Below are positions 1 to 64,000 of a stretch of DNA of 64,000 nt, one piece after another (the first letter of the stretch is position 1; the number at the start of each line of letters is the position of its first letter). The position numbers and the translations under genes were made by a program. The notes beneath the pieces were generated by a model. The model saw only the letters and a list, made by a program, of their open reading frames with translations. It had not been told where the DNA came from and did no database searches. The stretch covers positions 314,433 to 378,432 of the forward strand of contig NZ_NCQY01000009.1 of the NCBI RefSeq assembly GCF_002894645.1, read 5' to 3'. Source of the stretch: Salinibacter altiplanensis. Its GTDB lineage: Bacteria > Bacteroidota > Rhodothermia > Rhodothermales > Salinibacteraceae.

Positions 1-315
1 CACGCCCCCACTCTCCTGAAGGCCAAGCCCGCGGCCTACGTCGTCGGGTTCACGGCGGGGGTGAGCCGCGCGCTGGACGTGCCCGTGGGCAACCACACAA
101 TCCGCACCCTGGAGCGAGGCTGTCGGCAGGGCCTCCCCCGCGACGGCGACCTGGGGCAGCGCCTCGCCGACATCGCAGCGGGGATCGTCTTCGACGGAAG
201 TGTTACCAGCGACCCAGACCTTGCGACAATCCGTGAGGATGGGGAGGAGGAGGGTCGGGCCTTCGTTGAGGACCGGTCCCCCCCGTCCCTACTCGGCGAC
301 TTGGCCCGCAAATAA
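1..315 (+). CDS. 3' end of an unidentified protein (partial)
   Basis: An open frame enters from the left edge and ends at a TAA at 313-315, giving about 104 C-terminal residues. It begins HAPTLLKAKPAAYVV and ends in a charged tail rich in Glu, Asp and Arg. The frame is open to the edge, so the GTG at 61 is probably internal. I do not recognise the family. The small-residue stretch (GFTAGVSRALDVPVGNHT) looks like part of a folded domain, and the last 40 residues look disordered. It runs towards the DJ-1 gene, with 144 bases between the two stop codons. Confidence 0.5.
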   Translation, partial: HAPTLLKAKPAAYVVGFTAGVSRALDVPVGNHTIRTLERGCRQGLPRDGDLGQRLADIAAGIVFDGSVTSDPDLATIREDGEEEGRAFVEDRSPPSLLGDLARK

Positions 316-459
316 ACGGCGCCGTCAGGCCCTATGGAGATGCGCGACCGTCTACGGAACAGCCCCGGAACTGCCGCCACCTGCATCTCGACCTCCGCGT
401 CAGAAGAGGCCCGGCCCCAGAGGAACTGACGCCTTCCCCTTGGTTCGGGAGGCGCTGCG

Positions 460-1056
460 TCAGGCCGCAACCGGCTCGGTGTGCTCGATGCGGGTGCCAA
501 GCATGTCCAGGAACTGCCGGATCCAGGCGGCGTGGGCGGGCCAGGCCGGGGCCGTGACGAGGTTGCCGTCGGTCACCGCCTCGGTCATCTCCACATCGAC
601 GTAGGTGCCGCCGGCCGCCTCCACCTCCGGAGCACAGGCCGGATACGCCGAGCAGCGTCGCCCGTCGAGCACGTCGGCAGCGGCAAGCGTCTGGGCGGCG
701 TGGCAGACGGCCGCGACCGGCTTGTCTTCTTCGAAGAAATGCTGCGTCACCTCGATGACGCGGTCGTTCAGGCGGAGGTATTCCGGAGCGCGGCCGCCCG
801 GCAGACAAAGCGCATCGTAGTCGGCCGGGTCCACCTCGTCGAAGGTGGCATTCAGGGCAAAGTTGTGGCCCGGCTTCTCGGTGTACGTCTGGTCGCCCTC
901 AAAGTCGTGGATGGCCGTTTTCACCGTGTCGCCGGCCTCCTTCTCCGGGCACACGGCGTGCACCTCGTGGCCCGCCAGGTCGAGCATTTGGAACGGAACC
1001 ATCGTCTCGTAGTCCTCGGCAAAGTCGCCGACGATCATCAAAATTTGCTTGGACAT
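460..1056 (-). CDS. DJ-1/PfpI family protein
   Basis: This is a 198-residue class I glutamine amidotransferase-like protein of the DJ-1/PfpI superfamily, which includes intracellular proteases, glyoxalases and chaperones. The N-terminus [17 protein letters not shown] matches the first beta strand and conserved acidic residue of the family. The nucleophile elbow is AVCHAAQTL, with Cys followed by His. [13 protein letters not shown] is the glycine-rich loop before it. The frame is open further upstream, but the ATG at 1054-1056 starts exactly where family members start. The substrate is unknown. It is transcribed alone, convergent with the partial gene to its left. Confidence 0.88.
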
Positions 1057-1403
1057 GACTGTCTGCGGGACGTTGTGAACAGGGCAAGGGTTGTGGATCC
1101 TTTTTGCATGCCGGACCGGCAGAATGGATCCTTTCCGCCAATCATGTGAATCTGATATGCACGAGCCTGACGGAAGCTCCGCTCCTTCAATCGTGGAGGT
1201 ACGGACAGACGAGGGAAAGGGAGGCACCTCTTAAGACACGTTGTGCCAGATGTGGATCGCACCCGCGTCGTGCCTCTCCTCGACCGGAAACGGGCCTCGC
1301 CACGCCCGTGTCGCGTCTTTCCATCCGATCACTGCTCAATCCGTTCGGTCGATCGGCGCTGAATCGAGTTCCGAGCGGTCCGCAGTCCTGTCCGGGGAGG
1401 GCG
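1057..1403. other. Intergenic region, no gene seen
   Basis: These 347 bases lie between the start of the DJ-1 gene and the stop of the amine oxidase, both on the minus strand. Open frames crossing it are antisense shadows of neighbouring genes. It should hold the DJ-1 promoter. A GGATCCTTT sequence occurs twice about 35 bases apart (around 1097 and 1126), but I assign it no role. Confidence 0.5.
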
Positions 1404-2486
1404 CTACGCCAGTGCGGAGGCGACGCGGCGGCCCGCTTCGATGGCCCCGTCGAGGTAGCCAGGGTGGTCGGCGGCAGTTTCGGCCGCGGCAACGTGCAGG
1501 CGCCCGTCCCAGTGAGGACGTCGGAGGACGGGGGCCGGATCCGGGGGTGTGTGCGGCCCCGGCTTGGGCCCCGCGGGCGGCGTCGTGGCCGTGTCGTGGC
1601 GCCAGTTGGCCGTTGCGATGCCGGTAGGGGAGTCGGCGGCCTCGCCAAAGCAGTGCACGAGCTGACGAACGAGGGCGGCGTCCCGCTTGTCCGGATCGCT
1701 CGGGGTGGGGGAGTCGGGGCCTGGGGGATGCATGAACCCAACGAGGGCGGCGGGGCCGTCGGGCATCACGGCGTCGTGCCAGTCGTGCACCGGTCCGGCC
1801 GCGCTCCGCACACGCCCGGCGAGGCCCTGCTCGCGCCAGAACGGGCGGTCGTAGGTGACGGCCGCCTTCGCCGAAGGACTCATCCAGGTCGTGGTGTTGC
1901 GGAGAGCCGAAGCCAGCGCATCCGGCAGCACAGGGTCGAACTGAAGGGCATGGGCCGCCAGTCGGGGCGGAAGGGCAAGCACCACCGCGTCGACCGACGT
2001 GGCCTGCGGGCCCTCGGGCGTCTGGGCGGTGGCCTGCACCTGTCCCCCCCCACGCTGCAGGGCGCGGAGGCGGTGGCGACGGCGCAGGGCGGCGTCCGGA
2101 AGTGTGGCGGCGAGGCGCTCGTGGAGGGCCTGGGCCCCGCCCACGAGGCGCCAGGAAGGCGGCGGGGCCTCCGGCCACTCGAAGTGCTCCACGGGAGCGT
2201 CCCGGGCCCACTCCTGCACCGCCATGCCGGGCTCGTGCTGGCGCACCCGCTCGATACCGAGGCGTTCAGCCAGCGTGCGCACCCGGTCGTGCGTCTCCCA
2301 GTGCCAGGACGCCCCCAGGTCGAGACGCACGTCGTCGGGGCCGACGGCCGGGCTCCAGCACCGCCCCCCGACCCGGTCGCGCGCCTCCCAGACGCGCACC
2401 GACACACCCCTCTCGTGCAGCTCGGTGGCCGCCACGAGGCCCGCCAGCCCCGCTCCGACGACCAGAATGGAGGGGGACTCAGACAT
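1404..2486 (-). CDS. FAD-dependent amine oxidase family protein
   Basis: This 360-residue flavoprotein has an N-terminal Rossmann FAD motif (VVGAGLAGLVAATEL, about residues 9-23), followed by the acidic ribose-binding residue and the RVGGR motif typical of flavin amine oxidases and phytoene-desaturase-like enzymes. A second FAD contact is near the C-terminus (DGRLHVAAAETA). At 360 residues it is shorter than typical monoamine oxidases (about 430-450). The substrate cannot be told. Its start overlaps the end of the upstream doxX gene by 8 bases, so the two are probably co-transcribed and translationally coupled. Confidence 0.85.
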   Translation of the reverse strand: MSESPSILVVGAGLAGLVAATELHERGVSVRVWEARDRVGGRCWSPAVGPDDVRLDLGASWHWETHDRVRTLAERLGIERVRQHEPGMAVQEWARDAPVEHFEWPEAPPPSWRLVGGAQALHERLAATLPDAALRRRHRLRALQRGGGQVQATAQTPEGPQATSVDAVVLALPPRLAAHALQFDPVLPDALASALRNTTTWMSPSAKAAVTYDRPFWREQGLAGRVRSAAGPVHDWHDAVMPDGPAALVGFMHPPGPDSPTPSDPDKRDAALVRQLVHCFGEAADSPTGIATANWRHDTATTPPAGPKPGPHTPPDPAPVLRRPHWDGRLHVAAAETAADHPGYLDGAIEAGRRVASALA

Positions 2487-2913
2487 GCTCGGCCTCCTCT
2501 GCTCCTGTCGACGATCGAAAATACGCGTCGATGCTATACCGGCCAGGGCCCGTCAGCAGGAGCGCCGCAAACACCGTCGCCATCTCCGTGGCGTGCCAGG
2601 GCCCCTCCCCCGCCGCGATGTGGCTCGACGCCGCGACGAACATGGTCCCCAGGAGCAGCCCCAGGATCGGGCGAAAGAGCAGGCCCAGCATCAAGCAGAC
2701 GCCCCCCACAAACTCCGTGGCCGCCGCCATGAAGCCCCAGGCGACGGGCCAGACGGTGATCCCAAAAATCTCCATAGTCGTCCCCAGCTCCGCCCATCGC
2801 GCCGGTCCGCCCAACATCTTGTCGGCCCCGTACACGAAGACAAACGAGACGCCAATGCCGATACGGAGGACGAGCAGCGCGAGGTCGATGGAGGCCCACC
2901 GGGACGAATCCAT
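2479..2913 (-). CDS. DoxX family membrane protein
   Basis: A 144-residue protein with four predicted membrane helices and the DoxX-type layout: an N-terminal helix with a conserved Arg-Gly pair, a MEIFGI amphipathic turn, and paired Gly-rich helices (GLLFRPILGLLLGTMF). DoxX proteins are linked to quinone or sulfur redox chemistry in the membrane, and the fold is usually annotated only as oxidoreductase-associated. It is followed with an 8-base overlap by the FAD amine oxidase and preceded by a second doxX gene 75 bases upstream. All three run in the same direction, suggesting a small redox operon. Confidence 0.85.
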   Translation of the reverse strand: MDSSRWASIDLALLVLRIGIGVSFVFVYGADKMLGGPARWAELGTTMEIFGITVWPVAWGFMAAATEFVGGVCLMLGLLFRPILGLLLGTMFVAASSHIAAGEGPWHATEMATVFAALLLTGPGRYSIDAYFRSSTGAEEAEHV

Positions 2914-2988
2914 GCCGGGTACTGGGTTGGTTGGGGAGATGGGAACGCGTTTCTCAAGCTACGCCAGCCGTGCCGACCCGGGCGGACG

Positions 2989-3399
2989 TCAGCCCGCAAG
3001 CTCATCGACGCTGTATTTCCCCGGCCCCACAAAGACGAGGCTCAGGAACACAAACGCGTACAGGAGGGCCCTTTCGGGACTGCCGTCGATGGCGCCGGTG
3101 AGGTGGGCCGTCGCAGCCACGGCCATGTTGAGTACGAGGAGGAGGGCCGCCGGGCGCGTCAGCAGCCCGAGCGCAACAAGCAAGGCCCCCGCGAACTCGG
3201 CGAGGGCAGCCATGAACCCCCAAAAGGTAGGAGCGAATCCGAGCCCAAAGAGCTCCATCGTGCCGCCCAGCCCCGCCCACTGCTCGGGCCCGCCGACGAT
3301 CTTTCCCCACCCGTGGCCGACGGCCATGTACAGGCCAAACGTAGCACGGAGAAGAAGCAGGCCCAGGTCACGGAATTTACTCAAGTGTGTCCAGATCAT
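2989..3399 (-). CDS. DoxX family membrane protein
   Basis: A 136-residue, four-helix DoxX protein clearly related to its downstream neighbour: both carry a Gly-Pro-x-Gln/Arg-Trp-Ala-x-Leu-Gly segment followed by MELFG or MEIFG, a WGFMAA helix, and a C-terminal GPGKYSVDE/GPGRYSIDA motif. This points to tandem duplication. GPGKYSVDELAG is the canonical C-terminal signature of the family. The ATG at 3397-3399 gives a start matching other members. It is probably the first gene of a doxX-doxX-amine oxidase operon. Confidence 0.87.
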   Translation of the reverse strand: MIWTHLSKFRDLGLLLLRATFGLYMAVGHGWGKIVGGPEQWAGLGGTMELFGLGFAPTFWGFMAALAEFAGALLVALGLLTRPAALLLVLNMAVAATAHLTGAIDGSPERALLYAFVFLSLVFVGPGKYSVDELAG

Positions 3400-3735
3400 G
3401 ACTCGACAAGCGGTTTGGAAAGGCTAGATGAACCCGCCTCAAGTATAGAAAACGGCGGGCGGTTTGTCGAGCGGCGTCGTTCTGGACCAGGGCACTTGCA
3501 TGTTGAAAGGTTCGTCGAGTGATGAAGGCTGCGCTGCCGCTGATCGCAGGGGAAAAGCCAGGAATGCACGGGAGAATGAGGGAACGTGGGGGAACCGAGT
3601 TTCCGCCTCTACCGAACCGTGCAAACAGCTCCGGTCGCAAAGGTGCGATTGCCCTGCGTTCGGGACCCGGGACAACCTCGAGGGAGATGCCTCCCCACAC
3701 GCCAAAGAATCGTCCAGGATACAACGGAGCGCGGC
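3400..3735. other. Intergenic region, no gene seen
   Basis: These 336 bases lie between the korB stop and the start of the doxX operon. No frame shows recognisable protein features. The part nearest 3400-3480 is slightly more AT-rich and likely contains the doxX promoter. I see no clear terminator for korB. Confidence 0.45.
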
Positions 3736-5100
3736 CTACTCGATCGTCCAGGTCTCCCCCGAGCGGAGCAGCGCATCGAGGTCGCCCTCGCCCTGCTCTG
3801 CCGTGACGGCGTCGATTTGTTGGTGCACGCGCTCCGCGTACGTGGGCCGCTCCGTCCGGTGGATCACGCCGAACGGGCGGGGCAGCTGTGTGCCGGTCTC
3901 GTCCAGGCGGGGAATCGGGTCGCCGTCGTCGTCCTGCCACGACATGCGGCCGAGGATGGTGGCAAGCTCCGGCGCGGTCTCGTCGTGCACGAGGCAGTCG
4001 TCGGCCGACCAGTCGCCGTGCTCCAGGTCGACCACCTCCGGCTGGAGGGTGTCGAGCCGGATGCCCCTCGTCCCGTTGGCGAACGTCATCGGCTCGCCGT
4101 GCTCCAGGAAGAGGGCGCGCTCGTCCTTCGTCTCCCGCTCGGTAAATTCGAAGAAGGCCCCGTCGTTGAAGATGTTGCAGTTTTGGTAGATCTCCAGGAA
4201 GCCAGTGCCGTCATGCTCGTGGGCGGCCCGCATCATGGCCTTCATGTGCTGCGGATCGCGGTCCATGGTGCGCGCCACGAAGGAGGCGTCGGCCCCCAGG
4301 GCGACGGACACGGGATTGAAGGGCCGATCGACAGAGCCGTAGGGCGTGCTCTTCGACACGGTCCCCTCATTGGACGTGGGGCTGTACTGGCCCTTCGTGA
4401 GGCCGTAGATTTCGTTGTTGAAGAGGAGGATCTGTGTGTCGAGGTTGCGGCGGAAGACATGGATCAGGTGGTTGCCGCCGATGGACAGCGCGTCGCCGTC
4501 GCCGGTCACGACCCACACGTCCAGCTCCGGATTGCTCATCTTGAGCCCTGTGGCCACGGCCGGGGCCCGCCCGTGGATGCTGTGCATGCCGTACGTGTCC
4601 ATGTAGTACGGGAAGCGCCCGGCGCACCCGATGCCGCTGATGAACACAACGTTCTCTTTGTCCACCCCCAGGTCCGGCAGCAGACGCTGCACGGTCGACA
4701 GGATGGCGTAGTCGCCACAGCCGGGACACCAGCGCACCTCCTGGTCCGACTGAAAGTCTTCGCGGGACAGCGCCTCACCCGCCCCATCCCCGCCATACCC
4801 GGGCGGAAGCGTAGGGCCGTTGTCATCAGCGTCGTCGCCACCGGGAGAGGGCGGCCCGGCGGGCTTCTTGGCCCCGGGCGGGCCGGCCGGCTTCTTCGTG
4901 CCCGGGGCCTCCGATTCCTCGCTCTCACCACCAAGGCCCGGGGGAAGATCAGGCTTCTTCGTGCTGGGCGTTGCCTCTTCGTCGGACGCATTCGGGGCCG
5001 ACGCGTCGCTCCCGTCGGCAAGGCCGGGGGGCCGGTCCGGTTTTTTGGTGCCGTCGGGCATCTGACCGTTTGGGCTGGTGTCGGGGGGGTCGGTGCTCAT
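3736..5100 (-). CDS. korB: 2-oxoacid:ferredoxin oxidoreductase, beta subunit, with repetitive N-terminal extension
   Basis: The catalytic part, from about residue 105, is the thiamine-diphosphate beta subunit of a 2-oxoglutarate/2-oxoacid:ferredoxin oxidoreductase. It has RWCPGCGDYAILSTVQ with the cluster-ligand cysteines, GIGCAGRFPYY, the ThDP motif VVTGDGDALSIGGNHLIH and NNEIYGLTKGQYSPTS. It forms a complex with KorA, encoded 129 bases upstream in the same direction, decarboxylating 2-oxoacids to acyl-CoA and reducing ferredoxin. The roughly 100-residue N-terminal extension is unusual: a Pro/Lys/Gly-rich segment with four copies of a (T/A)KKPxxPPG unit, unlike the compact family N-terminus. 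The start chosen is the ATG at 5098-5100; the frame stays open 8 codons further. Confidence 0.92.
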   Translation of the reverse strand: MSTDPPDTSPNGQMPDGTKKPDRPPGLADGSDASAPNASDEEATPSTKKPDLPPGLGGESEESEAPGTKKPAGPPGAKKPAGPPSPGGDDADDNGPTLPPGYGGDGAGEALSREDFQSDQEVRWCPGCGDYAILSTVQRLLPDLGVDKENVVFISGIGCAGRFPYYMDTYGMHSIHGRAPAVATGLKMSNPELDVWVVTGDGDALSIGGNHLIHVFRRNLDTQILLFNNEIYGLTKGQYSPTSNEGTVSKSTPYGSVDRPFNPVSVALGADASFVARTMDRDPQHMKAMMRAAHEHDGTGFLEIYQNCNIFNDGAFFEFTERETKDERALFLEHGEPMTFANGTRGIRLDTLQPEVVDLEHGDWSADDCLVHDETAPELATILGRMSWQDDDGDPIPRLDETGTQLPRPFGVIHRTERPTYAERVHQQIDAVTAEQGEGDLDALLRSGETWTIE

Positions 5101-5229
5101 GGATCGGGAGGGTGGTTCCGTCAACGGGGTCCATTTCCTTTAGCAGCGTATCGCGTATCGCACGTTGTGAATCGGATCACTGCCTGACAAGACGCGCAAT
5201 GCGAAACACGCAGTGCGAAATACACAATC

Positions 5230-7128
5230 CTACGCCGGTGTCGGCTCACTCAGCAGGGCCGTCGCCTCCTCTAGAATTTCTTCGGCCCGGAACGGTCGGC
5301 CCTGGATCTTGTGGAGGGGCGCGAAGCCACAGCGGGGGTACTGGTCGCGCAGGACGCGAATGAGCTGTCCATTGTTGAGCTCGGGGACGAGGACGTGGTC
5401 GAAGCGGCCGAGTACATCCCCGAGGTCTGCCGGCAGGGGCCAGACGTGGCGGAGGACGACGCTGCCAACGCGCAGATTCTGCTCCCTTGCGCGCTCGGTG
5501 GCTTCCTCGATCGCCCCCTTCGTGGAGCCCCACCCGACCACGAGCAGGTCGCCGTCGGCCGGCCCGGACACTTGCGTCGGGGGAATGTCCTGCGTCACGT
5601 TCTGCACCTTCTGCGCCCGCACCTCCACCATCTTCTGGTGATTCTCAGCGTCGTAGGAGACATCGCCCGTCTGGTGCTCTTTCTCCAATCCGCCGAGGCG
5701 GTGCTCCAGGTCGGGCGTGCCGGGACGGGCCCAGGCGCGGGCCAGCGTCTCCGGGTCGCGCACGTAGGGCAGGAACTGGTCGTTGCCGTCCTGGTCCTTG
5801 TGCATCGTGCGCTCGGTGGCCTCCGTCTCGAACTCGACGTTGAACGCCGGGAGCGCGTCGGTATCGGGGATGCGCCATGCCTCCGAGCCGTTGCCGAGGT
5901 AGCCGTCGGCCAGCAGGATGACGGGCGTGCGGTATTTGGTAGCGATGCGACACGCCTCGTAGGCGGTGTGGAAGCAGTCGCCCGGCGAGGTGGCGGCGAG
6001 CACCGGGAGCGGCGCCTCCCCGTTGCGGCCGTACACGGCCTGCAGCAGGTCGCCCTGCTCCGGCTTGGTGGGCAGTCCGGTAGAGGGCCCGCCGCGCTGC
6101 ATGTCGATGATGACGAGCGGCAGCTCCGTCATGACACCGAGCCCGATCGTCTCCGTCTTGAGGGCCACGCCGGGGCCGGAGGTGGCGCACACGCCGAGGT
6201 CGCCCCCAAAGCTGGCCCCGAGCGCCGAGGTCGCGGCCGCAATCTCGTCTTCGGCCTGAAAGGTGATGACCCCGAAATTCTTGTGCTCACTCAGCTCGTG
6301 GAGGATGTCCGACGCCGGCGTGATGGGGTAGGAGCCGTAGAAGAGGCGGAGGTCGCTCTTCACACTCGCGGCCACCAGCCCCAGGGCCAGCGCCTCTGCC
6401 CCCCGCACCGCCCGGTAGGTGCCGGGCGTCATCGCGGCCGCGTTGACCTCGTACCGCGTCCCAATGGCGTCGACGGTTTCTCCGTAGTGAAATCCTTTTT
6501 CGAGGACCTTTAGGTTCGCATCTCGAATCGCCGGCTTGTCCCCAAACTTCTCTCGGATCCACTCCTGGGCGGGCTCAACCGGCCGGGAGTACATCCAGAG
6601 GGCCAGCCCAAGGGCGAACATGTTTTTCGACCGGTCGACCTTCTGCAGCGACAGGTCGGTGTCCGACAAGGCCTTCCGGGTGATGTCGGTGAGCGGCACT
6701 TCCTGCACCCGGTAATCGTCCAGCGTGCCGTCCGTAAGCGGGTTGTAATCGAGGTCGGCCTTCGTGAGGTCCTGTTCCTCGAAGGCATTGGTGTTGACAA
6801 TAATGGTGCCGCCCGGTCGCACGCGGTGCAGGTGCACCTTCAGCGCCGCCGCGTTCATGGCCACGAGCAGATCCACCTTTTCGCCCGGTGTGCGTACCTC
6901 CTCGGCGCCGAAGTGGAGCTGAAAGGCACTTACGCCGAAGGTGGTGCCCGCCGGGGCCCGAATCTCGGCGGGATAGTCCGGCAGCGTGGCCAGGTCGTTT
7001 TGGGCGTAGGCAGAAGCAAGGGTGAATTGTGACCCGGTAATCTGCATTCCGTCCCCCGAGTCCCCGGCAAAGAGAACTGTGGCCTCGGGAATTTCCTTCG
7101 TGTCCGTCGTGTCGCTGGGCGCGCTCAT
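5230..7128 (-). CDS. korA: 2-oxoacid:ferredoxin oxidoreductase, fused gamma-alpha subunit
   Basis: This 632-residue subunit fuses the gamma domain (residues about 15-200, GDSGDGMQITGSQF and PAEIRAPAGTTFGVS) to the alpha pyrimidine-binding domain (LFYGSYPITPASDILHELS, then the ATSGPGVALKTETIGL and QRGGPSTGLPTKPEQGDL motifs) and a C-terminal transketolase-like domain (LLVVGWGSTKGAIEEA). This gamma-alpha fusion is the KorA/OorA arrangement of aerobic and microaerobic bacteria. It lies directly upstream of korB and is very probably in the same operon. ATG at 7126-7128 starts a typical short acidic leader. Confidence 0.94.
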   Translation of the reverse strand: MSAPSDTTDTKEIPEATVLFAGDSGDGMQITGSQFTLASAYAQNDLATLPDYPAEIRAPAGTTFGVSAFQLHFGAEEVRTPGEKVDLLVAMNAAALKVHLHRVRPGGTIIVNTNAFEEQDLTKADLDYNPLTDGTLDDYRVQEVPLTDITRKALSDTDLSLQKVDRSKNMFALGLALWMYSRPVEPAQEWIREKFGDKPAIRDANLKVLEKGFHYGETVDAIGTRYEVNAAAMTPGTYRAVRGAEALALGLVAASVKSDLRLFYGSYPITPASDILHELSEHKNFGVITFQAEDEIAAATSALGASFGGDLGVCATSGPGVALKTETIGLGVMTELPLVIIDMQRGGPSTGLPTKPEQGDLLQAVYGRNGEAPLPVLAATSPGDCFHTAYEACRIATKYRTPVILLADGYLGNGSEAWRIPDTDALPAFNVEFETEATERTMHKDQDGNDQFLPYVRDPETLARAWARPGTPDLEHRLGGLEKEHQTGDVSYDAENHQKMVEVRAQKVQNVTQDIPPTQVSGPADGDLLVVGWGSTKGAIEEATERAREQNLRVGSVVLRHVWPLPADLGDVLGRFDHVLVPELNNGQLIRVLRDQYPRCGFAPLHKIQGRPFRAEEILEEATALLSEPTPA

Positions 7129-7283
7129 TCGTATCGCTTAGATCCATTCTAAATTGGCGGCCATTGCAACGGGGGCCCCTCCCTAGAGGTTCAGGGGCGG
7201 GGGTGCACACAGGGTCTCCGCTCCGCTGCTTTCAATGGGGGTTCACGCCGCCAGGACGCGCCGGTCGAGGTCGCCTCTGCCGG

Positions 7284-8042
7284 TTACGACCCTGGCGCGT
7301 GCGCCTCCTCATCCTCGTCGGGCGACGTGTGGAGCCCGCATTCCGTTTTGTCCCGGTCGCCCCAGCGGCCCTCTCGCGAGTAGCCGTCGGCCTGGTCCAC
7401 CGGCTCGGTGCACGGCACGCAGCCGAGGCTGGGGTAGCCCTGATCGTGCTTCGGATTGTAGGGCAGGTCGTGCTCAAAGAGGTACTTCCACACCTTCTTC
7501 TGCGTCCAGTTGGCCAGCGGGTTGATTTTGAACACCCCGTACTGCCCTTCCCACGACAGGATGTCGGTGTCGGCGCGGCGCTCGGATTGATCGCGCCGGA
7601 CGCCGGTAATCCAGGCCCGGCGGTCGTCCAGGAAGTTCTGGAGCGGCTTCACTTTGCGGAGGAAACAGCAGCGATTCGGATTTCGGTTCCAGAGCTCCCC
7701 CCCTTCCTGCTCGGCCTGCTCGTCGAGCGAGAGCCCCCCGTGGACGCGCGTCACGTTCACATCGAGCCGCTCGTCCAGGTCATCGGACAGCTCATAGGTC
7801 TCCGGGAAGAGCAGGTCAGTGTCGAGGTAGAAGACCGTCGTGCCGGGCCGAAGGTCGGCCAGCATGTGCATGATGACGATCCCCGACGGGCCGAATCCCG
7901 TTCCCTGCGCGAGGTCATCGCCGAAAGTGTGCGCGGCCCAGTTGAGAATGGGCCTCGGGCCATGGGGTTCAAACTGCGCGTTCAGGGCCGCGAGCCGCGA
8001 GCTCGACCAGGCAGACGCACCGTCGTCGGAGGAAAAGGCCAT
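7284..8042 (-). CDS. cysH: Adenylyl-sulfate / phosphoadenylyl-sulfate reductase (CysH family)
   Basis: This 252-residue reductase reduces activated sulfate (APS or PAPS) to sulfite in assimilation. It carries the N-type PP-loop region (GFGPSGIVIMHMLADL), the paired cysteines in RCCFLRKVKPL, the CxxC in GCVPCTEP, and the C-terminal catalytic ECGLH. The CC...CxxC set binds a 4Fe-4S cluster and marks APS-preferring enzymes, so APS is the likelier substrate. The frame is open 25 codons further upstream, but that stretch is hydrophobic and out of character. ATG at 8040-8042 (MAFSSDDGAS) gives a normal cytosolic start. No other cys gene is adjacent. Confidence 0.9.
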   Translation of the reverse strand: MAFSSDDGASAWSSSRLAALNAQFEPHGPRPILNWAAHTFGDDLAQGTGFGPSGIVIMHMLADLRPGTTVFYLDTDLLFPETYELSDDLDERLDVNVTRVHGGLSLDEQAEQEGGELWNRNPNRCCFLRKVKPLQNFLDDRRAWITGVRRDQSERRADTDILSWEGQYGVFKINPLANWTQKKVWKYLFEHDLPYNPKHDQGYPSLGCVPCTEPVDQADGYSREGRWGDRDKTECGLHTSPDEDEEAHAPGS

Positions 8043-8310
8043 CGCGGCAGGCAGGAGACCGTTGACACAGAGCAAGAACACCGGGAATGGCACCCAATTT
8101 GCGCCAGTACCGTTCAAAACAAGGGGCTGGCGTGATGGTCATCAACCCCCCAGGCACGCACAAGCAGTTCTATGAAATCCAGAGGGCCTCCATTGCACAT
8201 TTCTTTGCTGGCCGGTAACAATGTGGCCGTGTGTTTTTCGAGGCCTCCCTCGTTGTTGTGACCCTCTGACTTGGCTCGGCTTTTTCCGGAAATGGTCCTT
8301 GACGCCATCT

Positions 8311-8694
8311 ATGATTAGCTACGCCTCCACCACACGCGGCATCACGGTCACCGTGCGTCCCATTTATCTGGACGAGCCGTCCGATCTTCTGGAGCGTGAG
8401 TTTGCGTTCGGATATGCCATCCGGATCGAAAACGACAGCGCAAACGAGGTCCAACTGCTCCGGCGCCGGTGGATCATCGAGGAGAGCAATGGCAGCCGAC
8501 AGGACCTGACCGGCGACGGCACGCTTCGTCCCCACCCAGTGATCGCCCCCGGGGACATGCACGTCCACGACGGATCGTGCAGGATCGAATCATTCAACGG
8601 AACTGTGCAGGGCAACTACCTCGTCCAGCGGGCCGACGGGGAGCAGTTTCGCGTGTCGGTGCCTCCCTTTCCCCTGCACGCCGCCGCGAATTAG
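8311..8694 (+). CDS. apaG: ApaG family protein
   Basis: This 127-residue single-domain protein has an immunoglobulin-like beta-sandwich fold. Family markers are VTVRPIYLDEPS, FGYAIRIENDS, VQLLRRRWIIEESNG and the Gly/Pro-rich PHPVIAPGDMHVHDG loop, ending VSVPPFPLHAA. ApaG is linked to divalent-cation resistance and to Ap4A/pyrophosphate binding; the exact role is unsettled. ATG at 8311 (MISYASTTRG) fits the usual family start; the frame is open upstream to 8221. It is divergent from cysH across 268 bases that must carry both promoters. Confidence 0.93.
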   Translation: MISYASTTRGITVTVRPIYLDEPSDLLEREFAFGYAIRIENDSANEVQLLRRRWIIEESNGSRQDLTGDGTLRPHPVIAPGDMHVHDGSCRIESFNGTVQGNYLVQRADGEQFRVSVPPFPLHAAAN

Positions 8695-8708
8695 GTTGAA
8701 GGGGGCAC

Positions 8709-8744
8709 GTTGAAGGTGAAACAGTGGGGCTTTCGACCTTCAAA
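8709..8744. terminator. Inverted repeat, probable bidirectional terminator
   Basis: TTGAAGGT (8710-8717) and ACCTTCAA (8736-8743) form an 8-bp stem between two convergent genes: apaG ending at 8694 and the minus-strand gene ending at 8766. The position fits a shared terminator, although no long T tract follows on either strand. The sequence GCACGTTGAAGGT recurs just after kbl at about 56018. Confidence 0.4.
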
Positions 8745-8765
8745 CCTTGCCCCTTTCCGGCGCAG

Positions 8766-9053
8766 TCAACTGGCCACGACCTCAATCTCGATGTCGTACT
8801 CCTCGGTCGTAAGCGTGATCGTCTGGTTTTCGTTGGCGAGGCCGTAGTCCGTAATCGCGTCCGGGAAGACATCGTCCGGCGCACTCATGTTGAACAGCGC
8901 GTCGGCCACCACCTGCCAGTCCTCCGGCGTGAGGTGCACTGTGGCGTCACGCCCCTCGGCCACCATGGGGGCGTAGTCGAGCACCTTCCCAAGGTGGTTG
9001 ACCGCCTGCTTGAGGTGCTTGTTCTCGGGGATGTCGGAGTCAATGTTGGCCAT
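8766..9053 (-). CDS. Small acidic hypothetical protein
   Basis: A 95-residue protein, highly acidic and without signal peptide or membrane segment, consistent with a halophile cytosolic protein. It begins MANIDSDIPENKHLKQAVNHLGKVLDY and ends TLTTEEYDIEIEVVAS. Predicted structure is two or three helices followed by a beta hairpin. I recognise no family. Codon use matches its neighbours, so it is probably a real gene. It is convergent with apaG and divergent from thyA. Confidence 0.7.
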   Translation of the reverse strand: MANIDSDIPENKHLKQAVNHLGKVLDYAPMVAEGRDATVHLTPEDWQVVADALFNMSAPDDVFPDAITDYGLANENQTITLTTEEYDIEIEVVAS

Positions 9054-9301
9054 GTCGAAGCGGCATCATCCGAAAATACCGAGTGGACGCGGTCAACGAG
9101 GGGGCTTGGCGCCACGTTCCCGCGGGGGAGCGTGCACGCCCCGGTTCTCGTCGGGCCCGAAGCCGGCCCGTACGGCTCGTGTCGGCGATTGACTTTCGCC
9201 CCCTCTTGCAATCCACAACCTGCACCCTAGCCGCCGCGTATAGAACCGCACGGAAGTGTTCTTCGCTCACTCATGCTCCCCACCCGCGCCCCCGTGCCCC
9301 C

Positions 9302-10186
9302 ATGCAGCGCTACCTCAACTACCTTCAGGACATTCTCGACCACGGCACGCGGCACGCGGACCGCACCGGCACGGGCACCATTCGCGTGTTCGGGCGCCAG
9401 CTGCGGGTGGACCTGTCCGAGGGCTTCCCGCTACTCACCACGAAGCGGGTCTGGATGCGGGGCGTGACGGAAGAGCTGCTCTGGTTCCTGCGGGGCGAGA
9501 CCAACATCCAGTCCCTGGTGCGGGCCGGCGTGTCGATCTGGACGGACTGGCCCCTGCAGCGATACCGCGAAGAAACGGGCACCGACATCTCGCAGGAAGA
9601 CTTCGAAGAGCGCATCGTCGGGGACGACGCCTTTGCCGAGCGGTGGGGCGACCTCGGGCCGGTGTACGGCAAGCAATGGCGCGACTTCGAAGGGCCGGGG
9701 CGCCGCGTGGATCAGATTGAGCGGCTCGTGGAAGGGCTCCGCGAGCAGCCGCACTCGCGTCGCCATCTCGTGAGCGCCTGGCACCCCGCCCAGATCAAGG
9801 ACGCCGCGCTTCCGCCCTGCCACTACGCCTTCCAGTGTGTCGTGGACGGGACACCGGGCGACGGGCGGCTGTCGCTGATGTGGCAGCAGCGCTCGGTCGA
9901 CAGCTTCCTCGGCCTGCCGTTCAACATCGCCAGCTACGCCCTGCTCACGCACATGCTGGCCCAGCAGGCCGACCTGGTGCCCCACGAACTGATCTTTTCA
10001 GGCGGGGACTGCCACATCTACCTCAACCACACGGACCAGGTGAAGGAGCAGCTCGGCCGCGAGCCGTACAGTCGCCCAACGCTTCACCTCCAGGAGCGCG
10101 ACTCGATCTTCGACCATGCCGCGGAGGATGTCTCCCTCGAAAACTACGAGCACCACCCGGCACTAACGGCACCAATCGCCGTGTAG
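9302..10186 (+). CDS. thyA: Thymidylate synthase
   Basis: This 294-residue ThyA methylates dUMP to dTMP using methylene-tetrahydrofolate. Visible family features are RTGTGTIRVFG at the phosphate loop, LLTTKRVWMRG, ELLWFLRGETN, WGDLGPVYGKQWRDF, the catalytic Cys173 in LPPCHYAFQ, QRSVDSFLGLPFNIASYALL and GDCHIYLNH. Length is slightly above the E. coli enzyme (264) because of an insert around residues 85-115, as in the longer bacterial forms. ATG at 9302 precedes MQRYLNYLQDIL, the standard start. Dihydrofolate reductase, which regenerates its cofactor, lies 10 kb downstream on the same strand. Confidence 0.97.
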   Translation: MQRYLNYLQDILDHGTRHADRTGTGTIRVFGRQLRVDLSEGFPLLTTKRVWMRGVTEELLWFLRGETNIQSLVRAGVSIWTDWPLQRYREETGTDISQEDFEERIVGDDAFAERWGDLGPVYGKQWRDFEGPGRRVDQIERLVEGLREQPHSRRHLVSAWHPAQIKDAALPPCHYAFQCVVDGTPGDGRLSLMWQQRSVDSFLGLPFNIASYALLTHMLAQQADLVPHELIFSGGDCHIYLNHTDQVKEQLGREPYSRPTLHLQERDSIFDHAAEDVSLENYEHHPALTAPIAV

Positions 10187-10203
10187 CAACCAAGCCGCCC
10201 TTA

Positions 10204-10429
10204 GAACCTGTTTCAATTTCTGTCTCGGGGCTCCGAGCGGCAGTGAGGGCCTGCAAATCGCCTCCGATCTCAGGCGGTAGCACCCTGAAAGCACTTCACT
10301 GCACGGCGGCACTAGCTTCGCGTCGCTTCGCTGGCGCTCAGGGCGCACCACGACAGCCCTCGACCATGCGCCGATGTTCGGCTCATCGATGCTCGCTCCC
10401 CCCATCCGATCCAAAATCAACACAGGTTC
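10204..10429. mobile_element. MITE-like element with 3-bp TTA target duplication at the porin stop codon
   Basis: A 226-bp non-coding element has imperfect inverted ends (GAACCTGTTTCAATTT at the left; the right end read on the minus strand is GAACCTGTGTTGATTT, 13 of 16 identical). It is flanked on both sides by TTA (10201-10203 and 10430-10432). Three-base TNA duplications are known for the IS1031 and ISL2 groups of the IS5 family; assignment to that family is inference. The right-hand TTA is also the TAA stop codon of the minus-strand porin gene. No transposase fragment is recognisable inside. Confidence 0.7.
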
Positions 10430-11701
10430 TTAGAATGCAATCTGCATTCGCGTGAGGACCAGGGTCTCAGCGTCGGGGGGAGACGCCCCCCCGGCGGCCT
10501 CGAACCAGGTGCGCTCCACCCCTAGCATGAAGCGCACCAGAGCGTTGGGGTACCAGCTGACGGTAAGCCCCCAGGCGGTGGCCTGGGACGCCGCGGTGGG
10601 GCTTGCGAACGTCGGGAACGCCTCGTCGTCGAGGGTTGCGCCGTGGAGGCGCGCGCCCAGCTCGATCGCCCCCGTTCCGCGCTCGGCCCCAAACGGGTCG
10701 CGCGGCGCCACCGTCCCCTCTCGGGCCTTCTCTCCTGTCACCACCACGGCGGCACTGGCCTGCCACGCACGGTGTGTGAGTGTTTCCGTCGCCGGCCCGT
10801 GCCGTACCGCCTCAGTCGTCAGTGTGTACTCCCCCAGCAGCTCCACCGGACCGGTGTAGAACCGGGCCTGGGGGGCCAGCCGCCACCGCCGCCCGTCGGC
10901 CCGCACCCCATCCCGGTATCCGAAAAACGACTGCCGGCCGGTCGTGCTCAGTCCCGTGAGCGCCGGCGTTGCCTCTGTGCCCGTCACCGTTCCCACCGTG
11001 CCGGCCACCCCAACGCCGAGTCCCTCGAGCCCCCCGCCTGTTCCCGCAAACGGCGTCGCAAAGAGCCGCCCGACCCCCTCCTTTGCGTCGTCGACGTCGG
11101 CCCCCGGCTCCGACGCGCCCGGAGTCCCGTTGAAAAGCCCAACCGCATACCGCAGCCGCTCCGTCCCCACGGTGCCGGACAGCGAGATGCCCACGTCCCG
11201 CCCCGGCACCAGGCCCGCCGGGAAGCCCCGTTCCACGTGCATGAGGCCGGTCGTGGACGACAGGGTCTCCAGCCCCACCGGCACCTTGAACCGCCCCATG
11301 CGCAGGGTCAGGGCCGGGGCGAACCGCGCCTCGACAAACGCATCGTCGATCTCGGGACCCCCGGTCCCAAAGTCGCTCCGGATGCTGAACGCAAACCGAT
11401 CGTACACGCGCCCCTGAAACCGGGGCCGCACGCGCCGAAGGAGAAACCCCTCCGCCCCGGGCGGGGCCGTCTGCTCCAGGAAGAAGCGCGCGTCGGCGTA
11501 GAGATCGCCCCGCATGCGAAGCGCAAACGCGCCGTCCTCGGAGGCCACTCGAAAGCCCTCTTCGCCGACCTGCACCGCCCCACTTGCCCCTGGCTCAGCG
11601 ACCGTCTGTGCTCTCCCTTCGTGTCCGAATCCGACGAGCCCCATCGCTGTGAGAAAGACGACGAGCAGACGGGATTGGGCGGCAGTCATGGAAAACGGCA
11701 A
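10430..11701 (-). CDS. Outer-membrane porin, OprP/OprO (phosphate-selective) type
   Basis: This 423-residue outer-membrane beta-barrel protein has an N-terminal signal peptide cleaved around residue 31 (FGHEGRA-QT). The barrel start shows the family pattern: RMRGDLYADARFF, then LLRRVRPRFQGRVYDRFAFS, DDAFVEARFAPALTLRMGRFKVPVGLE, and GRDVGISLSGTVG, all hallmarks of the OprO/OprP superfamily. It ends in Phe, as expected for recognition by the BAM complex. Phosphate specificity is not shown; many relatives are general anion or sugar porins. A MITE-like element abuts its stop codon, and the gene upstream (15-11.8 kb) also encodes an outer-membrane barrel. Confidence 0.85.
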   Translation of the reverse strand: MPFSMTAAQSRLLVVFLTAMGLVGFGHEGRAQTVAEPGASGAVQVGEEGFRVASEDGAFALRMRGDLYADARFFLEQTAPPGAEGFLLRRVRPRFQGRVYDRFAFSIRSDFGTGGPEIDDAFVEARFAPALTLRMGRFKVPVGLETLSSTTGLMHVERGFPAGLVPGRDVGISLSGTVGTERLRYAVGLFNGTPGASEPGADVDDAKEGVGRLFATPFAGTGGGLEGLGVGVAGTVGTVTGTEATPALTGLSTTGRQSFFGYRDGVRADGRRWRLAPQARFYTGPVELLGEYTLTTEAVRHGPATETLTHRAWQASAAVVVTGEKAREGTVAPRDPFGAERGTGAIELGARLHGATLDDEAFPTFASPTAASQATAWGLTVSWYPNALVRFMLGVERTWFEAAGGASPPDAETLVLTRMQIAF

Positions 11702-11824
11702 ACCGAAAGGTCAGACAGCGACAGTGAGGTTACGAAACTGTTAACCGAACCTATCGGCCGCGTCCGAGAATGTTGCCCGTCCGCGTCTGTACACAGAACA
11801 AAAAATTTCAAGGACGACTCAGTG

Positions 11825-14773
11825 TTAAAATGGAAATGCCGTCTGCACGCGGTAGTAGAGGTGCACACCGTCACGCGTCCCGAGTTCGGCGGCGGGCTGT
11901 GCCACCCCCAGGGCATGCCCGACGCGCACGCCGAACAGGCGCAGGGCGTTTTTCACCTCTGCGCCCGTTCCGAGCTGCTGCACACCGCCCCGTAGGTCTG
12001 CGTTCCGCCATACCATTCCCCCGTCCACGAACGCCGAGAGCGTCGTGTGCCCGAGGGCGACGAGCCCGAGCACGTCCGTCCGCAAACTGGAGGCGAGAGG
12101 CATCCGGTACTCGGCGCGCCCAAAGGCCACCCGGTTGCCCAACACGTACCGTCGGTAGCCGCGCACCCGCTCGGCATTCCCCAACGAAAACGGCACGGTG
12201 CCCGGCAGGGGCAGGTCGACCGCGTCGTAGCGCGAGAGACCGACGTAGTCCTGAGGAAACGACGCCCCGGTCTGGGCCTGTAGCCGTCCATAGAGGGAGA
12301 GGCGATGCGCCCCGACGCTCGGGAGCACCGAGTACCCCGCCACGTCGCCGCGCAGAAACGAGGTGTCGCCGCCCAGCACCTCGGCCGCACCGGTGGCACG
12401 GAGCCGGAGGCCCCATCCGTCCAGCGGATGCACGAGCGCGTGCCGGTACGGGGGCCGCTTGCGACGCGTAAACTGAAGGCGCAGGCTCGCCTGCTGGCCG
12501 GCCTGGGGCGGTGAGAGAGGGCCGAGCGACGTGAAGTCGCCGCGGTCGAGCGGGTCAAGGTCGGCGTAGCGCAGCCGGGCCGACACGGACGTGGAGACGT
12601 ATGGACGCACCCGCCAGTCGAGCGGCCACCGCGCCGTGAGGTCGCCCCCCGTCCGGTCCTCCACGAGCAGGTCGTTGCCGTAGATGCGGGCCGATGACGA
12701 CGCGCTGAACACTGTGAGTCCGAGCGTGGGAGCCAGTTGCCGGTTCAGATACGACGCCACCCCCTCGCTTTTCGTCCCCGGTTCTGGGAAGGAGAGGCGT
12801 CCGACCGCGTTGAGCGTATGTTTCCCTAGGGGCTCGGTCCAGGACGTCCCCCCCGCAATGCCAAAGTCATTGGTCGACGAGTAGTAGGGCAGCCCCAGCG
12901 AGGCCCGATGCGTGAGGTTGGAGAGGGCATCGTACGCCGATCGAGCCTCGATGAGCGACGGGTCTGGATCCATCTGTCGCGGAATGGTGCGGGGCGGCTT
13001 GGTCGTGGTCCAGTCGGCATACGGCCCCGGCACCGAGGGCTCGGCGGCCCGGGCCGTGCGATTCGCGGGAATCCGAAAGGCGCCGTCGCGCGCCTTCGTG
13101 AGGGTCGTGGAGGTGACGAGGGCCTCATCCGCCGCAGACTCGGCGGCATTGGTTCGGAAGGACGAGTCGACCGGCACCCAGTCGTGAACGGTGGCGCCCC
13201 GGACGAGGCGGGTGGCGCGGCGGTGCGTGTCGGTCGGCAGGTCGTACACGAAGGCATTGGGGACGCCGTCGCGGAGCGAGGTGTACGCCAGCTGGGCACC
13301 GTCAGGGCTCCAGATCGGCCGCCGCTCATCGGAGGCCGGATCGGTGACGGCCGCGGACGCGCCGGTGTTCAGGTCGTAGACGACGAGCTCGCGCTCTCCC
13401 TCCGCAATCCGGGCGAAGGCCAGGGTGTCCCGAGACGGGTGCCACTGAAGGCCCGTGATCTGTGTGTCGTCCTCGTGGTTGGTAACTCGACGGGTGCGCC
13501 CCGTCGCCTCGGTTCGCACGTGTACGTCGGCCGTGCCGTCCGCCGTCGCGACGAACGCGAGGCGCTTGCCGTCCGGCCCATACGTAGGCGCCGACGTGCG
13601 GCGGCCGTAGGTGAGGCGCCGCTCGTTGTCTCCATCGGCACCAACCACGAACAGATCGTCCGCGAGCGACCCGTGGGCGGCCCGCGTCTGCCGGCTGAAG
13701 GCGATTCGCGTTCCGTCGGGATGCCACGCCACGGACGGCTCAATGGCCCCCTCCGCCACGTCTTTGATCCTGCCCGACGAGCGGTCGATCACGTGTAGCC
13801 GTTGCACCGGATGCTCCGAGGACAGGCGGGAGAGCACGGCGACACGCGACGTATCGGGGCTGTACGCGAGATCTTCTACGTACTGCCCGGGCACGTTCAG
13901 CGTGTCGGTCCGGAGCGAGTCGAGCGTTTCGAGCTGGCCGGCGAGCGTGTTGTAGTAGACGTTCACGTCGCGCCGCCATTGCTCGTAAAATGCCTCGTAG
14001 GACTGCCCGACGGTCGCCTGGAAGGCATCCTCGAAGTCATGCACCTTCGCGAGGCCGAACAGCGCGTCCCTCTTGTGGTGGAGCAGGTCCGTGAGCGTCG
14101 AGTCGCCGTGCTGCTGGGCGAAGTAGCGCACCTGACTGTGGCCAGAAGCGTACAGGAGCTGTCCGTTCCGGAGCGACCGGCCGTCGTCGTAGGCGAGGGC
14201 ATCGTCGAGGACGGCGGCGCGGAGCCAGCGCTCACCCCGCTGGGCGTTCCAGGTCTCAGCCTGGTACTGCGCGAGCCCTTCGGTCCAGACCCGTGGGAAC
14301 GAGCCGCCGAGGGCGAAGGCCCAGAGTCCCAGGTCCGTCCGGACGGCCTCGTAGTGAAAGAGGTGCGTCAGTTCGTGGGCCAGCACGAGGCGCAGCCACG
14401 GGGAGGGGCCGGTGAAGGCACGCGCCCAGTCGTTCGTGTTCACCCAGATGTCGGTGTATCCGGTCCCAAACGGCACCGCAAAGCCATTCACGAGGGCGTC
14501 CTGGTCACTCAAGTACACGCGGATCCGCTCGTCGAACGTCACGTCGAGGGTGGCCGACAGGGTGTCGTAGGTGGCCTCCGCAATCGGTGCGGCCTCGGCG
14601 GCAATGTCGTCGAGGCGCGCAGGGTGCATGATTTCAAAATGCTCCGTTGCCGCCACGCGCCAGTCAATCTCGGGGTGGTTGCGGCCGGTCACCGTGCTGA
14701 AGCTCTGGGCCTGCCCGGGGAGCGTCACGCCCCCGAGGAGCAAAAGACAGCAGAAGACAGTGCGGATCGTCAT
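11825..14773 (-). CDS. Exported metalloprotease / TolB-like beta-propeller / outer-membrane beta-barrel protein
   Basis: A 982-residue protein in three parts. A signal peptide (residues 1-23, ending GQAQ) leads into a gluzincin-type peptidase domain with the zinc motif AHELTHLFHYE (HELTH at 133-137). The middle carries repeated WD40/TolB-like propeller blades (for example SPDTSRVAVLSR, WHPDGTRIAFSRQ, YGPDGKRLAFVA, WSPDGAQLAYTS). The C-terminal 330 residues are alternating beta strands like BamA/D15 surface-antigen barrels and end in a terminal Phe. Such fusions are known in Bacteroidota and relatives, but the substrate is unknown. ATG at 14771-14773 is chosen because it begins the signal peptide; the open frame extends 92 codons further without signal character. 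Confidence 0.83.
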   Translation of the reverse strand: MTIRTVFCCLLLLGGVTLPGQAQSFSTVTGRNHPEIDWRVAATEHFEIMHPARLDDIAAEAAPIAEATYDTLSATLDVTFDERIRVYLSDQDALVNGFAVPFGTGYTDIWVNTNDWARAFTGPSPWLRLVLAHELTHLFHYEAVRTDLGLWAFALGGSFPRVWTEGLAQYQAETWNAQRGERWLRAAVLDDALAYDDGRSLRNGQLLYASGHSQVRYFAQQHGDSTLTDLLHHKRDALFGLAKVHDFEDAFQATVGQSYEAFYEQWRRDVNVYYNTLAGQLETLDSLRTDTLNVPGQYVEDLAYSPDTSRVAVLSRLSSEHPVQRLHVIDRSSGRIKDVAEGAIEPSVAWHPDGTRIAFSRQTRAAHGSLADDLFVVGADGDNERRLTYGRRTSAPTYGPDGKRLAFVATADGTADVHVRTEATGRTRRVTNHEDDTQITGLQWHPSRDTLAFARIAEGERELVVYDLNTGASAAVTDPASDERRPIWSPDGAQLAYTSLRDGVPNAFVYDLPTDTHRRATRLVRGATVHDWVPVDSSFRTNAAESAADEALVTSTTLTKARDGAFRIPANRTARAAEPSVPGPYADWTTTKPPRTIPRQMDPDPSLIEARSAYDALSNLTHRASLGLPYYSSTNDFGIAGGTSWTEPLGKHTLNAVGRLSFPEPGTKSEGVASYLNRQLAPTLGLTVFSASSSARIYGNDLLVEDRTGGDLTARWPLDWRVRPYVSTSVSARLRYADLDPLDRGDFTSLGPLSPPQAGQQASLRLQFTRRKRPPYRHALVHPLDGWGLRLRATGAAEVLGGDTSFLRGDVAGYSVLPSVGAHRLSLYGRLQAQTGASFPQDYVGLSRYDAVDLPLPGTVPFSLGNAERVRGYRRYVLGNRVAFGRAEYRMPLASSLRTDVLGLVALGHTTLSAFVDGGMVWRNADLRGGVQQLGTGAEVKNALRLFGVRVGHALGVAQPAAELGTRDGVHLYYRVQTAFPF

Positions 14774-14922
14774 CGCGTGTCTGGGCGTGGGCGAGCGGGA
14801 GATTAGCAAGCGGGCCACAATGGGAGGGCGCATCGGCACCTGTCCTCGCAGGGGAAAGCCGCAAGGACGAGTCACGTCAGACGAGGCACACGAGGGGCCC
14901 ATGAGGGACAAGCAGGAGCTCG

Positions 14923-14951
14923 GTCGGGATGATCCCGACTCTGAGTCGGGA
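14923..14951. repeat. Two overlapping perfect palindromes sharing one arm
   Basis: GTCGGGAT-g-ATCCCGAC (14923-14939) overlaps TCCCGACTC-t-GAGTCGGGA (14933-14951). The middle arm can pair with either flanking arm, so the two dyads are mutually exclusive as hairpins, or form three alternately oriented half-sites for a dimeric regulator. They lie in the 272-base gap between the LytTR regulator stop and the start of the exported metalloprotease gene. Confidence 0.65.
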
Positions 14952-15045
14952 GGCCGTCTTGCCCTCCCCCATTCCCTCATTCGCTTCTCAACGCAGCGGG
15001 CGGCCCCGCCCCTGCTCCCTGCACCTCGATACGGCCCCCAGGGAC

Positions 15046-15795
15046 TCATAGGCGCAACTGCTCACGGAACGCCCGGGACCGACGGCGTGACAGCTCCACC
15101 TCGGTCCCGTCCCCCAGCGTGGCCTTCAGCTTGTCCTTCGCCCCCGGCGTCACGTCCTCAACCCACCGCAGGTTGAAGATGTGCTGGCGACTGGCCCGGA
15201 AGAAGCGGTCGGGGTCAAGTCGTTCCTCGAGGTAGTTGAGGGAACGGTGGATAAGCGGCTCCTCGCCGTCGAAGTAGAGCCGCGTGTAGTTGCCGGCCGT
15301 TTCAAACAGGCGCACGTCCGCCAGCTGCACGAACCAGCATTGCTCTCCATCCTTGACGAACACCTGATCATCGGCCGTGAGGGACGCTCGGGACGCCTCG
15401 CCACCCACCGCTTCCGGGACGGGTTCGGCGGCTCGTTCTCGTACCGTCCCGATCGCCTCCGCGAGCCGCTTCGGCTCCACCGGCTTCACGAGGTAGTCCA
15501 GCGCATTCACTTCAAAGGCGCGGATGGCATACTCGTCGTAGGCGGTCACAAACACGACGTGCGGAACCGCGTCAAGCCGTTCCAGGAGGTCGAACCCGCC
15601 CCCGCCCGGCATTTGCACATCGAGCAGGAGCAGGTCCGGATCGTCTTCGTGGATGGCGGCCTCTGCCTCCTCGGCGGTGGCGGCCGCCCCAACCACTGTG
15701 ACCGCCCCACGGGGCTCTAGCAGGCGCCGCAGCTCCCGGCGCGCCAGGCGTTCGTCGTCGACGATGAGGGTGCGGAGCAATGAGCGAGGCGCCAT
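15046..15795 (-). CDS. LytTR-family response regulator
   Basis: This 249-residue regulator has a receiver domain followed by a LytTR DNA-binding domain. The receiver shows LIVDDERLARREL with the acidic pair, the phosphoacceptor Asp59 in LLLLDVQMP, and ALDYLVKP with the conserved Lys. The LytTR part begins near residue 150 and includes ETAGNYTRLYF, HRSLNYLEERL, RASRQHIFNL and a Lys/Arg-rich end (ELSRRRSRAFREQL). LytTR domains bind DNA as dimers on spaced direct repeats. Start at ATG 15793-15795 (MAPRSLLRTL). The cognate kinase gene lies 70 bases upstream, same strand. Confidence 0.94.
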   Translation of the reverse strand: MAPRSLLRTLIVDDERLARRELRRLLEPRGAVTVVGAAATAEEAEAAIHEDDPDLLLLDVQMPGGGGFDLLERLDAVPHVVFVTAYDEYAIRAFEVNALDYLVKPVEPKRLAEAIGTVRERAAEPVPEAVGGEASRASLTADDQVFVKDGEQCWFVQLADVRLFETAGNYTRLYFDGEEPLIHRSLNYLEERLDPDRFFRASRQHIFNLRWVEDVTPGAKDKLKATLGDGTEVELSRRRSRAFREQLRL

Positions 15796-15865
15796 GCCGG
15801 GTGCTACAGGACGATGTGGGAGTGCGCGGGCGTGCGGCCCATTGGGGCCGGCCTCCATTTTCCGG

Positions 15866-16951
15866 TCAGCCGCGAGCCACGAGCGTGACGTCTTCCTGCG
15901 CCGCGGGCGGGTCGGGGACGACCCGGATTGGGAGCATTGCGGTGGCGGAGACGGTCTCGGCCCCCGTGTTTTCCACAGTCAGCGACGCCTCCGCCCCAAA
16001 AAGCAGTTCCAACCGCTCGCGTGCGTTGTCCAGCCCAGTCCCGCCCTCCTCTGTATCGAGGGTGCCGGGGTTGGTCACGCAAATGCGGAGGGCTTCGTCC
16101 ACCACCTCAGCGCGGACTGTAATGACGCCGCCCCCTCGACAGCACGCCACCCCGTGCTTGATCCCGTTCTCCACGAGCGTTTGCACCAGCATGAACGGGA
16201 CCGGGTGGGAGCGCGCCTCGTCGTCCACCTCAATCTGGTGACGGAGCCGGTCTTCGAACCGGACCTTTTCGAGCTCCAGGTAGGTGCGCACGGTCGACAG
16301 CTCTTCCTCCAGCGACACCGTTTTCATGTCGTCGGCCTGGAGGGTGCCTCGCAGCAGGCGCGCCAGGCGCGTCACCATGCGCTGGGCCCGGTCGGGGTCC
16401 TCGGCGATGAGGGCCCGCACGCTGTTGAGGCTGTTGAAGAAGAAGTGAGGGTTCAGCTGCAGCTTCAGGGCCTTGAGCCGAGCCGTCTCGGCCTGGGCCT
16501 CCAGCTTCCACTTGTCCACCTCCGCCTTCCGGTAGCTCCAGAAGTAGTGGACGCCGAAGTAGATGAGCGACCACAGCATCAAAAGAATCCAGCCGTTCAC
16601 GACCGAGGCCAGCAGCACCCCCATCTCCGAGTCGATCTCCTCGTAGAAGTCCAGCTCCAGGACGTAGCGCCCCATCGTATCCATGGTAAAGTGCAACACA
16701 ACCGAGGCCACCAGGGTGGCGGCCACCACGCGCGGTGCCAGTTGCCCCAGCGACATCTGCGTCCATCCGTGCCGCTTGGCGAGGCGCCGATAGAGGTGGG
16801 TGTACAGCACCCCCGCCCCGATGAGGACGACGTACGACGCGGCCCGCCCCCAGGTGACCGTCTGGAAGAAGGAGGAGAGGGTGATGCGCATCCCCGCGTA
16901 CGCCGTCCACCCGCCGATCTGACAAAGCCAGTAGGCGTATCTCCGAGCCAT
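15866..16951 (-). CDS. LytS/YehU-type sensor histidine kinase
   Basis: A 361-residue membrane kinase with about four N-terminal membrane helices (residues 1-140), a coiled-coil linker (KWKLEAQAETARLKAL), and the His_kinase domain with phosphoacceptor His169 in LQLNPHFFFNSLN. The ATP-binding part carries PFMLVQTLVENGIKHGV (N box) and GGTGLDNARERL (G box). It has no separate periplasmic sensor domain, so the membrane core may sense directly. It is the first gene of a two-gene operon with the LytTR regulator. ATG at 16949-16951 (MARRYAYWL) is preferred over an in-frame ATG 13 codons upstream. Confidence 0.93.
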   Translation of the reverse strand: MARRYAYWLCQIGGWTAYAGMRITLSSFFQTVTWGRAASYVVLIGAGVLYTHLYRRLAKRHGWTQMSLGQLAPRVVAATLVASVVLHFTMDTMGRYVLELDFYEEIDSEMGVLLASVVNGWILLMLWSLIYFGVHYFWSYRKAEVDKWKLEAQAETARLKALKLQLNPHFFFNSLNSVRALIAEDPDRAQRMVTRLARLLRGTLQADDMKTVSLEEELSTVRTYLELEKVRFEDRLRHQIEVDDEARSHPVPFMLVQTLVENGIKHGVACCRGGGVITVRAEVVDEALRICVTNPGTLDTEEGGTGLDNARERLELLFGAEASLTVENTGAETVSATAMLPIRVVPDPPAAQEDVTLVARG

Positions 16952-17735
16952 CGTCGGGAGAAGGTCATCAGTGTGAGCGTGGAGGAGCACAAACGGACCG
17001 GACGGCCCGTCAGGTTCGGAGCGCCGTCAATTCCACGGGACGAGGTCAGCATGCCAGCGTCTCGTGAAGGCTGGCCGCCGTCTTCGACGACTGGCCAACG
17101 GTTCGCCGAGTGAGCACTGCGATGCACGACCCATCCGCCCTCCTGCTTCCGGCCACAAGGGAACATGGTGCGCAGGACTGCCCGAGGCCTTTGCGCTCAT
17201 CAGCCTCACGGCCCGTTTGCAACACGTAGCCTCCGCTCGTCAAAAGGGCCTTGCGTTGACCAGAGCCGGAACGTATGCTTGGAAAAAAGGTCGCCACTTC
17301 GCTCTGCACATCTTCAATGTCATTCGCGGAAGGCCCCCAGCCGCCCTCTCTGCACCGACCTCTCTCCGGATCGTCGCGGTCGACCCAACGCGCCCCGTCG
17401 CCGGCGATGTCTTCTCTTGAAGCAGCGCGCATCCCCCCACGCGCAGGCCAAGCGGGCCGAACGCCTCTATACAATAGATACCATCAAGCCATGTATATCG
17501 CCAACTCGGGGGCGGGAAACCGATCTCGGCCTGCCGTCCGGCATCGGCCCACGACCGGTGAGGCGACAGATCTGGAGGGCATTCATGCCATCGCGCGAGC
17601 TGCCTCGCTCCAGCACGGATCGGCCTCGCCGTCTACGCGGTAGTGCATCCGCAGCAAAACGGTCCTTCCCCCCACAGAATCGTTCACACAGACCTTCAGA
17701 GCGGTGGGGCCCCGACGTGCTCCGGGGAAGTTCAC
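16952..17735. other. Long gap without a supported protein gene
   Basis: About 780 bases lie between the sensor kinase and the terminator before the amidase gene. Open frames cross it on both strands, but none shows domain signatures, acidic composition or coherent start context. The part after 17460 is a candidate for a small plus-strand RNA because it starts with an AT-rich promoter-like stretch (TATACAATAGATACCAT, 17468-17484) and runs into a strong intrinsic terminator. The promoter for the sensor kinase operon should lie near 16960-17050. Confidence 0.4.
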
Positions 17736-17759
17736 CCGGGGCCTTCGGGCCCTTTTTTT
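17736..17759 (+). terminator. Strong intrinsic terminator with TTCG loop
   Basis: CGGGGCC-TTCG-GGCCC is a GC stem closed by the very stable TTCG tetraloop, followed directly by seven T residues (17753-17759). It is oriented for plus-strand transcription, yet no plus-strand protein gene ends within the preceding 700 bases. This implies a non-coding transcript upstream, or attenuation of a leader before the amidase gene, which starts 67 bases later. Confidence 0.75.
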
Positions 17760-17825
17760 GTTCCTTGAGCGGCGGATTGTCTTCTGAATCCCACGCCCCC
17801 TCCCGTCGTACGAGCAGACGTTCGA

Positions 17826-19280
17826 GTGTTGTCTGTTCGTCCCCTCCACAGTGTGCCCGCCCTCACGTCTTGCTCCGCCGTCGAGCTGGCCCGCCGCATC
17901 CGCGCCCGTGACGTCTCTGCCGTCGAGGTCTTGGAGGCACACCTCGATCGCATCGAGCGCTGGAATCCGGCCGTCAATGCGGTGGTGACACTCGATGTGG
18001 AGCGGGCGCGGGCCCGGGCGAACGCCGCCGATGCGGCCCTGTCCCGCGATGAGGTGTGGGGGCCGCTGCATGGCGTCCCGTTCACCGTCAAGGATCAGTT
18101 CTCGACGGCGGGCCTGCGCACCACGTACGCCCTGCCCCACTACACCAGGTTCGTGCCCGACGCGGACGCCCCGCAGGTGGCCCGGCTGAAGGCCGCCGGG
18201 GGCATCCTGCTCGGCAAGACGAACCTGCCGTTTGCGGCCTACGACTGGCAGTGCCACAACCCGACGTTCGGGCGTGCGAACAACCCGTGGGCGCTGGACG
18301 CTACGCCGGGGGGCAGCTCCGGGGGCTCCGCGGCCGCCCTGGCGGCGGGCTTCACGCCGCTGGGGCTGGGGGCCGACGTGGGCGGCTCCCTCCGCGTGCC
18401 GGCCCATTTCTGTGGGGTCGCCAGCCTGCGGCCTACGGAAGACGGTCCCCTCCGCGGCATCCGGCCGCCCGCCCGGCCCGCGACGGTCCGCCACATCGCC
18501 GTGGCCGGCCCGATGGCCCGCACCGTCTCGGACCTGCAACTAGAATGGGCCGCCCTGTCGGGCTCGGCGGCCCCAATCGACGTGCCCGTGCCCGCCGCCG
18601 CCCCCTTGCGCATCGCCGTCACGCCCGAACTGGGCGGGGTGCCGGTCGACACCGACACGCAGCGCGTGCTCCGGGACGCCCTTGAGGCGTGGCGCACCGC
18701 GGGCTGCTCCGTGGCCCATCGCCCCGCCCCGTTCGACGTCGAGGACGCGTTCGACACCTGGGCCCGCATCCAGGGCTTCGAGATTACGGCCGGCCTCCCT
18801 GCTCCCCTCCGACACACGCCGGTCCGGCAGCTGGTGTGGCACGGCTACGTGCGGTCCCAATACGGCAGCCTCGCCGGGCGCATGGCGGAAGGGGCTGAGC
18901 TCAGCCCGCGGGAGTACTTCAATGTCCTCGACCGCAGAGCGACCCTCGCCAATACCGTCGACGCCTTCTTCGACGACTGGGACCTGTGGATCACACCCGT
19001 CGCCGCCACCCCCGCCTTCCCGCACCGCCGCACCGGGGCCGACCTCCAGATCGAGGGCGTCTCGGTGCCCTACGCCCTCCCCATCGCGCCCTACAACTGC
19101 CCGACGGCCGCCCCGGGCCACCCCATCCTCACGCTGCCGGCGGGCCGATCTTCGGACGGCCGCCCCATCGGCCTCCAGGTGCACGCCCGGCGCGGGGCCG
19201 ATGCGGCCCTGCTCGCGGCGGGACGGCGCCTGGACGCGGCACTGAGCTACGATTCGTCCCCCGCCCCACTGGGGGCGTGA
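17826..19280 (+). CDS. Amidase signature family amidase
   Basis: A 484-residue amidase-signature hydrolase. The Ser-cisSer-Lys triad is visible: Lys89 in PFTVKDQF, the cis-Ser at about 165 in PGGSSGGSAAALAAG, and the nucleophile Ser189 in GADVGGSLRVPA. Such enzymes hydrolyse amides or act in transamidation. GatA is unlikely because no gatB or gatC is adjacent and the C-terminal half differs. The predicted start is a GTG at 17826; a second GTG eight codons later is also possible. The upstream terminator places it just downstream of a putative leader or small RNA. Confidence 0.88.
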   Translation: MLSVRPLHSVPALTSCSAVELARRIRARDVSAVEVLEAHLDRIERWNPAVNAVVTLDVERARARANAADAALSRDEVWGPLHGVPFTVKDQFSTAGLRTTYALPHYTRFVPDADAPQVARLKAAGGILLGKTNLPFAAYDWQCHNPTFGRANNPWALDATPGGSSGGSAAALAAGFTPLGLGADVGGSLRVPAHFCGVASLRPTEDGPLRGIRPPARPATVRHIAVAGPMARTVSDLQLEWAALSGSAAPIDVPVPAAAPLRIAVTPELGGVPVDTDTQRVLRDALEAWRTAGCSVAHRPAPFDVEDAFDTWARIQGFEITAGLPAPLRHTPVRQLVWHGYVRSQYGSLAGRMAEGAELSPREYFNVLDRRATLANTVDAFFDDWDLWITPVAATPAFPHRRTGADLQIEGVSVPYALPIAPYNCPTAAPGHPILTLPAGRSSDGRPIGLQVHARRGADAALLAAGRRLDAALSYDSSPAPLGA

Positions 19281-19437
19281 TTGCTGCTGCCGGTGTGGGC
19301 AGCCCCGACGCCGCCCGTTTTGAATTGCCGCCCCACCACGGCACTGTGTGGCGAGTTGTCACCTGCACTCCTGAGACGATGTACGGACAGCTCTGGGAAG
19401 TCTCACTGACACCCTTCCACTCACAAATCACAGCGTT

Positions 19438-20076
19438 ATGATCCGCACAGACATCGGGCACAAGAACGCTCAGGAGAAGTTCGACCAACCGTAGGACATG
19501 CTGCGACAGCAGCGTAAGCAGCTTGAAGGGATCGACCTCTCGGACGAGGAGGTCGAGCGGGCCCTGGAGCCGATGATTTCGTTTCGCAACCAGCTCCGAG
19601 AGGAGATTGAGACCTGCAAGCAGATGCGACGTGGGGGCCTATCGCGCCTTCAAGACCTGCGCGGGATTGGGCGGTGGCTCATCGGGGCGCGTATCGCGAA
19701 GGGCTGGTCCCTGAGCCGGCTTGCCGACGAGCTCGATGTATCCCTCCAGCAGGTGTCCCGAGAGGAGCAGAACGAGCATGGAGGTATCACGACGTGTGGC
19801 ACACAGCGCATTCTAGACGCGCTTGGCGTTCACTTTCGATTAAAGCGGCGACGGTTGGTGAAGACGAGAGTGATCGAGAGGCGATCCACGCAAGGTCGAG
19901 GACCTCTGCAACCTATACCAGATACCGAGGATCTTTGCGCATATCACCGCAGCGCAAAGGACGGAGAGCCGTCGCGAGTGCGCGGCTCCTCATTCGAGAG
20001 CACACCGGACGCCGGCTGCCGCATGTTGAAGACGTGCCGGATCTGCCCAAAGGCCAGGAGAGAACCGAAACCGTGA
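19438..20076 (+). pseudogene. Decayed XRE-family (HigA-like) antitoxin or regulator
   Basis: ATG at 19438 begins MIRTDIGHKNAQEKFDQP and meets an in-frame TAG at 19492-19494. Two codons later the same frame resumes at ATG 19498 with LRQQRKQLEGIDLSDEEVERAL, which reads as the natural continuation of the coiled N-terminal helix. A helix-turn-helix domain follows (GARIAKGWSLSRLADELDVSLQQVSREE, then TQRILDALGVHF). Around 19838-19842 the likely ancestral sequence shifts to another frame (SIKAATVGEDESDREAIHA), and the remaining tail of the first frame is Arg-rich and uncharacteristic. A nonsense codon plus a frameshift indicate a broken gene, although the fragment from 19498 could still be translated. 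No toxin gene is seen beside it. Confidence 0.65.
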
Positions 20077-20222
20077 CCACGCCTCCCCGTCCAGTCCCAA
20101 TCCGTGGGGCGGCTGCCGCATCCCTCTCCGCGCACTTGCGCACGGGCGTGTGACCGTTCATGCGAGTAGACGGCCACGCGTGTCCGCTCTTTTCTGCACC
20201 CTCGCCCTTCCCTCTTCCCTTC

Positions 20223-20732
20223 ATGCCCGAACTCGTCATCATCGCCGCCGTCGCCGAGGAGAATCGCGTCATCGGCAAAGACAAGGACCTCCCCTGGCAC
20301 ATCCCGGAGGACCTTCAGCGCTTCAAGCGACTCACCACCGGGCATCCCCTCTTGATGGGCCGACGCACATTCGACTCCATTGTGCACCAGTTCGGCGGCC
20401 CGCTGCCCGACCGGAAAATGGTGGTTCTCACCACACAGGACGGCTACGAAGAGTATCCCGCGGTCGAGACCCACGCGTCCGTTGACGCCGCGCTGGACGC
20501 CCTGGCCGACGAGGAGACCGTCTTCATTGGCGGGGGCGAGTCCGTCTACGAGCAGTTCCTCCCCCACGCCGACCGGCTGGAGCTGACCCTGGTGGAGGGC
20601 GCATACGAGGGCGACACCTACTTTCCTCCCTTCGAGCACCTCGTCGGGGACGTATTTGAAGAAACCGCCGTGGACGCGCGGGACGGCTTTCGGTTTGTCA
20701 CCTACGAGCGGGCAGACACGGACGCCGACTGA
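20223..20732 (+). CDS. folA: Dihydrofolate reductase
   Basis: This 169-residue DHFR reduces dihydrofolate to tetrahydrofolate with NADPH. Features include IIAAVAEENRVIGKDKDLPWHIPEDLQRFK with catalytic Asp30, LLMGRRTFDSI, the NADPH site FIGGGESVYEQFL, and a C-terminal DGFRFVTYER strand. The start MPELVIIAAV at ATG 20223 fits the family; 21 codons of in-frame sequence upstream lack homology. Its 3' end overlaps the convergent patatin gene by 31 bases. Confidence 0.96.
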   Translation: MPELVIIAAVAEENRVIGKDKDLPWHIPEDLQRFKRLTTGHPLLMGRRTFDSIVHQFGGPLPDRKMVVLTTQDGYEEYPAVETHASVDAALDALADEETVFIGGGESVYEQFLPHADRLELTLVEGAYEGDTYFPPFEHLVGDVFEETAVDARDGFRFVTYERADTDAD

Positions 20733-21901
20733 TCCACCGGTTCTCGTGCAAAGAAGGCCTCGATGCGGTCGTGCTGGCGCCGTGCGTCGTTGTAGCCAAT
20801 CTCAAGGAGGCGGTCCAGGTAATCGGGGTGGAAGAGCAGCATGCTCCACCAGTCGGGCGGCGGGTCCCCACGCCACTGCACGGCGGACAGAAGGGCCCCC
20901 ATGGCCCCCCCGAGGTCCATCCGGTAATCGCCCGCCAGGGCCCCGAGGTCGACGGACGGTCGCAGGACGAGCAGGTCGACGGGCCGGAGCGGGTCACGCT
21001 GCTCCGGGCGCAGCCGGCGCACGAGCCGGTTGATGCGACGCAGCACGGCGGCGTCGTGCTCCAGCACATCGAGCAGGAGCACGTTGGCAAGGATGCCCAT
21101 CATCTGGAAGGGCGACGGGTAGGCCGGCGTGCGGGCCGCCCGGTTGGCCTCTGCCTGGGACCGCTCATAGCGGGTGGAGACGACGAAGAGACGGTCCGCC
21201 CCGAGGTGAATGGCGGGGGCGAGCGGGTCGAGCATGCGGAGGCCACCGTCCCCGTACCAGGCGTCCTCCAAACGGACGGCCGGAAACACCATCGGCAGGG
21301 CCGTGGAGGCCATCACGTGATCGAGGCTGAGAGTCGCCCGGCGCCCAATCCGGTTGGGGCGGTTCCAGTCTTGCATCGAACACCCTTGCACCCACGTCAC
21401 CGTCTGGAGCGTGGCGTAGTTGGACGTGGTGATGGCGAGGCCCTCCAGGCGGTCTGCCTCCAGGTTGTCGGCCACGCCCGTGAGCCGTCCCTTCGCATCC
21501 GTGGGGAGCCGCCGGTCGAGGTAGGCGCGGAGGGGCGCCGTGTCCAGGAGCGTCTGCGTTCTGTTCGGGGTTCCCCACAGAATCGACCGCGCAATTGTCC
21601 AGAGGGAACGCGGCGCAAACACATCATCCGCCGTCAGGTCCTCCCAGTAGCTCGTGAGCCGCGCCGTACGGTCCTTCCACGGGCCGGGGTCGGCCGCGAG
21701 ATGGGCGGCATTGATGGAGCCCGCCGACACCCCCGTCATGAACGGAACGGAGGCCGACGGGAACGCCTCCCCGACGTAGCACAGCACGCCGGTCTGGTAG
21801 GCCGCCCGGGCGCCTCCGCCCCCCAGCACGAGGGCCGCAGGGGCGTCTTCCGACCCGCTGGCGCCCGAGTCCGTCGTGCCGCTGGACGACATTCCGCTCA
21901 T
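20702..21901 (-). CDS. Patatin-like phospholipase
   Basis: A 399-residue patatin-family lipid acyl hydrolase with a Ser-Asp dyad. The oxyanion loop is GGGGARAAYQTG (about residues 27-38), the nucleophile elbow GVSAGSINAAHLA carries the catalytic Ser, and the Asp lies in WYGDGGLRM. A second catalytic-domain marker is VMASTALPMVFPAVRL. No signal peptide is evident; the N-terminus is Ser/Gly-rich. ATG at 21899-21901 is chosen, with another three codons later equally possible. It overlaps folA tail to tail by 31 bases. Confidence 0.9.
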   Translation of the reverse strand: MSGMSSSGTTDSGASGSEDAPAALVLGGGGARAAYQTGVLCYVGEAFPSASVPFMTGVSAGSINAAHLAADPGPWKDRTARLTSYWEDLTADDVFAPRSLWTIARSILWGTPNRTQTLLDTAPLRAYLDRRLPTDAKGRLTGVADNLEADRLEGLAITTSNYATLQTVTWVQGCSMQDWNRPNRIGRRATLSLDHVMASTALPMVFPAVRLEDAWYGDGGLRMLDPLAPAIHLGADRLFVVSTRYERSQAEANRAARTPAYPSPFQMMGILANVLLLDVLEHDAAVLRRINRLVRRLRPEQRDPLRPVDLLVLRPSVDLGALAGDYRMDLGGAMGALLSAVQWRGDPPPDWWSMLLFHPDYLDRLLEIGYNDARRQHDRIEAFFAREPVDQSASVSARS

Positions 21902-21999
21902 TGAAAGGGATGTGTTGTGTAGGTGTACTTCCGGACAGCCGGATGTCTGCGGCGGGGCCCACGACACTTTGCCCTCCGCCGTGTCCGCCCGTACCACGC

Positions 22000-22782
22000 T
22001 CAAGATGTGTGCCAGCGGTGCCGTCGGAGCACTTCAGCGTCTTTCGTGCGCTCGATGACCGTACCGCACTCTTCGCAGTAGAAGACCACTTCTTTTACCG
22101 GCGCCGACACCCCAAGCATGAAGAAAAACCCAGCGCTCCATCCGTACCGGGGCTCTGCCGTCACCCGGGGATGCGAGAGATCATATCCGCACGCGCAGGG
22201 CTCACTGTTCACCTGCTCGGCGAGGGCCTCCTTCGTGCCCGTAGCCGACGCCACGGCCACTCCGCCCCCGTCTCCGGCGGGCTCGGGGACGGGCTTCTGC
22301 TCGAAGTCGTCGTCCCGCCACCAGAGCTCCGAGGGCTCGTCCTGCAGCTCCGGCTCTCGTTCAAAGACGTAGCAGTCGGCGGCCCACTCGCCCGGCCCGA
22401 ACACAAAGACGATCACAAGGAGGACAAAGACAAGGGCCGAGAACTCAAGGGACTGATCGGCCGTCAGGAGGCCCTGCTCCAGGTGCACCAGGAAGACGGC
22501 CCCGGCAAGGATGGGGATCTGGACGAGCGCCGCGAGCCGGGTAAGGAGGCCTGCTGCTAGCAGAAGCCCACCAACCAGGTGCGCGAACGTGACGTAATGA
22601 GTGAGCGCCGCCGAGGCCAGCGAAAATGCGGACAGGTCCACGAGGGCCTCCACGCCCTGGCTCTCATAGGCAAACAGCACGCCACGGACGAACAGCCCGA
22701 CACCAAGGTAGATGCGAACCAGGTCGAGGGCAACCGTCCGGTGCTCGTTGATCCAGTCGACAAGATCGCGGTAGCGAGTCAT
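22000..22782 (-). CDS. DoxX-like membrane protein with C-terminal zinc-ribbon-like domain
   Basis: This 260-residue protein has an N-terminal DoxX-like four-helix membrane part (residues about 15-135, ending FGPGEWAADCYVFERE), an acidic linker, and a C-terminal cysteine-rich part. The latter holds a CAC motif followed by GYDLSHPRV and a later YCEECGTVIERTKD, which could form a four-cysteine metal site. DoxX proteins are normally about 130-150 residues, so the fusion is unusual. A redox or metal-sensing role is possible but not shown. Start at ATG 22780-22782 (MTRYRDLVDW). It lies 98 bases upstream of the patatin gene, same strand. Confidence 0.72.
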   Translation of the reverse strand: MTRYRDLVDWINEHRTVALDLVRIYLGVGLFVRGVLFAYESQGVEALVDLSAFSLASAALTHYVTFAHLVGGLLLAAGLLTRLAALVQIPILAGAVFLVHLEQGLLTADQSLEFSALVFVLLVIVFVFGPGEWAADCYVFEREPELQDEPSELWWRDDDFEQKPVPEPAGDGGGVAVASATGTKEALAEQVNSEPCACGYDLSHPRVTAEPRYGWSAGFFFMLGVSAPVKEVVFYCEECGTVIERTKDAEVLRRHRWHTS

Positions 22783-23026
22783 AAGTGGCGTGGAGGGTTC
22801 TGTGCGGAGCGAAAGCGACACTTTGCTCAGGAAACATCTGTGAATGTGCCCCCACGTCCGTTTCGGTTCTTTTTTTCTTCACATGACATGTGACGGCGGG
22901 CAGACGCCCTCGTTCCTCGTCCCCCGTGGTGCGGAGAGACGGCTTTCGATCCAGCGACAAACAAATGACCGTTTCCGACTTACAAGAATCCCGCTCAATG
23001 CTTCTCTGCCCACTGCCACGCGCCAC

Positions 23027-23542
23027 ATGGCCCACCCGCCCGCCTTCTCCGCCCTTCCGAACGACGCCCGTCTCTGGATCCACGCGGCCGCCACGCCGCT
23101 CGACGACGACACCCAGACGGCCCTACTCGATCGGCTCTCGGCGTTCACGGAGGGATGGACCTCCCACGAGCGCCCCGTGGACGGAGCCGCAGTCGTTCTT
23201 CACGACCGGTTTCTCATCGTCGCCGCCGCGCCGGGGGGAAGCGGCGACATTTCGGGCTGCGGCATCGACGACCTGGCCCGCACGGTCGATGACGCAGCTG
23301 CCTCCCTGGAGATCGACTGGGTGCCCTCGCTCCACGTTCTGTACCGCGCCCCCGACGGGGCCGTGGCTGCAGTCTCCCGCCGCACCTTCCAGCAGCACGC
23401 GGCGGACGGCGTCGTGACCGCCGAGACGCCCGTGTTCGATCCGAGCCTGACGTCCCTGGGCGCCCTTCGCGACGGGGCGTTCGAGCAGCCCGCCCACGAG
23501 TCGTGGCACGCCCAGCTGCTGGGCACACCGGCCGAGGCGTAG
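23027..23542 (+). CDS. Conserved hypothetical protein of a Bacteroidota family
   Basis: A 171-residue cytosolic protein. The layout is ALPNDARLWIHAAATPLDDDTQTALLDRLSAFTEGWTSH (given in two parts: residues 7-24 and 25-45 approximately), then HDRFLIVAA, then GSGDISGCGIDDLAR. It resembles a short family in Bacteroidota that is often mislabelled 'ABC transporter ATPase' but has no Walker motifs. The conserved SGCxID segment suggests a functional Cys. The function is unknown. Start is ATG 23027, directly after an AT-richer upstream stretch. Confidence 0.72.
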   Translation: MAHPPAFSALPNDARLWIHAAATPLDDDTQTALLDRLSAFTEGWTSHERPVDGAAVVLHDRFLIVAAAPGGSGDISGCGIDDLARTVDDAAASLEIDWVPSLHVLYRAPDGAVAAVSRRTFQQHAADGVVTAETPVFDPSLTSLGALRDGAFEQPAHESWHAQLLGTPAEA

Positions 23543-23659
23543 CGTCCCTCGAGACCGAGGCTCCGGAATCCCCCCTCCGGCTCCCAGCAGGCACGGCCCA
23601 CGCCGCAGTCCCTGCTGCAGACCTCTCCGTTCGTTTTTCCGCCCACCCCCGACTGCCTC

Positions 23660-24709
23660 ATGGCCCTCTTCCGGACGCCCTGGGAGGCCCTGATCTCTTG
23701 GCTCGCGCGCATGGAGCCCTCCCGCCGTGAGGTCTTCCTGGCGGGCTTTGCCCTCCTGTCGTTGTTTGCCGTCGGCACGGCGGGCTACGTCGGGATCGAA
23801 GGATGGTCGGCGGCCGACGGGCTGTACATGACGTTCATCACCCTCTCGACAATCGGATTCCAGGAAGTGAATCCTCTTTCGGACGCAGGACGGTTTTTCA
23901 CCTTCGGCCTGGGGGTTACCGGCATCGGGATTCTCAGCTTCGTGGCCGTCCGCTCCGCCCAGCTTCTCCTCGTCAGCGATCGCCTCCGTGAACGCCGCAT
24001 CATGAAACGAATCGACGAGCTTTCGGACCACTACATCGTCTGCGGATACGGGCGCGTGGGGGAGCGGCTCACCAAGGATCTCATTGAGGAGGGAAAGTCG
24101 GTGGTGGTCGTGGACATCGACGAGGAGATTACCGCGTCGCTCTCCAAAGACGAACGCCTGCACGTGCGGGGCGACGCCGAGAACGAGGAGACCCTCCGCA
24201 GCGCGGGCATCGACCGGGCCCACGGGCTGATTCTCGCCCTCCCCGACGACAGCAGCAACGTCTTCGTGGCCCTCACGGCCCGGGAGATGAACCCGGATCT
24301 CTTCGTCCTGGCCCGTACCATCGACCACGACAACCGGAGCAAGCTGCGCAACGCCGGGGCCGACAAGGTGATTGCCCCGAGTGAGGTGGGCGCCGACCGG
24401 ATGGCCCAGGTCGTGCTGCGCCCCCACACCGACCACTTTCTGGAGCGTGTGCTTCACACCAGCGCACTCAGCCGCCAGATCGACGAGGTGCAGGTGCACC
24501 AGAACGCCCCCCTCGCCGGCAAAACCCTAGCCGAGAGCAACTTTCGGCAGGAGTTCGAGGCGATCGTCATTGGCATCATCGACGCGGACACCGACACGAT
24601 GACGTTTAACCCCTCGCCCACCGAACGCATCGACGCCGGGGACATCCTTATCGTGCTGGGGGAGACCGACATCATTGACGCCCTTCGCGAACGCGTGTGT
24701 CTTCCGTAG
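23660..24709 (+). CDS. Potassium channel with RCK (TrkA-N/TrkA-C) domains
   Basis: A 349-residue two-helix potassium channel subunit: membrane helix 1 (residues about 25-45), pore loop, helix 2 (about 78-100), then an RCK domain with the NAD-type motif YIVCGYGRVGERLTKDL and acidic VVVDIDEE, and a C-terminal TrkA-C domain (from about residue 265). It gates K+ flux in response to cytosolic ligand. The selectivity filter reads TLSTIGFQEVNPLS instead of the usual T-x-G-Y-G-D. In a salt-in halophile K+ handling is central. It follows the conserved hypothetical gene by 117 bases, same strand. Confidence 0.9.
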   Translation: MALFRTPWEALISWLARMEPSRREVFLAGFALLSLFAVGTAGYVGIEGWSAADGLYMTFITLSTIGFQEVNPLSDAGRFFTFGLGVTGIGILSFVAVRSAQLLLVSDRLRERRIMKRIDELSDHYIVCGYGRVGERLTKDLIEEGKSVVVVDIDEEITASLSKDERLHVRGDAENEETLRSAGIDRAHGLILALPDDSSNVFVALTAREMNPDLFVLARTIDHDNRSKLRNAGADKVIAPSEVGADRMAQVVLRPHTDHFLERVLHTSALSRQIDEVQVHQNAPLAGKTLAESNFRQEFEAIVIGIIDADTDTMTFNPSPTERIDAGDILIVLGETDIIDALRERVCLP

Positions 24710-24790
24710 CCGCCGCCCTGGTCTTCGAGAAACGGACCAGAGCGGCGCAGGTACACAGCTTGTCCTTTTCGACACAGCTCTCCACCGACG

Positions 24791-25768
24791 ATGCGCACGT
24801 ACAGAACGTTTCTCTGGGCCGCCCTCGGCGTGTTTCTTCTCACGACGGGTCTGTCTTCGCCCGCCGCGGCGCAGGGGTACTTCGACCAATACGCCCTCGA
24901 GAGCCTTCTCGCACGACGGGCCGACAACCTCGACGACCTGCCCGAGGTGTACTACGAGTACGCCGTGCTCGACGCCCCGAGCGGCAACAGCGTGGTGGCG
25001 CGCAATCGGTTCTACCAGCGCATCGGGGACGGAGACACCGAGACGGGCCGCAAACGGTCTCAGCTTGTCGAGTTGCTCAACCGACAGACGACCGAAAACA
25101 CGCCCCTCGGCGACACGCTGGTCGTGCCCACCGAGTTTGGTCTCGACTTCCGGGCCTACTCGCCGTTCCCCCGCTACTACCCGGAGGCCCATCGCGTCGA
25201 AAAGCTGTTCGTCATTCACAAGACGGTGCAGGCCTTCGCCGCGTACGAGTACGGCCGGCTCGCGCGCTGGGGCATCGTCAACACCGGCAACCCCGACTCG
25301 ACGGCCACGCCCACGGGCCGGTTCAACTTCAACTGGAAAGAGAAGAAGCGCGTCTCGACAATGAGCCCGCCCGGCGAAGAGTGGACGATGCGCTGGGTCT
25401 TCAATTTTCACGCCGCCCGCGGCATTCACCTCCACCAGTACTCCATGCCCACGGGCGGCCCCACCAGCCATGGCTGCGTGCGCCTCGTCGACATCGACGC
25501 CAAGTGGATTTACGACTGGGCCGAGCCCTGGCAGACGACGCAGGGACACATGGGCCCCTCTTCCGGGCAGGGCAAGCTCTTGGAGCCCGGCACCATGGTG
25601 CTCGTCGTGGGGGACGACCCGGAGGGCACCCCGAGCCCGTTCGAGTACAAGGCCCGCTATCCGGTGCTGAAGCGCATCGACCTTCCGACGCATCCCTACG
25701 ACGTGCCGGCCGGCACGAACCAGCAAGAGATGTGGGACCGGCTCCGGGAGCAACGCGCCGCTCGCTGA
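24791..25768 (+). CDS. Exported L,D-transpeptidase (YkuD family)
   Basis: A 325-residue exported protein with a signal peptide (residues 1-28, ending SPAAAQG). The catalytic YkuD signature is present: His in GIHLHQYSM and the nucleophile Cys in TSHGCVRLVD, about 15 residues later. Such enzymes form 3-3 peptidoglycan cross-links or attach proteins to peptidoglycan. The N-terminal 140 residues are family-variable. It lies 81 bases after the potassium channel gene, same strand, and converges on lepB. Confidence 0.92.
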   Translation: MRTYRTFLWAALGVFLLTTGLSSPAAAQGYFDQYALESLLARRADNLDDLPEVYYEYAVLDAPSGNSVVARNRFYQRIGDGDTETGRKRSQLVELLNRQTTENTPLGDTLVVPTEFGLDFRAYSPFPRYYPEAHRVEKLFVIHKTVQAFAAYEYGRLARWGIVNTGNPDSTATPTGRFNFNWKEKKRVSTMSPPGEEWTMRWVFNFHAARGIHLHQYSMPTGGPTSHGCVRLVDIDAKWIYDWAEPWQTTQGHMGPSSGQGKLLEPGTMVLVVGDDPEGTPSPFEYKARYPVLKRIDLPTHPYDVPAGTNQQEMWDRLREQRAAR

Positions 25769-25810
25769 GGGGAAGCCCCCACCGGCCAGTGTGGGGCCCA
25801 AGTGTGGACG

Positions 25811-27010
25811 TCAGGGCGTCTCCCGACGGGTTTCCGTGCGGGACGGCGGCCCCGCTGCGACCGGCGGCTGGACGGGGGAGGACGAGTCGGCGCGGGGGAG
25901 ACCGGCCGTTTGTGCGTCGGGACGCTGGTCTACGACCGGCTGCTCACGAAACACCTCGTCGTCCGCAATGGGTCGCATGATGCGCCCGAAGCGCGGGAGC
26001 CACGCCTCGTGGTCCCACGAGAAGTACGTGAGGACGGCCTTCCCCACAACGTGATCCATGGGCACGAAGCCCCAGAACCGGCTGTCCTGCGAGTTGTCCC
26101 GGTTGTCCCCCATCGCAAAGAAGTAGTCCTGCCGAAACGTGTACGTGGTCGTGCGTGCCCCATCGATGGCAAAGGTAGAGTCGGTCATCTGCCGGGCGGC
26201 GTGGCCCTCGTAGCGCGTGATGACGGGCCGGTAGAGATCCCAGTTCTGGGCCGTTAGCTCCACGGTCTCCCCCTTCTGGGGAATGTGGACGGGCCCGTAG
26301 TTGTCCGGCGTGTACCCCTGTCCGGACGGGTACATGAGCTCGCCGTACTCGTCGCTGTTGAGAACGTAGGGCTCGATGGAGCGCACCCACGACCGCTCGC
26401 GGATTTGCCGGGCTCCCTGGGGCGTCGCCAGCACACGCACCGTCTCGGCCCGATCGGTTCGCCGCACCTCGCTGATGCCCATCTCCTCCATGCGGCCCCG
26501 AGGAATCTGGTAGCGCGCATCGCTCTTGGTGACGGTCCAGTACTGCTGCATGCCGCGGCCCAGGGGCAGGGAGGCCCCGTTGATGTGTACGAGCTTGCTC
26601 TGCACCGAGAGCGTGTCGCCGGGCATGCCGATGACGCGCTTCACGTAGTGCACCTTGCGGTCGATCGGCTCATCGTCCGGCGGGTAGTTGAAGACAATTG
26701 GGTCTCCCCGTTGCACCTCGGCGAACCCGGGCAGGCGGTGGTACGGAAACGTGACGCCCGGAAGGTGAATGGACGTGAGCGGAATGCCCAGCGAGACGGG
26801 CGTCCGGGGCCCGTAGTGCAGCTTCGACACGGCGAGGTAGTCCCCCACGAGCAGGTTCTCTTCCATCGAGGGCGTGGGAATGCGGAAGAGGTCGAACAGA
26901 AGCGACCGCACAATGAGGACGATGATGACGGCCACGACGAGGGACTCGCCCCACTGTCGAAGCTCACTCTTGCGCGGTTCGGCGTCCCGGCTCGAATCGT
27001 CGGTCGACAT
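25811..27010 (-). CDS. lepB: Signal peptidase I
   Basis: This 399-residue type I signal peptidase has one N-terminal membrane anchor (residues about 22-42). The catalytic Ser48 lies in RIPTPSMEENLL and the general-base Lys124 in HYVKRVIGMPGD. Box E is GDNRDNSQDSRFWGFVP. It cleaves exported preproteins on the outer face of the inner membrane. A region of about 150 residues between boxes D and E and a disordered Pro/Ser tail make it longer than E. coli LepB (324), as is common in Bacteroidota. Start at ATG 27008-27010. It is 51 bases downstream of an exported hypothetical gene, same strand. Confidence 0.95.
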   Translation of the reverse strand: MSTDDSSRDAEPRKSELRQWGESLVVAVIIVLIVRSLLFDLFRIPTPSMEENLLVGDYLAVSKLHYGPRTPVSLGIPLTSIHLPGVTFPYHRLPGFAEVQRGDPIVFNYPPDDEPIDRKVHYVKRVIGMPGDTLSVQSKLVHINGASLPLGRGMQQYWTVTKSDARYQIPRGRMEEMGISEVRRTDRAETVRVLATPQGARQIRERSWVRSIEPYVLNSDEYGELMYPSGQGYTPDNYGPVHIPQKGETVELTAQNWDLYRPVITRYEGHAARQMTDSTFAIDGARTTTYTFRQDYFFAMGDNRDNSQDSRFWGFVPMDHVVGKAVLTYFSWDHEAWLPRFGRIMRPIADDEVFREQPVVDQRPDAQTAGLPRADSSSPVQPPVAAGPPSRTETRRETP

Positions 27011-27061
27011 GCTGGTGTGTAGGTGGAGAAAGGAGAAGGGTGGAGTGGCCTCACTGCCGGA

Positions 27062-27937
27062 TCACGGCGTTGAGGAGTGCGACGCAGCGGGTGTCTCAGA
27101 GGTGTGCACCGTATCGAGGCGGGGGCGGCGCCCCGGCACGATGTCCCCGCGGGACATCGGACTCAGGAAGAACGACCGGCCGTCGAACCCGGTGCGGTAC
27201 CACCGTTCGCGACGCTCGTCGTAGTAGTAGTCCACGTGCGGCGCCGTGTCCGCTTCCCGGAGGGGCGCAAGCAAAGCATCCCGCAGGCCCCGAAGCCGGT
27301 CGCGATACGCCCGGTCCGCCGCCACGACGAGCCCACGCCCCTTGGGCCCCCGTCCGTCCATGACCTGCACCGGGATCGAATCGTTGACCACGAACCAGTA
27401 CTCGAACTGGGGCCGGCCTGTCAGGGAGTCGTCGAGTGGGGCGTCGGCGAGCGTCTGCGTTGGGTCTCCAAACTCGGCCTGCAGGCGGGCCCGAAGGGTC
27501 GGGGTGCGGGTCGTGTCGAGGAAGGTGTGATCGGCGCCGGCGCCGAGGAAGGCCCACTCCGTGTCCGCGAATTGCTCTCGAAACCAGCTCCGTTCCAGGT
27601 GCCGCACGGGCCGCACATCGTCGAGTGCAAACGGCGGGGCGTCGGCCGCGGGGGACGAGGACGCGGGACGGACGAGGCGAAGCGAATCGGTAGGGATCGG
27701 GAGTCGCGCGGGCGGATGCGCGGGCCATCGCCCCTGCTGCCGCAAGTGCCGGCGCGCCAGGGCGCGGGTCCGCTCCGCCTGGTAGCGCTCGATGAGGGGC
27801 CCCTCCGCCCCGGTCGTTTGGGCGGCCGCCGGCCCCACGAGCCCCGCCCCCGAGAGGCTCCATCCCAGCACGCAAACGGCACACATGACGCCGGAGAGAA
27901 GGCTGTTCTGCGGATGCCGTCCGGGCGGGTGATTCAT
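27062..27937 (-). CDS. Exported hypothetical protein
   Basis: A 291-residue protein with a probable signal peptide (hydrophobic residues about 15-38, ending GPAAAQT). The mature part is Arg/Pro-rich with segments such as FALDDVRPVRHLE, FLDTTRTPTLRARL, QFEYWFVVNDSIPVQVMDG and DYYYDERRERWYRTG, suggesting a beta-rich periplasmic domain. I recognise no family. It sits between lepA and lepB on the same strand, and may be co-transcribed with them. Confidence 0.7.
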   Translation of the reverse strand: MNHPPGRHPQNSLLSGVMCAVCVLGWSLSGAGLVGPAAAQTTGAEGPLIERYQAERTRALARRHLRQQGRWPAHPPARLPIPTDSLRLVRPASSSPAADAPPFALDDVRPVRHLERSWFREQFADTEWAFLGAGADHTFLDTTRTPTLRARLQAEFGDPTQTLADAPLDDSLTGRPQFEYWFVVNDSIPVQVMDGRGPKGRGLVVAADRAYRDRLRGLRDALLAPLREADTAPHVDYYYDERRERWYRTGFDGRSFFLSPMSRGDIVPGRRPRLDTVHTSETPAASHSSTP

Positions 27938-28030
27938 GCTCGGGTCGTCGTGCCGGGGCGAGAGGAAAAGTGGCGCTCTGCCCCCCGAGGACCGGTGGCC
28001 GGCACGGGGGCCTGCAGGGGACGAGGACTC

Positions 28031-29845
28031 TCAGTCTTCATCTACCGAGAGAATGGCGAGGAACGCCTCCTGCGGGACGTCGATCTCCCCCATCTGTTTC
28101 ATGCGCTTCTTGCCCTCCTTTTGCTCCTCCAGCAGCTTTTTCTTGCGGCTCACGTCCCCGCCGTAGCATTTGGCCGTCACGTCCTTGCGCTGCGCCTTGA
28201 TCGTCTCGCGGGCTACGATGCGGCGCCCAATCGACGCCTGGATGGGGACCTCGTAGAGCTGCCGCGGAATGACGTCCTTGAGCTTTTTGGCGAGCTTGCG
28301 CCCCACCTCGTGGGCCGAGTCGCGGTGGACGATGGTGGAGAGGGGCTCGGCCGGCTTCTCGTCGATCAGAATGGTGAGCTTTACGAGGTCGCTTTCGCGG
28401 TACTCCAGCAGCTCGTAGTCGAACGACGCGTAGCCGCGGCTCGCGCTCTTGAGGTTGTCGTAGAAGTCGAAGACAATCTCCGCGAGGGGCAGCTCGTACT
28501 CCAGCTTCACCGTCTGCCCGTCGAGCCAGCGCTGGCTCCCGTACTCCCCGCGCCGCTTCTCACAAAGCTCGATGACGTTGCCAATGTAGTCGCTCGGGGT
28601 GATGATGTCGGCCTTCACGTACGGCTCGTGCACCGCCTCAATGTCGCCGTAGTGCGGCATGTCTTCGGGCTTGTCAACCCGCACGGTCGTGCGCTCGCCC
28701 TTCTCGTCGACCTCCACGTTGTACTCCACATTGGGCACCGTGGTGATGATGTCGAGGTCGAACTCGCGCTCCAGCCGCTCCTGGATAATTTCCATGTGGA
28801 GCAGGCCCAGGAAGCCCACCCGAAAGCCATATCCGAGGGCGGAGGAGCTCTCGGCCTGGTACGTGAGCGAGGCGTCGTTGAGCTGCAGCTTTTCGAGCGC
28901 GCCGCGCAGCTCTTCGAAGTCGTCGGTCTCGGTGGGGTAGATGCCGCTGAAGACCATGGGCTTCACCTCCTCGAAGCCCGGAATGGGCTCGTCGGCGGGG
29001 TCGTGGGCCTTCGTGATGGTGTCCCCCACGCGCGCATCTTGAATGTCTTTGATGGACCCGATGATGTAGCCCACGTCGCCCGCCGTGAACGTGTCGACCT
29101 CCTGCCGCCCCATCCGCAGGATGCCCATCTCCTCGGCGTCGTACTGCTTCTTGTTGGACATGAACTGCATCGTGTCGCCCGCCTCCAGCGTGCCGTCGAA
29201 GATCCGGGCGTAGACGACGGACCCTCGGTACGAGTCGTAGATGGAGTCGAAGATAAGGGCGCGTAGGGGCGCGTCCGGGTCGCCGGACGGCGGCGGCACT
29301 CGATCGATCATCAGGTCGACCATCTCGTCGACCCCTTCGCCCGTCTTGGCACTGATTTGGAGGATGTCCTCCGCGGGCTCGCCGATCAGGTCCTCCAGCG
29401 CCTGCGCCACCTCGTCGGGCCGGGCCACCGGCAGATCGATCTTGTTGATCACGGGGATGATCTCCAGGTCCTGCTCCAGGGCCAACCACAGGTTGGAAAT
29501 GGTCTGCGCCTCGATGCCCTGCGCCGCGTCGACCAGCAGGATGGCCCCCTCACAGGCCTTGAGCGCGCGGCTCACCTCGTAGGTGAAGTCGACGTGCCCC
29601 GGTGTGTCGATCAGGTTGAGGGTGTACTCCTCCCCATCCGCGGCCGTGTGCCGCATGCGCACGGCATGGCTCTTGATGGTGATGCCCCGCTCGCGCTCCA
29701 GGTCCATATCGTCGAGCGTCTGCTCCTTCATCTCGCGCTCGGTGATGGTTCCGGTCCGCTCCAGGAGCCGATCGGCCAGGGTGCTCTTCCCGTGGTCGAT
29801 GTGCGCGATGATGCAGAAGTTGCGGATCGTCGAAAGGTCAGGCAT
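28031..29845 (-). CDS. lepA: Elongation factor 4 (LepA)
   Basis: A 604-residue ribosome-associated translational GTPase. G1 is [16 protein letters not shown]3 is [12 protein letters not shown]4 is INKIDLP. The family-specific C-terminal domain is present ([20 protein letters not shown], then [29 protein letters not shown]). The length equals the usual 600. LepA back-translocates or remodels stalled ribosomes under ionic stress. The classical lepA-lepB neighbourhood is kept, with one exported hypothetical gene between them. Confidence 0.98.
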
Positions 29846-30003
29846 GAGGCACGAAGGGCCATCGGGTGGGCGTCCAGTGAAGGGCCACGGGACGGCCGGG
29901 CCAGTGGGCTAGGCCCGGACGGGGCCCTCAATTCACGGTGCGTGTAACGGGCCACCGTTCCTCACGTTGCACGACGGGTCGCCCGTTCCGCTCGCCGGAG
30001 CGA

Positions 30004-30741
30004 CTAGAGTTGCGTTTCCGAGACGGCCGACGACCGGGAGGAGGCCGACGCGGACCCGTTTCCGGAGGCCGCCTCGTCGCGCGACGCTGGGGCGTCTGTC
30101 TGCATCAGGGCCGAGGGGGCCGGCGGGGGGGCATCCAGGTCCAAGTCCGAGAAGACCGCCGCGGGGCGCCGCCACGTTCGCCCGCCGGCACGTGCCGCCC
30201 GGCGCTTCGCGATCCGGCCCTCGTGGAAGGACTGGTGAAAGGCCATGACCCCGACGACCCCGAGGACGATCGACATGTCGGCCACGTTCCAGATGGGAAA
30301 CAGCTCCATGTACGCTCCCCCAACGACCGGCACGACCCGGGGAATGAAGCCCTGCCAGAGGCTCACGTGAATGAAGTCGACGACGCGCCCCGCGAAGTAG
30401 GGGCCGTAGTCGAGCAGCACCCCGTAGAAGACGCGGTCGATGATGTTGCCCAGGGCCCCGCCGAGGATAAAGGCCAGGCTCCAGCGGTAGGGCGCGTAGT
30501 CGTTGCGCACCTGGTAAATGTACGCCCCCACGAGCACAGTGGCCACGAGCGAGAGAACCGTCACGGTTCCGGTTGGCCCAATCGTGATGCCGAACGCCAT
30601 GCCCGGGTTTTCCGTGAAGGTCAGCCGCAGCCAGTCGCCGAGCAGGGGGATGGACTGCTCGCGGTACATGAACTGGAGCACCGTCGCCTTGGCGGCCTGG
30701 TCGAGGAGCACGACGGCCCCAGTGATCCAAAAGACACGCAT
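30004..30741 (-). CDS. lspA: Lipoprotein signal peptidase (signal peptidase II)
   Basis: A 245-residue inner-membrane aspartic protease that cleaves prolipoproteins. Four membrane helices cover residues about 1-175. The catalytic Asp pair lies in GNIIDRVFYG and FPIWNVADMSIV; FTENPGMAFG is another family motif. LspA proteins are usually about 165 residues: the extra C-terminal 75 residues are charged, then Ser/Ala-rich and probably disordered. Start chosen at ATG 30739-30741 (MRVFWITGAV); an in-frame ATG lies 16 codons upstream. It is 63 bases downstream of the lspA-proximal... neighbour nadE only in map order: nadE, same strand, ends at 30805. Confidence 0.93.
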   Translation of the reverse strand: MRVFWITGAVVLLDQAAKATVLQFMYREQSIPLLGDWLRLTFTENPGMAFGITIGPTGTVTVLSLVATVLVGAYIYQVRNDYAPYRWSLAFILGGALGNIIDRVFYGVLLDYGPYFAGRVVDFIHVSLWQGFIPRVVPVVGGAYMELFPIWNVADMSIVLGVVGVMAFHQSFHEGRIAKRRAARAGGRTWRRPAAVFSDLDLDAPPPAPSALMQTDAPASRDEAASGNGSASASSRSSAVSETQL

Positions 30742-30804
30742 CAATCGGGGGAGAGGTGTGGAAGGGGAAGGAGTCAGTCTCAGCATCACGACGGCCCTCC
30801 AATA

Positions 30805-32508
30805 CTACAGGTTCGAGACGGGCTCCTCGCCGGCGAGCGCCTCCATGGCCTCGCGGTCCCATTCCATGACAATGGGAATGCGGCGGCCGATGCCGAAGGC
30901 CTTCTCGGTGACCCGGAGACCGGGGGGCGCCTGGCGACGCTTGTACTCGTTCTGGTCGACCTGCCGCAGCACGCTGCGCACGAGGTCTTCGTCGAGGCCC
31001 GTCTCTCCGACGATGGTGCTCAGCTCTTTCTTCTGCTCCACGTACCGCTTCAGGATGGCGTCGAGCGTTTCGTAGGGCGGCAGCGTGTCGGTGTCCTTCT
31101 GGTCCTCCCGCAGCTCCGCGGAGGGGGGCTTCTCGATCGTGTTCTGCGGAATCACGTCCGTCCCGGCCCGCGCGTTGATGTGGTGGGCCAGCTCGTAGAC
31201 GCGCGTCTTGAGCACGTCACTCAGCACCGCCACGCCCCCATTCGTGTCGCCGTAGAGCGTGACGTACCCGATGGCCACCTCGCTCTTGTTGCCCGTCGAC
31301 AGCAGCAGGTGGCCGAACTTGTTCGACAGGGCCATGAGCGTCACGCCTCGGGCCCGAGACTGGACGTTTTCTTCGGCCACGCCGGGCTCGGTGTCCGCGA
31401 ACTCATCGGCCAGCATCTCGTCGAACGCGTCGACCGCCGGCTCGATCGGGATCTCCTTGAACGCGATGCCCAGGTTGTCGGCAAGCGCCTGAGAGTCGGT
31501 GACGGACCCCGCCGACGAGATGTGGGAGGGCATGGTGACGCCCACCACGCGCTCCGGGCCCAGGGCCTCGACGGCCAGAGCACAGGTGACCGCCGAGTCG
31601 ATGCCCCCTGAGAGGCCGATGAGGGCCTTGTCGAAGATGCCGGTCTTCTCGTAGTAGTCGCGGATGCCGAGGACGAGGGCCTCGTGCAGGTCGGCAGTCG
31701 TGTTCCGGTCGGTCGTGCAGGCCTCCGGGGAGGACTCGGTGTCCCAGACGAGCAGGTCTTCCTCGAAGGAGGCCGCGCATTTCACCTGCGTGCCGTCGGC
31801 GGCGTGCACGCGACTGTCGCCGTCGTGGATAATTTCGGTGTTGGCCCCCACCTGGTTGCACAGCAAAAACGGGCGCTCGTGGCGACGGCAGATGTGCTCG
31901 ACGAGCTTGTCGCGGACCTCGTGCTTCCCGATCGAGAAGGGCGAGGCGCTGATGTTGATAAAGAGGTCCGGGTCGAGGGCCGCCAGCTCGGACACCGGAT
32001 CGCACTCGTACCGCTCGCTCTGGTCGACCCCCTCGGGCTGGTGCACGTTCCACATGTCCTCGCAGACGTGAAGCCCGATGCGCACCCCGCGCCATTCGAG
32101 GAGGCGCCGCTCCTCGGCGGGCTCAAAGTGACGGTCCTCGTTGAAGATGTCGTAGGTCGGCAGGAGGGTTTTGTAGACCCGATCCTGCACGGCCCCGTTC
32201 TCCAGAAGCAGCGCGGCGTTGTGGAGGGGCTTGCCGAACCGGTCGCCGTTGGGCACCGGCGCGCCGATGATAACGCCGAGGCGGGGCGGCAGGGCCCCGG
32301 CCAGGTGATCCACCGTGCGCTGGACCGCGTCCTTGAAAAACGGATTCTCCAACAGGTCTTCGGGCGGATACCCCGTCACGCAAAGCTCGGGGAAAGCGAC
32401 AAGGTCGGCCCCGCGGTCGTCCGCCCGCCGGGCATAGTCGAGGATTTTCTCGCGATTGCCCTCCAGGTCCCCGATGGTGGGGTTGATCTGGGCCAGAGCA
32501 ATATTCAT
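30805..32508 (-). CDS. nadE: Glutamine-dependent NAD+ synthetase
   Basis: A 567-residue two-domain enzyme. The N-terminal nitrilase-type glutaminase has Glu in AFPELCVTGYPPEDL, Lys in VYKTLLPTY, and Cys in LHVCEDMW. The C-terminal NAD synthetase has the PP-loop LIGLSGGIDSAVTCALAV and STGNKSEVAIGYVTLYGD. It amidates deamido-NAD+ using glutamine and ATP. ATG at 32506-32508 (MNIALAQINPTIGDLEGN) is the typical start. The first 32 codons and about 70 bases upstream are duplicated in diverged form at 33660-33825. Confidence 0.97.
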   Translation of the reverse strand: MNIALAQINPTIGDLEGNREKILDYARRADDRGADLVAFPELCVTGYPPEDLLENPFFKDAVQRTVDHLAGALPPRLGVIIGAPVPNGDRFGKPLHNAALLLENGAVQDRVYKTLLPTYDIFNEDRHFEPAEERRLLEWRGVRIGLHVCEDMWNVHQPEGVDQSERYECDPVSELAALDPDLFINISASPFSIGKHEVRDKLVEHICRRHERPFLLCNQVGANTEIIHDGDSRVHAADGTQVKCAASFEEDLLVWDTESSPEACTTDRNTTADLHEALVLGIRDYYEKTGIFDKALIGLSGGIDSAVTCALAVEALGPERVVGVTMPSHISSAGSVTDSQALADNLGIAFKEIPIEPAVDAFDEMLADEFADTEPGVAEENVQSRARGVTLMALSNKFGHLLLSTGNKSEVAIGYVTLYGDTNGGVAVLSDVLKTRVYELAHHINARAGTDVIPQNTIEKPPSAELREDQKDTDTLPPYETLDAILKRYVEQKKELSTIVGETGLDEDLVRSVLRQVDQNEYKRRQAPPGLRVTEKAFGIGRRIPIVMEWDREAMEALAGEEPVSNL

Positions 32509-32580
32509 GGGCGCAAGCGACACTGTATTGGAATGATCCACAGAGGAATGGACACGCTCGGTGCTGATGGTGCGTTCCGC
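32413..32580. repeat. Source copy of duplicated nadE 5' end
   Basis: This block covers the first codons of nadE and its upstream region. It matches 33660-33825 over its whole length with scattered substitutions, including a shared GGGGTTGATCTGGGC core and a CGGTGCT(A/G)ATGGTGCGTT stretch upstream of the start codon. Confidence 0.8.
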
Positions 32581-32596
32581 CCACAGGCCCGGCCCG

Positions 32597-33136
32597 CTAT
32601 CTCGGTTCCTGTTGCACGTCTGTGAGCAGGACGTCGTCGATGGGCGGAGCGTCCGGCGGGGCATGGAGCACGGACACGTCGCCGGTCGACTCCATCACGA
32701 CGGCCCGCACCTGCTCCAGCTGCGTCACGTTCGCCGCGCGGAGCTTGGCCCGCAGGTCGGTCTCGGTCACATTTGCACGGCGCAGGTTGTCGCGCAGCAC
32801 CTCGGGGCCGTCCATGAGGAGGAGCGGCGTGTTGTCGACGAGGGCCGTGGCGCCGGGGAGTCGCTTTCGGAGATTGCCCACCACGAATTGCAGCCCAAAG
32901 AGCACGCCCAGCGCGACGGCGCCCTCCAGAAGCGTCGGCTTTTGCCAAAGCGTGACGCTGGCGAGGATCGACCCGATGGCAATGGTGATGGCAAAGTCGA
33001 AGCCGCTCATCTTCGAGAAGCTGCGCAGCCCCACGAGCCGGGTGTACAGGATGAGCAACACGTACAGCGCCACCGCCGAGCACACGATCATGAGCGGCGC
33101 GTCTTCTGCTGCTCGGATCCAGGTCCAGTCGATCAT
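32597..33136 (-). CDS. DUF421 (YetF-like) membrane protein
   Basis: A 179-residue protein with about three membrane helices in the first 85 residues and a small cytoplasmic alpha/beta domain. Family hallmarks are TRLVGLRSFSKMSGFDFAITIAIGS (residues 33-57, read here in two parts: TRLVGLRSFSKMSGFD and FAITIAIGS) and LVDNTPLLLMDGPEVLRDNLRRA. DUF421 proteins are widespread in spore formers and others; the function is poorly defined. Start at ATG 33134-33136. It is directly upstream of nadE, but the duplicated promoter-like block separates their coding regions by 88 bases. Confidence 0.88.
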   Translation of the reverse strand: MIDWTWIRAAEDAPLMIVCSAVALYVLLILYTRLVGLRSFSKMSGFDFAITIAIGSILASVTLWQKPTLLEGAVALGVLFGLQFVVGNLRKRLPGATALVDNTPLLLMDGPEVLRDNLRRANVTETDLRAKLRAANVTQLEQVRAVVMESTGDVSVLHAPPDAPPIDDVLLTDVQQEPR

Positions 33137-33174
33137 TGGTGTGTCGAGACGAGACGAAGGGACGCGATGAGACG

Positions 33175-33369
33175 CTACGCCGCCGCGTCGCGCAGCGGTA
33201 TCGACACGGGGACCTCGGACTCATTCTGGCTCACGTTGAGGATGGAGACGCCGATCACATGCCCGTCTTGGTCGACCTTCTCCATGACGGCATCGTTGTC
33301 GGTCTCCTGGGCCTTCTTGGTGGCATCGAGGATATCCTCAAGGGGGTCAACGGAGGACCGGGCGGTCAG
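33175..33369 (-). pseudogene. C-terminal DUF2283-like fragment without a start codon
   Basis: An open stretch of 64 codons overlaps the end of the nucleotidyltransferase by 4 bases and ends at TAG 33175-33177. Its middle reads DNDAVMEKVDQDGHVIGVSILNVS, split here as DNDAVMEKVDQDG and HVIGVSILNVS. This matches the conserved core of DUF2283 proteins (acid-rich turn, then G-x-V/I-x-I-L-N/D-x-S). The N-terminal strand of that family is absent, and no ATG, GTG or TTG begins the frame; CTG at 33367-33369 is the only candidate. It is most likely a truncated remnant, in a patch full of rearrangement. Confidence 0.5.
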
Positions 33370-33590
33370 ATTGGCTCGGCCGCCTCCTGTACGCGGTCCC
33401 CAATTCGGGACTTGAGGGCGTTCTCCGTAACGAGGTCCACGGACTGCCCAAGGAGATCACTCAACGTCCGCTCAAGCTCGATAAAGGCGAGCAGCCCGGG
33501 CGGGTCGTCGAACGTGACAAGAAGGTCGATGTCGCTGTCGGGGTGTTGCTCACCGCGCACGTACGACCCGAACACGGTAAGGGACTCCAC
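33366..33590 (-). CDS. MNT-type nucleotidyltransferase domain, N-terminus displaced
   Basis: A 74-residue minimal nucleotidyltransferase with the catalytic GSYVRGEQHPDSDIDLLV motif (GS, then DxD). MNT proteins are typically 95-110 residues and begin with a helix before the VFGS strand. Here that helix is encoded upstream in frame (AVVAEIRQTLRQHLPSLREEYG), but no normal start codon precedes it, because the sequence merges into a diverged copy of the nadE 5' end. Only GTG 33588-33590 gives a start. It is probably a defective half of a HepT-MNT type toxin-antitoxin module; no hepT follows. Confidence 0.6.
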   Translation of the reverse strand: MESLTVFGSYVRGEQHPDSDIDLLVTFDDPPGLLAFIELERTLSDLLGQSVDLVTENALKSRIGDRVQEAAEPI

Positions 33591-33659
33591 TCCGTACTCC
33601 TCGCGGAGCGAAGGGAGGTGTTGGCGGAGTGTCTGCCGAATTTCGGCGACGACGGCATC

Positions 33660-33825
33660 GCGGTCGTGCGCCCGGCGGGCACAGTCGAGAATGAGTTCTC
33701 GGTTGTCCTCAAGGTTGCCGAGGTGGGGTTGATCTGGGCAAGTGCGATTTTCATGGGCACGAGCGAAGCTGTTCCAAAATTATCGGCAGAAAATCACACG
33801 TACCCGGTGCTAATGGTGCGTTTCC
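33660..33825. repeat. Diverged duplicate of the nadE 5' end, fused to the nucleotidyltransferase frame
   Basis: On the minus strand ATG 33752-33754 begins MKIALAQINPT, nearly identical to the NadE start MNIALAQINPT. A one-base deletion relative to nadE right after this shifts the frame. In the shifted frame the sequence continues DNRELILDCARRAHDRD, matching NadE GNREKILDYARRADDRG, and then runs into the nucleotidyltransferase helix. The upstream flank (to 33825) also matches the nadE promoter region. This is a recombination scar. Confidence 0.75.
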
Positions 33826-33832
33826 TTCCCTT

Positions 33833-34531
33833 TCAGAAGCGCGAATCGTACTCGGTGAGGGTTCTTTGACAGACAGCACTATACTTGTTCGTAGTTGCTC
33901 TTTTGTCAACCCATGAAAAGGGATAAGGGGATCTGTTTGTAGCCTCAAAAGGGACTATAAGAAATTCGTCAAAATACTGGGTGGCATTGGACTTTAGCTC
34001 AGATATAGCCTTGGACGCCTCCTTAGACGGAGCGGGGCCACTCCCGGGTTTGTCGTATGTCCTATCACCCTCATGTGAGGTATACTTAGATGAGTGGTTT
34101 ACCCCTACGACTGCTACAGATATCGCGTCACTTGTTACTCGCTCGAACTCCCTAGCCTGCTTGAACAGATCGTTAATAACTCTATCTATCTGTTTAATCA
34201 TTGCAGTCGCAAGAATTTTCACCTCTACTCCAATCTGCACGTTCACAGTGGGTCCTTTCGCAACATTAAAGTTTGTCTTTTTATTAGCATTAGAAGAGGC
34301 AACTTTTTCTCCGAAAGTTCCATCTCCACGACGCATACTTTTTCCAGTTACTCGATTTTTTGTATTTACAACACAATTTTGGTTGTTGACTCGTTGATTA
34401 AACTTGACAGAACGACCAAGATTGTAGAGGTCTTCGTAAAATTGGCGGGATAGTTTGTCGCCGATGGTCGACGATCGATGTCGATAAATACCTCCCTCGA
34501 AAACATCCCTAAACTTGCTTAGAAGCAGCAT
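33833..34531 (-). CDS. Candidate PD-(D/E)xK restriction endonuclease
   Basis: A 232-residue protein strikingly richer in A and T than everything around it (sampled lines are 32-43% GC against about 65%). The segment VQIGVEVKILATAMIKQIDR holds an E-x-K motif on a predicted strand, typical of PD-(D/E)xK nucleases; later segments are SVAVVGVNHSSKYTSHEGDR and DEFLIVPFEATNRSPYPF. It lies 150 bases downstream of a DNA methyltransferase on the same strand, the usual layout of a type II restriction-modification pair. The family is not named here with certainty; a specificity cannot be read. The low GC implies recent acquisition. Confidence 0.65.
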   Translation of the reverse strand: MLLLSKFRDVFEGGIYRHRSSTIGDKLSRQFYEDLYNLGRSVKFNQRVNNQNCVVNTKNRVTGKSMRRGDGTFGEKVASSNANKKTNFNVAKGPTVNVQIGVEVKILATAMIKQIDRVINDLFKQAREFERVTSDAISVAVVGVNHSSKYTSHEGDRTYDKPGSGPAPSKEASKAISELKSNATQYFDEFLIVPFEATNRSPYPFSWVDKRATTNKYSAVCQRTLTEYDSRF

Positions 34532-34681
34532 TGTAATGTATAACTATGGGTCCGCTAAAAAAAGGTCTGTGTGACGCAGAAAAGACCGGTTTGTGGCGTT
34601 TGAATGGGGTTGAAGTCGTCCGAAATCGGCTTTTTTCAGTGCAGCCAACTATGGACTGCTCGCTCGGTAGTGAACCCGCCT

Positions 34682-35647
34682 CTACTGAGGTAGACCCGGG
34701 AAGTTGATGCGTGCTGGCGTCAAGGCCTCTGTCTGTGACAACCGTTCCTTCCCCGTACGAAGATACTCTGGCTCGATTTCGATTCCGATGCTCGACCGAA
34801 CCGTCTTGATGGCCGCGGCGGTGGTCGATCCTGTCCCCCAAAATGGATCGAGGACCGTGTCGCCGACAAAGCTGAACATTTTGATGAGCCGATATGCTAG
34901 CTCGGTGGGAAAGGGTGCCGGATGACCCAGTGTCCGACTTTCTCCTCCAATATCCGTCCACATAGATCGGTACCACTTCCGGTGGTCTTCGGGATCAAGC
35001 AGGCTCAGTGCACGCTGCGCTGTCGTCGGCTGCCGATAGCCCCCGGGTTTTCGCAGAAAAAGAATGTACTCAACATCGTTCTTGATGATGCCGTTCGGCT
35101 CGTACGGCTTTCCGAGAAAGCGGGCAGGACCGTCTGCTTCCGTTGTGACATTCGCAATTTTCGACCAGAGGATCGGCGTCAGGTAGTCGAACCCAATCTC
35201 CCGGCACCGGGTTGCAATGTCGGAATGGAGCGGGAGAACCCGGTGCCGTCCCGCCTCGCGCCGCGAGAGGCAGACGTCCCCCACGACGACGCACATACGT
35301 CCCCCCGGAGCCAGCAATTCAAAACATTGCCGCCACACCTTGTCCAACTCATCGAGAAAAGATTCATATTCCTCCCGATGCCCAAGTTGAGCATTTCCCT
35401 GCTGGGTGTCCTCGTAGTCGACGAGATTGAAGTAGGGCGGAGAGGTGACGACGAGCTGTACCGGCGATGAGACGATGTCCAGGACCTTCCGCGCGTCTCC
35501 GTCGTGGATGGTGTGGGTCGTCTCATCGGGCTGCTCCCCATTCGACCACGCGAGCTCTTTTGCCCGTCGTTTCTCTTCGAGCGACGGCTCGCCTCCAGAC
35601 ATAATTTCCTCGACGGATCGCTCATCCGTTTTGCTGGCGGTGCTCAT
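34682..35647 (-). CDS. DNA methyltransferase (N4-cytosine/N6-adenine, beta-type order)
   Basis: A 321-residue site-specific DNA methylase. The catalytic motif IV is TSPPYFNLVDYED near residue 88; the SAM-binding motif I (DPFWGTGSTTAAAI) comes near residue 265. Motif IV before motif I is the beta-class order. TSPPY rather than DPPY favours N4-cytosine methylation. GRMCVVVGD and VEYILFLRKPGGYR are further family segments. With the downstream nuclease candidate it would form a type II restriction-modification system protecting host DNA. GC content is nearer to host than that of the nuclease. Start at ATG 35645-35647, 96 bases after nuoG ends. Confidence 0.9.
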   Translation of the reverse strand: MSTASKTDERSVEEIMSGGEPSLEEKRRAKELAWSNGEQPDETTHTIHDGDARKVLDIVSSPVQLVVTSPPYFNLVDYEDTQQGNAQLGHREEYESFLDELDKVWRQCFELLAPGGRMCVVVGDVCLSRREAGRHRVLPLHSDIATRCREIGFDYLTPILWSKIANVTTEADGPARFLGKPYEPNGIIKNDVEYILFLRKPGGYRQPTTAQRALSLLDPEDHRKWYRSMWTDIGGESRTLGHPAPFPTELAYRLIKMFSFVGDTVLDPFWGTGSTTAAAIKTVRSSIGIEIEPEYLRTGKERLSQTEALTPARINFPGLPQ

Positions 35648-35743
35648 GGTGCTCCAAGTCGTGTGAGAGAACAGCAGAAAGGAGCTTTGCTCCAGATATG
35701 TTAGAATAATGTGTGGAGCCGAGAAATGAAATGGACTCCATTT

Positions 35744-37483
35744 TTACACCGCCTCTCCCGCCTCCACGTCTTCGAGCGGGACGCCCTTCAGCCCCATCGC
35801 GTCGTAGGTGGCCCCCTCGAAGGCTGCCATCGTGGACTGCACCTCGTCCATGATCTGCTCCGGCCCCTTCGGATAGTCCATGTCCGTGCCGTAGCGCTGG
35901 GCGATCTTGGGCAGCATCTCCCAGCTGGGCTTGCAGTTGATGCGGTTCTCGTCGTTGTGCCAGCGGTCGAACGGCGTGCCGTGCTCGTCCTCGCGGTTGG
36001 TGCCCATCTCCATCATGAGCGTGCGGTTGACGCCCTGAATCTCCTTCGCGGGGCGCACGCGCTGGGCCCGGCCGTCCTGGTTGACGTAGGTGCCCACCGT
36101 CTCGACAACCATCGCCGCGGGGAGGGCCGCCGTGGCGCGGGACAGCGTCTCATTGGTCGTGTTGTAGTAGTGAAGCACCACGTCCGTGTCGGCCAGGTCG
36201 TCCGCCGTGCAGAGGCCGGCGCTCACCGGATCGTCCTCCAGCACGTAAAGCAGGTCGTACTCGTCGCCCTTAATTTGTGAGCCCACCAGTTCTTCGTCGA
36301 CCGGGCGGATGCCGAGCCGTTCACAGCCCGCGGCGTTGGGCGTCTTGTCGTCGGTGATGAGCCAGTCGTCGCCCGCTCCGGGCTCCACGTGCGGGAGGTA
36401 GCGCGGCGCGTCGGCCCCCACGGCCTCGGCGAGTTGGGTAAGCAGGTAGTTGTCCTCCACCGTCGCGTAGGCGGAGCCGAGGAAGAGGATGCGCTCCGGG
36501 TCGGCGCTGCCGAGCAGCGAGGCCGCCCGGGCGTAGACCTGCTCCCAGTTGCTCTGCGTGCGCGCATCGTCGCGGCGGATGTGCGGGCCGGGCGGGCGGT
36601 TGTCATTAAATTTGTTGTAGACGAGCCGGTCCTCGTCGGGCAGCCAGTACTCGTTCACGTCCATGTTCTGCCGGGGCGTGATGCGGAGCACCTGGTTGTC
36701 GCGCACCCAGTAGTGGCAGTTCGCGCCCGTGGCGTTGGTCGTCGTGATCGACGGCGTGGAGCTCATCTCCCAGATGCGCGCCTTGAAGCGGAAGTCGGCC
36801 GACGTCAGGGCCCCCACCGGACAAATGTCGATCGTGTTCATCGAGTAGGGGTCGTCGAACGTCTCGCCCGGAGCGGTAATCGGGTGGTTTTTGACGCCCC
36901 GGTTGGCGATGGTGAGCTGGTTGCTCTCCGACACCTCGTCGGTGAAGCGGGTGCACCGAGTGCAGTTGATGCAGCGCTCGGCGTCGAGCGTCACGCGGGG
37001 GCCCAGCTTCACGCGCTTCGGCTTGTGCACCTTTCGGAACTCGAAGCGGGAGCCCTCCGGCCCGTACTTGTAGGACTGGATCTGGAGCGGGCAGTGGCCG
37101 GCCTGGTCGCAGATGGGACAGTCGAGCGGGTGGTTGGTCAGCAGAAATTCCAGGTTGTCGGTCTGCGCCTGGTCCACCTCTTCGCTGGTCCGGTGCGTCT
37201 TCACCACCATGCCGTCCCGAAGGTCCACCGTGCAGCTGGCCTGCAGCTGCGGGAAGTACTGGATTTCGGGCTCCCCCTCGTCGTCGCGCACCACCTCGCC
37301 GCTTTCGCGGTCCTCCTTCGGCATGCCCACCTTTACGAGGCACTGCCGGCAGTTGGCCGGGATGGACATGGCGGGATGGTAGCAGAAGTGCGGCAGCTCG
37401 ATGCCCTGGTTCAGGCAAAACTGCAGGAGCTTCTGCTCTCCCTCGTACTCGTAGGTCGTTCCGTCGACGGTGACGATCGGCAT
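35744..37483 (-). CDS. nuoG: NADH-quinone oxidoreductase subunit G
   Basis: A 579-residue iron-sulfur subunit of complex I. The N-terminus is a 2Fe-2S ferredoxin domain (CYHPAMSIPANCRQCLVKVG), followed by the His-x3-C-x2-C region (DCPICDQAGHCPLQ), the 4Fe-4S CINCTRCTRF with its partner NTIDICPVGALTS, and a shortened molybdopterin-oxidoreductase-like C-terminal part. E. coli NuoG has 908 residues; shorter forms are common. It is separated from nuoF by three unrelated genes, and the restriction-modification pair follows instead of nuoH. Confidence 0.95.
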   Translation of the reverse strand: MPIVTVDGTTYEYEGEQKLLQFCLNQGIELPHFCYHPAMSIPANCRQCLVKVGMPKEDRESGEVVRDDEGEPEIQYFPQLQASCTVDLRDGMVVKTHRTSEEVDQAQTDNLEFLLTNHPLDCPICDQAGHCPLQIQSYKYGPEGSRFEFRKVHKPKRVKLGPRVTLDAERCINCTRCTRFTDEVSESNQLTIANRGVKNHPITAPGETFDDPYSMNTIDICPVGALTSADFRFKARIWEMSSTPSITTTNATGANCHYWVRDNQVLRITPRQNMDVNEYWLPDEDRLVYNKFNDNRPPGPHIRRDDARTQSNWEQVYARAASLLGSADPERILFLGSAYATVEDNYLLTQLAEAVGADAPRYLPHVEPGAGDDWLITDDKTPNAAGCERLGIRPVDEELVGSQIKGDEYDLLYVLEDDPVSAGLCTADDLADTDVVLHYYNTTNETLSRATAALPAAMVVETVGTYVNQDGRAQRVRPAKEIQGVNRTLMMEMGTNREDEHGTPFDRWHNDENRINCKPSWEMLPKIAQRYGTDMDYPKGPEQIMDEVQSTMAAFEGATYDAMGLKGVPLEDVEAGEAV

Positions 37484-37540
37484 GTCGGCGTTCGGGGTTG
37501 GGCGTTGGGGAGTTCGCGGTCAGCGTTGGGGGACTGTCTG

Positions 37541-38212
37541 TTACTCGGCCTCTGAGGACTCGTCCTCCTCGAACACGTCAAGATAGACTTCGGAGAGGGA
37601 AAGTTCAGCCTCGACCGACGGCAGCGTGATTGTGGCGTCGAGCCCGTCGGTGTCGGTAAGGCGCCAGCTCCCGTCGTCTTGCCGGACGTAGTGTTCGGCG
37701 TGGGGCGCGTCCTGGGCGACGAGGAGGTATTCCTGGAGGGTGTCCATCTGCCGGTAGCGAGCAAATTTCTCGCCGCGGTCGTAGTCCATTGTGGACGGCG
37801 AGAGCACCTCCACGACGATCTGGGGATTTAAAAGAAGGGTGCTCTGGTCAGGATCGAAGGCAGGGCCTCCGCAAACAACCACCAGATCCGGAAACGCGTT
37901 TTTGTTGGCGGAGGGAAGTGCCACCTTGAGATCACGGGAGGCAGTGCGACAATCCGTATCCAGTAGTTGGTTGCCAAGCGTTCGATCAATGTTGGAAGTG
38001 ATCGTGCTGTGGGGCCAACTCGCGGCACCCATACTGATCATCCATCCGTCAACGTATTCGCAGCGTTCTTCACGCTCCTGCTCGCGCGTGAGGTACTCTT
38101 CCCGCGGAATTGGTTCGTCGTTGACGACGCGATGGGCAATCGACGGCGGCGGAGCAGGCTGGGTCGCAGCCCGGGGACTACTTCCTCCCTGCGGTCGGGG
38201 TGCGGTCACCAT
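37541..38212 (-). CDS. Uma2 family (DUF820) putative endonuclease
   Basis: A 223-residue protein of the Uma2/DUF820 family with a PD-(D/E)xK-like fold. The catalytic region reads FPDLVVVCGGPAFD, then PQIVVEVLSPSTMDYDRGEK and KFARYRQMDTLQEYLLV, giving the D...E-x-L/K pattern. Uma2 genes are abundant in cyanobacteria and some Bacteroidota, often in variable copies; a nuclease activity is inferred from fold only. It lies inside the nuo cluster between nuoG (57 bases away) and a lipoprotein gene. Confidence 0.9.
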   Translation of the reverse strand: MVTAPRPQGGSSPRAATQPAPPPSIAHRVVNDEPIPREEYLTREQEREERCEYVDGWMISMGAASWPHSTITSNIDRTLGNQLLDTDCRTASRDLKVALPSANKNAFPDLVVVCGGPAFDPDQSTLLLNPQIVVEVLSPSTMDYDRGEKFARYRQMDTLQEYLLVAQDAPHAEHYVRQDDGSWRLTDTDGLDATITLPSVEAELSLSEVYLDVFEEDESSEAE

Positions 38213-38230
38213 GAGACTGTATACTGGAGA

Positions 38231-38668
38231 TTAGGGATCCGGATGGGAAGCTCGAACGGGCGTCACCCGCACACCGTTCGCGGACAGGCGGAGCGTATCG
38301 CCCGTGGCGCGGAGTGTACCGGCGGCCACAGCAAAGCCGTCGGTCTCCGGAGGCACCTGCCACGCGCACGTGCCCTCATCCGGGCGAGTCGTGTCCACGC
38401 GCAGCGGCGGGCCATCGCCGGTCATCAGGTACAGTGTGCAGCCGTCTGGCATTACGCTCGCGACGCGGCCGTCCACAGTAACTGGGGGTCCCGTGTAGAG
38501 GGTCGCCTCGGCGGCGACGGCGGGGGCAGGAATGGCGTCGGTCGCGTCAACAGGACGTCCGTAGCTCTTCTGGGCCTGGGAGGGATCCCCAGACGGTTCT
38601 GTACACCCGCCCGCCAGAAGGCCAACGGCTGCACAGCAAAGTACCGAGAGGCGGGAGAGGGACGTCAT
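38231..38668 (-). CDS. Predicted lipoprotein
   Basis: A 145-residue protein with a lipoprotein signal: a hydrophobic helix followed by the lipobox LLAGGC at residues 17-22, so Cys22 would be lipidated after LspA cleavage. The mature part is a small beta domain (VTVDGRVASVMPDGCTLYLM and TCAWQVPPETDGFAVAAG). I recognise no family, though the pattern resembles OB-fold or NigD-like domains. Its start overlaps the end of the upstream membrane-protein gene by 4 bases (ATGA), so the pair is translationally coupled. Confidence 0.75.
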   Translation of the reverse strand: MTSLSRLSVLCCAAVGLLAGGCTEPSGDPSQAQKSYGRPVDATDAIPAPAVAAEATLYTGPPVTVDGRVASVMPDGCTLYLMTGDGPPLRVDTTRPDEGTCAWQVPPETDGFAVAAGTLRATGDTLRLSANGVRVTPVRASHPDP

Positions 38669-39075
38669 GCGACCTCCACGACGGACGATTGGGGAACCGT
38701 TTCCGTTTCAGGCACACCGCCGATCCGGCGCAAGACCTCATACAGCTGCTCGGCGCGATCGCCGTAGGAAAGTTTATGAATGCCGCCCCCCGTCAGAGCG
38801 GGAGCGCCCAGAAGAAGAAAGCCAACGGCAAATTCTACCGGCCATCCGAAGAGGATGCCGAGACAGACAAACGCGACGGCAACTCCCGCGAGGCCGAGCA
38901 TTCCCCACGCGAGTTGCCGATCTCGACGGAGCGACTCCAGGCGTTCCGCGACGACGGAGGGTGGGTAACACGGATCGTCGGAGGCCGTGCGCTGGGCGTA
39001 GCTCAGGGAGTTTCGCTCTCCAAGCTCATCGAGCGCATCCACGATGGAGCGCCTAGTCAAAGTCTCGGTGGACAT
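38665..39075 (-). CDS. Hypothetical two-helix membrane protein
   Basis: A 136-residue protein with a soluble N-terminal part (residues 1-52, helical and charged), two adjacent membrane helices (about 53-95, AWGMLGLAGVAVAFVCLGIL and FAVGFLLLGAPAL), and a short C-terminal tail. No family recognised. It lies 37 bases downstream of nuoF and is coupled by a 4-base overlap to the lipoprotein gene. Confidence 0.7.
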   Translation of the reverse strand: MSTETLTRRSIVDALDELGERNSLSYAQRTASDDPCYPPSVVAERLESLRRDRQLAWGMLGLAGVAVAFVCLGILFGWPVEFAVGFLLLGAPALTGGGIHKLSYGDRAEQLYEVLRRIGGVPETETVPQSSVVEVA

Positions 39076-39112
39076 GGCAAAGGGACGAGTTCAGTCGACG
39101 AGAACACGCGTG

Positions 39113-40474
39113 CTATTCCGTCGCCGCCACGGCCGACTCGGCCCCGGCGGACACGTCGGTGCTGACGGGGTGGACGGACGCCTGGCACTTCGCCGCGAAC
39201 TCGTCACGGAAGCGCTTGACGGTGGCCCGTACCGGCCCCACGGCGCCGTCCGCAAAGGCGCAGATCGTGCGGCCGCCGTCCATGTTGTCGCAGAGCTCAA
39301 GGAGGAGGTCGATGTCCCGCATGCGTCCCTCGCCCTCGTCGATGCGGGCAAGAATCTTCTCGAGCCAGCTCGTTCCCTCGCGGCACGGCGTGCACTGCCC
39401 GCAGGTCTCGTCCTGGTAGAAGTGCGCCACGCGGCGGAGGAACGACACCATGTCGGTCTCCTCGTCGAGCACGAGCGGACAGAACGTGCCCGTCCGCGAC
39501 CCCACCTCGCCAAGGCTTTCGTCATTCATCGTGAGGCCGTCGATGTTTTCGGCGCGGATCGGTGGCGTCGATGAGCCCCCGGGGACGAAGGCCTTCATCG
39601 CTTTGTCGCGCGCCATCCCGCCGCACACGTCGTGGATCAGGTCCGTGAGCGGCATGCCCGTCGGAAATTCGTAGACCCCGGGCTTCTTCACGTGGCCGGA
39701 CATGCCGTAGAGGGCCGGCCCCGGCATGTCGCCCGCCCCGATGTTCGAGTACGCCTCGCCCCCCTGCTCCACGATGAGCGGGACGTGGGCCAGCGTCTCG
39801 GCGTTGTTGATGGTCGTGGGCGAGCCAAAGATGCCACTCTGGGCAGGGAAGGGCGGCTTGTAGCGGGGATATCCGCGCTTGCCCTCCAGGCTTTCCATCA
39901 GGCTCGTCTCCTCCCCACAGATGTAGGCCCCGGCGCCCTTGTGGAGGACAATGTCCATCGTAAAGCCCGAGCCCATGATGTCTTCGCCCACGTAGCCGGC
40001 CTCGTAGGCCTTCTGTAGCTGCTTCTTCAGGTGCACAATCCAGTCGGTGTACTCACCCCGGATGTACACGTACGCGGTGTCGATGTGGAGGGCGTACCCG
40101 GCCAGGAGAATGCCTTCGAGCATCAGGTGCGGGTTGTACTCCATCACCTGGCGGTCCTTGAAGGTACCGGGTTCGCTCTCGTCCGCGTTCACCCCGATGA
40201 AGCGCGGGCGGTCGTCCGGCTCCGGCATGAAGGTCCACTTGATCCCGGTGGGGAAGCCGGCGCCGCCGCGCCCGGTGAGCCCGGAGGCCTTCACCGCATC
40301 GGTGACGTCCCCCGGGGCGAACTCGTCGTCCTCTAGGACGCGCCGAAGGCGGTCGTACCCCCCGTGCTCCTCGTATACGTTCAGCTCGTGGAGGTCCTGA
40401 ATGGGCGGCAGGAGCATCCGCTCGTACGAGCGCCAGTCGCCGGCCGGACTTTGGGGCATTCCGTTCGTGTCCAT
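39113..40474 (-). CDS. nuoF: NADH-quinone oxidoreductase subunit F
   Basis: A 453-residue NADH-binding subunit of complex I. The NADH/FMN regions are GLTGRGGAGFPTGIKWTF and GAGAYICGEETSLMESLEGKRG; the 4Fe-4S cluster N3 ligands are in ETCGQCTPCREGTSW plus a downstream Cys in TICAFADGAVGP. It accepts hydride from NADH to FMN and passes electrons along the cluster chain with NuoE and NuoG. ATG at 40472-40474 gives MDTNGMPQSP; a second ATG five codons on is possible. The three genes downstream interrupt its normal link to nuoG. Confidence 0.97.
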   Translation of the reverse strand: MDTNGMPQSPAGDWRSYERMLLPPIQDLHELNVYEEHGGYDRLRRVLEDDEFAPGDVTDAVKASGLTGRGGAGFPTGIKWTFMPEPDDRPRFIGVNADESEPGTFKDRQVMEYNPHLMLEGILLAGYALHIDTAYVYIRGEYTDWIVHLKKQLQKAYEAGYVGEDIMGSGFTMDIVLHKGAGAYICGEETSLMESLEGKRGYPRYKPPFPAQSGIFGSPTTINNAETLAHVPLIVEQGGEAYSNIGAGDMPGPALYGMSGHVKKPGVYEFPTGMPLTDLIHDVCGGMARDKAMKAFVPGGSSTPPIRAENIDGLTMNDESLGEVGSRTGTFCPLVLDEETDMVSFLRRVAHFYQDETCGQCTPCREGTSWLEKILARIDEGEGRMRDIDLLLELCDNMDGGRTICAFADGAVGPVRATVKRFRDEFAAKCQASVHPVSTDVSAGAESAVAATE

Positions 40475-40581
40475 GTGCAGTATCGAATTGCGAGTGTCGA
40501 ATGACGAATGAGACGTGATACGTGAACCGTGAAGGCGTGAGGCAAGCCTCCTCTCACGCGTCCCCCTTCACTTCCCACGAA

Positions 40582-41259
40582 TCATTCCATGTGCTCTCCT
40601 CGCGGCTGGGTCTGGTACGTCTCTGTATTCTCGACGTCGGTGCGCCGATTGCCGTCCAGCTCCTCTTCATCCTGCGGCAGCGTCATGGACGTAAACGAAG
40701 GCACCTCCCCCGCGCGCAGGCTCTCGACGAGGTCGTCGATCTTTTCGGGGGTGAGGTTGTGCACGTAGACGCCGTTCGTGATCTCCATCATGGGCGCCGA
40801 GCCGCATGCCCCGAGGCACTCGGCCTCCTGGATCGTAAACATCTCGTCGTCGGTCGTCTCCCCGGCGTGAATGCCCAGCTTCTCCTCCAGGTAGTGGAGA
40901 ATGTCGTAGCCCCCGCACACCTGGCACGTGAAGCAGGTGCATACGTCGAATACGTAGGTGCCCTTTTCTTCCTTGAAGTACTGGTGGTAGAAGGTGGCGA
41001 CGCCGTAGGCCTGCGTGAACGTCATGTCGAGGGTGTCCCCGCACAACTGAATCACCTCCGGCGCCAGGTAGCCGAACTTCTCCTGGGCCAGCCACAGCAC
41101 CTTCATGATGGCGGCCTGATCCTCCGGGTACTGGTCCTTCCAGGCCGCAATCTGCGCCTCTTCCTCGCTGGTCCACACGAGCTCCTCGTCCGAGAAGTCC
41201 GGGTCGGGGTTCTGGTCTGGGAGCTCTACAACGGGCTGCTGGACGTCGAAACTAGACAT
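40582..41259 (-). CDS. nuoE: NADH-quinone oxidoreductase subunit E
   Basis: A 225-residue thioredoxin-fold subunit that carries the 2Fe-2S cluster N1a. Ligands are C-x4-C in DVCTCFTCQVCGG and C-x3-C in AECLGACGSAP. The helical N-terminal part has DQAAIMKVLWLAQEKFGYL and AYGVATFYHQYF. Extra cysteines within the first ligand loop (CTCFTCQVC) are unusual for the family. The C-terminal 45 residues are an acidic, probably disordered tail beyond the normal end. Start ATG 41257-41259; the frame stays open upstream but lacks homology. Confidence 0.95.
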   Translation of the reverse strand: MSSFDVQQPVVELPDQNPDPDFSDEELVWTSEEEAQIAAWKDQYPEDQAAIMKVLWLAQEKFGYLAPEVIQLCGDTLDMTFTQAYGVATFYHQYFKEEKGTYVFDVCTCFTCQVCGGYDILHYLEEKLGIHAGETTDDEMFTIQEAECLGACGSAPMMEITNGVYVHNLTPEKIDDLVESLRAGEVPSFTSMTLPQDEEELDGNRRTDVENTETYQTQPRGEHME

Positions 41260-41383
41260 GTTCGAGGATGGATTTTCGAATGGCGAATGCCTGGGCGCAA
41301 GTGAAGTGGCGCGTGCCGAGCCCCTCCCCGCTCGGCCCCCGCCGGGAACCATAGGCTAAAAAAACACAGACGAGAACCGTAGA

Positions 41384-42739
41384 CTACTTGTCCGCCTCCC
41401 CCATCACCGGGTCGAGGGAGCCGATGATGACGACCGTGTCGGCCACCATCTCCCCCTCGAGCATGTGCTCCATCGCCTGCAGGTTGGTGAACGACGGGGC
41501 GTTGATGCGCACACGCCAGGGCCGCCCGGTGCCGTCGGACGTTAGGTAAAACCCGAGCTCGCCCTTGGGGGACTCGATGGCATGGTACGAGTGGGCGCCC
41601 TTCGGCGGCACGGTGCCCACGTCGGTGTACATGAAGTCGTGGATCATGCCCTCCATCGAGTAATAGACCTCTTCCTTCGAGGGATAGGCCTCCTTCGCGT
41701 CGTCGGAGCGGATGGGGCCCTCCGTCATGCGGTCGAGGCATTGCTCGATGATGCGCACGCTCTGCTTCATCTCGTCGAGGCGCAGGAAGTACCGGGCCAG
41801 GCAGTCGCCCGCCTCGCGCACCGGGATGGTGAAGTCGACCTCGTCGTACTTCAGGTACGGCTCGAAGCGGCGCACGTCGTAGGCCACGCCGGAGCCGCGC
41901 AGGTTCGGGCCCGTCAGGCCCAGCTCCAGCGCCTCCTCCCTCGTGACGCGCCCCACGCCCTTGTTGCGCTCCACCCAGATGCGGTTCTTGTTGAGCAGGC
42001 CCTCCCAGCCCGCAATCCGGTCCGGGAACGTGTCGACGAAATCGCGGATCATCTCGATCGCGCGGGCCGAAAAGTCGTTGGCCACCCCACCGATGCGACT
42101 GTGGCTGACCGTAAAGCGCGCCCCCGCCACCTCGTCCATGATCGAGTAGATCTCCTCTCGCTCCTGAAAGGTCCAGACGAACCCGGACACCGCGCCCGCG
42201 TCCATCATTCCCACCCCCAGCCAGAGGCAGTGCGAGGAGATGCGGGCCAGCTCGCTCATGATCATGCGAATCCACTGCGCCCGCTCCGGCACCTCAATGT
42301 CGGCCAGCTTTTCCACCGCCAGGCACCACGCCACGTTGTTGGAGTAGGGCGACAGGTAGTCCATGCGGTCGGTGTACGGCATGAACTCCTGGTACGTCTT
42401 GTGCTCCGCGAGCTTCTCGATGCCGCGGTGCAGATACCCGATGTCGAGGACCGACTTTTCGATGGTCTCCCCGTCCATCTTCACGACACAGCGCAGGACC
42501 CCGTGCGTGGCCGGGTGCTGCGGCCCGATGTTGAGGATCATCTCGTTTTCTAGGGGGTCCTCCGCCGGCGGCTGCGCCGTCGCCGGCTCTCCGTCGCCCT
42601 GCGCGGCGGCCCGCTTTTCCTCGAGCCAGGCGTGCTTGTTCTCGAGCCGCTCGTAGATCTTCTCATTGTGCTTCGGCCAGAACCGAAACTGGTCGCCGAG
42701 GTCGTTTCCCGGAAAGTTGGGCGTGTGTGTCTGAGGCAT
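41384..42739 (-). CDS. nuoD: NADH-quinone oxidoreductase subunit D
   Basis: A 451-residue 49-kDa-type subunit that lines the quinone pocket with NuoB. Family features are LNIGPQHPATHGVLRCVV, the RGIEKLAEHKTYQEFMPYTDRMDY region with the quinone-site His/Tyr neighbours, RISSHCLWLGVGMMDAGA, and the C-terminal GSLDPVMGEADK. The first 70 residues are a charged extension beyond the usual start. ATG at 42737-42739 is used; upstream codons are in frame with an untypical Arg-rich leader. It is 57 bases after nuoC. Confidence 0.97.
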   Translation of the reverse strand: MPQTHTPNFPGNDLGDQFRFWPKHNEKIYERLENKHAWLEEKRAAAQGDGEPATAQPPAEDPLENEMILNIGPQHPATHGVLRCVVKMDGETIEKSVLDIGYLHRGIEKLAEHKTYQEFMPYTDRMDYLSPYSNNVAWCLAVEKLADIEVPERAQWIRMIMSELARISSHCLWLGVGMMDAGAVSGFVWTFQEREEIYSIMDEVAGARFTVSHSRIGGVANDFSARAIEMIRDFVDTFPDRIAGWEGLLNKNRIWVERNKGVGRVTREEALELGLTGPNLRGSGVAYDVRRFEPYLKYDEVDFTIPVREAGDCLARYFLRLDEMKQSVRIIEQCLDRMTEGPIRSDDAKEAYPSKEEVYYSMEGMIHDFMYTDVGTVPPKGAHSYHAIESPKGELGFYLTSDGTGRPWRVRINAPSFTNLQAMEHMLEGEMVADTVVIIGSLDPVMGEADK

Positions 42740-42796
42740 GCTGCGTGTACGTCTGTGCGCTGGAGCGGGTGACCGTTCGCCAAGGCGTCCCAACGC

Positions 42797-43495
42797 CTAT
42801 TCGGAATCGGTGGCGGGCTCTTCGTAGCTCTTGACGGGCTGCGAACCGTGGGCGGCAGCAAAGGGGTCCATCGTGAGGTCGCCGTCCGGCGTCTGCGGCG
42901 GCAGCGGCAGCGAGCCCGGCACGCCCAGCTGCGGAAACTCTTTGCGCAGCGGGTGATAGTCGAAGTCCTCCGGCATGTACATGCGCCGGGGGTCCGGATG
43001 GTCGACAAACTCAAACCCAAACATGTCGTAGGCCTCCCGCTCGTTCCAGTTGGCCGCCCGGTAGACCTCCGTCACGCTCGGCACCCGCATGTCCGCCTCG
43101 TCCACCGGCACCTTCAGGCGAATGCGCTTCTGCCGCTCGGTGCTTACGAGGTTGTAGAAGACCTCGTAGCGGTCCTCCGCAGTGAAGTTGTCCATGCCGC
43201 CGAGGTCGACGAAGTAGTCGAAGCTCTCCTCCTCCTTGAGAAAGCGGCAGATCTCTCGAATGCGATTCTTCTCGACGTGGACGGTGTCCTCGTTCGCGTA
43301 GCGCTCCACGCTGAGCACCGCCGCCCCAAACTCCTCCCGCAGGGCATCGATGACCGCCGGGACGCGGGTCGTGTCCTTCGCGTGGGTGTTCTCGGTTTCC
43401 TGCTCGGGCCCGGGCTCGTCGGCCGGGGTGTAGTGAAACCGAAGCTCTTCGGGGTCCTTGGGGGTCGAGTCACGCGGGTTGTCGGGCTTGCTCAT
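42797..43495 (-). CDS. nuoC: NADH-quinone oxidoreductase subunit C
   Basis: A 232-residue 30-kDa-type subunit. Markers are FDYFVDLGGMDNF, EVFYNLVSTERQKRIRLKVP, and the signature ANWNEREAYDMFGFEFVDHPDPRRMYMPEDF (given in parts: NWNEREAYDMFG and HPDPRRMYMPEDF). A charged N-terminal leader of about 45 residues and a short acidic C-terminal tail extend the core. ATG at 43493-43495 (MSKPDNPRD) is the likely start. NuoC and NuoD are separate here, unlike the fused protein of E. coli. Confidence 0.96.
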   Translation of the reverse strand: MSKPDNPRDSTPKDPEELRFHYTPADEPGPEQETENTHAKDTTRVPAVIDALREEFGAAVLSVERYANEDTVHVEKNRIREICRFLKEEESFDYFVDLGGMDNFTAEDRYEVFYNLVSTERQKRIRLKVPVDEADMRVPSVTEVYRAANWNEREAYDMFGFEFVDHPDPRRMYMPEDFDYHPLRKEFPQLGVPGSLPLPPQTPDGDLTMDPFAAAHGSQPVKSYEEPATDSE

Positions 43496-43579
43496 CGGCA
43501 CTCCATCGTGTTGAAAGGATCGCGGGCACTCGGCCGCCGGCTTGCGGGGACACACGCGGCGGAAGCGGGAGCGCCAGGC

Positions 43580-44221
43580 CTACGCGGCAACGGGCTCCGA
43601 CGCGGAAGCGTCCTCCGGGTCGTTGGCGTCCGGGGCCTCCAGGGTCAGGCTCGAGGTCTTCGGCTTCTCAAGCTGCCCCGGAAATTTGTTCGTGTTTGCC
43701 GGCCTGATGGGGGCTCGTTCCCGCGCCTTTCCAAACTCGTAGTCCTGCACCACCGAGTACTCGTTGCGGATCTTCTCTTGGATGTCCATCAGCGCGTGCA
43801 GCACCGACTCCGGGCGGGGCGGGCACCCGGAGATGTAGACGTCGACCGGCAGAAAGTTGTCCACCCCCTGCACCACCCCGTAGCAGCGATGCATGCCGCC
43901 GGTAGAGGCACAGGCGCCCATGGCGATGCACCATTTCGGGTCGCCCATCTGGTCCCACACGCGGCGGATGGCGTGGCTCATCTTGTAGGAGCACCAGCCG
44001 GCCACAATCATGAGGTCGGCCTGGCGCGGGGAAAACCGCATTGCCTCGCTCCCGAAGCGGGCCGAGTCGTACTTCGGCCCCGCAAAGCCCATCATCTCGA
44101 TGGCACAGCAGGCCAGCCCCATCGGCATGGGCATGAGCGAGTTTGAGCGGGCCCAGTTGAGGAAGGTGTCCACACGCGTCGTGAAGAAGCCTTGCCCATT
44201 GGTTCCGGAGGATCCAGCCAT
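43580..44221 (-). CDS. nuoB: NADH-quinone oxidoreductase subunit B
   Basis: A 213-residue subunit carrying the terminal 4Fe-4S cluster N2. Ligands are the vicinal cysteines in [11 protein letters not shown], Cys in [16 protein letters not shown] and Cys in [12 protein letters not shown]. The C-terminal 50 residues are a charged extension. ATG at 44219-44221 ([10 protein letters not shown]) is the likely start. The 395-base gap to nuoA is unusually long for a nuo operon and contains repeats and an element end. Confidence 0.96.
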
Positions 44222-44616
44222 AGCAGTAAGGAGTCGGGCAATTCGGAAGGATTCAGAAACGGAGCACACAACCCACCCAATTGGGATGACAATGCCATGT
44301 GCCGTGGATGCACCGCGTTAAATGATATGGGTCCCCCCCTGTTTCAGCCTTGCGTCCTCGCGCGGGAACGTGCGCAAGACATCACGTTTCTCGACGGCAC
44401 TGCCCGGGATGTGCAAACGTCATTTTGCACGAGCTCCACGAAGCCGCAGCCGGGGGGCGCAGTGCCGGGCGCAAAGCAACCGAGTGCTTTCAGAGTGCGC
44501 TGGGAGCAGGGCGACCGAGTGCTTTCAGAGTGCGCTGGGAGCAGGGCGACCGAGTGCTTTCAGAGTGCTCCCGAGTACTCGGCGGGACGGCCACAGGACG
44601 TCCGCCAAACAGCTTC
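44222..44616. mobile_element. nuoA-nuoB spacer holding an element related to the one downstream of glnA
   Basis: No protein gene is seen in this spacer. From roughly 44340 to 44616 it resembles the 51246-51406 element: CATTTTGCACGAGCTCCACG (44420-44439) parallels CCTTTTGCGCGAGATCCACG (51351-51370), and CGCCAAACAGCTTC (44603-44616) is the same terminal repeat. The right end is followed by TCA (44617-44619), which is the nuoA stop codon. The left inverted end is not recognisable, so this copy is degraded or altered by insertion of the tandem repeat. Boundaries on the left are uncertain. Confidence 0.55.
44477..44568. repeat. 35-bp tandem repeat, about 2.6 copies
   Basis: The unit begins ACCGAGTGCTTTCAGAGTGC and continues GCTGGGAGCAGGGCG. 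Copies start at 44479, 44514 and 44549; the first two are identical over the full 35 bases and the third stops after 20. The repeats are directly adjacent, so this is not a CRISPR array. It expands the nuoA-nuoB spacer. Confidence 0.9.
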
Positions 44617-44991
44617 TCACTGCTCAAAGTCCAGGCCGCCCTTCTTTACGTCATAGAGCAGCCCGACGAGCAAAATGAACGTGAACAGCGAGAGGACAGC
44701 AATCACGCCCAGTCCAGCCCCACTCTCGACGAAGCTGTGGAAGCTGGCGGCCCACGGCCACATAAACACGACCTCGACGTCAAAGACGATGAAGATCATG
44801 GCCACGAGGTAGAACTTGACTGAGTAGCGCTCGTGGGCGCTGCCAACCGGGTCCATCCCACTCTCGTAGGGCATGGTCTTCGTCTCGCTGGGCCGACTCG
44901 GCCCGATGTACGCGGCCGCCGCCAACAGGGTGAGGGCCAGCCCCAGGGCCAGCGCAATCATCAGGAACAGCGGCACGAAATCGCCAAACAT
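44617..44991 (-). CDS. nuoA: NADH-quinone oxidoreductase subunit A
   Basis: A 124-residue membrane subunit with three helices. Family markers are the ETKTMPYESGMDPVGSAHERY loop (given as TMPYESGMDPVGSAHER), KFYLVAMIFIVFDVEVVFMWPW, and the C-terminal LLVGLLYDVKKGGLDFEQ. It is the first gene of the nuoABCDEF transcription unit. Its stop codon is the target triplet next to an element end, so the protein terminus is intact but the operon spacer is rearranged. Confidence 0.97.
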   Translation of the reverse strand: MFGDFVPLFLMIALALGLALTLLAAAAYIGPSRPSETKTMPYESGMDPVGSAHERYSVKFYLVAMIFIVFDVEVVFMWPWAASFHSFVESGAGLGVIAVLSLFTFILLVGLLYDVKKGGLDFEQ

Positions 44992-45891
44992 GGCCGGGTG
45001 CGGTTAAGCGAACGAAAAACAACGGAGCCCTTGATGTAGGGAGTATGTAGGATAAACACGCTACAGGTCAGGGGTTGCGGATGCAACGATACGGCCGCTC
45101 GGCCGCCCAAAGAGCCGGTGAACTATCTATTTCGAATCACACTACACGGCAAAAATTCTGAGCGGAGCGACGTCGAAGGACCTCTGTGGCGTCAGCGGAG
45201 ACAAGACCCGGGACGACGTGCCTTTTTCTGCAGATTCCGCGCTCTTCGAGGAGATTCTTCCGTCGCAGGCTTCGTCAGAATCACCCGTCTTGCCTGTGAT
45301 TGACGTGTAGGGCACTGGCCCTTTGAATTTTTGTTGTGTGGCAAGATTTCGAATATATGGTCGGGCGGTCGCAATCGGGTCCGCAAGGTGAGATGAGCAC
45401 CATTGCCCCACACGCCCTGGCCCCCTGCCTTCATATCCGGTTCCAACCTCGGCGTGGGGACCGGCAGCTGCGCGCTGAGCAGGGTGTAGGGGTAGGCATT
45501 TCCCCACAGGGCCCGCAACGGAACGGAGGGCGGTCTGCGCATTGCGCATCCCGTGGCAAAAATCACGTCTCCCCGGTTGAGGCCCGGAGCTCCGGGCCAG
45601 CAAAGGCACGCGCCGTCCCCGATAGGAGAGACGGGGGCGACTTGCCTGATCAGAAAAATCGTCTCCCTCCGGGCGTTGTTGAGGTTGAGGTGGGGGGAAA
45701 GCCCCACTCGTTCCCGACAGTCGAGGGGCAAATGTGACCTGCCCTCCACACCGGGTCCGTGCCGTCTTCTACCAGTCCAGGCGGTGGGCCATCTGTACGG
45801 GGCATCACCACCGTGAACGTCCCCGTTCTTGCACCAGCGTTCTTCCGAAGCGACGTCTCGTCCCGGGACTTCCTTCCGTTCGTCACTCCTC
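44992..45891. other. 900-base gap with no supported gene
   Basis: This lies between the nuoA start and the dipeptidase stop. It should contain the nuo operon promoter near 45000-45100, where the sequence is AT-richer. Long open frames cross 45192-45890 on the minus strand, but they lack any recognisable domain and have low-complexity Arg/Pro/Gly composition. The block 45390-45740 is rich in inverted repeats (for example CCCGGAGCTCCGGG at 45584-45597), suggesting a decayed element or structured RNA. A MITE-like element occupies 45138-45343. Confidence 0.45.
45138..45343. mobile_element. MITE-like element with imperfect inverted ends
   Basis: The left end ACTACACGGCAAAAATTC and the right end, read on the minus strand as GCCACACAACAAAAATTC, agree at 14 of 18 positions. 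The interior includes GAGCGGAGCGACGTCGAAGG, a phrase reminiscent of dispersed repeats seen in many bacterial genomes. The first 19 bases (45138-45156) recur exactly at 63457-63475. No coding content or clear target duplication is visible. Confidence 0.5.
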
Positions 45892-47064
45892 TCACTCGGC
45901 GCCCGGGAGGGTCTGCCGCAGCACGCGGACGACGTTCCCTCCCATGATCCGCTCGACCTCTCGGGGAGAAAACCCCTCGTCGAGGAGGGCCTCCGTGAGG
46001 AGCGGAAGGCCCGTGGCGTCGAACGGAACCGAGACGGTGCCGTCGAAGTCGGTGCCAAGCGCCACATGCTCCACCCCCACGCGGTCGGCCACGTGCCGCA
46101 TTGCCGCGGCGGCCGCGGCGGGGCCCGTCCCGCACACCGCCGTCTCCCAGAGCCCCACCCCGATGACGCCCTCCCGGGCGGCGATGGCCTCAAGGTGACG
46201 GTCACTCAGGTTGCGCGGGCTGTCGCAGGTGGCGCGGACGCCGGTGTGGCTCACCACGACGGGCCCGTCGGTCCGCGCCAGCACGTCGTCGATGAGCGCT
46301 TCGGAGGCGTGGGCAAGGTCGATCGTCACGTCGCGGGCCGCAAGCCGGTCGACCACCGCGGCGCCGAAGCCAGTGAGGCCGCCGTTGCGGAGCCCGGTCG
46401 AAGACCCGCCGAGCGCGTTGTCGTGCAGATGGGTCAGGCTCATCATGCGGTAGCCGTCGTCGACGAGCGTGTCGACGTTTGCGACTCTTCCCTCTAGCGC
46501 GTGCAGCCCTTCGACGGACAGCAGGGTGCCCATGGCGGACGGTGTCTCGCGCCGCCGCCCCAACAGAGAGTTCAGGTCGGCTCGGGTGCGGAGAAGCACC
46601 AGCGCCTCGTCGCGGGCCGTGGCCCGACGGAGCTTCTGGGCCTGATACCGGGCTCGTTCGAGGCGGCTCGTCCAGGTGCGCACGGGCCATCGCTGGGCGG
46701 CCGCGAGGAAGGGAAGCTGGTCGAGGGCGTCGGCGTCCGTACCGGCGTAGCTGCGCCCCATCGGCACCTGCGTGACGGCGGCAAAGACCTGCAGGCCCAT
46801 CCCGCCCTCTCGCAGGCGGGGTACGTCGGTGTGGCCCCGCTCGTGGCGCGTCCGCGGGTCGCGGGGCCAGAGGAGGAGGTCGTTGTGCAGGTCCGCGACC
46901 ATCAGGGCATCGTGCACCGCCTGTGCTCGCTCCGACGCGTCGTACGGAGGCTCGGCCTGCACGGTGTTGTAGCGCGCGTCGGCGATGGGGGCGGCCGCGG
47001 CAAAGTAGCCGACGATGGCCAGGACGAGAAGCCCGGCGAGGGCGTACAGGACGAGGCGGAGCAC
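45892..47064 (-). CDS. Membrane dipeptidase (peptidase M19)
   Basis: A 390-residue zinc dipeptidase of the renal dipeptidase family, anchored by one N-terminal helix (residues 1-24). Metal and active-site segments are ADLHNDLLLW (HxD), SVEGLHALEG with Glu, LTHLHDNALGGSSTG, VVVSHTGVRA, and ALGTDFDGTVSVP. It hydrolyses dipeptides, often those with a dehydro or D residue, in the periplasm. The N-terminal helix has no clear cleavage site, so it is probably a membrane anchor. It is transcribed away from a 125-base gap to the next gene. Confidence 0.92.
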   Translation of the reverse strand: MLRLVLYALAGLLVLAIVGYFAAAAPIADARYNTVQAEPPYDASERAQAVHDALMVADLHNDLLLWPRDPRTRHERGHTDVPRLREGGMGLQVFAAVTQVPMGRSYAGTDADALDQLPFLAAAQRWPVRTWTSRLERARYQAQKLRRATARDEALVLLRTRADLNSLLGRRRETPSAMGTLLSVEGLHALEGRVANVDTLVDDGYRMMSLTHLHDNALGGSSTGLRNGGLTGFGAAVVDRLAARDVTIDLAHASEALIDDVLARTDGPVVVSHTGVRATCDSPRNLSDRHLEAIAAREGVIGVGLWETAVCGTGPAAAAAAMRHVADRVGVEHVALGTDFDGTVSVPFDATGLPLLTEALLDEGFSPREVERIMGGNVVRVLRQTLPGAE

Positions 47065-47188
47065 GGATGCGGGACGGGTTGGGAACGGGGACGGGCAGTC
47101 TGAAAGGGACTGCCTCTACATTCTTGTGTCCCACAACGTTCAATATGAGGCGACGTGGACGGCTTTGGGCGCAATCCGCCGAATTCTT

Positions 47189-47695
47189 CTACAACAACCC
47201 TCCCCCCCCGAGCGGGTAGAAGAGCCCAAGCAGAATGCCGTAGACAATGTGCCCGACGACCGTCAGCACTGGGGTGCTGCGGCCGTAGTTGAGCGCCAGG
47301 AAGCCGGGCGGCTCCAGCTGCCGGGTGGGTGTGGGGCCGTGGTGCATGCTCGCCATGCGGGGATGGAGATCCGGCAACATCGGCATGAGCACGGCGAGCA
47401 GAAACAACCCGTGGAAGATTCCGAGCCCCCCGCCGAGCCACCACGTGGCCCACTGCCAGCTTTCAAACACCAATGCGTAGAGGAGTGCGAAACTCATTCC
47501 GAGGGCAAGGTGCACGACGAAGCCGATGCCCATCGCCCGCCCTCGGTGAGACGTAAACATGCTCCCAATCATGTAGGGAAAGCTCATCCGGGACCATCCC
47601 AGGCCCTGGCTCGCCGACATCATGAGCGTGAGCATGCCTGTGGCGAAGAGGCCCCACAGCAGGGCCGAGCCCGTATTGAGGGCGAGCAGGGTCAT
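47189..47695 (-). CDS. Conserved membrane protein, unknown function
   Basis: A 168-residue protein with about four membrane helices (residues about 8-30, 55-80, 86-108, 140-162). Segments such as GMLTLMMSASQGLGWSRMSF and GSMFTSHRGRAMGIGF and the His-rich loop RMASMHHGPTPTRQLE are notable; the Met and His clusters could bind a metal. I do not recognise the family with certainty. Its start overlaps the stop of the GH15 gene by 4 bases, indicating translational coupling. Confidence 0.75.
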   Translation of the reverse strand: MTLLALNTGSALLWGLFATGMLTLMMSASQGLGWSRMSFPYMIGSMFTSHRGRAMGIGFVVHLALGMSFALLYALVFESWQWATWWLGGGLGIFHGLFLLAVLMPMLPDLHPRMASMHHGPTPTRQLEPPGFLALNYGRSTPVLTVVGHIVYGILLGLFYPLGGGGLL

Positions 47696-49548
47696 TGTGG
47701 AACGGAGTGTTCGTACAGAGCCATGGCCTCCTCCTCGGCCTTCGAGATCGTGATGGCGGCATTGATGAGCCCGACGTGCGTGAACGCCTGGGGAAAGTTG
47801 CCCAGGAACGTTCCGGTCTCCGGATCAATCTCCTCGGCGAAGAGCCCGAGGTCGTTCGCGTACGCAATCGTTTCCCCGAGCTTCTCGCGCGCCTCGTCGA
47901 GCCGCCCCAGCCGGGCGAACATCTCCTCGTCCCAGAAGCTGCAGAGGCCAAAGGCCCCTTCCTCGGACGTGAACCCGTCGTCGGTGTCGGGCGGGTACCG
48001 GTGCAGGAGCCCGTTCTGGGCCAGCTCCTCGTGGATGCGGGCAAAGGTCGATTGCATGCGTGGGCTCGTCGCCGCCTCGTACCCGTAGGTGGGAAGCAGG
48101 AGTAGGCTTGCGTCCAGCCGGTCGCCGCCAAACGTGGCGACGTAGCTTTCGCGTTCTTCGTTGTAGCCGTGCGCCTCCACCGCGGCCCGAATCCGGGCGG
48201 CCTCCGTCCGGTAGCGGTCGGCCGGCACGGTGACGTAGCCCTCCGCGTGCAGGGCCAAGAGGCGTTCCAGGGCAACCCAGCACATCGCCTTCGAGAACGT
48301 GTGGTGGTGGCGCCCGGAGCGCACCTCCCAGATGCCCTCGTCCGGCTCTTCCCAGCGGGCACACACCTCGTTGCCGAGGCTCACCAGGAGGCGGCGGTGC
48401 CAGTCGTCCAGCGCGTGCTCCCGCTGCACAAATTCGTAGGCCGCGCTGATGAGCTCCCCGTACGTGTCAAGCTGGAGCTGGTCGTGGGCGCCATTGCCCA
48501 CCCGCACCGGCGGCGACTGCCGATAGCCCTCCAGGTGCGACAGCGTCCGCTCCGTGAGGTGGGTATTGCCGTGCACGTCGTACATCACGTGCAGGGTCGG
48601 CGCGGTCGGCCGGGTGGTGTGCAGAAGCCATGAGAAGAAGGCGCGCCCCTCGTCCTCGTAGCCCAGTTCGTAGAGGGCCCGCAGCGTCAGGGCGGCGTCG
48701 CGGAGCCAGCAGTAGCGGTAGTCCCAGTTCCGCTCGCCCCCAATCGCCTCGGGCAGGGAGGTGGTGGGCGCGGCCACGATGGCGCCCGACGGGGCGAAGG
48801 TCATGAGCTTGAGCGTGAGGGCACTCCGCATCACGGCGTCGCGGTAGGGCCCCTCGTACTCGCACTGCCCCGCCCAGTCGCGCCAGTAGTTGATCGTCCG
48901 GGCCAGCTTGCGCTGGGCGTGGTCGCCCAGGAGGGGCAGCACGGCCGGCGCCTCGTCGTCATAGGTGAGGGACAGAAACCGCCGGTCGCCCGCCCGGAGC
49001 GTCTGTTCTCCGTGGAGCACGTTCTGCCCAGACGACGCCGTGAGGGGCACCTCGCTCCGCACGACGAGGACCGCTCCGTCGTAGTTGTAGAAAAACCCGT
49101 GTTTCCCCCGGTCGTCGAAGGACGGAGCGAGCTGTGCGTACTCGACCCGCGGCTCACACACCACCTGAACGGTCACCGTGCCCTCCACACACTCCACCCG
49201 ACGCAGGACCTCGTGGGCGGGCCACAGCTCGCGGCGGTACGCCTCGGGGGCGGCCACCGGCATCAGGTCCGTCAGCCGAAGCACCCCTGTGTCCGTCGTG
49301 AAGGTGGTCTCCAGCACATTCGTGTCGCCCATGTACCGCCGCTCGACGGAAAACGCTCGCTTCGGCCGCACCTGAAAGCGCCCGCCGCGCTCCGCGTCCA
49401 GAAGGGCGGCAAAGACAGACGGACTGTCGAAGTGGGGCCAGCAGAGCCAATCGATTGCCCCGTCCATGCCCACGAGAGCCGCACTCGCACAGTCGCCGAT
49501 GACGGCGTAGTCCTCGACCGGGGCGTAGCGGGCATCCGTGGCGGGCAT
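47692..49548 (-). CDS. Glycoside hydrolase family 15 protein (glucoamylase/trehalase-like)
   Basis: A 618-residue GH15 enzyme with an N-terminal super-beta-sandwich domain (IGDCASAALVGMDGAIDWLCWPHFDSPSVF, given as IGDCASAALVGMDGAIDWLC and WPHFDSPSVF) and a C-terminal alpha/alpha-barrel. Barrel markers are RNWDYRYCWLRDAALTLRALYELGY (in part NWDYRYCWLRDA) and FGLCSFWDEEMFARLGR, containing candidate catalytic Glu residues. No signal peptide, so it acts in the cytosol. Close relatives hydrolyse alpha-glucans or trehalose; substrate not determinable. It could serve in turnover of compatible solutes such as trehalose. Confidence 0.92.
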   Translation of the reverse strand: MPATDARYAPVEDYAVIGDCASAALVGMDGAIDWLCWPHFDSPSVFAALLDAERGGRFQVRPKRAFSVERRYMGDTNVLETTFTTDTGVLRLTDLMPVAAPEAYRRELWPAHEVLRRVECVEGTVTVQVVCEPRVEYAQLAPSFDDRGKHGFFYNYDGAVLVVRSEVPLTASSGQNVLHGEQTLRAGDRRFLSLTYDDEAPAVLPLLGDHAQRKLARTINYWRDWAGQCEYEGPYRDAVMRSALTLKLMTFAPSGAIVAAPTTSLPEAIGGERNWDYRYCWLRDAALTLRALYELGYEDEGRAFFSWLLHTTRPTAPTLHVMYDVHGNTHLTERTLSHLEGYRQSPPVRVGNGAHDQLQLDTYGELISAAYEFVQREHALDDWHRRLLVSLGNEVCARWEEPDEGIWEVRSGRHHHTFSKAMCWVALERLLALHAEGYVTVPADRYRTEAARIRAAVEAHGYNEERESYVATFGGDRLDASLLLLPTYGYEAATSPRMQSTFARIHEELAQNGLLHRYPPDTDDGFTSEEGAFGLCSFWDEEMFARLGRLDEAREKLGETIAYANDLGLFAEEIDPETGTFLGNFPQAFTHVGLINAAITISKAEEEAMALYEHSVPQ

Positions 49549-49809
49549 CTAGAAGACGTAGTAGAAGGCGCAGGTGCGGACGCGGGACAAACAAGTCTTC
49601 TCTTCGGCCTCCGGCGCGTGGAGAGGCCGCTCTCGAATGTATCCCTGTCACAAGATCTGTACCATCGCCTTCGATGGCAGGCCGGGGCCCGCCTCAGCGG
49701 CCTGGTCCCGGCGGAGAGACAACCGGCCCGGAGCAGCCCGTGGCGGCGGGCCGTCCACAGGGGAGCGAGGGAAGGGTTGCGGAAGAATGGTGCCCCCGGT
49801 CGGAGCCCT

Positions 49810-51108
49810 TCACTCCTCCAGCCCCACCCGCCGAAAGATGCGGTCCACGTTGCGGACGTGGTACGTCGGGTCGAACGCCTCTTCAATCTCCTCGTCGGAC
49901 AGCACCGCCGTGATGTCGTCCGACGCGGCGACCACGTCCTGAAACGGGCGCTCCTCCTCCCAGGCCGTCATGGCAAGGGGCTGCACGCGGTCGTAGGCGT
50001 CCTCTCGGTTCAGGCCCTTGTCGATCAGCTTCAGCAGGAGGCGCTGGCTGTTGTAGAGGCCGTAGGTCTCTTCCATGTTTTCGCGCATGGTGTCCTCGTA
50101 GACCACCAGGCCGTCGATGATGCCGCGGAAGCGACGGAGGGCGTAGTGGAGCAGCGTCGTGGCGTCCGGCAGCACGACCCGCTCGACCGACGAGTGGCTG
50201 ATGTCGCGCTCGTGCCAGAGGGCGACGTTGTCGAACTCGCTGTTCATGTAGCCGCGCAGCAGCCGCGCGCAGCCGGTGATGTTCTCCGAGCCGACGGGGT
50301 TGCGCTTGTGCGGCATGGCGGAGGAGCCCTTTTGCCCCGCACTGAACGCCTCCTCGGCCTCCCGCACCTCGCTCCGCTGCAGGTGCCGCACCTCCACGGC
50401 CATCTTCTCGAGCGTGGCCCCGATGCCTGCAATCACGCTGAGGTAGTTCGCGTGCCGGTCGCGCGAGAGGATCTGCGTGGAGATGGTGGCGGGCTTGAGG
50501 CCGAGCCGCTCACACGTGAGGCGCTCCACCTCCGGCGGGATGTGGGCGAACGTGCCCACGGCCCCGGAGAGCTTGCCCACGCGCATCTCCTCGGCCGCCC
50601 GCTCGAAGCGCTCCTTCTGGCGTTTCATCTCGTCGTAGTAGCGGGCCATCTTGAGCCCGAACGTCGTCGGCTCGGCGTGCACCCCGTGCGTGCGCCCCAT
50701 CGTGAGCGTGTGCTTGTGCTCCCGCGCCTTGTCCGCCAGCGTCTCGATCATCCCCTCAAGCTGGGTGCGGATGAGGCTGTTTGCCTTCTTGATCCGCACC
50801 ATGTAGGCGGTGTCCACCACGTCGGTGGACGTGAGGCCGTAGTGCACCCACTTCTTCTCCTCCCCGAGCGTCTCGCTGACGGCCCGGGTGAAGGCCACGA
50901 CGTCGTGCTTCGTTTCCTTCTCGATCTCGTGGATGCGGTCGACGTCGAAGGCGGCCTCGTCGTAGAGCGTCTCCACGTCCTCCGGCGGGATGGCGCCAAT
51001 CTCGCTCCAGGCGGCACAGGCGGCCAGCTCGACGTCGAGCCAGGACTGAAACTTCTGTTCTTCGCTCCAGAGGTCGCCCATCGGCGGGCGGGTATAACGG
51101 TCGATCAT
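49810..51108 (-). CDS. purB: Adenylosuccinate lyase
   Basis: A 432-residue lyase of the fumarase/aspartase superfamily that acts twice in purine synthesis, on SAICAR and adenylosuccinate. The family signature is GSSAMPHKRNPVGSENI; other conserved parts are GLTSTDVVDTAYMVR, TMGRTHGVHAEPTTFG and the catalytic-His region. N-terminus MIDRYTRPPMGDLWSEE is typical. ATG at 51106-51108. It lies downstream of glnA in map order but a terminator separates them. Confidence 0.96.
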   Translation of the reverse strand: MIDRYTRPPMGDLWSEEQKFQSWLDVELAACAAWSEIGAIPPEDVETLYDEAAFDVDRIHEIEKETKHDVVAFTRAVSETLGEEKKWVHYGLTSTDVVDTAYMVRIKKANSLIRTQLEGMIETLADKAREHKHTLTMGRTHGVHAEPTTFGLKMARYYDEMKRQKERFERAAEEMRVGKLSGAVGTFAHIPPEVERLTCERLGLKPATISTQILSRDRHANYLSVIAGIGATLEKMAVEVRHLQRSEVREAEEAFSAGQKGSSAMPHKRNPVGSENITGCARLLRGYMNSEFDNVALWHERDISHSSVERVVLPDATTLLHYALRRFRGIIDGLVVYEDTMRENMEETYGLYNSQRLLLKLIDKGLNREDAYDRVQPLAMTAWEEERPFQDVVAASDDITAVLSDEEIEEAFDPTYHVRNVDRIFRRVGLEE

Positions 51109-51198
51109 CGGGGGACGAAACGTGGTGTAGGAGTGGGCGTGAGGATGGCCGCTTCAAAAAGTAATGGAGGGACGGCGGCGAATGCCAGTACTTGGCCC

Positions 51199-51240
51199 AA
51201 AACACAAAACGGCCGATGCCCCGTGGAGGGACACCGGCCG
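51199..51240 (-). terminator. Intrinsic terminator downstream of glnA
   Basis: On the minus strand a 13-bp stem (CGGCCGGTGTCCC paired with GGGGCATCGGCCG, with two wobble pairs) closes a 5-base loop and is followed by TTTTGTGTTTT. It would end the glnA transcript before purB begins at 51108. The MITE-like element lies between glnA and this terminator, so the element is probably transcribed with glnA. Confidence 0.85.
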
Positions 51241-51245
51241 CTTCA

Positions 51246-51406
51246 GAAGCTGTTTGGTGAATTGATGTTCAGCCGAGACACAGTGGGCGAAGCTGCAAAA
51301 TGGCGCCCAAATGAGTCTCTGTAGCGGAGCTACCGGGCGAATGCAGAAGCCCTTTTGCGCGAGATCCACGAAGTCGCAGGCCACAGAGTGTACGCCAAAC
51401 AGCTTC
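51246..51406. mobile_element. MITE-like element with TCA target duplication downstream of glnA
   Basis: A 161-bp non-coding element with perfect 12-bp inverted ends (GAAGCTGTTTGG at the left, CCAAACAGCTTC at the right), flanked on both sides by TCA (51243-51245 and 51407-51409). The ends and the TNA-type duplication parallel the 10204-10429 element. Its right half is related to the nuoA-nuoB spacer. No transposase fragment is visible. Confidence 0.8.
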
Positions 51407-51433
51407 TCAGCGCTCAAACGAGATCCATCGGCG

Positions 51434-52774
51434 TTAGAACGTCTCCAGGTAGCGGTCCAGCTCCCACTGCGAGACCGACGCGAGGAACTCGGTGTACTCC
51501 TGCGTCTTGGCCTGCGCAAACTTCTCGCTCACGTGCGGCCCCAGCGCGTCGAGGACCACATCGTCCTTCTGCAGGGCCGTGACCGCCTGGCCGAGCGTGC
51601 TCGGGAGCGTCTCGATGCCGCGCGCCTCGCGGTCCGCCTCGGTAAACTCGTAGATGTTTTCGCGGACCGGATCGGGGGCCGCGTTACCCTTCTCGATGCC
51701 GTCCAGCCCGGCGTGCAGCATCGTCGCGAGGGCCAGGTACGGGTTGCTCGACGGGTCCGGCGAGCGAAGCTCGATGCGGGAGGCCGCCGGGACGCGAGCC
51801 GCCGGCTTGCGGACGAGGGCCGAGCGGTTGACGTCGCTCCAGGCGACGTAGATCGGAGCCTCGTACCCGGGCACGAGCCGCTTGTAGGAATTGACGGTCG
51901 GGTTGCAGATTGCCGTCAGGGCCGGCGCGTGTTCCAGGATCCCCCCCAGAAAGTCGTAGGCGGTATCGCTCAGGTTAAACTCGTCGCCCCCGTCGTGGAA
52001 GGCGTTCTCCCCATTCTCGAAGAGCGAAAGGTGCGTGTGCATCCCGGACCCGTTGATGCCCGCAATCGGCTTCGGCATGAACGTGGCGTGCACGTCGTGC
52101 AGCTCCGCGATGGCCCGCACGACCGACCGGAAGGTGGCGATGTTGTCCGCCGTGGTCAGCGCGTCGGCGTACTTGAAGTCGATCTCGTGCTGGCCCTGGG
52201 CCACCTCGTGGTGGCTCGCCTCCACCTCGAAGCCCATCGCCTCGAGCGTGTAGATGACCTCCGCCCGAATCTCCTGCGCGAGGTCTTTCGGCGCGAGGTC
52301 GAAGTAGCCGCCCGCGTCGTGCGTCTCGGTGGTGGCGCGCCCATTCTCGTCTTTCTCGAAGACGAAGAATTCCGGCTCGGGCCCGGCGTTCAGTTCAAAG
52401 CCCATCTCGCCCGCCCGATCGATGGCGCGCTGCAGCACGTAGCGCGGATCGCCCACGAACGGCTCGCCGGTGGAGGTGTCGATGATGTTGCAGATGAGGC
52501 GGGCCGAGATGGTGTCGTCGCCCCGTTGGCTCCGCCACGGAAGAACCGCAAAGGTGTCCGGATCCGGGTCCAGACGCATGTCGGATTCTTGGATGCGGAC
52601 GAAGCCCTCGATGGAGGAGCCGTCGAAGTAGATGCCTTCTTCGAATGCCTTCTCGGCCTGATGGGCCGGCACGGAAACGTTTTTGACGGTTCCCAGAATG
52701 TCGATGAACTGGAGACGCAGGAAGTCTACGCCTTTGGCTTCAATCTGCTCAAGAACGTCGGTTTTGGTTGGCAT
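51434..52774 (-). CDS. glnA: Glutamine synthetase, type I
   Basis: A 446-residue GS that makes glutamine from glutamate, ammonia and ATP. Signatures are [27 protein letters not shown], the metal site [15 protein letters not shown], the ATP/glutamate region [18 protein letters not shown] and [17 protein letters not shown]. The length of about 445 with no Tyr adenylylation loop (SRS near residue 397 is replaced) indicates the GSI-alpha type, usually controlled by feedback rather than adenylylation. ATG at 52772-52774 ([10 protein letters not shown]); the frame extends 19 codons upstream. An Lrp-family regulator gene is immediately upstream, same strand. Confidence 0.97.
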
Positions 52775-52868
52775 TGATGATCGGAAGGATTGATTTGCGG
52801 GGAAGCGGAGTGGCAGAGGCCCGAGCCGCACCGGCCGGCCCCCTGGGAGAATTCACCGCCGGCCGATC

Positions 52869-53366
52869 CTACTCGTCGGATGCCGCGTCGTAGTCGTACA
52901 GCTCCATCGGCTCGGTGGGCACGGTGCGCTCTTCTTCAAAGGTGCTGAGCACGATGCTCGTGGTGGTCTTGCTGACGCCGGAAATGGCCTGGATGTCGGA
53001 AAGAAACCCCTCCAGGGCCGTCGTGTCCGCCGTCCGCACCTTCATCAGGTGCGAGCCGTCTCCCGTGATGGAGTGGAGCTCCAGGACCTGCTCCATCTCC
53101 TCGACCTGGCCGACGAAGTTGGGGTAGTGCTCCGACCCATCCACGGACACGCGAATGAAGGCCGTGATGTCGAGGCGAAGCCGCTTGGCATCGACGACGG
53201 CCCGGTACCCCTCGATGACGCCTCGTGCCTCGAGCTTGCGCATCCGCTCACTGACGGCCGAGATGGAGAGGTTTACCTCCTCGGCCACGTCGCTGCGCTG
53301 CATGCGCCCGTCGCGCTGGAGCAGCTCTAGAATTTTCGCGTCGATTTCGTCGATGCGGGGAGCCAT
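52869..53366 (-). CDS. Lrp/AsnC family transcriptional regulator
   Basis: A 165-residue regulator with an N-terminal winged helix (IDEIDAKILELLQRDGRMQRSDVAEEVNLS, in part ELLQRDGRMQRSDVAEEVNL; recognition helix ISAVSERMRKLEARGVIEGY) and a C-terminal RAM/AsnC effector domain with the typical GDGSHLMKVRTAD loop. It binds DNA as dimers or octamers with amino acids as ligands. Lying upstream of glnA and divergent from the threonine-degradation pair, it is a good candidate regulator of both. ATG at 53364-53366 (MAPRIDEID); another in-frame start lies 10 codons earlier. Confidence 0.93.
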   Translation of the reverse strand: MAPRIDEIDAKILELLQRDGRMQRSDVAEEVNLSISAVSERMRKLEARGVIEGYRAVVDAKRLRLDITAFIRVSVDGSEHYPNFVGQVEEMEQVLELHSITGDGSHLMKVRTADTTALEGFLSDIQAISGVSKTTTSIVLSTFEEERTVPTEPMELYDYDAASDE

Positions 53367-53695
53367 GGCGGTGCTGATCTTATCTCTTTTTCTCACGCCT
53401 CCACCCTACGCGACTTTCTTTGGTTTGTCAAGCCAAACGGGCAAATAATTCTACAAAACCCGTAAAGATCATTGATGGAAGCGCTTCGCGTATCGACCGA
53501 AGCGGCGGCGAGCCGATGAAAGCGGTTCCGAACGCAAGGACTTGCGGTCCGTAGATTTCTCGTGCTGAGCCAACATCTTCATTCTTCCGGCGAAAAAGCC
53601 CTTCGGAGAAACTGCACCGAACCCGCCGTTTGGGGGCAAGTAGGAGACGCCTTGCATGGGGGCTCGTCCAATTCTCATTGCACACGTCCGATCAT
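53367..53695. promoter_or_regulatory. Divergent promoter region between the Lrp gene and the threonine-degradation pair
   Basis: These 329 bases separate two divergent genes and are AT-richer than average. TTTGG (53421-53425) and CCAAA (53435-53439) form a small dyad, followed by an AAATAATT tract, a plausible Lrp-type site. No precise promoter can be asserted. No gene is seen on either strand. Confidence 0.4.
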
Positions 53696-54706
53696 ATGCG
53701 CATCCTGGTCACTGGCGCCAACGGCCAGATTGGAAGCGAACTCGTCGAGGTGCTGCGCGAGCGGCACGGGACCGGGCAGGTGGTGGGCCTGGATTTAAAC
53801 CCGCCCCCAATGGCCACCGATCAGCCCTCGCGTGCCCCCTCTTCGAACGCCCCGTTCGAGGTGGCGGACGTGCGCAACCGGGAGGCCCTGGCCGACGTCC
53901 TCGACCGCCACGAGGTTGGCTCGATCTATCACCTGGCAAGCCTGCTCTCCGCCACGGGCGAGCAGCATCCCGACCGCGCCTGGGACGTCAACATGAGCGG
54001 GCTCAAGACCATTCTGGACCTTGCCCGAAGCCGCCCTGTGGAGAAGGTGTTCTGGCCCAGCTCCATCGCCGTGTTCGGCCCCACCACCCCACGGGAAGAC
54101 ACGCCTCAAAATACGGTGCTCGATCCCACCACCATGTACGGGGTGACCAAGCGGAGTGGGGAGCTGCTGTGCCGCTACTACCACCGCCGCTACGACCTCG
54201 ACGTGCGGAGCCTGCGCTACCCGGGCCTCCTCAGCTACAAAACGGCCCCCGGCGGCGGCACCACCGACTACGCGATCGACATGCTGACGCAGGCCGCGGC
54301 GGGGCGGGACTACACCTGCTTCCTGAAGCCCGACACGCGGCTGCCCATGATGTACATGCCGGACGCCATTCAGGGGACCCTCGCCCTCATGAACGCCGAC
54401 GCGGACGCCCTGTCGGTGCGGGACAGCTACAACACAGGTGGCCTCAGCTTCTCCCCGGAGGAGCTGGCCGCGACAATTCAGGCACGCGTGCCGTCGTTCA
54501 GCTGCAGCTACGCGCCGGACGAGCGGCAGCACATCGCCGAGAACTGGCCCTCTTCAGTCAACGACGACGCGGCCCGGACCGACTGGGGATGGGCGCCGGA
54601 GTACGACCTGGAGGCCACGACCGCAGACATGCTCGACCACCTGCGAGAAGGCGCACCGGAGCACGGAGACATTGCCGAGGGAGAGCATAAAAGTGCCACG
54701 GCCTAG
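53696..54706 (+). CDS. NAD-dependent epimerase/dehydratase family protein, probable L-threonine 3-dehydrogenase
   Basis: A 336-residue extended short-chain dehydrogenase. The Rossmann motif is [16 protein letters not shown], the Asp for NAD ribose lies in GLDLNPPP, the catalytic Ser/Tyr/Lys set is in [11 protein letters not shown] and [17 protein letters not shown], and [21 protein letters not shown] is the hallmark of UDP-epimerase-like threonine dehydrogenases. It would oxidise threonine to 2-amino-3-ketobutyrate, which the next gene's product cleaves. ATG 53696 gives [10 protein letters not shown]. The 107-base spacing to kbl fits one operon. Confidence 0.9.
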
Positions 54707-54813
54707 GGGCGGGCCTTCTCCCCTCAACATCCGGCCCCGCTCCTCCCGCTTGCCACTCCTTGGCAGCCCCCCAACTGCTCGTTTGGACCCCAACCCGATT
54801 CTCCCATACCGCC

Positions 54814-56010
54814 ATGCCCATGACCGACGACGTTGCGGCCGACTTCCGGCAGACCCTGCAGGAAATTAAAGACGCCGGCACCTACAACGAGGAACGCGTC
54901 ATCACCTCGCAGCAGGACGCCGACATCGAAGTTGAGGGCGGCCAGCACGTCATCAACTTCTGTGCAAACAACTACCTTGGGCTCGCCAACCACCCGGAGA
55001 TTATGGACGCCGCCAAGCGAGGCGTCGACCGGTACGGCTTCGGCGTGGCCAGCGTCCGCTTCATCTGCGGGACCCAATCGGTACACAAGGACCTGGAGCA
55101 CGCCCTGTCCGACTTCCACGAGACGGACGACACGATCCTGTACAACTCGTGCTTCGATGCCAACACCGGCCTTTTCGAAACCATTCTCGGGGAGGAGGAC
55201 GCCATCATCAGCGACGCGCTGAACCACGCCTCCATCATCGACGGCATCCGGCTCTGCACGGCCGACCTGCACGTCTTTGACCACGGCGACATGGACGACC
55301 TGGAGGCGAAGCTGCAAAATGCACAGGACGCGGAGACCCGCTTGATCGCCACCGACGGCGTATTCTCGATGGACGGGGACGTGGCCAAGCTCGACGAGAT
55401 GTGCCGCCTGGCCGACACGTACGACGCGCTCGTGATGGTCGACGAGTGCCACGCCACCGGCTTCATGGGCGAGGGGGGCCGCGGCGCCAGCGAGGCGAGG
55501 GGCGTGCTCGACGAGGTCGATATCATCACCTCCACGCTCGGCAAGGCCCTCGGCGGCGCTACCGGCGGCTTTACGACCGGCCGGCAGGAGATCATCGACC
55601 TGCTGCGGCAGGAGTCCCGCCCCTACCTCTTCTCCAACGCCATCGCCCCGATGATCGCCAACGCCAGCCTCAAGGTGCTGGAGATGCTGCAGGAGAGCGG
55701 CGAGCGGCGCGAGCAGATCTGGGAGAATGCCCGCTACTTCCGGAACGAGATGGAGGAACGGGGCTTCGAGATCAAGTCAGGCGACCACCCCATCGTGCCC
55801 ATCATGTTCTACGACGCGAAGACGAGCGGGGCCATCGCCGACGAGCTGCTCGACCGCGGCATCTACGTCATCAGCTTCAGCTACCCCGTGGTGCCGGAGG
55901 GCGAGGCCCGCATCCGCGTCCAGATGTCCGCCGCCCACTCGCAGGACCAGCTCGACCGCGCCATCGACGCGTTCACGGAGGTCGGCCGCAAGCACGACGT
56001 AATTGACTAA
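54814..56010 (+). CDS. kbl: Glycine C-acetyltransferase (2-amino-3-ketobutyrate CoA ligase)
   Basis: A 398-residue PLP enzyme of the alpha-oxoamine synthase family. Features are [62 protein letters not shown], and the PLP Lys in [15 protein letters not shown]. It converts 2-amino-3-ketobutyrate and CoA to glycine and acetyl-CoA. The partner dehydrogenase lies immediately upstream on the same strand. ATG at 54814 ([10 protein letters not shown]) is chosen; the frame is open 18 codons earlier but those codons lack homology. Right after it the DNA becomes distinctly less GC-rich. Confidence 0.95.
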
Positions 56011-56181
56011 CTCAGGTGCACGTTGAAGGTTAGGTAGCATGTCGGTGCTGTGAGAACTGCCCTTTCAGGAGGGAGAAGCCATGCCTTCTGACTGCTCCCA
56101 TCAAAAGTTTTGAGGACCGACACATCAAGCCCACGCCTTAAGAGTCCATAGTTGAATTCTCACGCTACTGTCAGTGCTCGT

Positions 56182-57936
56182 ATGGAATCGGATGAGACCG
56201 AGACTGTTGAACTGTCCCTAGATACGACGGACGACGCCTCCCCGGTGAAAGTGAGACTCAAGCCTTTGACAGTCATCTTAGGTACGAATGGAACTGGAAA
56301 ATCCACACTTCTTCGACAGATGGCAGGTTCTGAGAATCCTCGTCGTGGCGGGGGGAAGTTAGAGGCGGCTGGCTTTGAGCCTGTCACATTTGTGGAAGGG
56401 GGTCGCATTGCTGACGTACCCAATAATTTGCGGATACGTAGCCACGACTCCTTTGATGAAGGACTCTCAGAGTCTTGGGGAAATGATATTCGACGCGCCA
56501 AGCGGGGAGAGTTACGCTCTCGAACCAATCAAATATTTGACGCTCTCAGACGTGAGACCAGAAAAGTTAAAGAGCAGCATTCTGATCAGGTGAACGAAGC
56601 TCAGAGGAAAGGGCTCGAAGCTCCTGAAAGGGAAGAGCCCCCGTTAGATAGAGCATTCAGGCTCTTCTCCGATATATTTCCAGCAATTGAGCTAAAAGCA
56701 GACTCGGCTTCAAACGAACTCAAAGCATCGAAATACGGAAATACATATGACGCTTCGGACCTCTCAGACGGTGAAAGGCAGGTGTTAACCCTTCTTGCAG
56801 ATCTCGCCGTTCATGGGGCAGGAGAAGCGGTACTCGTAGACGAACCAGAACTCAACTTGAATTCAGGATTGGCAATCAGGGTCTGGGAGACGATAGAGAA
56901 GGAAGTGCTCACCCGTTTCCAGGAGACATACTTTGTGTACGCAACTCACTCATTGAGCTTTGCCTCCCGACCAGCTGTAGACCAAGTCATAGTTCTGGAC
57001 AACAGAGCAAAAGTTGCTGCCTGCGTTGATTCCCCATCTACCCTTCTGAAGAATGAGACGATTACCTCTGAAGATTATCTCGGTGCTTTAACTACCATCG
57101 TGGCTACCCCAGCTGCCCTGATTACGGAAGGAGAAGATGAGTCCGTGGATCGGGCGTTTTACCAGTGGATTATAGGAAAAGAGTGGGGGCGAGAGCGGAA
57201 CGGGGTACCGGTAGTTCCTATGCAGGGCAGTTCAAGCGTGAGAGGCGCAGTCAAGCAGGAGGGAGTCTGGGATGAACTCCGAGGCAACACTCAACTAGTA
57301 GGCATAACTGACCGAGATTACTTAAGCGACTCTCAACTGAGGGACTTGGAGGGTGGAAACCTAGTGGTTCTTGATTTGCACGAAGTGGAGTCCCACTTCT
57401 GTCTTCCAAGAGTCCTCTGCGATTTGGCAGAGGAGCGCGTTGTGGAAGACCAGCCTACCGAGGAGGATATTGAGGAGAAGATTCTGGAGTACGCAGCAAG
57501 CGAAAAAGTGGCTGTTGCCGCGAAGCGTGTATCGGAAAGCACAAGATTGTCGCTTTCTGTTTCTGTAACGAATGAGCAGCTCGACGAGGCGGACTCTACC
57601 GAAGAGGTAGCAGACATACTGTTAGGAGCCGCAGAAGATAATCTCGAGGCCGCAGAGAGTCGGCTCGGTAGTGACCAGACGAAGGATACTTTCGAGCAAG
57701 AGCTACACAGGCTGGATGAGGCTATTGAAAACCGCAATGTGGAAGAAATCCTCAAGCTGTGTCCGGGGAAGGAACTGCTCAAGCGTTTAGCACACTTTGC
57801 AGGCTGTTCTTCCAACGATCACATCATGAGAGCAGCTGAAGAGCATCTTGACCCATCAGACTATCCGAATCTCAGGGGTCTAAGAGACGAATTGCGCACT
57901 GCACTCGATGTGACACCTTCAGTCCCTACATCTTAG
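56182..57936 (+). CDS. Fused ABC-type ATPase and DUF4435 (TOPRIM-like) protein, candidate PARIS-like defence gene
   Basis: A 584-residue protein in a lower-GC segment (a sampled line is 47%). The ATPase domain has Walker A GTNGTGKST (34-42), signature LSDGERQVL (194-202), Walker B AVLVDEPELNLN (216-227) and the switch His in VYATHSLSF (252-260). From about 311 a DUF4435/TOPRIM-like domain begins: Glu in LITEGEDESVDRAFY, Asp in GITDRDYLSD, Glu in LDLHEVESHF. The order matches AriA plus AriB of the PARIS anti-phage system fused in one chain; an OLD-family nuclease is the alternative. ATG 56182 is preferred over an in-frame TTG at 56152. It is flanked by housekeeping genes, with no partner gene beside it. 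Confidence 0.82.
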   Translation: MESDETETVELSLDTTDDASPVKVRLKPLTVILGTNGTGKSTLLRQMAGSENPRRGGGKLEAAGFEPVTFVEGGRIADVPNNLRIRSHDSFDEGLSESWGNDIRRAKRGELRSRTNQIFDALRRETRKVKEQHSDQVNEAQRKGLEAPEREEPPLDRAFRLFSDIFPAIELKADSASNELKASKYGNTYDASDLSDGERQVLTLLADLAVHGAGEAVLVDEPELNLNSGLAIRVWETIEKEVLTRFQETYFVYATHSLSFASRPAVDQVIVLDNRAKVAACVDSPSTLLKNETITSEDYLGALTTIVATPAALITEGEDESVDRAFYQWIIGKEWGRERNGVPVVPMQGSSSVRGAVKQEGVWDELRGNTQLVGITDRDYLSDSQLRDLEGGNLVVLDLHEVESHFCLPRVLCDLAEERVVEDQPTEEDIEEKILEYAASEKVAVAAKRVSESTRLSLSVSVTNEQLDEADSTEEVADILLGAAEDNLEAAESRLGSDQTKDTFEQELHRLDEAIENRNVEEILKLCPGKELLKRLAHFAGCSSNDHIMRAAEEHLDPSDYPNLRGLRDELRTALDVTPSVPTS

Positions 57937-58041
57937 GAGGCTGAGCCCTGGAAGTAGTTTGGTGGGCCAGTCTCGGTTTGCTTCTGCTATGTAACCTACC
58001 CCCAATACTTTGACCTTTGACTTTCGATTCACTCTGATTTT

Positions 58042-59586
58042 ATGAGACACACTCACCGGCTTCCCTCAGTTCTCTGCATCCTCACTGCCCTGCTGCTCCT
58101 GGCCGTTCCGGTGAGTACCGTCCACGCCCAAGACGAAAACTCGGTCGGCCCTACACGCACCCTCCCGCCCGACACGGCGATCACAAAGACCGATCGCGTG
58201 ACGGTGAAGGGCCAGGAGGTGCCCTACGAGGTGACGACCGGCACGCAGCCGGTGTACGGCGACGACGACAGGGCCACCGCCTCGCTCCACTACACCTACT
58301 ACCGCCGCTCGGACGTCGAGAACCGTGCGGAGCGCCCGCTCATGGTCTCCTTCAACGGCGGCCCTGGCTCCGGCTCCCTCTGGATGCACCTCGGCTACAC
58401 CAGCCCCAAGCACCTCCTCATCAGCGACGAGGGATACCCCGTGCAGCCGTACGGCGTCGAGGACAACAACCAGTCCATCATCGACGTGGCGGACATCGTG
58501 TACGTCAATCCCGTCAACACCGGCTTCTCCCGCGTGCTCGGTGAGGACACGGACGCGGAGCAGTTCTTTGGGGTGAACGCCGACGTGGACTACCTGGCGG
58601 ACTGGATCGACACGTTCATTTCGCGGCACGACCGGTGGCGCTCCCCGAAGTACCTGATTGGGGAGAGCTACGGCACCACCCGCGTCGCGGGCCTGGCCGG
58701 CGAGCTCCAAAACAGCCACTGGACGTACCTGAACGGGGTCATCCTCGTCTCTCCTACCGGCCTTGGGATGGAGCCGGCCGGCCCCTCCCCGCGCTCCGAG
58801 GCGCTCAAGCTGCCCTACTACGCGGCCACGGCCTGGTACCACGAGCAGCTGCCCGACGCCCTCCAGAACCGGGACCTCTCCGCCCTTCTGTCCGAGGTCG
58901 AGGACTATACCGTCGAGGAGTACATCCCGGCCGTCACGCGGGGCGGCTTTATCGACGACGCCCGCCGGCAGACCGTGGCCCAACAGGTGGCCCGCTACGC
59001 GGGTCTCTCCGAACAGTTTGTGCGCAACCACAACCTGGCCGTCCCCTCGGATGCCTTTTGGAAGGAGCTCCTCCAGGACGAGGGCCACACCGTGGGCCGC
59101 CTCGACTCGCGCTATAGGGGCGTGGACGTGAAAAATGCCGGGGACAGCTACGACTACCCGGCGGAGCTCACCGCCTGGAATCACGCTTTCACCCCGGCCA
59201 TCAACCACTACCTCCGCGATGAACTGGGCTTTGCGACGGACCTGCAGTACAACACATTCGGCTCCGTCTACCCCTGGGACGACGACAACAACCGTACCGG
59301 GGCCCAACTCCGCGAGGCAATGGCCCAAAACCCGTACCTACACGTCATGGTGCAGTCCGGCTACTACGACGGGGCCACGGACTACTTTTCGGCCAAGTAC
59401 GTGATGTGGAATCTCGGCACGCGAGAGACGATGCGCGACCGGCTTCGCTTCGAGGGCTACCGGAGCGGGCACATGATGTACCTGCGCTCGGAGGACCTGG
59501 CGGCCTCCAACGAGGACATCCGCACGTTCATCCAGAACTCGATTCCGGACGAGGGGACACCTGCCCGATATGGTCCGGATCAGTAG
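58042..59586 (+). CDS. Exported S10 serine carboxypeptidase
   Basis: A 514-residue exported peptidase with a signal peptide (residues 1-29, ending VHAQDE). The alpha/beta-hydrolase core shows MVSFNGGPGSGSLWMHLG (oxyanion), the catalytic Ser in LIGESYGTTRVAG, Asp in DGATDYFSAKYV, and His in GYRSGHMMYLR. S10 enzymes remove C-terminal residues at acidic pH; bacterial members are periplasmic or surface-bound. It starts 105 bases after the ATPase gene, in an AT-rich leader that belongs to the foreign segment. Confidence 0.92.
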   Translation: MRHTHRLPSVLCILTALLLLAVPVSTVHAQDENSVGPTRTLPPDTAITKTDRVTVKGQEVPYEVTTGTQPVYGDDDRATASLHYTYYRRSDVENRAERPLMVSFNGGPGSGSLWMHLGYTSPKHLLISDEGYPVQPYGVEDNNQSIIDVADIVYVNPVNTGFSRVLGEDTDAEQFFGVNADVDYLADWIDTFISRHDRWRSPKYLIGESYGTTRVAGLAGELQNSHWTYLNGVILVSPTGLGMEPAGPSPRSEALKLPYYAATAWYHEQLPDALQNRDLSALLSEVEDYTVEEYIPAVTRGGFIDDARRQTVAQQVARYAGLSEQFVRNHNLAVPSDAFWKELLQDEGHTVGRLDSRYRGVDVKNAGDSYDYPAELTAWNHAFTPAINHYLRDELGFATDLQYNTFGSVYPWDDDNNRTGAQLREAMAQNPYLHVMVQSGYYDGATDYFSAKYVMWNLGTRETMRDRLRFEGYRSGHMMYLRSEDLAASNEDIRTFIQNSIPDEGTPARYGPDQ

Positions 59587-59625
59587 GACGAAGGACCGTC
59601 AGTGGGCTCACACTGCCCTTCTTGG

Positions 59626-60096
59626 CTACATCTCCGCCACGACCTCTAGCATGTCGAGCGCCGTGATGACCCCACGCACCTCCCCCTTCGTGGTGACGAA
59701 CACCCGGTGGATGCCCCCGCGGTGCATTACCTGCGCCACCTGCTGAATGGAGGTGTGCTCGCTCACGTCGTAGACCTGCGGGGTCATGACGTGCTCGACG
59801 GTCGTCTCTCCTCCGTCACTGATCTGTAGATTCTCGAGGTCCTCCTCAGCGTACTCGGTTTCAAGCTCCGAGCGGTAAAACGAGGCGGGCCGGTCGGAGG
59901 CCGGCTCGCCCGCCGTGCCGTTGTACCGCGCGATGTCCGTCAGGGAGACCACGCCGACGAGCTGGTCGTCCTTCACGACGGGCGCGCCGGAGATGCCGTG
60001 GTCGGTCAAGAACTGGGCGACCCGGTCGATCGGCCAGCTGGCATCAACGGTCTGCACGTCCGCCGTCATCAAGTCTTTGGCGCTGTTCCACTTCAT
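59626..60096 (-). CDS. CBS domain pair protein
   Basis: A 156-residue protein consisting of two CBS domains: DLMTADVQTVDASWPIDRVAQFL with GAPVVKDDQLVGVVSLTDIARY, and HVMTPQVYDVSEHTSIQQVAQVM with HRVFVTTKGEVRGVITALDML. An acidic linker of about 40 residues separates them. CBS pairs bind adenosyl nucleotides as energy sensors. Nothing else is fused, so it probably regulates a partner protein in trans. It is convergent with the S10 peptidase gene. Confidence 0.93.
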   Translation of the reverse strand: MKWNSAKDLMTADVQTVDASWPIDRVAQFLTDHGISGAPVVKDDQLVGVVSLTDIARYNGTAGEPASDRPASFYRSELETEYAEEDLENLQISDGGETTVEHVMTPQVYDVSEHTSIQQVAQVMHRGGIHRVFVTTKGEVRGVITALDMLEVVAEM

Positions 60097-60282
60097 GAGA
60101 GGCGAAAGAACGGTTGTGGGAAAGAGATCCGAGCGCGTATGACAATATCCCTATTGGTCGCCCACCCCCGTGTTGCATGGGCCGCGTGGATCGGCGGCGA
60201 ATTCCACTGCTCCCTGCCCCTGTGCTCGTCCGACAAACGGAACCCGATGGGGCCCCACTTCGTGCGCACGGCTACGACGAGA

Positions 60283-60356
60283 GGGCCCGTAGCTCAGTTG
60301 GTTAGAGCCGCCGACTCATAATCGGCTGGTCGCAGGTTCGAGCCCTGCCGGGCCCA
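60283..60356 (+). tRNA. tRNA with CAT anticodon (probable tRNA-Ile2, else elongator Met)
   Basis: The cloverleaf is complete: acceptor GGGCCCG paired with CGGGCCC, D-loop AGCTCAGTTGGTTAGAGC, anticodon stem-loop GCCGACTCATAATCGGC, TpsiC arm GCAGGTTCGAGCCCTGC and discriminator A. The loop CTCATAA places CAT at 34-36. C4-G69 and C5-G68 in the acceptor stem are the TilS identity pairs, which favour isoleucine tRNA with lysidine. No CCA is encoded. It lies alone on the plus strand, upstream of a small-protein gene. Confidence 0.92.
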
Positions 60357-60422
60357 CTCTTCGCGCCCGGCAAAGCCCCAGGGCCCCTCCGGTCTGCCTC
60401 CCCTTCGCGTGTGCGCCTCGCC

Positions 60423-60462
60423 CATGTCCCGCCCGATCCAACCATGTCCCGCCCGATCCAAC
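60423..60462. repeat. 20-bp tandem duplication over a start codon
   Basis: CATGTCCCGCCCGATCCAAC occurs twice back to back (60423-60442 and 60443-60462). It duplicates the ATG and first five codons of the following gene. Because 20 is not a multiple of three, the upstream ATG reads in a different frame. Confidence 0.95.
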
Positions 60463-60809
60463 AGGTCAAGTGGAAGCGTGCATCGGACGATTCGTACACC
60501 GATATCACCGACGCGATCGACAAGGGCGTGCTCTCCGCGACGCCCCATCCGGAGGAGGCCATCGACCGCCCCAAGGGCTACTCGGTCCAACTGACCCTGG
60601 CGCCCGACAGCACCGACCTTGCCGAGGCACTTCAAGAGGCCCTGCTGGATCTGGACCCGGCCCGGATGGTCCTGCACCTTGAGGGCGTCGAGGAGCCGAT
60701 CTCGTCCCTCCCGGTCAGTGTGAGCAAGGTGCCCCACCTGGGCACCCAGAACACGGCGGAGCTCGGCGTTCCATCAGAGGGACACGACAAGCTCCACGGG
60801 CACATTTGA
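60444..60809 (+). CDS. Hypothetical cytosolic protein
   Basis: A 121-residue acidic protein starting MSRPIQQVKWKRASDDSY. It has a beta-rich, soluble composition (GYSVQLTLAPDSTDLAEAL and MVLHLEGVEEPISSLPVSV). No family is recognised. The start codon and next codons are duplicated 20 bases upstream; only the second ATG (60444) is in frame with the long frame. It follows the tRNA by 87 bases. Confidence 0.72.
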   Translation: MSRPIQQVKWKRASDDSYTDITDAIDKGVLSATPHPEEAIDRPKGYSVQLTLAPDSTDLAEALQEALLDLDPARMVLHLEGVEEPISSLPVSVSKVPHLGTQNTAELGVPSEGHDKLHGHI

Positions 60810-60913
60810 GCGTTTGCATCTTTTGAGCCGGGCGGCGGCCCACGAGCCTTCCGGGACTGCGTCTCGCACCTGTCCGGGTCGCCCTGCTCGCTCTTCCCAA
60901 CCCTTTTTCCTCT

Positions 60914-61183
60914 ATGGAGCCTCCTCAGAGATCCTCAACCGGCGATGGGTCTGCCCGGCAGCCCTTTTCGTGTCCGGAGTGTGATCGGACCGTCGGGCAC
61001 GCGAACGTTCTTACCGGGGACTTTGCCTTCGACGACGTGACCCCCAGAACGACTCGCCCGGACGGGTCGCCCGAGTTTCAAAAGACGGGCATGGAAGGCG
61101 GCCCCCAGAAGGCCATCGAGTTGCGATGCGACTTCTGCGGCGAGGAGTTCATGTTGGGGGTGGAGACCGGCGACGCAGATTAG
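60914..61183 (+). CDS. Small zinc-ribbon-like hypothetical protein
   Basis: An 89-residue protein with two CxxC pairs, SCPECDRTVGH (residues about 19-29) and RCDFCGEEFM (about 71-80), able to hold one zinc. The part between them is acidic and probably flexible. No family identified; it could be a small adapter or nucleic-acid-binding protein. It follows the hypothetical gene by 104 bases on the same strand and is convergent with the next. Confidence 0.72.
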   Translation: MEPPQRSSTGDGSARQPFSCPECDRTVGHANVLTGDFAFDDVTPRTTRPDGSPEFQKTGMEGGPQKAIELRCDFCGEEFMLGVETGDAD

Positions 61184-61187
61184 CCCC

Positions 61188-61415
61188 TCACCGCGGCGAT
61201 TCATCGGGGCTCGACGGGGTCGTTGCCCCTGACGGCAACTCGGCGCTGTAGAACCAGGAGAACCCCCCTGCGATGACGATAAACGCCAGGGCAAGGCCTC
61301 CCATCTCTCCGAGCGAGGTCTCCGGGGCCCCAATTTCCGGAAGGGCCACCAGTCCCCCGACGAAGACGACGAACGCGAAAATGAACAGTCCGAAGTATTC
61401 GACGATCACCTTCAT
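61188..61415 (-). CDS. Small two-helix membrane protein
   Basis: A 75-residue protein with two membrane helices (residues about 5-27 and 38-57) and a Ser/Pro-rich polar tail. Its ATG (61413-61415) overlaps the TAA of the upstream gene by one base (TAATG), so the two are translationally coupled. Its stop lies only 4 bases from the convergent zinc-ribbon gene. No family recognised. Confidence 0.65.
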   Translation of the reverse strand: MKVIVEYFGLFIFAFVVFVGGLVALPEIGAPETSLGEMGGLALAFIVIAGGFSWFYSAELPSGATTPSSPDESPR

Positions 61416-61585
61416 TACGCAGCGGCGGTCTCGGCCTGGTCAACAAGATCGGCTAGAATCCAGAGCGACGGGACCCACAGGCCCACAAAGATCGCGGCTT
61501 GGTCGCTGCCGCTGAACCAGAGGTAGAGGGAGAGGGCGAGTGCGACTACGCCGGCAGCGAATATCCACCCTTTGCTGTTGGTCAT
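61415..61585 (-). CDS. Very small two-helix membrane protein
   Basis: A 56-residue protein (MTNSKGWIFAAGVVALALSL onwards) with two hydrophobic helices, residues about 6-23 and 29-48, and the acidic end DLVDQAETAAA. The start at 61583-61585 is preferred over a longer in-frame start at 61645 because the membrane segment follows directly. Coupled to the next gene by a one-base stop/start overlap. Function unknown. Confidence 0.6.
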   Translation of the reverse strand: MTNSKGWIFAAGVVALALSLYLWFSGSDQAAIFVGLWVPSLWILADLVDQAETAAA

Positions 61586-61756
61586 GAACCGATTGGGATT
61601 CTGGGAGACGCAATGTGCGGGAAGCACGTGAGAAACCTGGCTCACTGCTTTTTGGAGAAGTGTCTCATTCCTCTAATTTTAGTACGGCGGTCGACGCACA
61701 CAGGATCCGCCCCCGCAGATCGTTGCAGCCGTTCCACATTGTGCCGGTCCACGGGC

Positions 61757-63310
61757 CTACTCGGTACTCCCCCCGACAGCATCCTGGTGGCGGAGGGCCA
61801 ACACGCTTCCAATCCCGAGGTTGATGGCGGTGCCGAGGGCCGTGTACCAGGGCCAGCCGATCGTGCGCAGGCGTGCCTCTTCTATGCGGACGTCCGACGG
61901 GTTCAGCACAAAGATCCACCCTTCCGCGGGGCTGTGCCACACGCCAAAAATGACGAGCACCATCCCTCCAATCGAGGCGACAAACGCCACGAGCGCATCG
62001 GCCTGGCGGGTGCCGTTGTGCCACAGGCCGAGCAGGAAGGCCCCGAGCAGCCCCCCGTACGTAAACGAGGCAATCGACAGGCCCAGCTCCACGACGGGGT
62101 TGTTGCTATCCTGAAAGAGGCTCGCGAAGCCGACAAAGACGACGCCCCAGAACAGCGTAAGAAGTCGCGAGAGGAGCAGCCCGCGGTCCACACTCACGGA
62201 GCGGCCTGAGATGCGCTCGTAGAGGTCATTGACCGACGAGGAGGCCAGTGCGTTGAGCGAGGAGGAGAGGGAGCTCATGGCCGCCGCCACGATGCCGGCC
62301 AGAATGAGCCCCGAGAGGCCTGCCGGCAGGCCCTCGATGATGTACTTGGGAAACACCTCATCGCCCCGCTGAAGCCCAAGCGCGTCGACGGACGCCCCGT
62401 CGTAGTGTCCCCACAGGAGCAGTCCCACCCCCAGGAACAGGGCAAACTGCACCATCACGATGAGGGCGCTCCCGACAACCGCCTTCTGGCTGTCCGCCTC
62501 GGTGCGGCAGGCCAGCAGGCGCTGCACGATGAGCTGGTCGGTGCCGTGGGAGGCCATCGAGAAGATGGCCCCGCCCACCACGGCCGTGCCCAGCGTGTAG
62601 GGCTGCGTCCACCAGCGCCCGAACGACTTGTCCAGGCCGAGGTCGATCAGATTGGTCTTGCCGGCCGCCACCGCCTCCCCCCACCACCCCGGGGGCACAT
62701 CGCCCAGCAGGAAGCCGATGGCCGCGAGCGCCCCGCCCACATAGAGCCCCATTTGCACCACGTCCATCCACACGACCGCCCGGAGGCCGCCTACCAGCGT
62801 GTAGACGGCCGTCACGACGCCGATGATCAGGATGATCTGGACGTAGGTGGCCTCCACGCCCGCCATGTTGGCAACTACCTTCAACGGGATGGCCGTCGCG
62901 AAAAGGCGCACGCCGTCCGCCAGCAGGCGCGTTCCGAGGAACGTGACCGACGCGGCCCCCTGCATCGCGGACCCGTACCGGTTGCCGAGGAAGGCGTAGG
63001 CCGTTTCCAGTTGGCCCGCATGGTAGCGGGGCAGGAGATACACCCCGACAAGGATGCGCCCCACCAGGTACCCGATTGTGATCTGCAGAAAGGCAAGCGT
63101 CCCCCCGTACGCCACGGCCGGCACGCCCACCACCGTGAGCGTGCTCGTTTCCGTGGCTACCACGGAGAAGCACACGGCCCACCACGGCAGGTCTCGCCCC
63201 CCAAGAAAGTAGTCCTCGGTAGACTCCTGCGTCCCGCCCGCCCAAACCCCGAAGGCCACCACGCCGAGCAGGTAGGCCGTGAGGACGACAAAGTCCAGCG
63301 TTGTAAGCAT
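61757..63310 (-). CDS. Sodium/solute symporter (SSS family)
   Basis: A 517-residue transporter with about 13 membrane helices of the LeuT fold. Family markers are LGGRDLPWWAVCFSVVATETS near the N-terminus (in part DLPWWAVCFSVVATETS), VYTLVGGLRAVVWMDVVQ, GTDQLIVQRLLACR, and GLILAGIVAAAMSSLSSSLNALASSSVNDLY with the Na2-site Ser pair (in part AAAMSSLSSSLNALASS). It couples Na+ entry to import of a solute such as a sugar, sialic acid or amino acid. ATG at 63308-63310 (MLTTLDFVVL). A partial sugar-kinase-like gene lies upstream, suggesting sugar or amino-sugar uptake. Confidence 0.93.
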   Translation of the reverse strand: MLTTLDFVVLTAYLLGVVAFGVWAGGTQESTEDYFLGGRDLPWWAVCFSVVATETSTLTVVGVPAVAYGGTLAFLQITIGYLVGRILVGVYLLPRYHAGQLETAYAFLGNRYGSAMQGAASVTFLGTRLLADGVRLFATAIPLKVVANMAGVEATYVQIILIIGVVTAVYTLVGGLRAVVWMDVVQMGLYVGGALAAIGFLLGDVPPGWWGEAVAAGKTNLIDLGLDKSFGRWWTQPYTLGTAVVGGAIFSMASHGTDQLIVQRLLACRTEADSQKAVVGSALIVMVQFALFLGVGLLLWGHYDGASVDALGLQRGDEVFPKYIIEGLPAGLSGLILAGIVAAAMSSLSSSLNALASSSVNDLYERISGRSVSVDRGLLLSRLLTLFWGVVFVGFASLFQDSNNPVVELGLSIASFTYGGLLGAFLLGLWHNGTRQADALVAFVASIGGMVLVIFGVWHSPAEGWIFVLNPSDVRIEEARLRTIGWPWYTALGTAINLGIGSVLALRHQDAVGGSTE

Positions 63311-63641
63311 AGACGGGAGCAACAAGTTGGAACCCAGCATCCGTGGACACAGCGTCCTCCCCCACGCGCACAATCTCCCCATGCCCAAACGAAGATCACG
63401 ACGAGGACGCAGAAGCGCGAACGGGCCCTCCGCCTTTCGTCTCTTCCGTGCTCTCCCACACTACACGGCAAAAATCTCAGCGCAGGGCCGCACGGTCCCG
63501 TCGGCATGGTCCCGAAACCGGAGCAACAAGCGGAGGGATGTACGGTCCTGCCCCCACGAAGAGAAACAGGACTCCTCCACCTGCCCGTGACGCTCCCAGG
63601 CAATCACAGACACCGAGGAAAGCGGGGCACATGGCGGTTTC
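63311..63641. other. Intergenic region with a 19-bp dispersed repeat
   Basis: No gene is seen in these 331 bases between the symporter start and the kinase stop. The sequence CACACTACACGGCAAAAAT (63457-63475) is identical to the left end of the element at 45138-45156 and in the same orientation, but a matching right end is not found nearby, so it is a solitary end or a shared regulatory sequence. Confidence 0.5.
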
Positions 63642-64000
63642 TCATTCGTCCAGGCGACGAGCACGACGCAACGCCCCCACGACCGGCTCATGCCGAAGCA
63701 CCTCTACAGACCAGTCGGGGATCTGGTCGGCAAGGACGCGACGAAGCACCCCTGCGTAGTGTTCGTTTCGGAGCATCCCCCCAAGCAGCGCAACTCGGGG
63801 CGCTACATCGTCCGTCTCGCTGAGCAGCCATTCAACCTGCCGCACCAGCCTGGCAACCTGGGCGTCCAGGATGTCTGTCGCCACCGCGTCCCCATCCGCG
63901 GAGGCCTCAATCACAAGCGGGGCCACGTCTTGGAGGGCCGGCCGGTCCTGATACACCCAGTGGATGAGGGCGGCCCGTTCGTCAACGTCATACTCCTCGG
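63642..64000 (-). CDS. BadF/BadG/BcrA/BcrD-type ATPase, probable N-acetylglucosamine kinase (partial)
   Basis: About 119 C-terminal residues of a kinase that enters from the right edge. The tail shows the family end: APLVIEASADGDAVATDILD, then VALLGGMLRNEHYAGVLRRV (ATP-binding Gly pair), then EPVVGALRRARRL. The frame is open to base 64000, so the GTG at 63956 is not the start. BadF-type kinases phosphorylate N-acetylglucosamine or related sugars. Same strand as the symporter, 331 bases upstream of it. Confidence 0.8.
   Translation of the reverse strand, partial: EEYDVDERAALIHWVYQDRPALQDVAPLVIEASADGDAVATDILDAQVARLVRQVEWLLSETDDVAPRVALLGGMLRNEHYAGVLRRVLADQIPDWSVEVLRHEPVVGALRRARRLDE

Follow-up and report, generated by a model that had tools for sequence, protein, structure and literature searches.

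A truncated MITE at the nuoA stop codon of Salinibacter altiplanensis: recurrence of TNA-duplicating elements at stop codons mostly as part of a wider 3'-end bias

The window analyzed was a stretch of 64,000 nucleotides of Salinibacter altiplanensis DNA. On its reverse strand lies an open reading frame for a NuoA-type protein of 124 amino acids (PF00507, E 2.6e-30), which has the C-terminal residues FEQ followed by TGA. The complement of this stop codon, TCA, adjoins the sequence CCAAACAGCTTC with zero gap (Table 1); the preliminary description had placed the end of the repeat “one base before” the nuoA stop, and its coordinates agree with this result when the wording is taken to mean adjacent. 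The 12-mer CCAAACAGCTTC is present in 21 exact copies in the 3.59-Mb window genome compared to 1 copy of a reversed control pattern and is therefore a real repeat end. An Rfam search for an RNA family at the element site gave one match with an E value of 0.62, far below the gathering score. In the spacer between nuoA and nuoB, at approximately 44308 to 44346 of the window, a stretch on the nuo strand with the structure GAAACAGGGG...ACCC...CATTTAA is kept in most of the 12 spacers compared (L052-L064), and the remaining spacer varies. Judged from this conservation, the stretch is possibly a candidate regulatory site; Rfam yielded no match over threshold for it.

Table 1. Features at the nuoA locus, further elements in the window, and related loci with elements at a phosphoribosyltransferase gene
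Feature	Position	Strand	Basis or remark
226-bp MITE, sister family	10204..10429	+	TTA duplication 10201-10203, 10430-10432
Porin_O_P gene; TAA stop = TTA copy at 10430-10432	10430..11575	-	Sequence and domain match
Remaining part of MITE copy at nuoA, far end lost	44412..44616	+	Likeness to intact copies; edge at 44412 approximate
35-bp tandem repeat, 2.6 copies, within nuoA element	44479..44568	+	Perfect repeat
Terminal repeat CCAAACAGCTTC	44605..44616	+	Position and copy count in genome
nuoA TGA stop = T(C)A flank of element	44617..44619	-	Sequence and ORF end
nuoA (PF00507)	44617..44991	-	ORF and Pfam match
Intact 161-bp MITE, family of nuoA copy	51246..51406	+	TCA duplication 51243-51245 and 51407-51409
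Phosphoribosyltransferase 3' ends with TNA elements	L320, L322, L330		Different elements, three species

The repeat belongs to a family of elements with the inverted ends GAAGCTGTTTGG...CCAAACAGCTTC, which are mostly 160 to 350 bp apart and flanked by a 3-bp TNA duplication. Terminal inverted repeats are present without a transposase gene, because the elements are too short to encode one. Among the matches listed, 40 ends with a TNA flank and at most one mismatch were located in the window genome, and of the 13 genus genomes, 11 contained a match. A first set of paired elements had identical flanks in 60 of 65 cases (27 TCA, 27 TGA, 3 TAA, 2 TTA, and 1 ACA). The pairing step favored identical flanks in the window genome and demanded them in its relatives, so that the 26 of 30 paired events with identical 3-bp flanks in the window genome represent the fairer figure for the target-site duplication. 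A 703-bp pair in L131 and a 1144-bp pair in L126 were taken as chance pairings.

The third element of the window, the intact 161-bp MITE, is 27 bp away from a TAA stop and not on a stop. The 226-bp element belongs to a sister family with the ends GAACCTGTTTCAAT, and its end on the stop codon of the Porin_O_P gene, which had been put forward earlier as a companion case to nuoA, was borne out. The corresponding empty site is clean: TGA is followed directly by GGC... in the relatives G001, G004, and G005, and the window has TAA, the element, and TAA GGG... at this position.

DUF4096 transposase domains were present in 9 of the 13 genus genomes. Of the loci examined, L142, L149, L157, and L158 had insertion sequences (ISs) of this type with GAG-N-C-like ends (similar to GAG-N-CTGTTT) and identical TNA flanks, with two overlapping transposase-like ORFs in L142 and two neighboring ones in L157, and a few short elements of the window genome have the end GAGTCTGTTTT in common with L142 and L158. 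The ends of the DUF4096 ISs and those of the MITEs are similar, not identical. We infer a parent for the exact GAAGCTGTTTGG family, since the search of the genus genomes did not reveal a complete IS bounded by GAAGCTGTTTGG. A 1341-bp pair in L229 was set aside as a candidate for the parent IS; its long ORF looks IS110-like and presumably encodes an IS110-type transposase. At L229 1676-3016 (G002:C100), this ORF is bounded on the left by a MITE-like end and on the right by an exact CCAAACAGCTTC, and TGA flanks both ends; an IS may have inserted into a MITE here.

The ends of the GAAGCTGTTTGG...CCAAACAGCTTC family resemble those of the IS1031 type in the IS5 family. According to PMC12016507, ISLrh of the IS1031 group has the ends GAACCTGTCT... 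/ GAACCTGTCTAGTATCT, a TNA preference, and a TGA duplication. GA..CTGT terminal repeats, a TNA target, and an exclusive 3-bp duplication, the latter two being the rule of the group in that source, are shared by the elements described here, and the two transposase-like ORFs of L142 and L157 are likewise similar to the situation in ISLrh. Unlike members of the IS1031 group, the elements here are without a transposase, their target extends to YTSAR, and a full-length IS with the exact ends did not appear. An IS5-type transposase gene was present only on separate ISs, and the elements are therefore classed as MITEs with IS1031-like ends and not as IS1031 members. MITEAba12, as portrayed in PMC6382973, is comparable in being short, noncoding, multicopy, and moved in trans, with shared terminal repeats and target duplications; its duplications comprise 9 bp and its length 111-114 bp, whereas the elements here are longer and mosaic, some with internal 35-bp repeats. 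The literature search found nothing on these elements in this organism nor on a preference of ISs or MITEs for stop codons.

The MITE remnant at nuoA, about 205 bp, resembles the intact copies in L114 and L127 and the 161-bp element of the window. Units related to its 35-bp perfect tandem repeat are present in other element copies, so that the length of this array may vary. The left terminal repeat as partner end and the second TNA copy were searched for and are both gone; the target duplication of this copy itself can therefore not be demonstrated. The nuoA-nuoB spacer was without the element in 12 of 12 relatives, with a nuoA stop of TAG in 11 and TAA in 1, which leaves a TGA at the time of insertion unproven. 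Because TAG is no TNA site, the stop was either altered before the insertion or lay next to the landing site of the element, in which case TGA took over as the stop later. The second course, proposed for nuoA only, with landing at a TNA beside the old TAG stop and a small later change that made TGA the stop, is plausible but less likely than not. It agrees with the stop codons of the relatives, with the TGA directly behind the TAG of nuoA in relative G007, and with the base before the nuoA TGA, a G where most other stop-codon cases have C or T. However, G001, G004, and G005 with the most similar NuoA region possess no TNA directly after TAG, and a path from TAG via TAA to TGA ahead of the insertion is equally simple. 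As half an element with an apparently ancestral TAG stop and a G before TGA, the nuoA copy is the weakest example of a stop-codon rule.

For a broader evaluation, 131 insertions from 9 genus genomes (50 from the window genome, 34 from G007, 17 from G008, and 30 from six others) were picked by terminal repeat plus TNA or by BLAST similarity to an element, disregarding genes. This set is a lower bound; G010 and G012 do not contribute to it, and G006 and G009 contribute only part of their listed ends. Genes were called with a home-made codon-usage caller that assigned 77% of the window to genes; the class of sites more than 150 bp behind stops thus probably includes missed coding DNA, and the comparison of the near zones was used as the main basis for this reason. 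Six to seven of the 131 events within called genes, probably chance motif matches, were dropped before the counts. L113 and L222, in which stop and duplication share two bases, were set apart in the count of 12/123 and assigned to the 1-20-bp class in that of 13/124.

The target is better written YTSAR than TNA. Compared to noncoding TNA near stops, targets favored C/T before and A/G after the core, with YTNAR present in 63% of the 59 targets compared to 31% of background and 18% of stop sites, and weaker preferences extended as far as position 9. The target-site model was trained on 59 non-stop sites against noncoding TNA contexts as background. Outside the model were 9 paired stop-codon events, 8 deliberately and one (L240) through unequal flanks; YTNAR was found in 8 of these 9 (P 7e-6 against 0.177), which indicates that the local sequence suffices for the use of stops. 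Outside the core, individual empty sites showed no palindromy (0.252 at positions 5-12 versus 0.263 after shuffling), so that targeting of terminators or hairpins was rejected. The peak of insertion density 21-50 bp behind stops would agree with a preference for some feature of gene 3' ends, a terminator hairpin or the end of transcription, with stop codons hit as neighbors, but the same lack of palindromy renders this unlikely.

Exact in-frame TGA or TAA stops were occupied by 13 of 124 insertions versus 5.5 expected from noncoding TNA plus stops (P 0.004). With tighter gene calling, the counts were 12/124 (P 0.004) and 12/125 (P 0.001), and a further count gave 12/123. Exact stops, with 12 to 13 of about 124 insertions, were used about 2.4-fold more than the average noncoding TNA. 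The window genome alone had 7 of 48 insertions on exact stops (P 0.005 to 0.001), and 10 of 121 remained after removal of the two prompting cases of the window (P 0.02). A first position-weight null, with 2.6-5.1 expected and stops that looked strongly favored, was set aside because its background, the base composition of the whole locus, rewarded AT-rich intergenic DNA; it was redone with noncoding TNA.

The zones behind stops were also densely occupied. In the set of 124, 13 insertions were observed versus 4.7 expected at 1-20 bp, 24 versus 7.1 at 21-50 bp, 16 versus 18.0 at 51-150 bp, and 58 versus 88.6 at >150 bp; the set of 123 contained 12 on the stop and 11, 23, 16, and 61 in these zones. 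The number of events per site weight was 0.056 for the stop, 0.062 for 1-20 bp, and 0.085 for 21-50 bp, and fell beyond 50 bp. This means that the stop codon is not singled out, because TNA sites 1-20 and 21-50 bp behind it are at least as densely used. Compared directly to TNA 1-50 bp behind stops, stops were not enriched (12/46 with 14.8 expected; 10/44 with 14.2 expected when the window cases were removed). With the target models, the comparison to 1-50 bp was likewise nonsignificant (P 0.73, 0.70, and 0.18); that to 1-150 bp gave P 0.115, 0.123, and 0.024, and the stop excess in the last value, reached only by the 19-position model, is a weak residual hint.

The suggestion that these elements repeatedly settle at TGA/TAA stops, to be seen in a count against other TNA triplets, consequently stands with respect to recurrence (about 5 expected) and to the excess over all noncoding TNA, and falls with respect to the neighboring 1-50-bp sites. 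A transposase or host factor with an active preference for translation stop codons would explain the 2.4-fold use and also the repeated occupation of one phosphoribosyltransferase stop, at which three of the 11 genomes readable there have different elements; it is nevertheless very unlikely, given the missing excess over sites 1-50 bp downstream, with or without the window cases, and the fit of the used stops to YTNAR. Recurrence at stops is real, but for the most part it belongs to a broader bias toward gene 3' ends.

The phosphoribosyltransferase gene (PF00156), which we take to be pyrR-like, had its stop occupied by an element in G000 (the window genome), G005, and G006. Its 3' end was readable in 11 of 13 genomes; the ORFs picked in G011 (L326) and G012 (L332) ended unlike the others. 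The copy in G000 was closest to other G000 copies (97%) and that in G005 to an oppositely oriented copy from G008 (95%), whereas that in G006 had only the ends in common with the L157 IS and matched no library element. The three look like independent insertions in their sequences. Because the G006 case was met while inspecting this gene, no probability is attached to the repetition. Since different elements have struck this one stop in three species, stops in a YTGAR context might be regarded as genuine hot spots of insertion, which seems quite doubtful; the duplicated TGA would then offer a niche that is neutral for the protein and maintained jointly by target sequence and selection.

Gene orientation could be classified for 114 of the 131 insertions. 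Convergent gaps contained 30 insertions versus 21.0 expected (P 0.02), and divergent, promoter-bearing gaps 20 versus 33.6 (P 0.003). This points to survival at harmless sites, since loss of harmful insertions would leave a convergent excess and a divergent deficit, and we infer that the 3'-end bias arises from survival rather than from targeting.

A MITE end, a YTSAR target, and survival behind genes are probably the best explanation overall. The nonautonomous MITE, presumably mobilized in trans by a transposase of the IS5 family (IS1031 type), inserts at YTSAR-like sites and duplicates the central 3 bp, as TCA/TGA or less often TAA/TTA. An insertion on an in-frame TGA or TAA leaves the protein unchanged because the 3 bp exist twice afterwards and the element follows the copy. 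Where the stop is T-TAG, TAG is completed again by the G with which the element begins; this is the situation at L113 3045 and L222 3136, the latter resting on a weak gene call of 77 amino acids, where a TTA duplication and a TAG stop have two bases in common. Insertions breaking genes or promoters would be lost, and survivors would therefore accumulate in convergent gaps and in the zone that extends from the stop codon to some 50 bp past the gene. Among these survivors is probably the nuoA copy, with its far end truncated afterwards.

The recurrence at stop codons thus falls within the usual biology of MITEs, and a simple neutral explanation is available for it. The 3-bp TNA duplication is a way for a mobile element to occupy a stop codon with the protein unaltered, and the apparent preference for stops fades against neighboring 3' sites. 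Two details should be of use to annotators of IS5/IS1031-type elements, namely the refinement of the TNA rule to YTSAR and the reuse of a single stop codon by elements in three species.

Follow-up and report, generated by a model that had tools for sequence, protein, structure and literature searches.

What is the gene that stands alone between kbl and an S10-like serine carboxypeptidase gene in Salinibacter altiplanensis, how did it come to be there, and how might its product act? The window, the whole stretch of 64,000 nucleotides analysed here, carries at 56182..57936 on the + strand an uninterrupted open reading frame of 584 amino acids with an ATG start. An alternative in-frame TTG at 56152 would give 594 amino acids; the first ATG is at 56182. 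On the left lies kbl (2-amino-3-ketobutyrate CoA ligase; 54760..56010, + strand), conserved in 12 of 13 genus genomes, and on the right the S10-like serine carboxypeptidase gene (58042..59586, + strand), with intergenic stretches at 56011..56151 and 57937..58041. The isolated position, the low GC and a reading as a one-protein PARIS-like defence system had all been put forward in a preliminary description of this DNA. We judge it probable that a PARIS system in one gene (fused AriA-AriB) was gained here by horizontal transfer and acts in the manner proposed below. The reading is based on matches to AriAB and AriB profiles, conserved TOPRIM residues, low GC, presence in one of 13 genomes with sites that lack the gene, relatives on plasmids and viral contigs, a nearest relative beside a type II restriction-modification pair, and the literature on fusions.

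Over the gene the GC content drops to 0.49-0.52, from about 0.60-0.70 in the surroundings; of the window ORFs longer than 250 amino acids that were compared, none is lower in GC (0.508) or in GC3 (0.49). Only the window's own genome, among the 13 genus genomes searched, has the gene, in a single copy. The kbl-S10 interval was readable in 11 of the 12 others, and in all 11 kbl is directly adjacent to the S10 peptidase gene, with no fused gene between them; the unaligned stretch is about 170-280 nt in ten of these sisters and 633 nt in one. Neither conservation at this locus in relatives nor a host-like composition was found, and the fused gene is a recent acquisition. The insertion ends are known only approximately, from where sister alignments stop (about 56004-56031 on the left) and resume (within the S10 gene on the right, at about 58120-58162 in most sisters and at 58070 in L012). 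The upstream stretch begins with some 20 nt of native kbl-downstream sequence, shared with the sister genomes, and continues as foreign sequence. No convincing direct or inverted repeats were found bounding the insert, an RNA family search at the locus gave no credible match, and the DNA fold of the upstream region was no better than that of shuffles (z -0.40).

Two further observations were made at this site. The segment 56022-56075, next to the acquired gene, is similar to short repeats dispersed in the genomes of two other members of the genus: one (G007) has two copies with 85-87% identity, and in the other (G008) a looser pattern matches six times, with at least one match paired as an inverted repeat. 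The segment may be a small mobile or palindromic repeat that lies at the edge of the insertion. The 633-nt interval (L017:2691-3323, in G008) holds a different small ORF of roughly 110 amino acids, which by eye resembles a ribbon-helix-helix antitoxin-type protein, and the kbl-S10 interval may accept inserts repeatedly.

The domains and catalytic residues of the protein are those of fused AriAB. The N-terminal part is a complete ABC-type ATPase, as the preliminary description had claimed, with all motifs encoded on the + strand and conserved in an alignment of 49 relatives. G34, G39 and K40 of the Walker A motif GTNGTGKS (residues 34-41; 56281..56304) are found in 48 of the 49, the remaining row being gapped. 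In the ABC signature LSDGERQ (residues 194-200; 56761..56781), S195 and G197 are each present in 48 and E198 in 46, and in the Walker B motif VLVDEPE (residues 217-223; 56830..56850), D220 and E221 are each present in 48. The switch histidine, His256 (56947..56949), occurs in all 49. The TOPRIM-like nuclease core (residues 312-406; 57115..57399, + strand) combines conserved acids with predicted alternating strands and helices. Its metal-binding Glu...DxD...E pattern comprises E316 (57127-57129; 49/49), which is followed by G, D377 (57310-57312; 48/49) and D379 (57316-57318; 49/49) in the expected D-x-D spacing, and E403 (57388-57390), where the column has E in 43 of 49 rows and D in three, making it a conserved acid. 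Of the two C-terminal candidates named earlier, E403 thus stands and E401 does not, the latter being conserved in just 29 of the same 49 relatives. Such conservation supports a functional active site, although, the 49 relatives having been gathered by whole-protein similarity, it is not an independent test of the family. The core is followed by the all-helical C-terminal part of the AriB/DUF4435 region (residues 407-577; 57400..57912, + strand), supported by the AriB model alignment and predicted helices.

The best match in the defence library was one of the fused AriAB models present in PADLOC, PDLC02982 (99.5 bits, E 4.6e-29, residues 118-545). Another AriAB model, PDLC02981, gave 58.1 bits; the best competing PADLOC models, mad3 (43.9 bits), NsnB (43.0) and PtuA (42.4), match the ATPase only. 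These AriAB models are not necessarily identical to the profiles of Rousset et al., whose own score thresholds are 20 for the AAA_21 type and 80 for the AAA_15 type (PMC9122126). The alignment to the PADLOC AriB model reaches about residue 538. When the C-terminal 285 residues were searched alone, PADLOC returned AriAB (E 1.4e-10) and AriB (E 2.4e-7), the sole further match below E 1 being a weak one to Csm5 (E 0.004), and Pfam returned only DUF4435; no OLD or Gabija/GajA TOPRIM model was found in either library at E up to 1. The C-terminal half therefore falls within AriB/AriAB and DUF4435, where it had been placed from the letters, and nowhere outside. The Pfam AAA_21 score is above its cut-off (39.1 against 27 bits), whereas DUF4435 scores 16.6 bits with the whole protein and 19 bits with the C-terminus alone, both below the cut-off of 27, indicating a divergent protein. 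DUF4435 was found (E up to 0.01) in eight of the nine full-length proteins of the alignment, with a best E of 2.7e-32. A whole-genome search with Pfam DUF4435 missed the fused gene, so default Pfam screening would overlook it. Since single-gene PARIS fusions are already described (Rousset et al. 2022, PMC9122126; also stated in PMC12409363), the merged forms consisting of AAA_21 or AAA_15 plus DUF4435 (PMC9122126), the gene can be named a PARIS (AriAB) fusion by its sequence, and the early one-protein PARIS-like reading was right.

A single-sequence AlphaFold2 model was unusable (mean pLDDT 38). The model from nine sequences (mean pLDDT 73, pTM 0.47) has an alternating strand-helix core at 312-396, with predicted elements at 312-316, 322-331, 344-347, 350-367, 372-376, 383-389 and 394-396 and acidic residues at or just past strand ends, and then a helical C-terminus with block pLDDT mostly 80-96. 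In a whole-chain Foldseek search with it, the leading matches were ATPases of the PtuA (retron/Septu) and OLD kinds; OLD 6p74 came at rank 27, and TM-scores were about 0.3. AriA and AriB were absent among the 50 matches listed, which counts against a fused PARIS; the search, against PDB and BFVD, was dominated by the ATPase domain and does not discriminate. By sequence, the ATPase matched the solved AriA chains (8ux9, 8v45) as well as retron PtuA, OLD and further ABC ATPases. A profile built from the C-terminal halves found no AriB chains among PDB sequences; its top matches there, RIG-I and others, were rejected as not credible.

The protein could instead be a class 1 OLD-like nuclease in the style of P2 Old or GajA, that is, a one-protein ATPase-TOPRIM enzyme cutting phage or host DNA directly and not acting via tRNA. 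The domain order is that of OLD and GajA, 6p74 appears in the fold search, the whole-protein profile matches 6p74 (E 4.3e-8) and GajA (E 1.7e-6) over a region that runs from the ATPase into the beginning of the TOPRIM, and a review of OLD proteins calls it unclear whether fused AriAB proteins make up an OLD class of their own (PMC10568477). However, the nuclease half by itself finds AriAB, AriB and DUF4435, with Csm5 weakly, and no OLD or Gabija TOPRIM, and we regard this explanation as unlikely.

The relatives of the protein are distant and scattered. Of 394 genomes sampled across the phylum, 9 (the window's own among them) matched at E 1e-8 or better, and every relative found is only roughly 20-33% identical, a large divergence that counts against the fused-PARIS reading. 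A single-protein query found no close relatives in genome contigs or viral contigs, and a two-sequence alignment query found none in viral contigs; a broader alignment was required. Fused relatives were found in 46 plasmid records, including ones from Campylobacter, Escherichia, Salmonella and Rhizobium, and relatives were found on 31 viral or prophage contigs, some of these matches covering the ATPase only; nearly all are roughly 20-30% identical to the window protein. The nearest relative found (L002; 33% identity) comes from another family of the same class and is flanked on either side by a copy of a repeat of about 130 nt, the copies being near-identical and having long inverted arms. Its array (L040:5565-13667, G077 C1) has repeats at 6414-6542, 8689-8819 and 10592-10751 and a 35-nt piece of a fourth copy at 5565; the repeats separate genes for a cytosine methyltransferase and a type II restriction enzyme, an NYN-domain gene and the fused AriAB; a gene matching PADLOC PDC-M38A/PD-Lambda-5 lies in the same stretch. 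A tyrosine recombinase gene at 12825-13667 is oriented away from the array. As its product scores below the integron-integrase cut-offs (TIGR02249, 205 against 265 bits; NF040815, 218.6 against 220), the array can be called no more than "integron-like". A tree of 18 fusions groups the window protein with L002 in a long-branch clade of their own (support 100/99); 14 typical fusions form another clade (97/96), and two longer fusions (L006 and L009) stand apart. The tree program warns of long branches meeting, and the depth of the split leading to the window protein and L002 is therefore uncertain.

A housekeeping or decaying ATPase with no role in defence, kept by chance after transfer, would fit a single copy in one genus genome and the outcome of a simple sigma-70 scan, which gave no promoter-like match for the fused gene and so also counts against a working PARIS fusion. 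Yet the open frame is full-length, all catalytic residues are intact and homologues occur on plasmids and viral contigs, and we consider this explanation very unlikely. A PtuA/Septu- or retron-type ATPase with an acquired TOPRIM-like domain and a partner encoded elsewhere is the least probable explanation, for although the best ATPase matches other than AriA include PtuA models and structures, neither an HNH PtuB nor an RT lies beside the gene, whose neighbours kbl and S10 peptidase are conserved in the genus, and the full-length AriAB match beats every PtuA match (99.5 against 42.4 bits).

For the fused PARIS reading, a course of action can be drawn from the two-gene E. coli system, from which we infer phage defence, trigger, tRNA substrate and growth arrest alike. 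In E. coli PARIS, a hexamer of AriA holds AriB until Ocr of phage, or a protein like it, sets AriB free; the freed AriB forms dimers and is a two-metal TOPRIM ribonuclease that cuts tRNA-Lys and others (PMC11455837, PMC12409363). By homology the fusion would work in the same way up to the trigger step: the N-terminal ABC ATPase would be sensor and assembly platform and would hold the TOPRIM/DUF4435 nuclease at the C-terminus in an inactive state for as long as no phage product, perhaps a DNA-mimicking anti-restriction protein, is bound. The nuclease might then cut host tRNA with two metal ions and stop translation, so that the infected cell would cease growth before phage release. Because toxin and sensor are covalently linked, release of free AriB cannot occur unchanged. 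Activation could take place in cis or through cleavage of the linker; purely by reasoning from the joined chain, it is probable that the protein changes conformation, or that TOPRIM domains pair anew inside the oligomer, and not that free AriB is released. It is possible, although we hold it rather doubtful, that fused PARIS has a separate deep branch, made up of the window protein and L002, whose toxin is activated in cis while still attached to its sensor; if true, this would be a second activation mode for the PARIS family. A search of the window's genome for HsdR gave only fragments under the family cut-off and no intact HsdR, and a guard role over a type I restriction-modification system is therefore not supported in this genome. 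Two of these short HsdR-like fragments are adjacent (G000:C3:229216-229603) and are possibly what is left of a decayed type I restriction gene.

The gene offers a clean, recently gained example of one-protein PARIS, the site without it being readable in 11 sister genomes. The only unusual question that it poses is how a permanently joined toxin is activated, and the fusion makes this question testable: AriB of E. coli leaves the AriA ring and dimerises, and the fusion must differ. Compared with retron/Septu PtuA, which has a related ABC-type ATPase domain and came top in the fold search, the window protein has no PtuB/HNH or RT partner and brings its own nuclease domain. With OLD and Gabija GajA it shares an ABC ATPase and a TOPRIM domain in one chain, but its TOPRIM half alone has no match to their models. 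With the two-gene PARIS of E. coli B185 (PMC9122126, PMC12409363) it shares an ABC ATPase sensor and a TOPRIM DUF4435 nuclease; it differs in being one polypeptide, whose effector cannot leave the sensor as AriB does. The likeness to single-gene PARIS fusions (AriAB) extends to the two domains, joined in the same order in a single protein, the best profile match, the catalytic residues and the patchy distribution on mobile elements, while low identity (about 20-33%), a weak response to Pfam DUF4435 and the branch shared with L002 set it apart from the published ones. Judged by its sequence, the fused AriAB gene is a distant new addition to the PARIS fusions already published.
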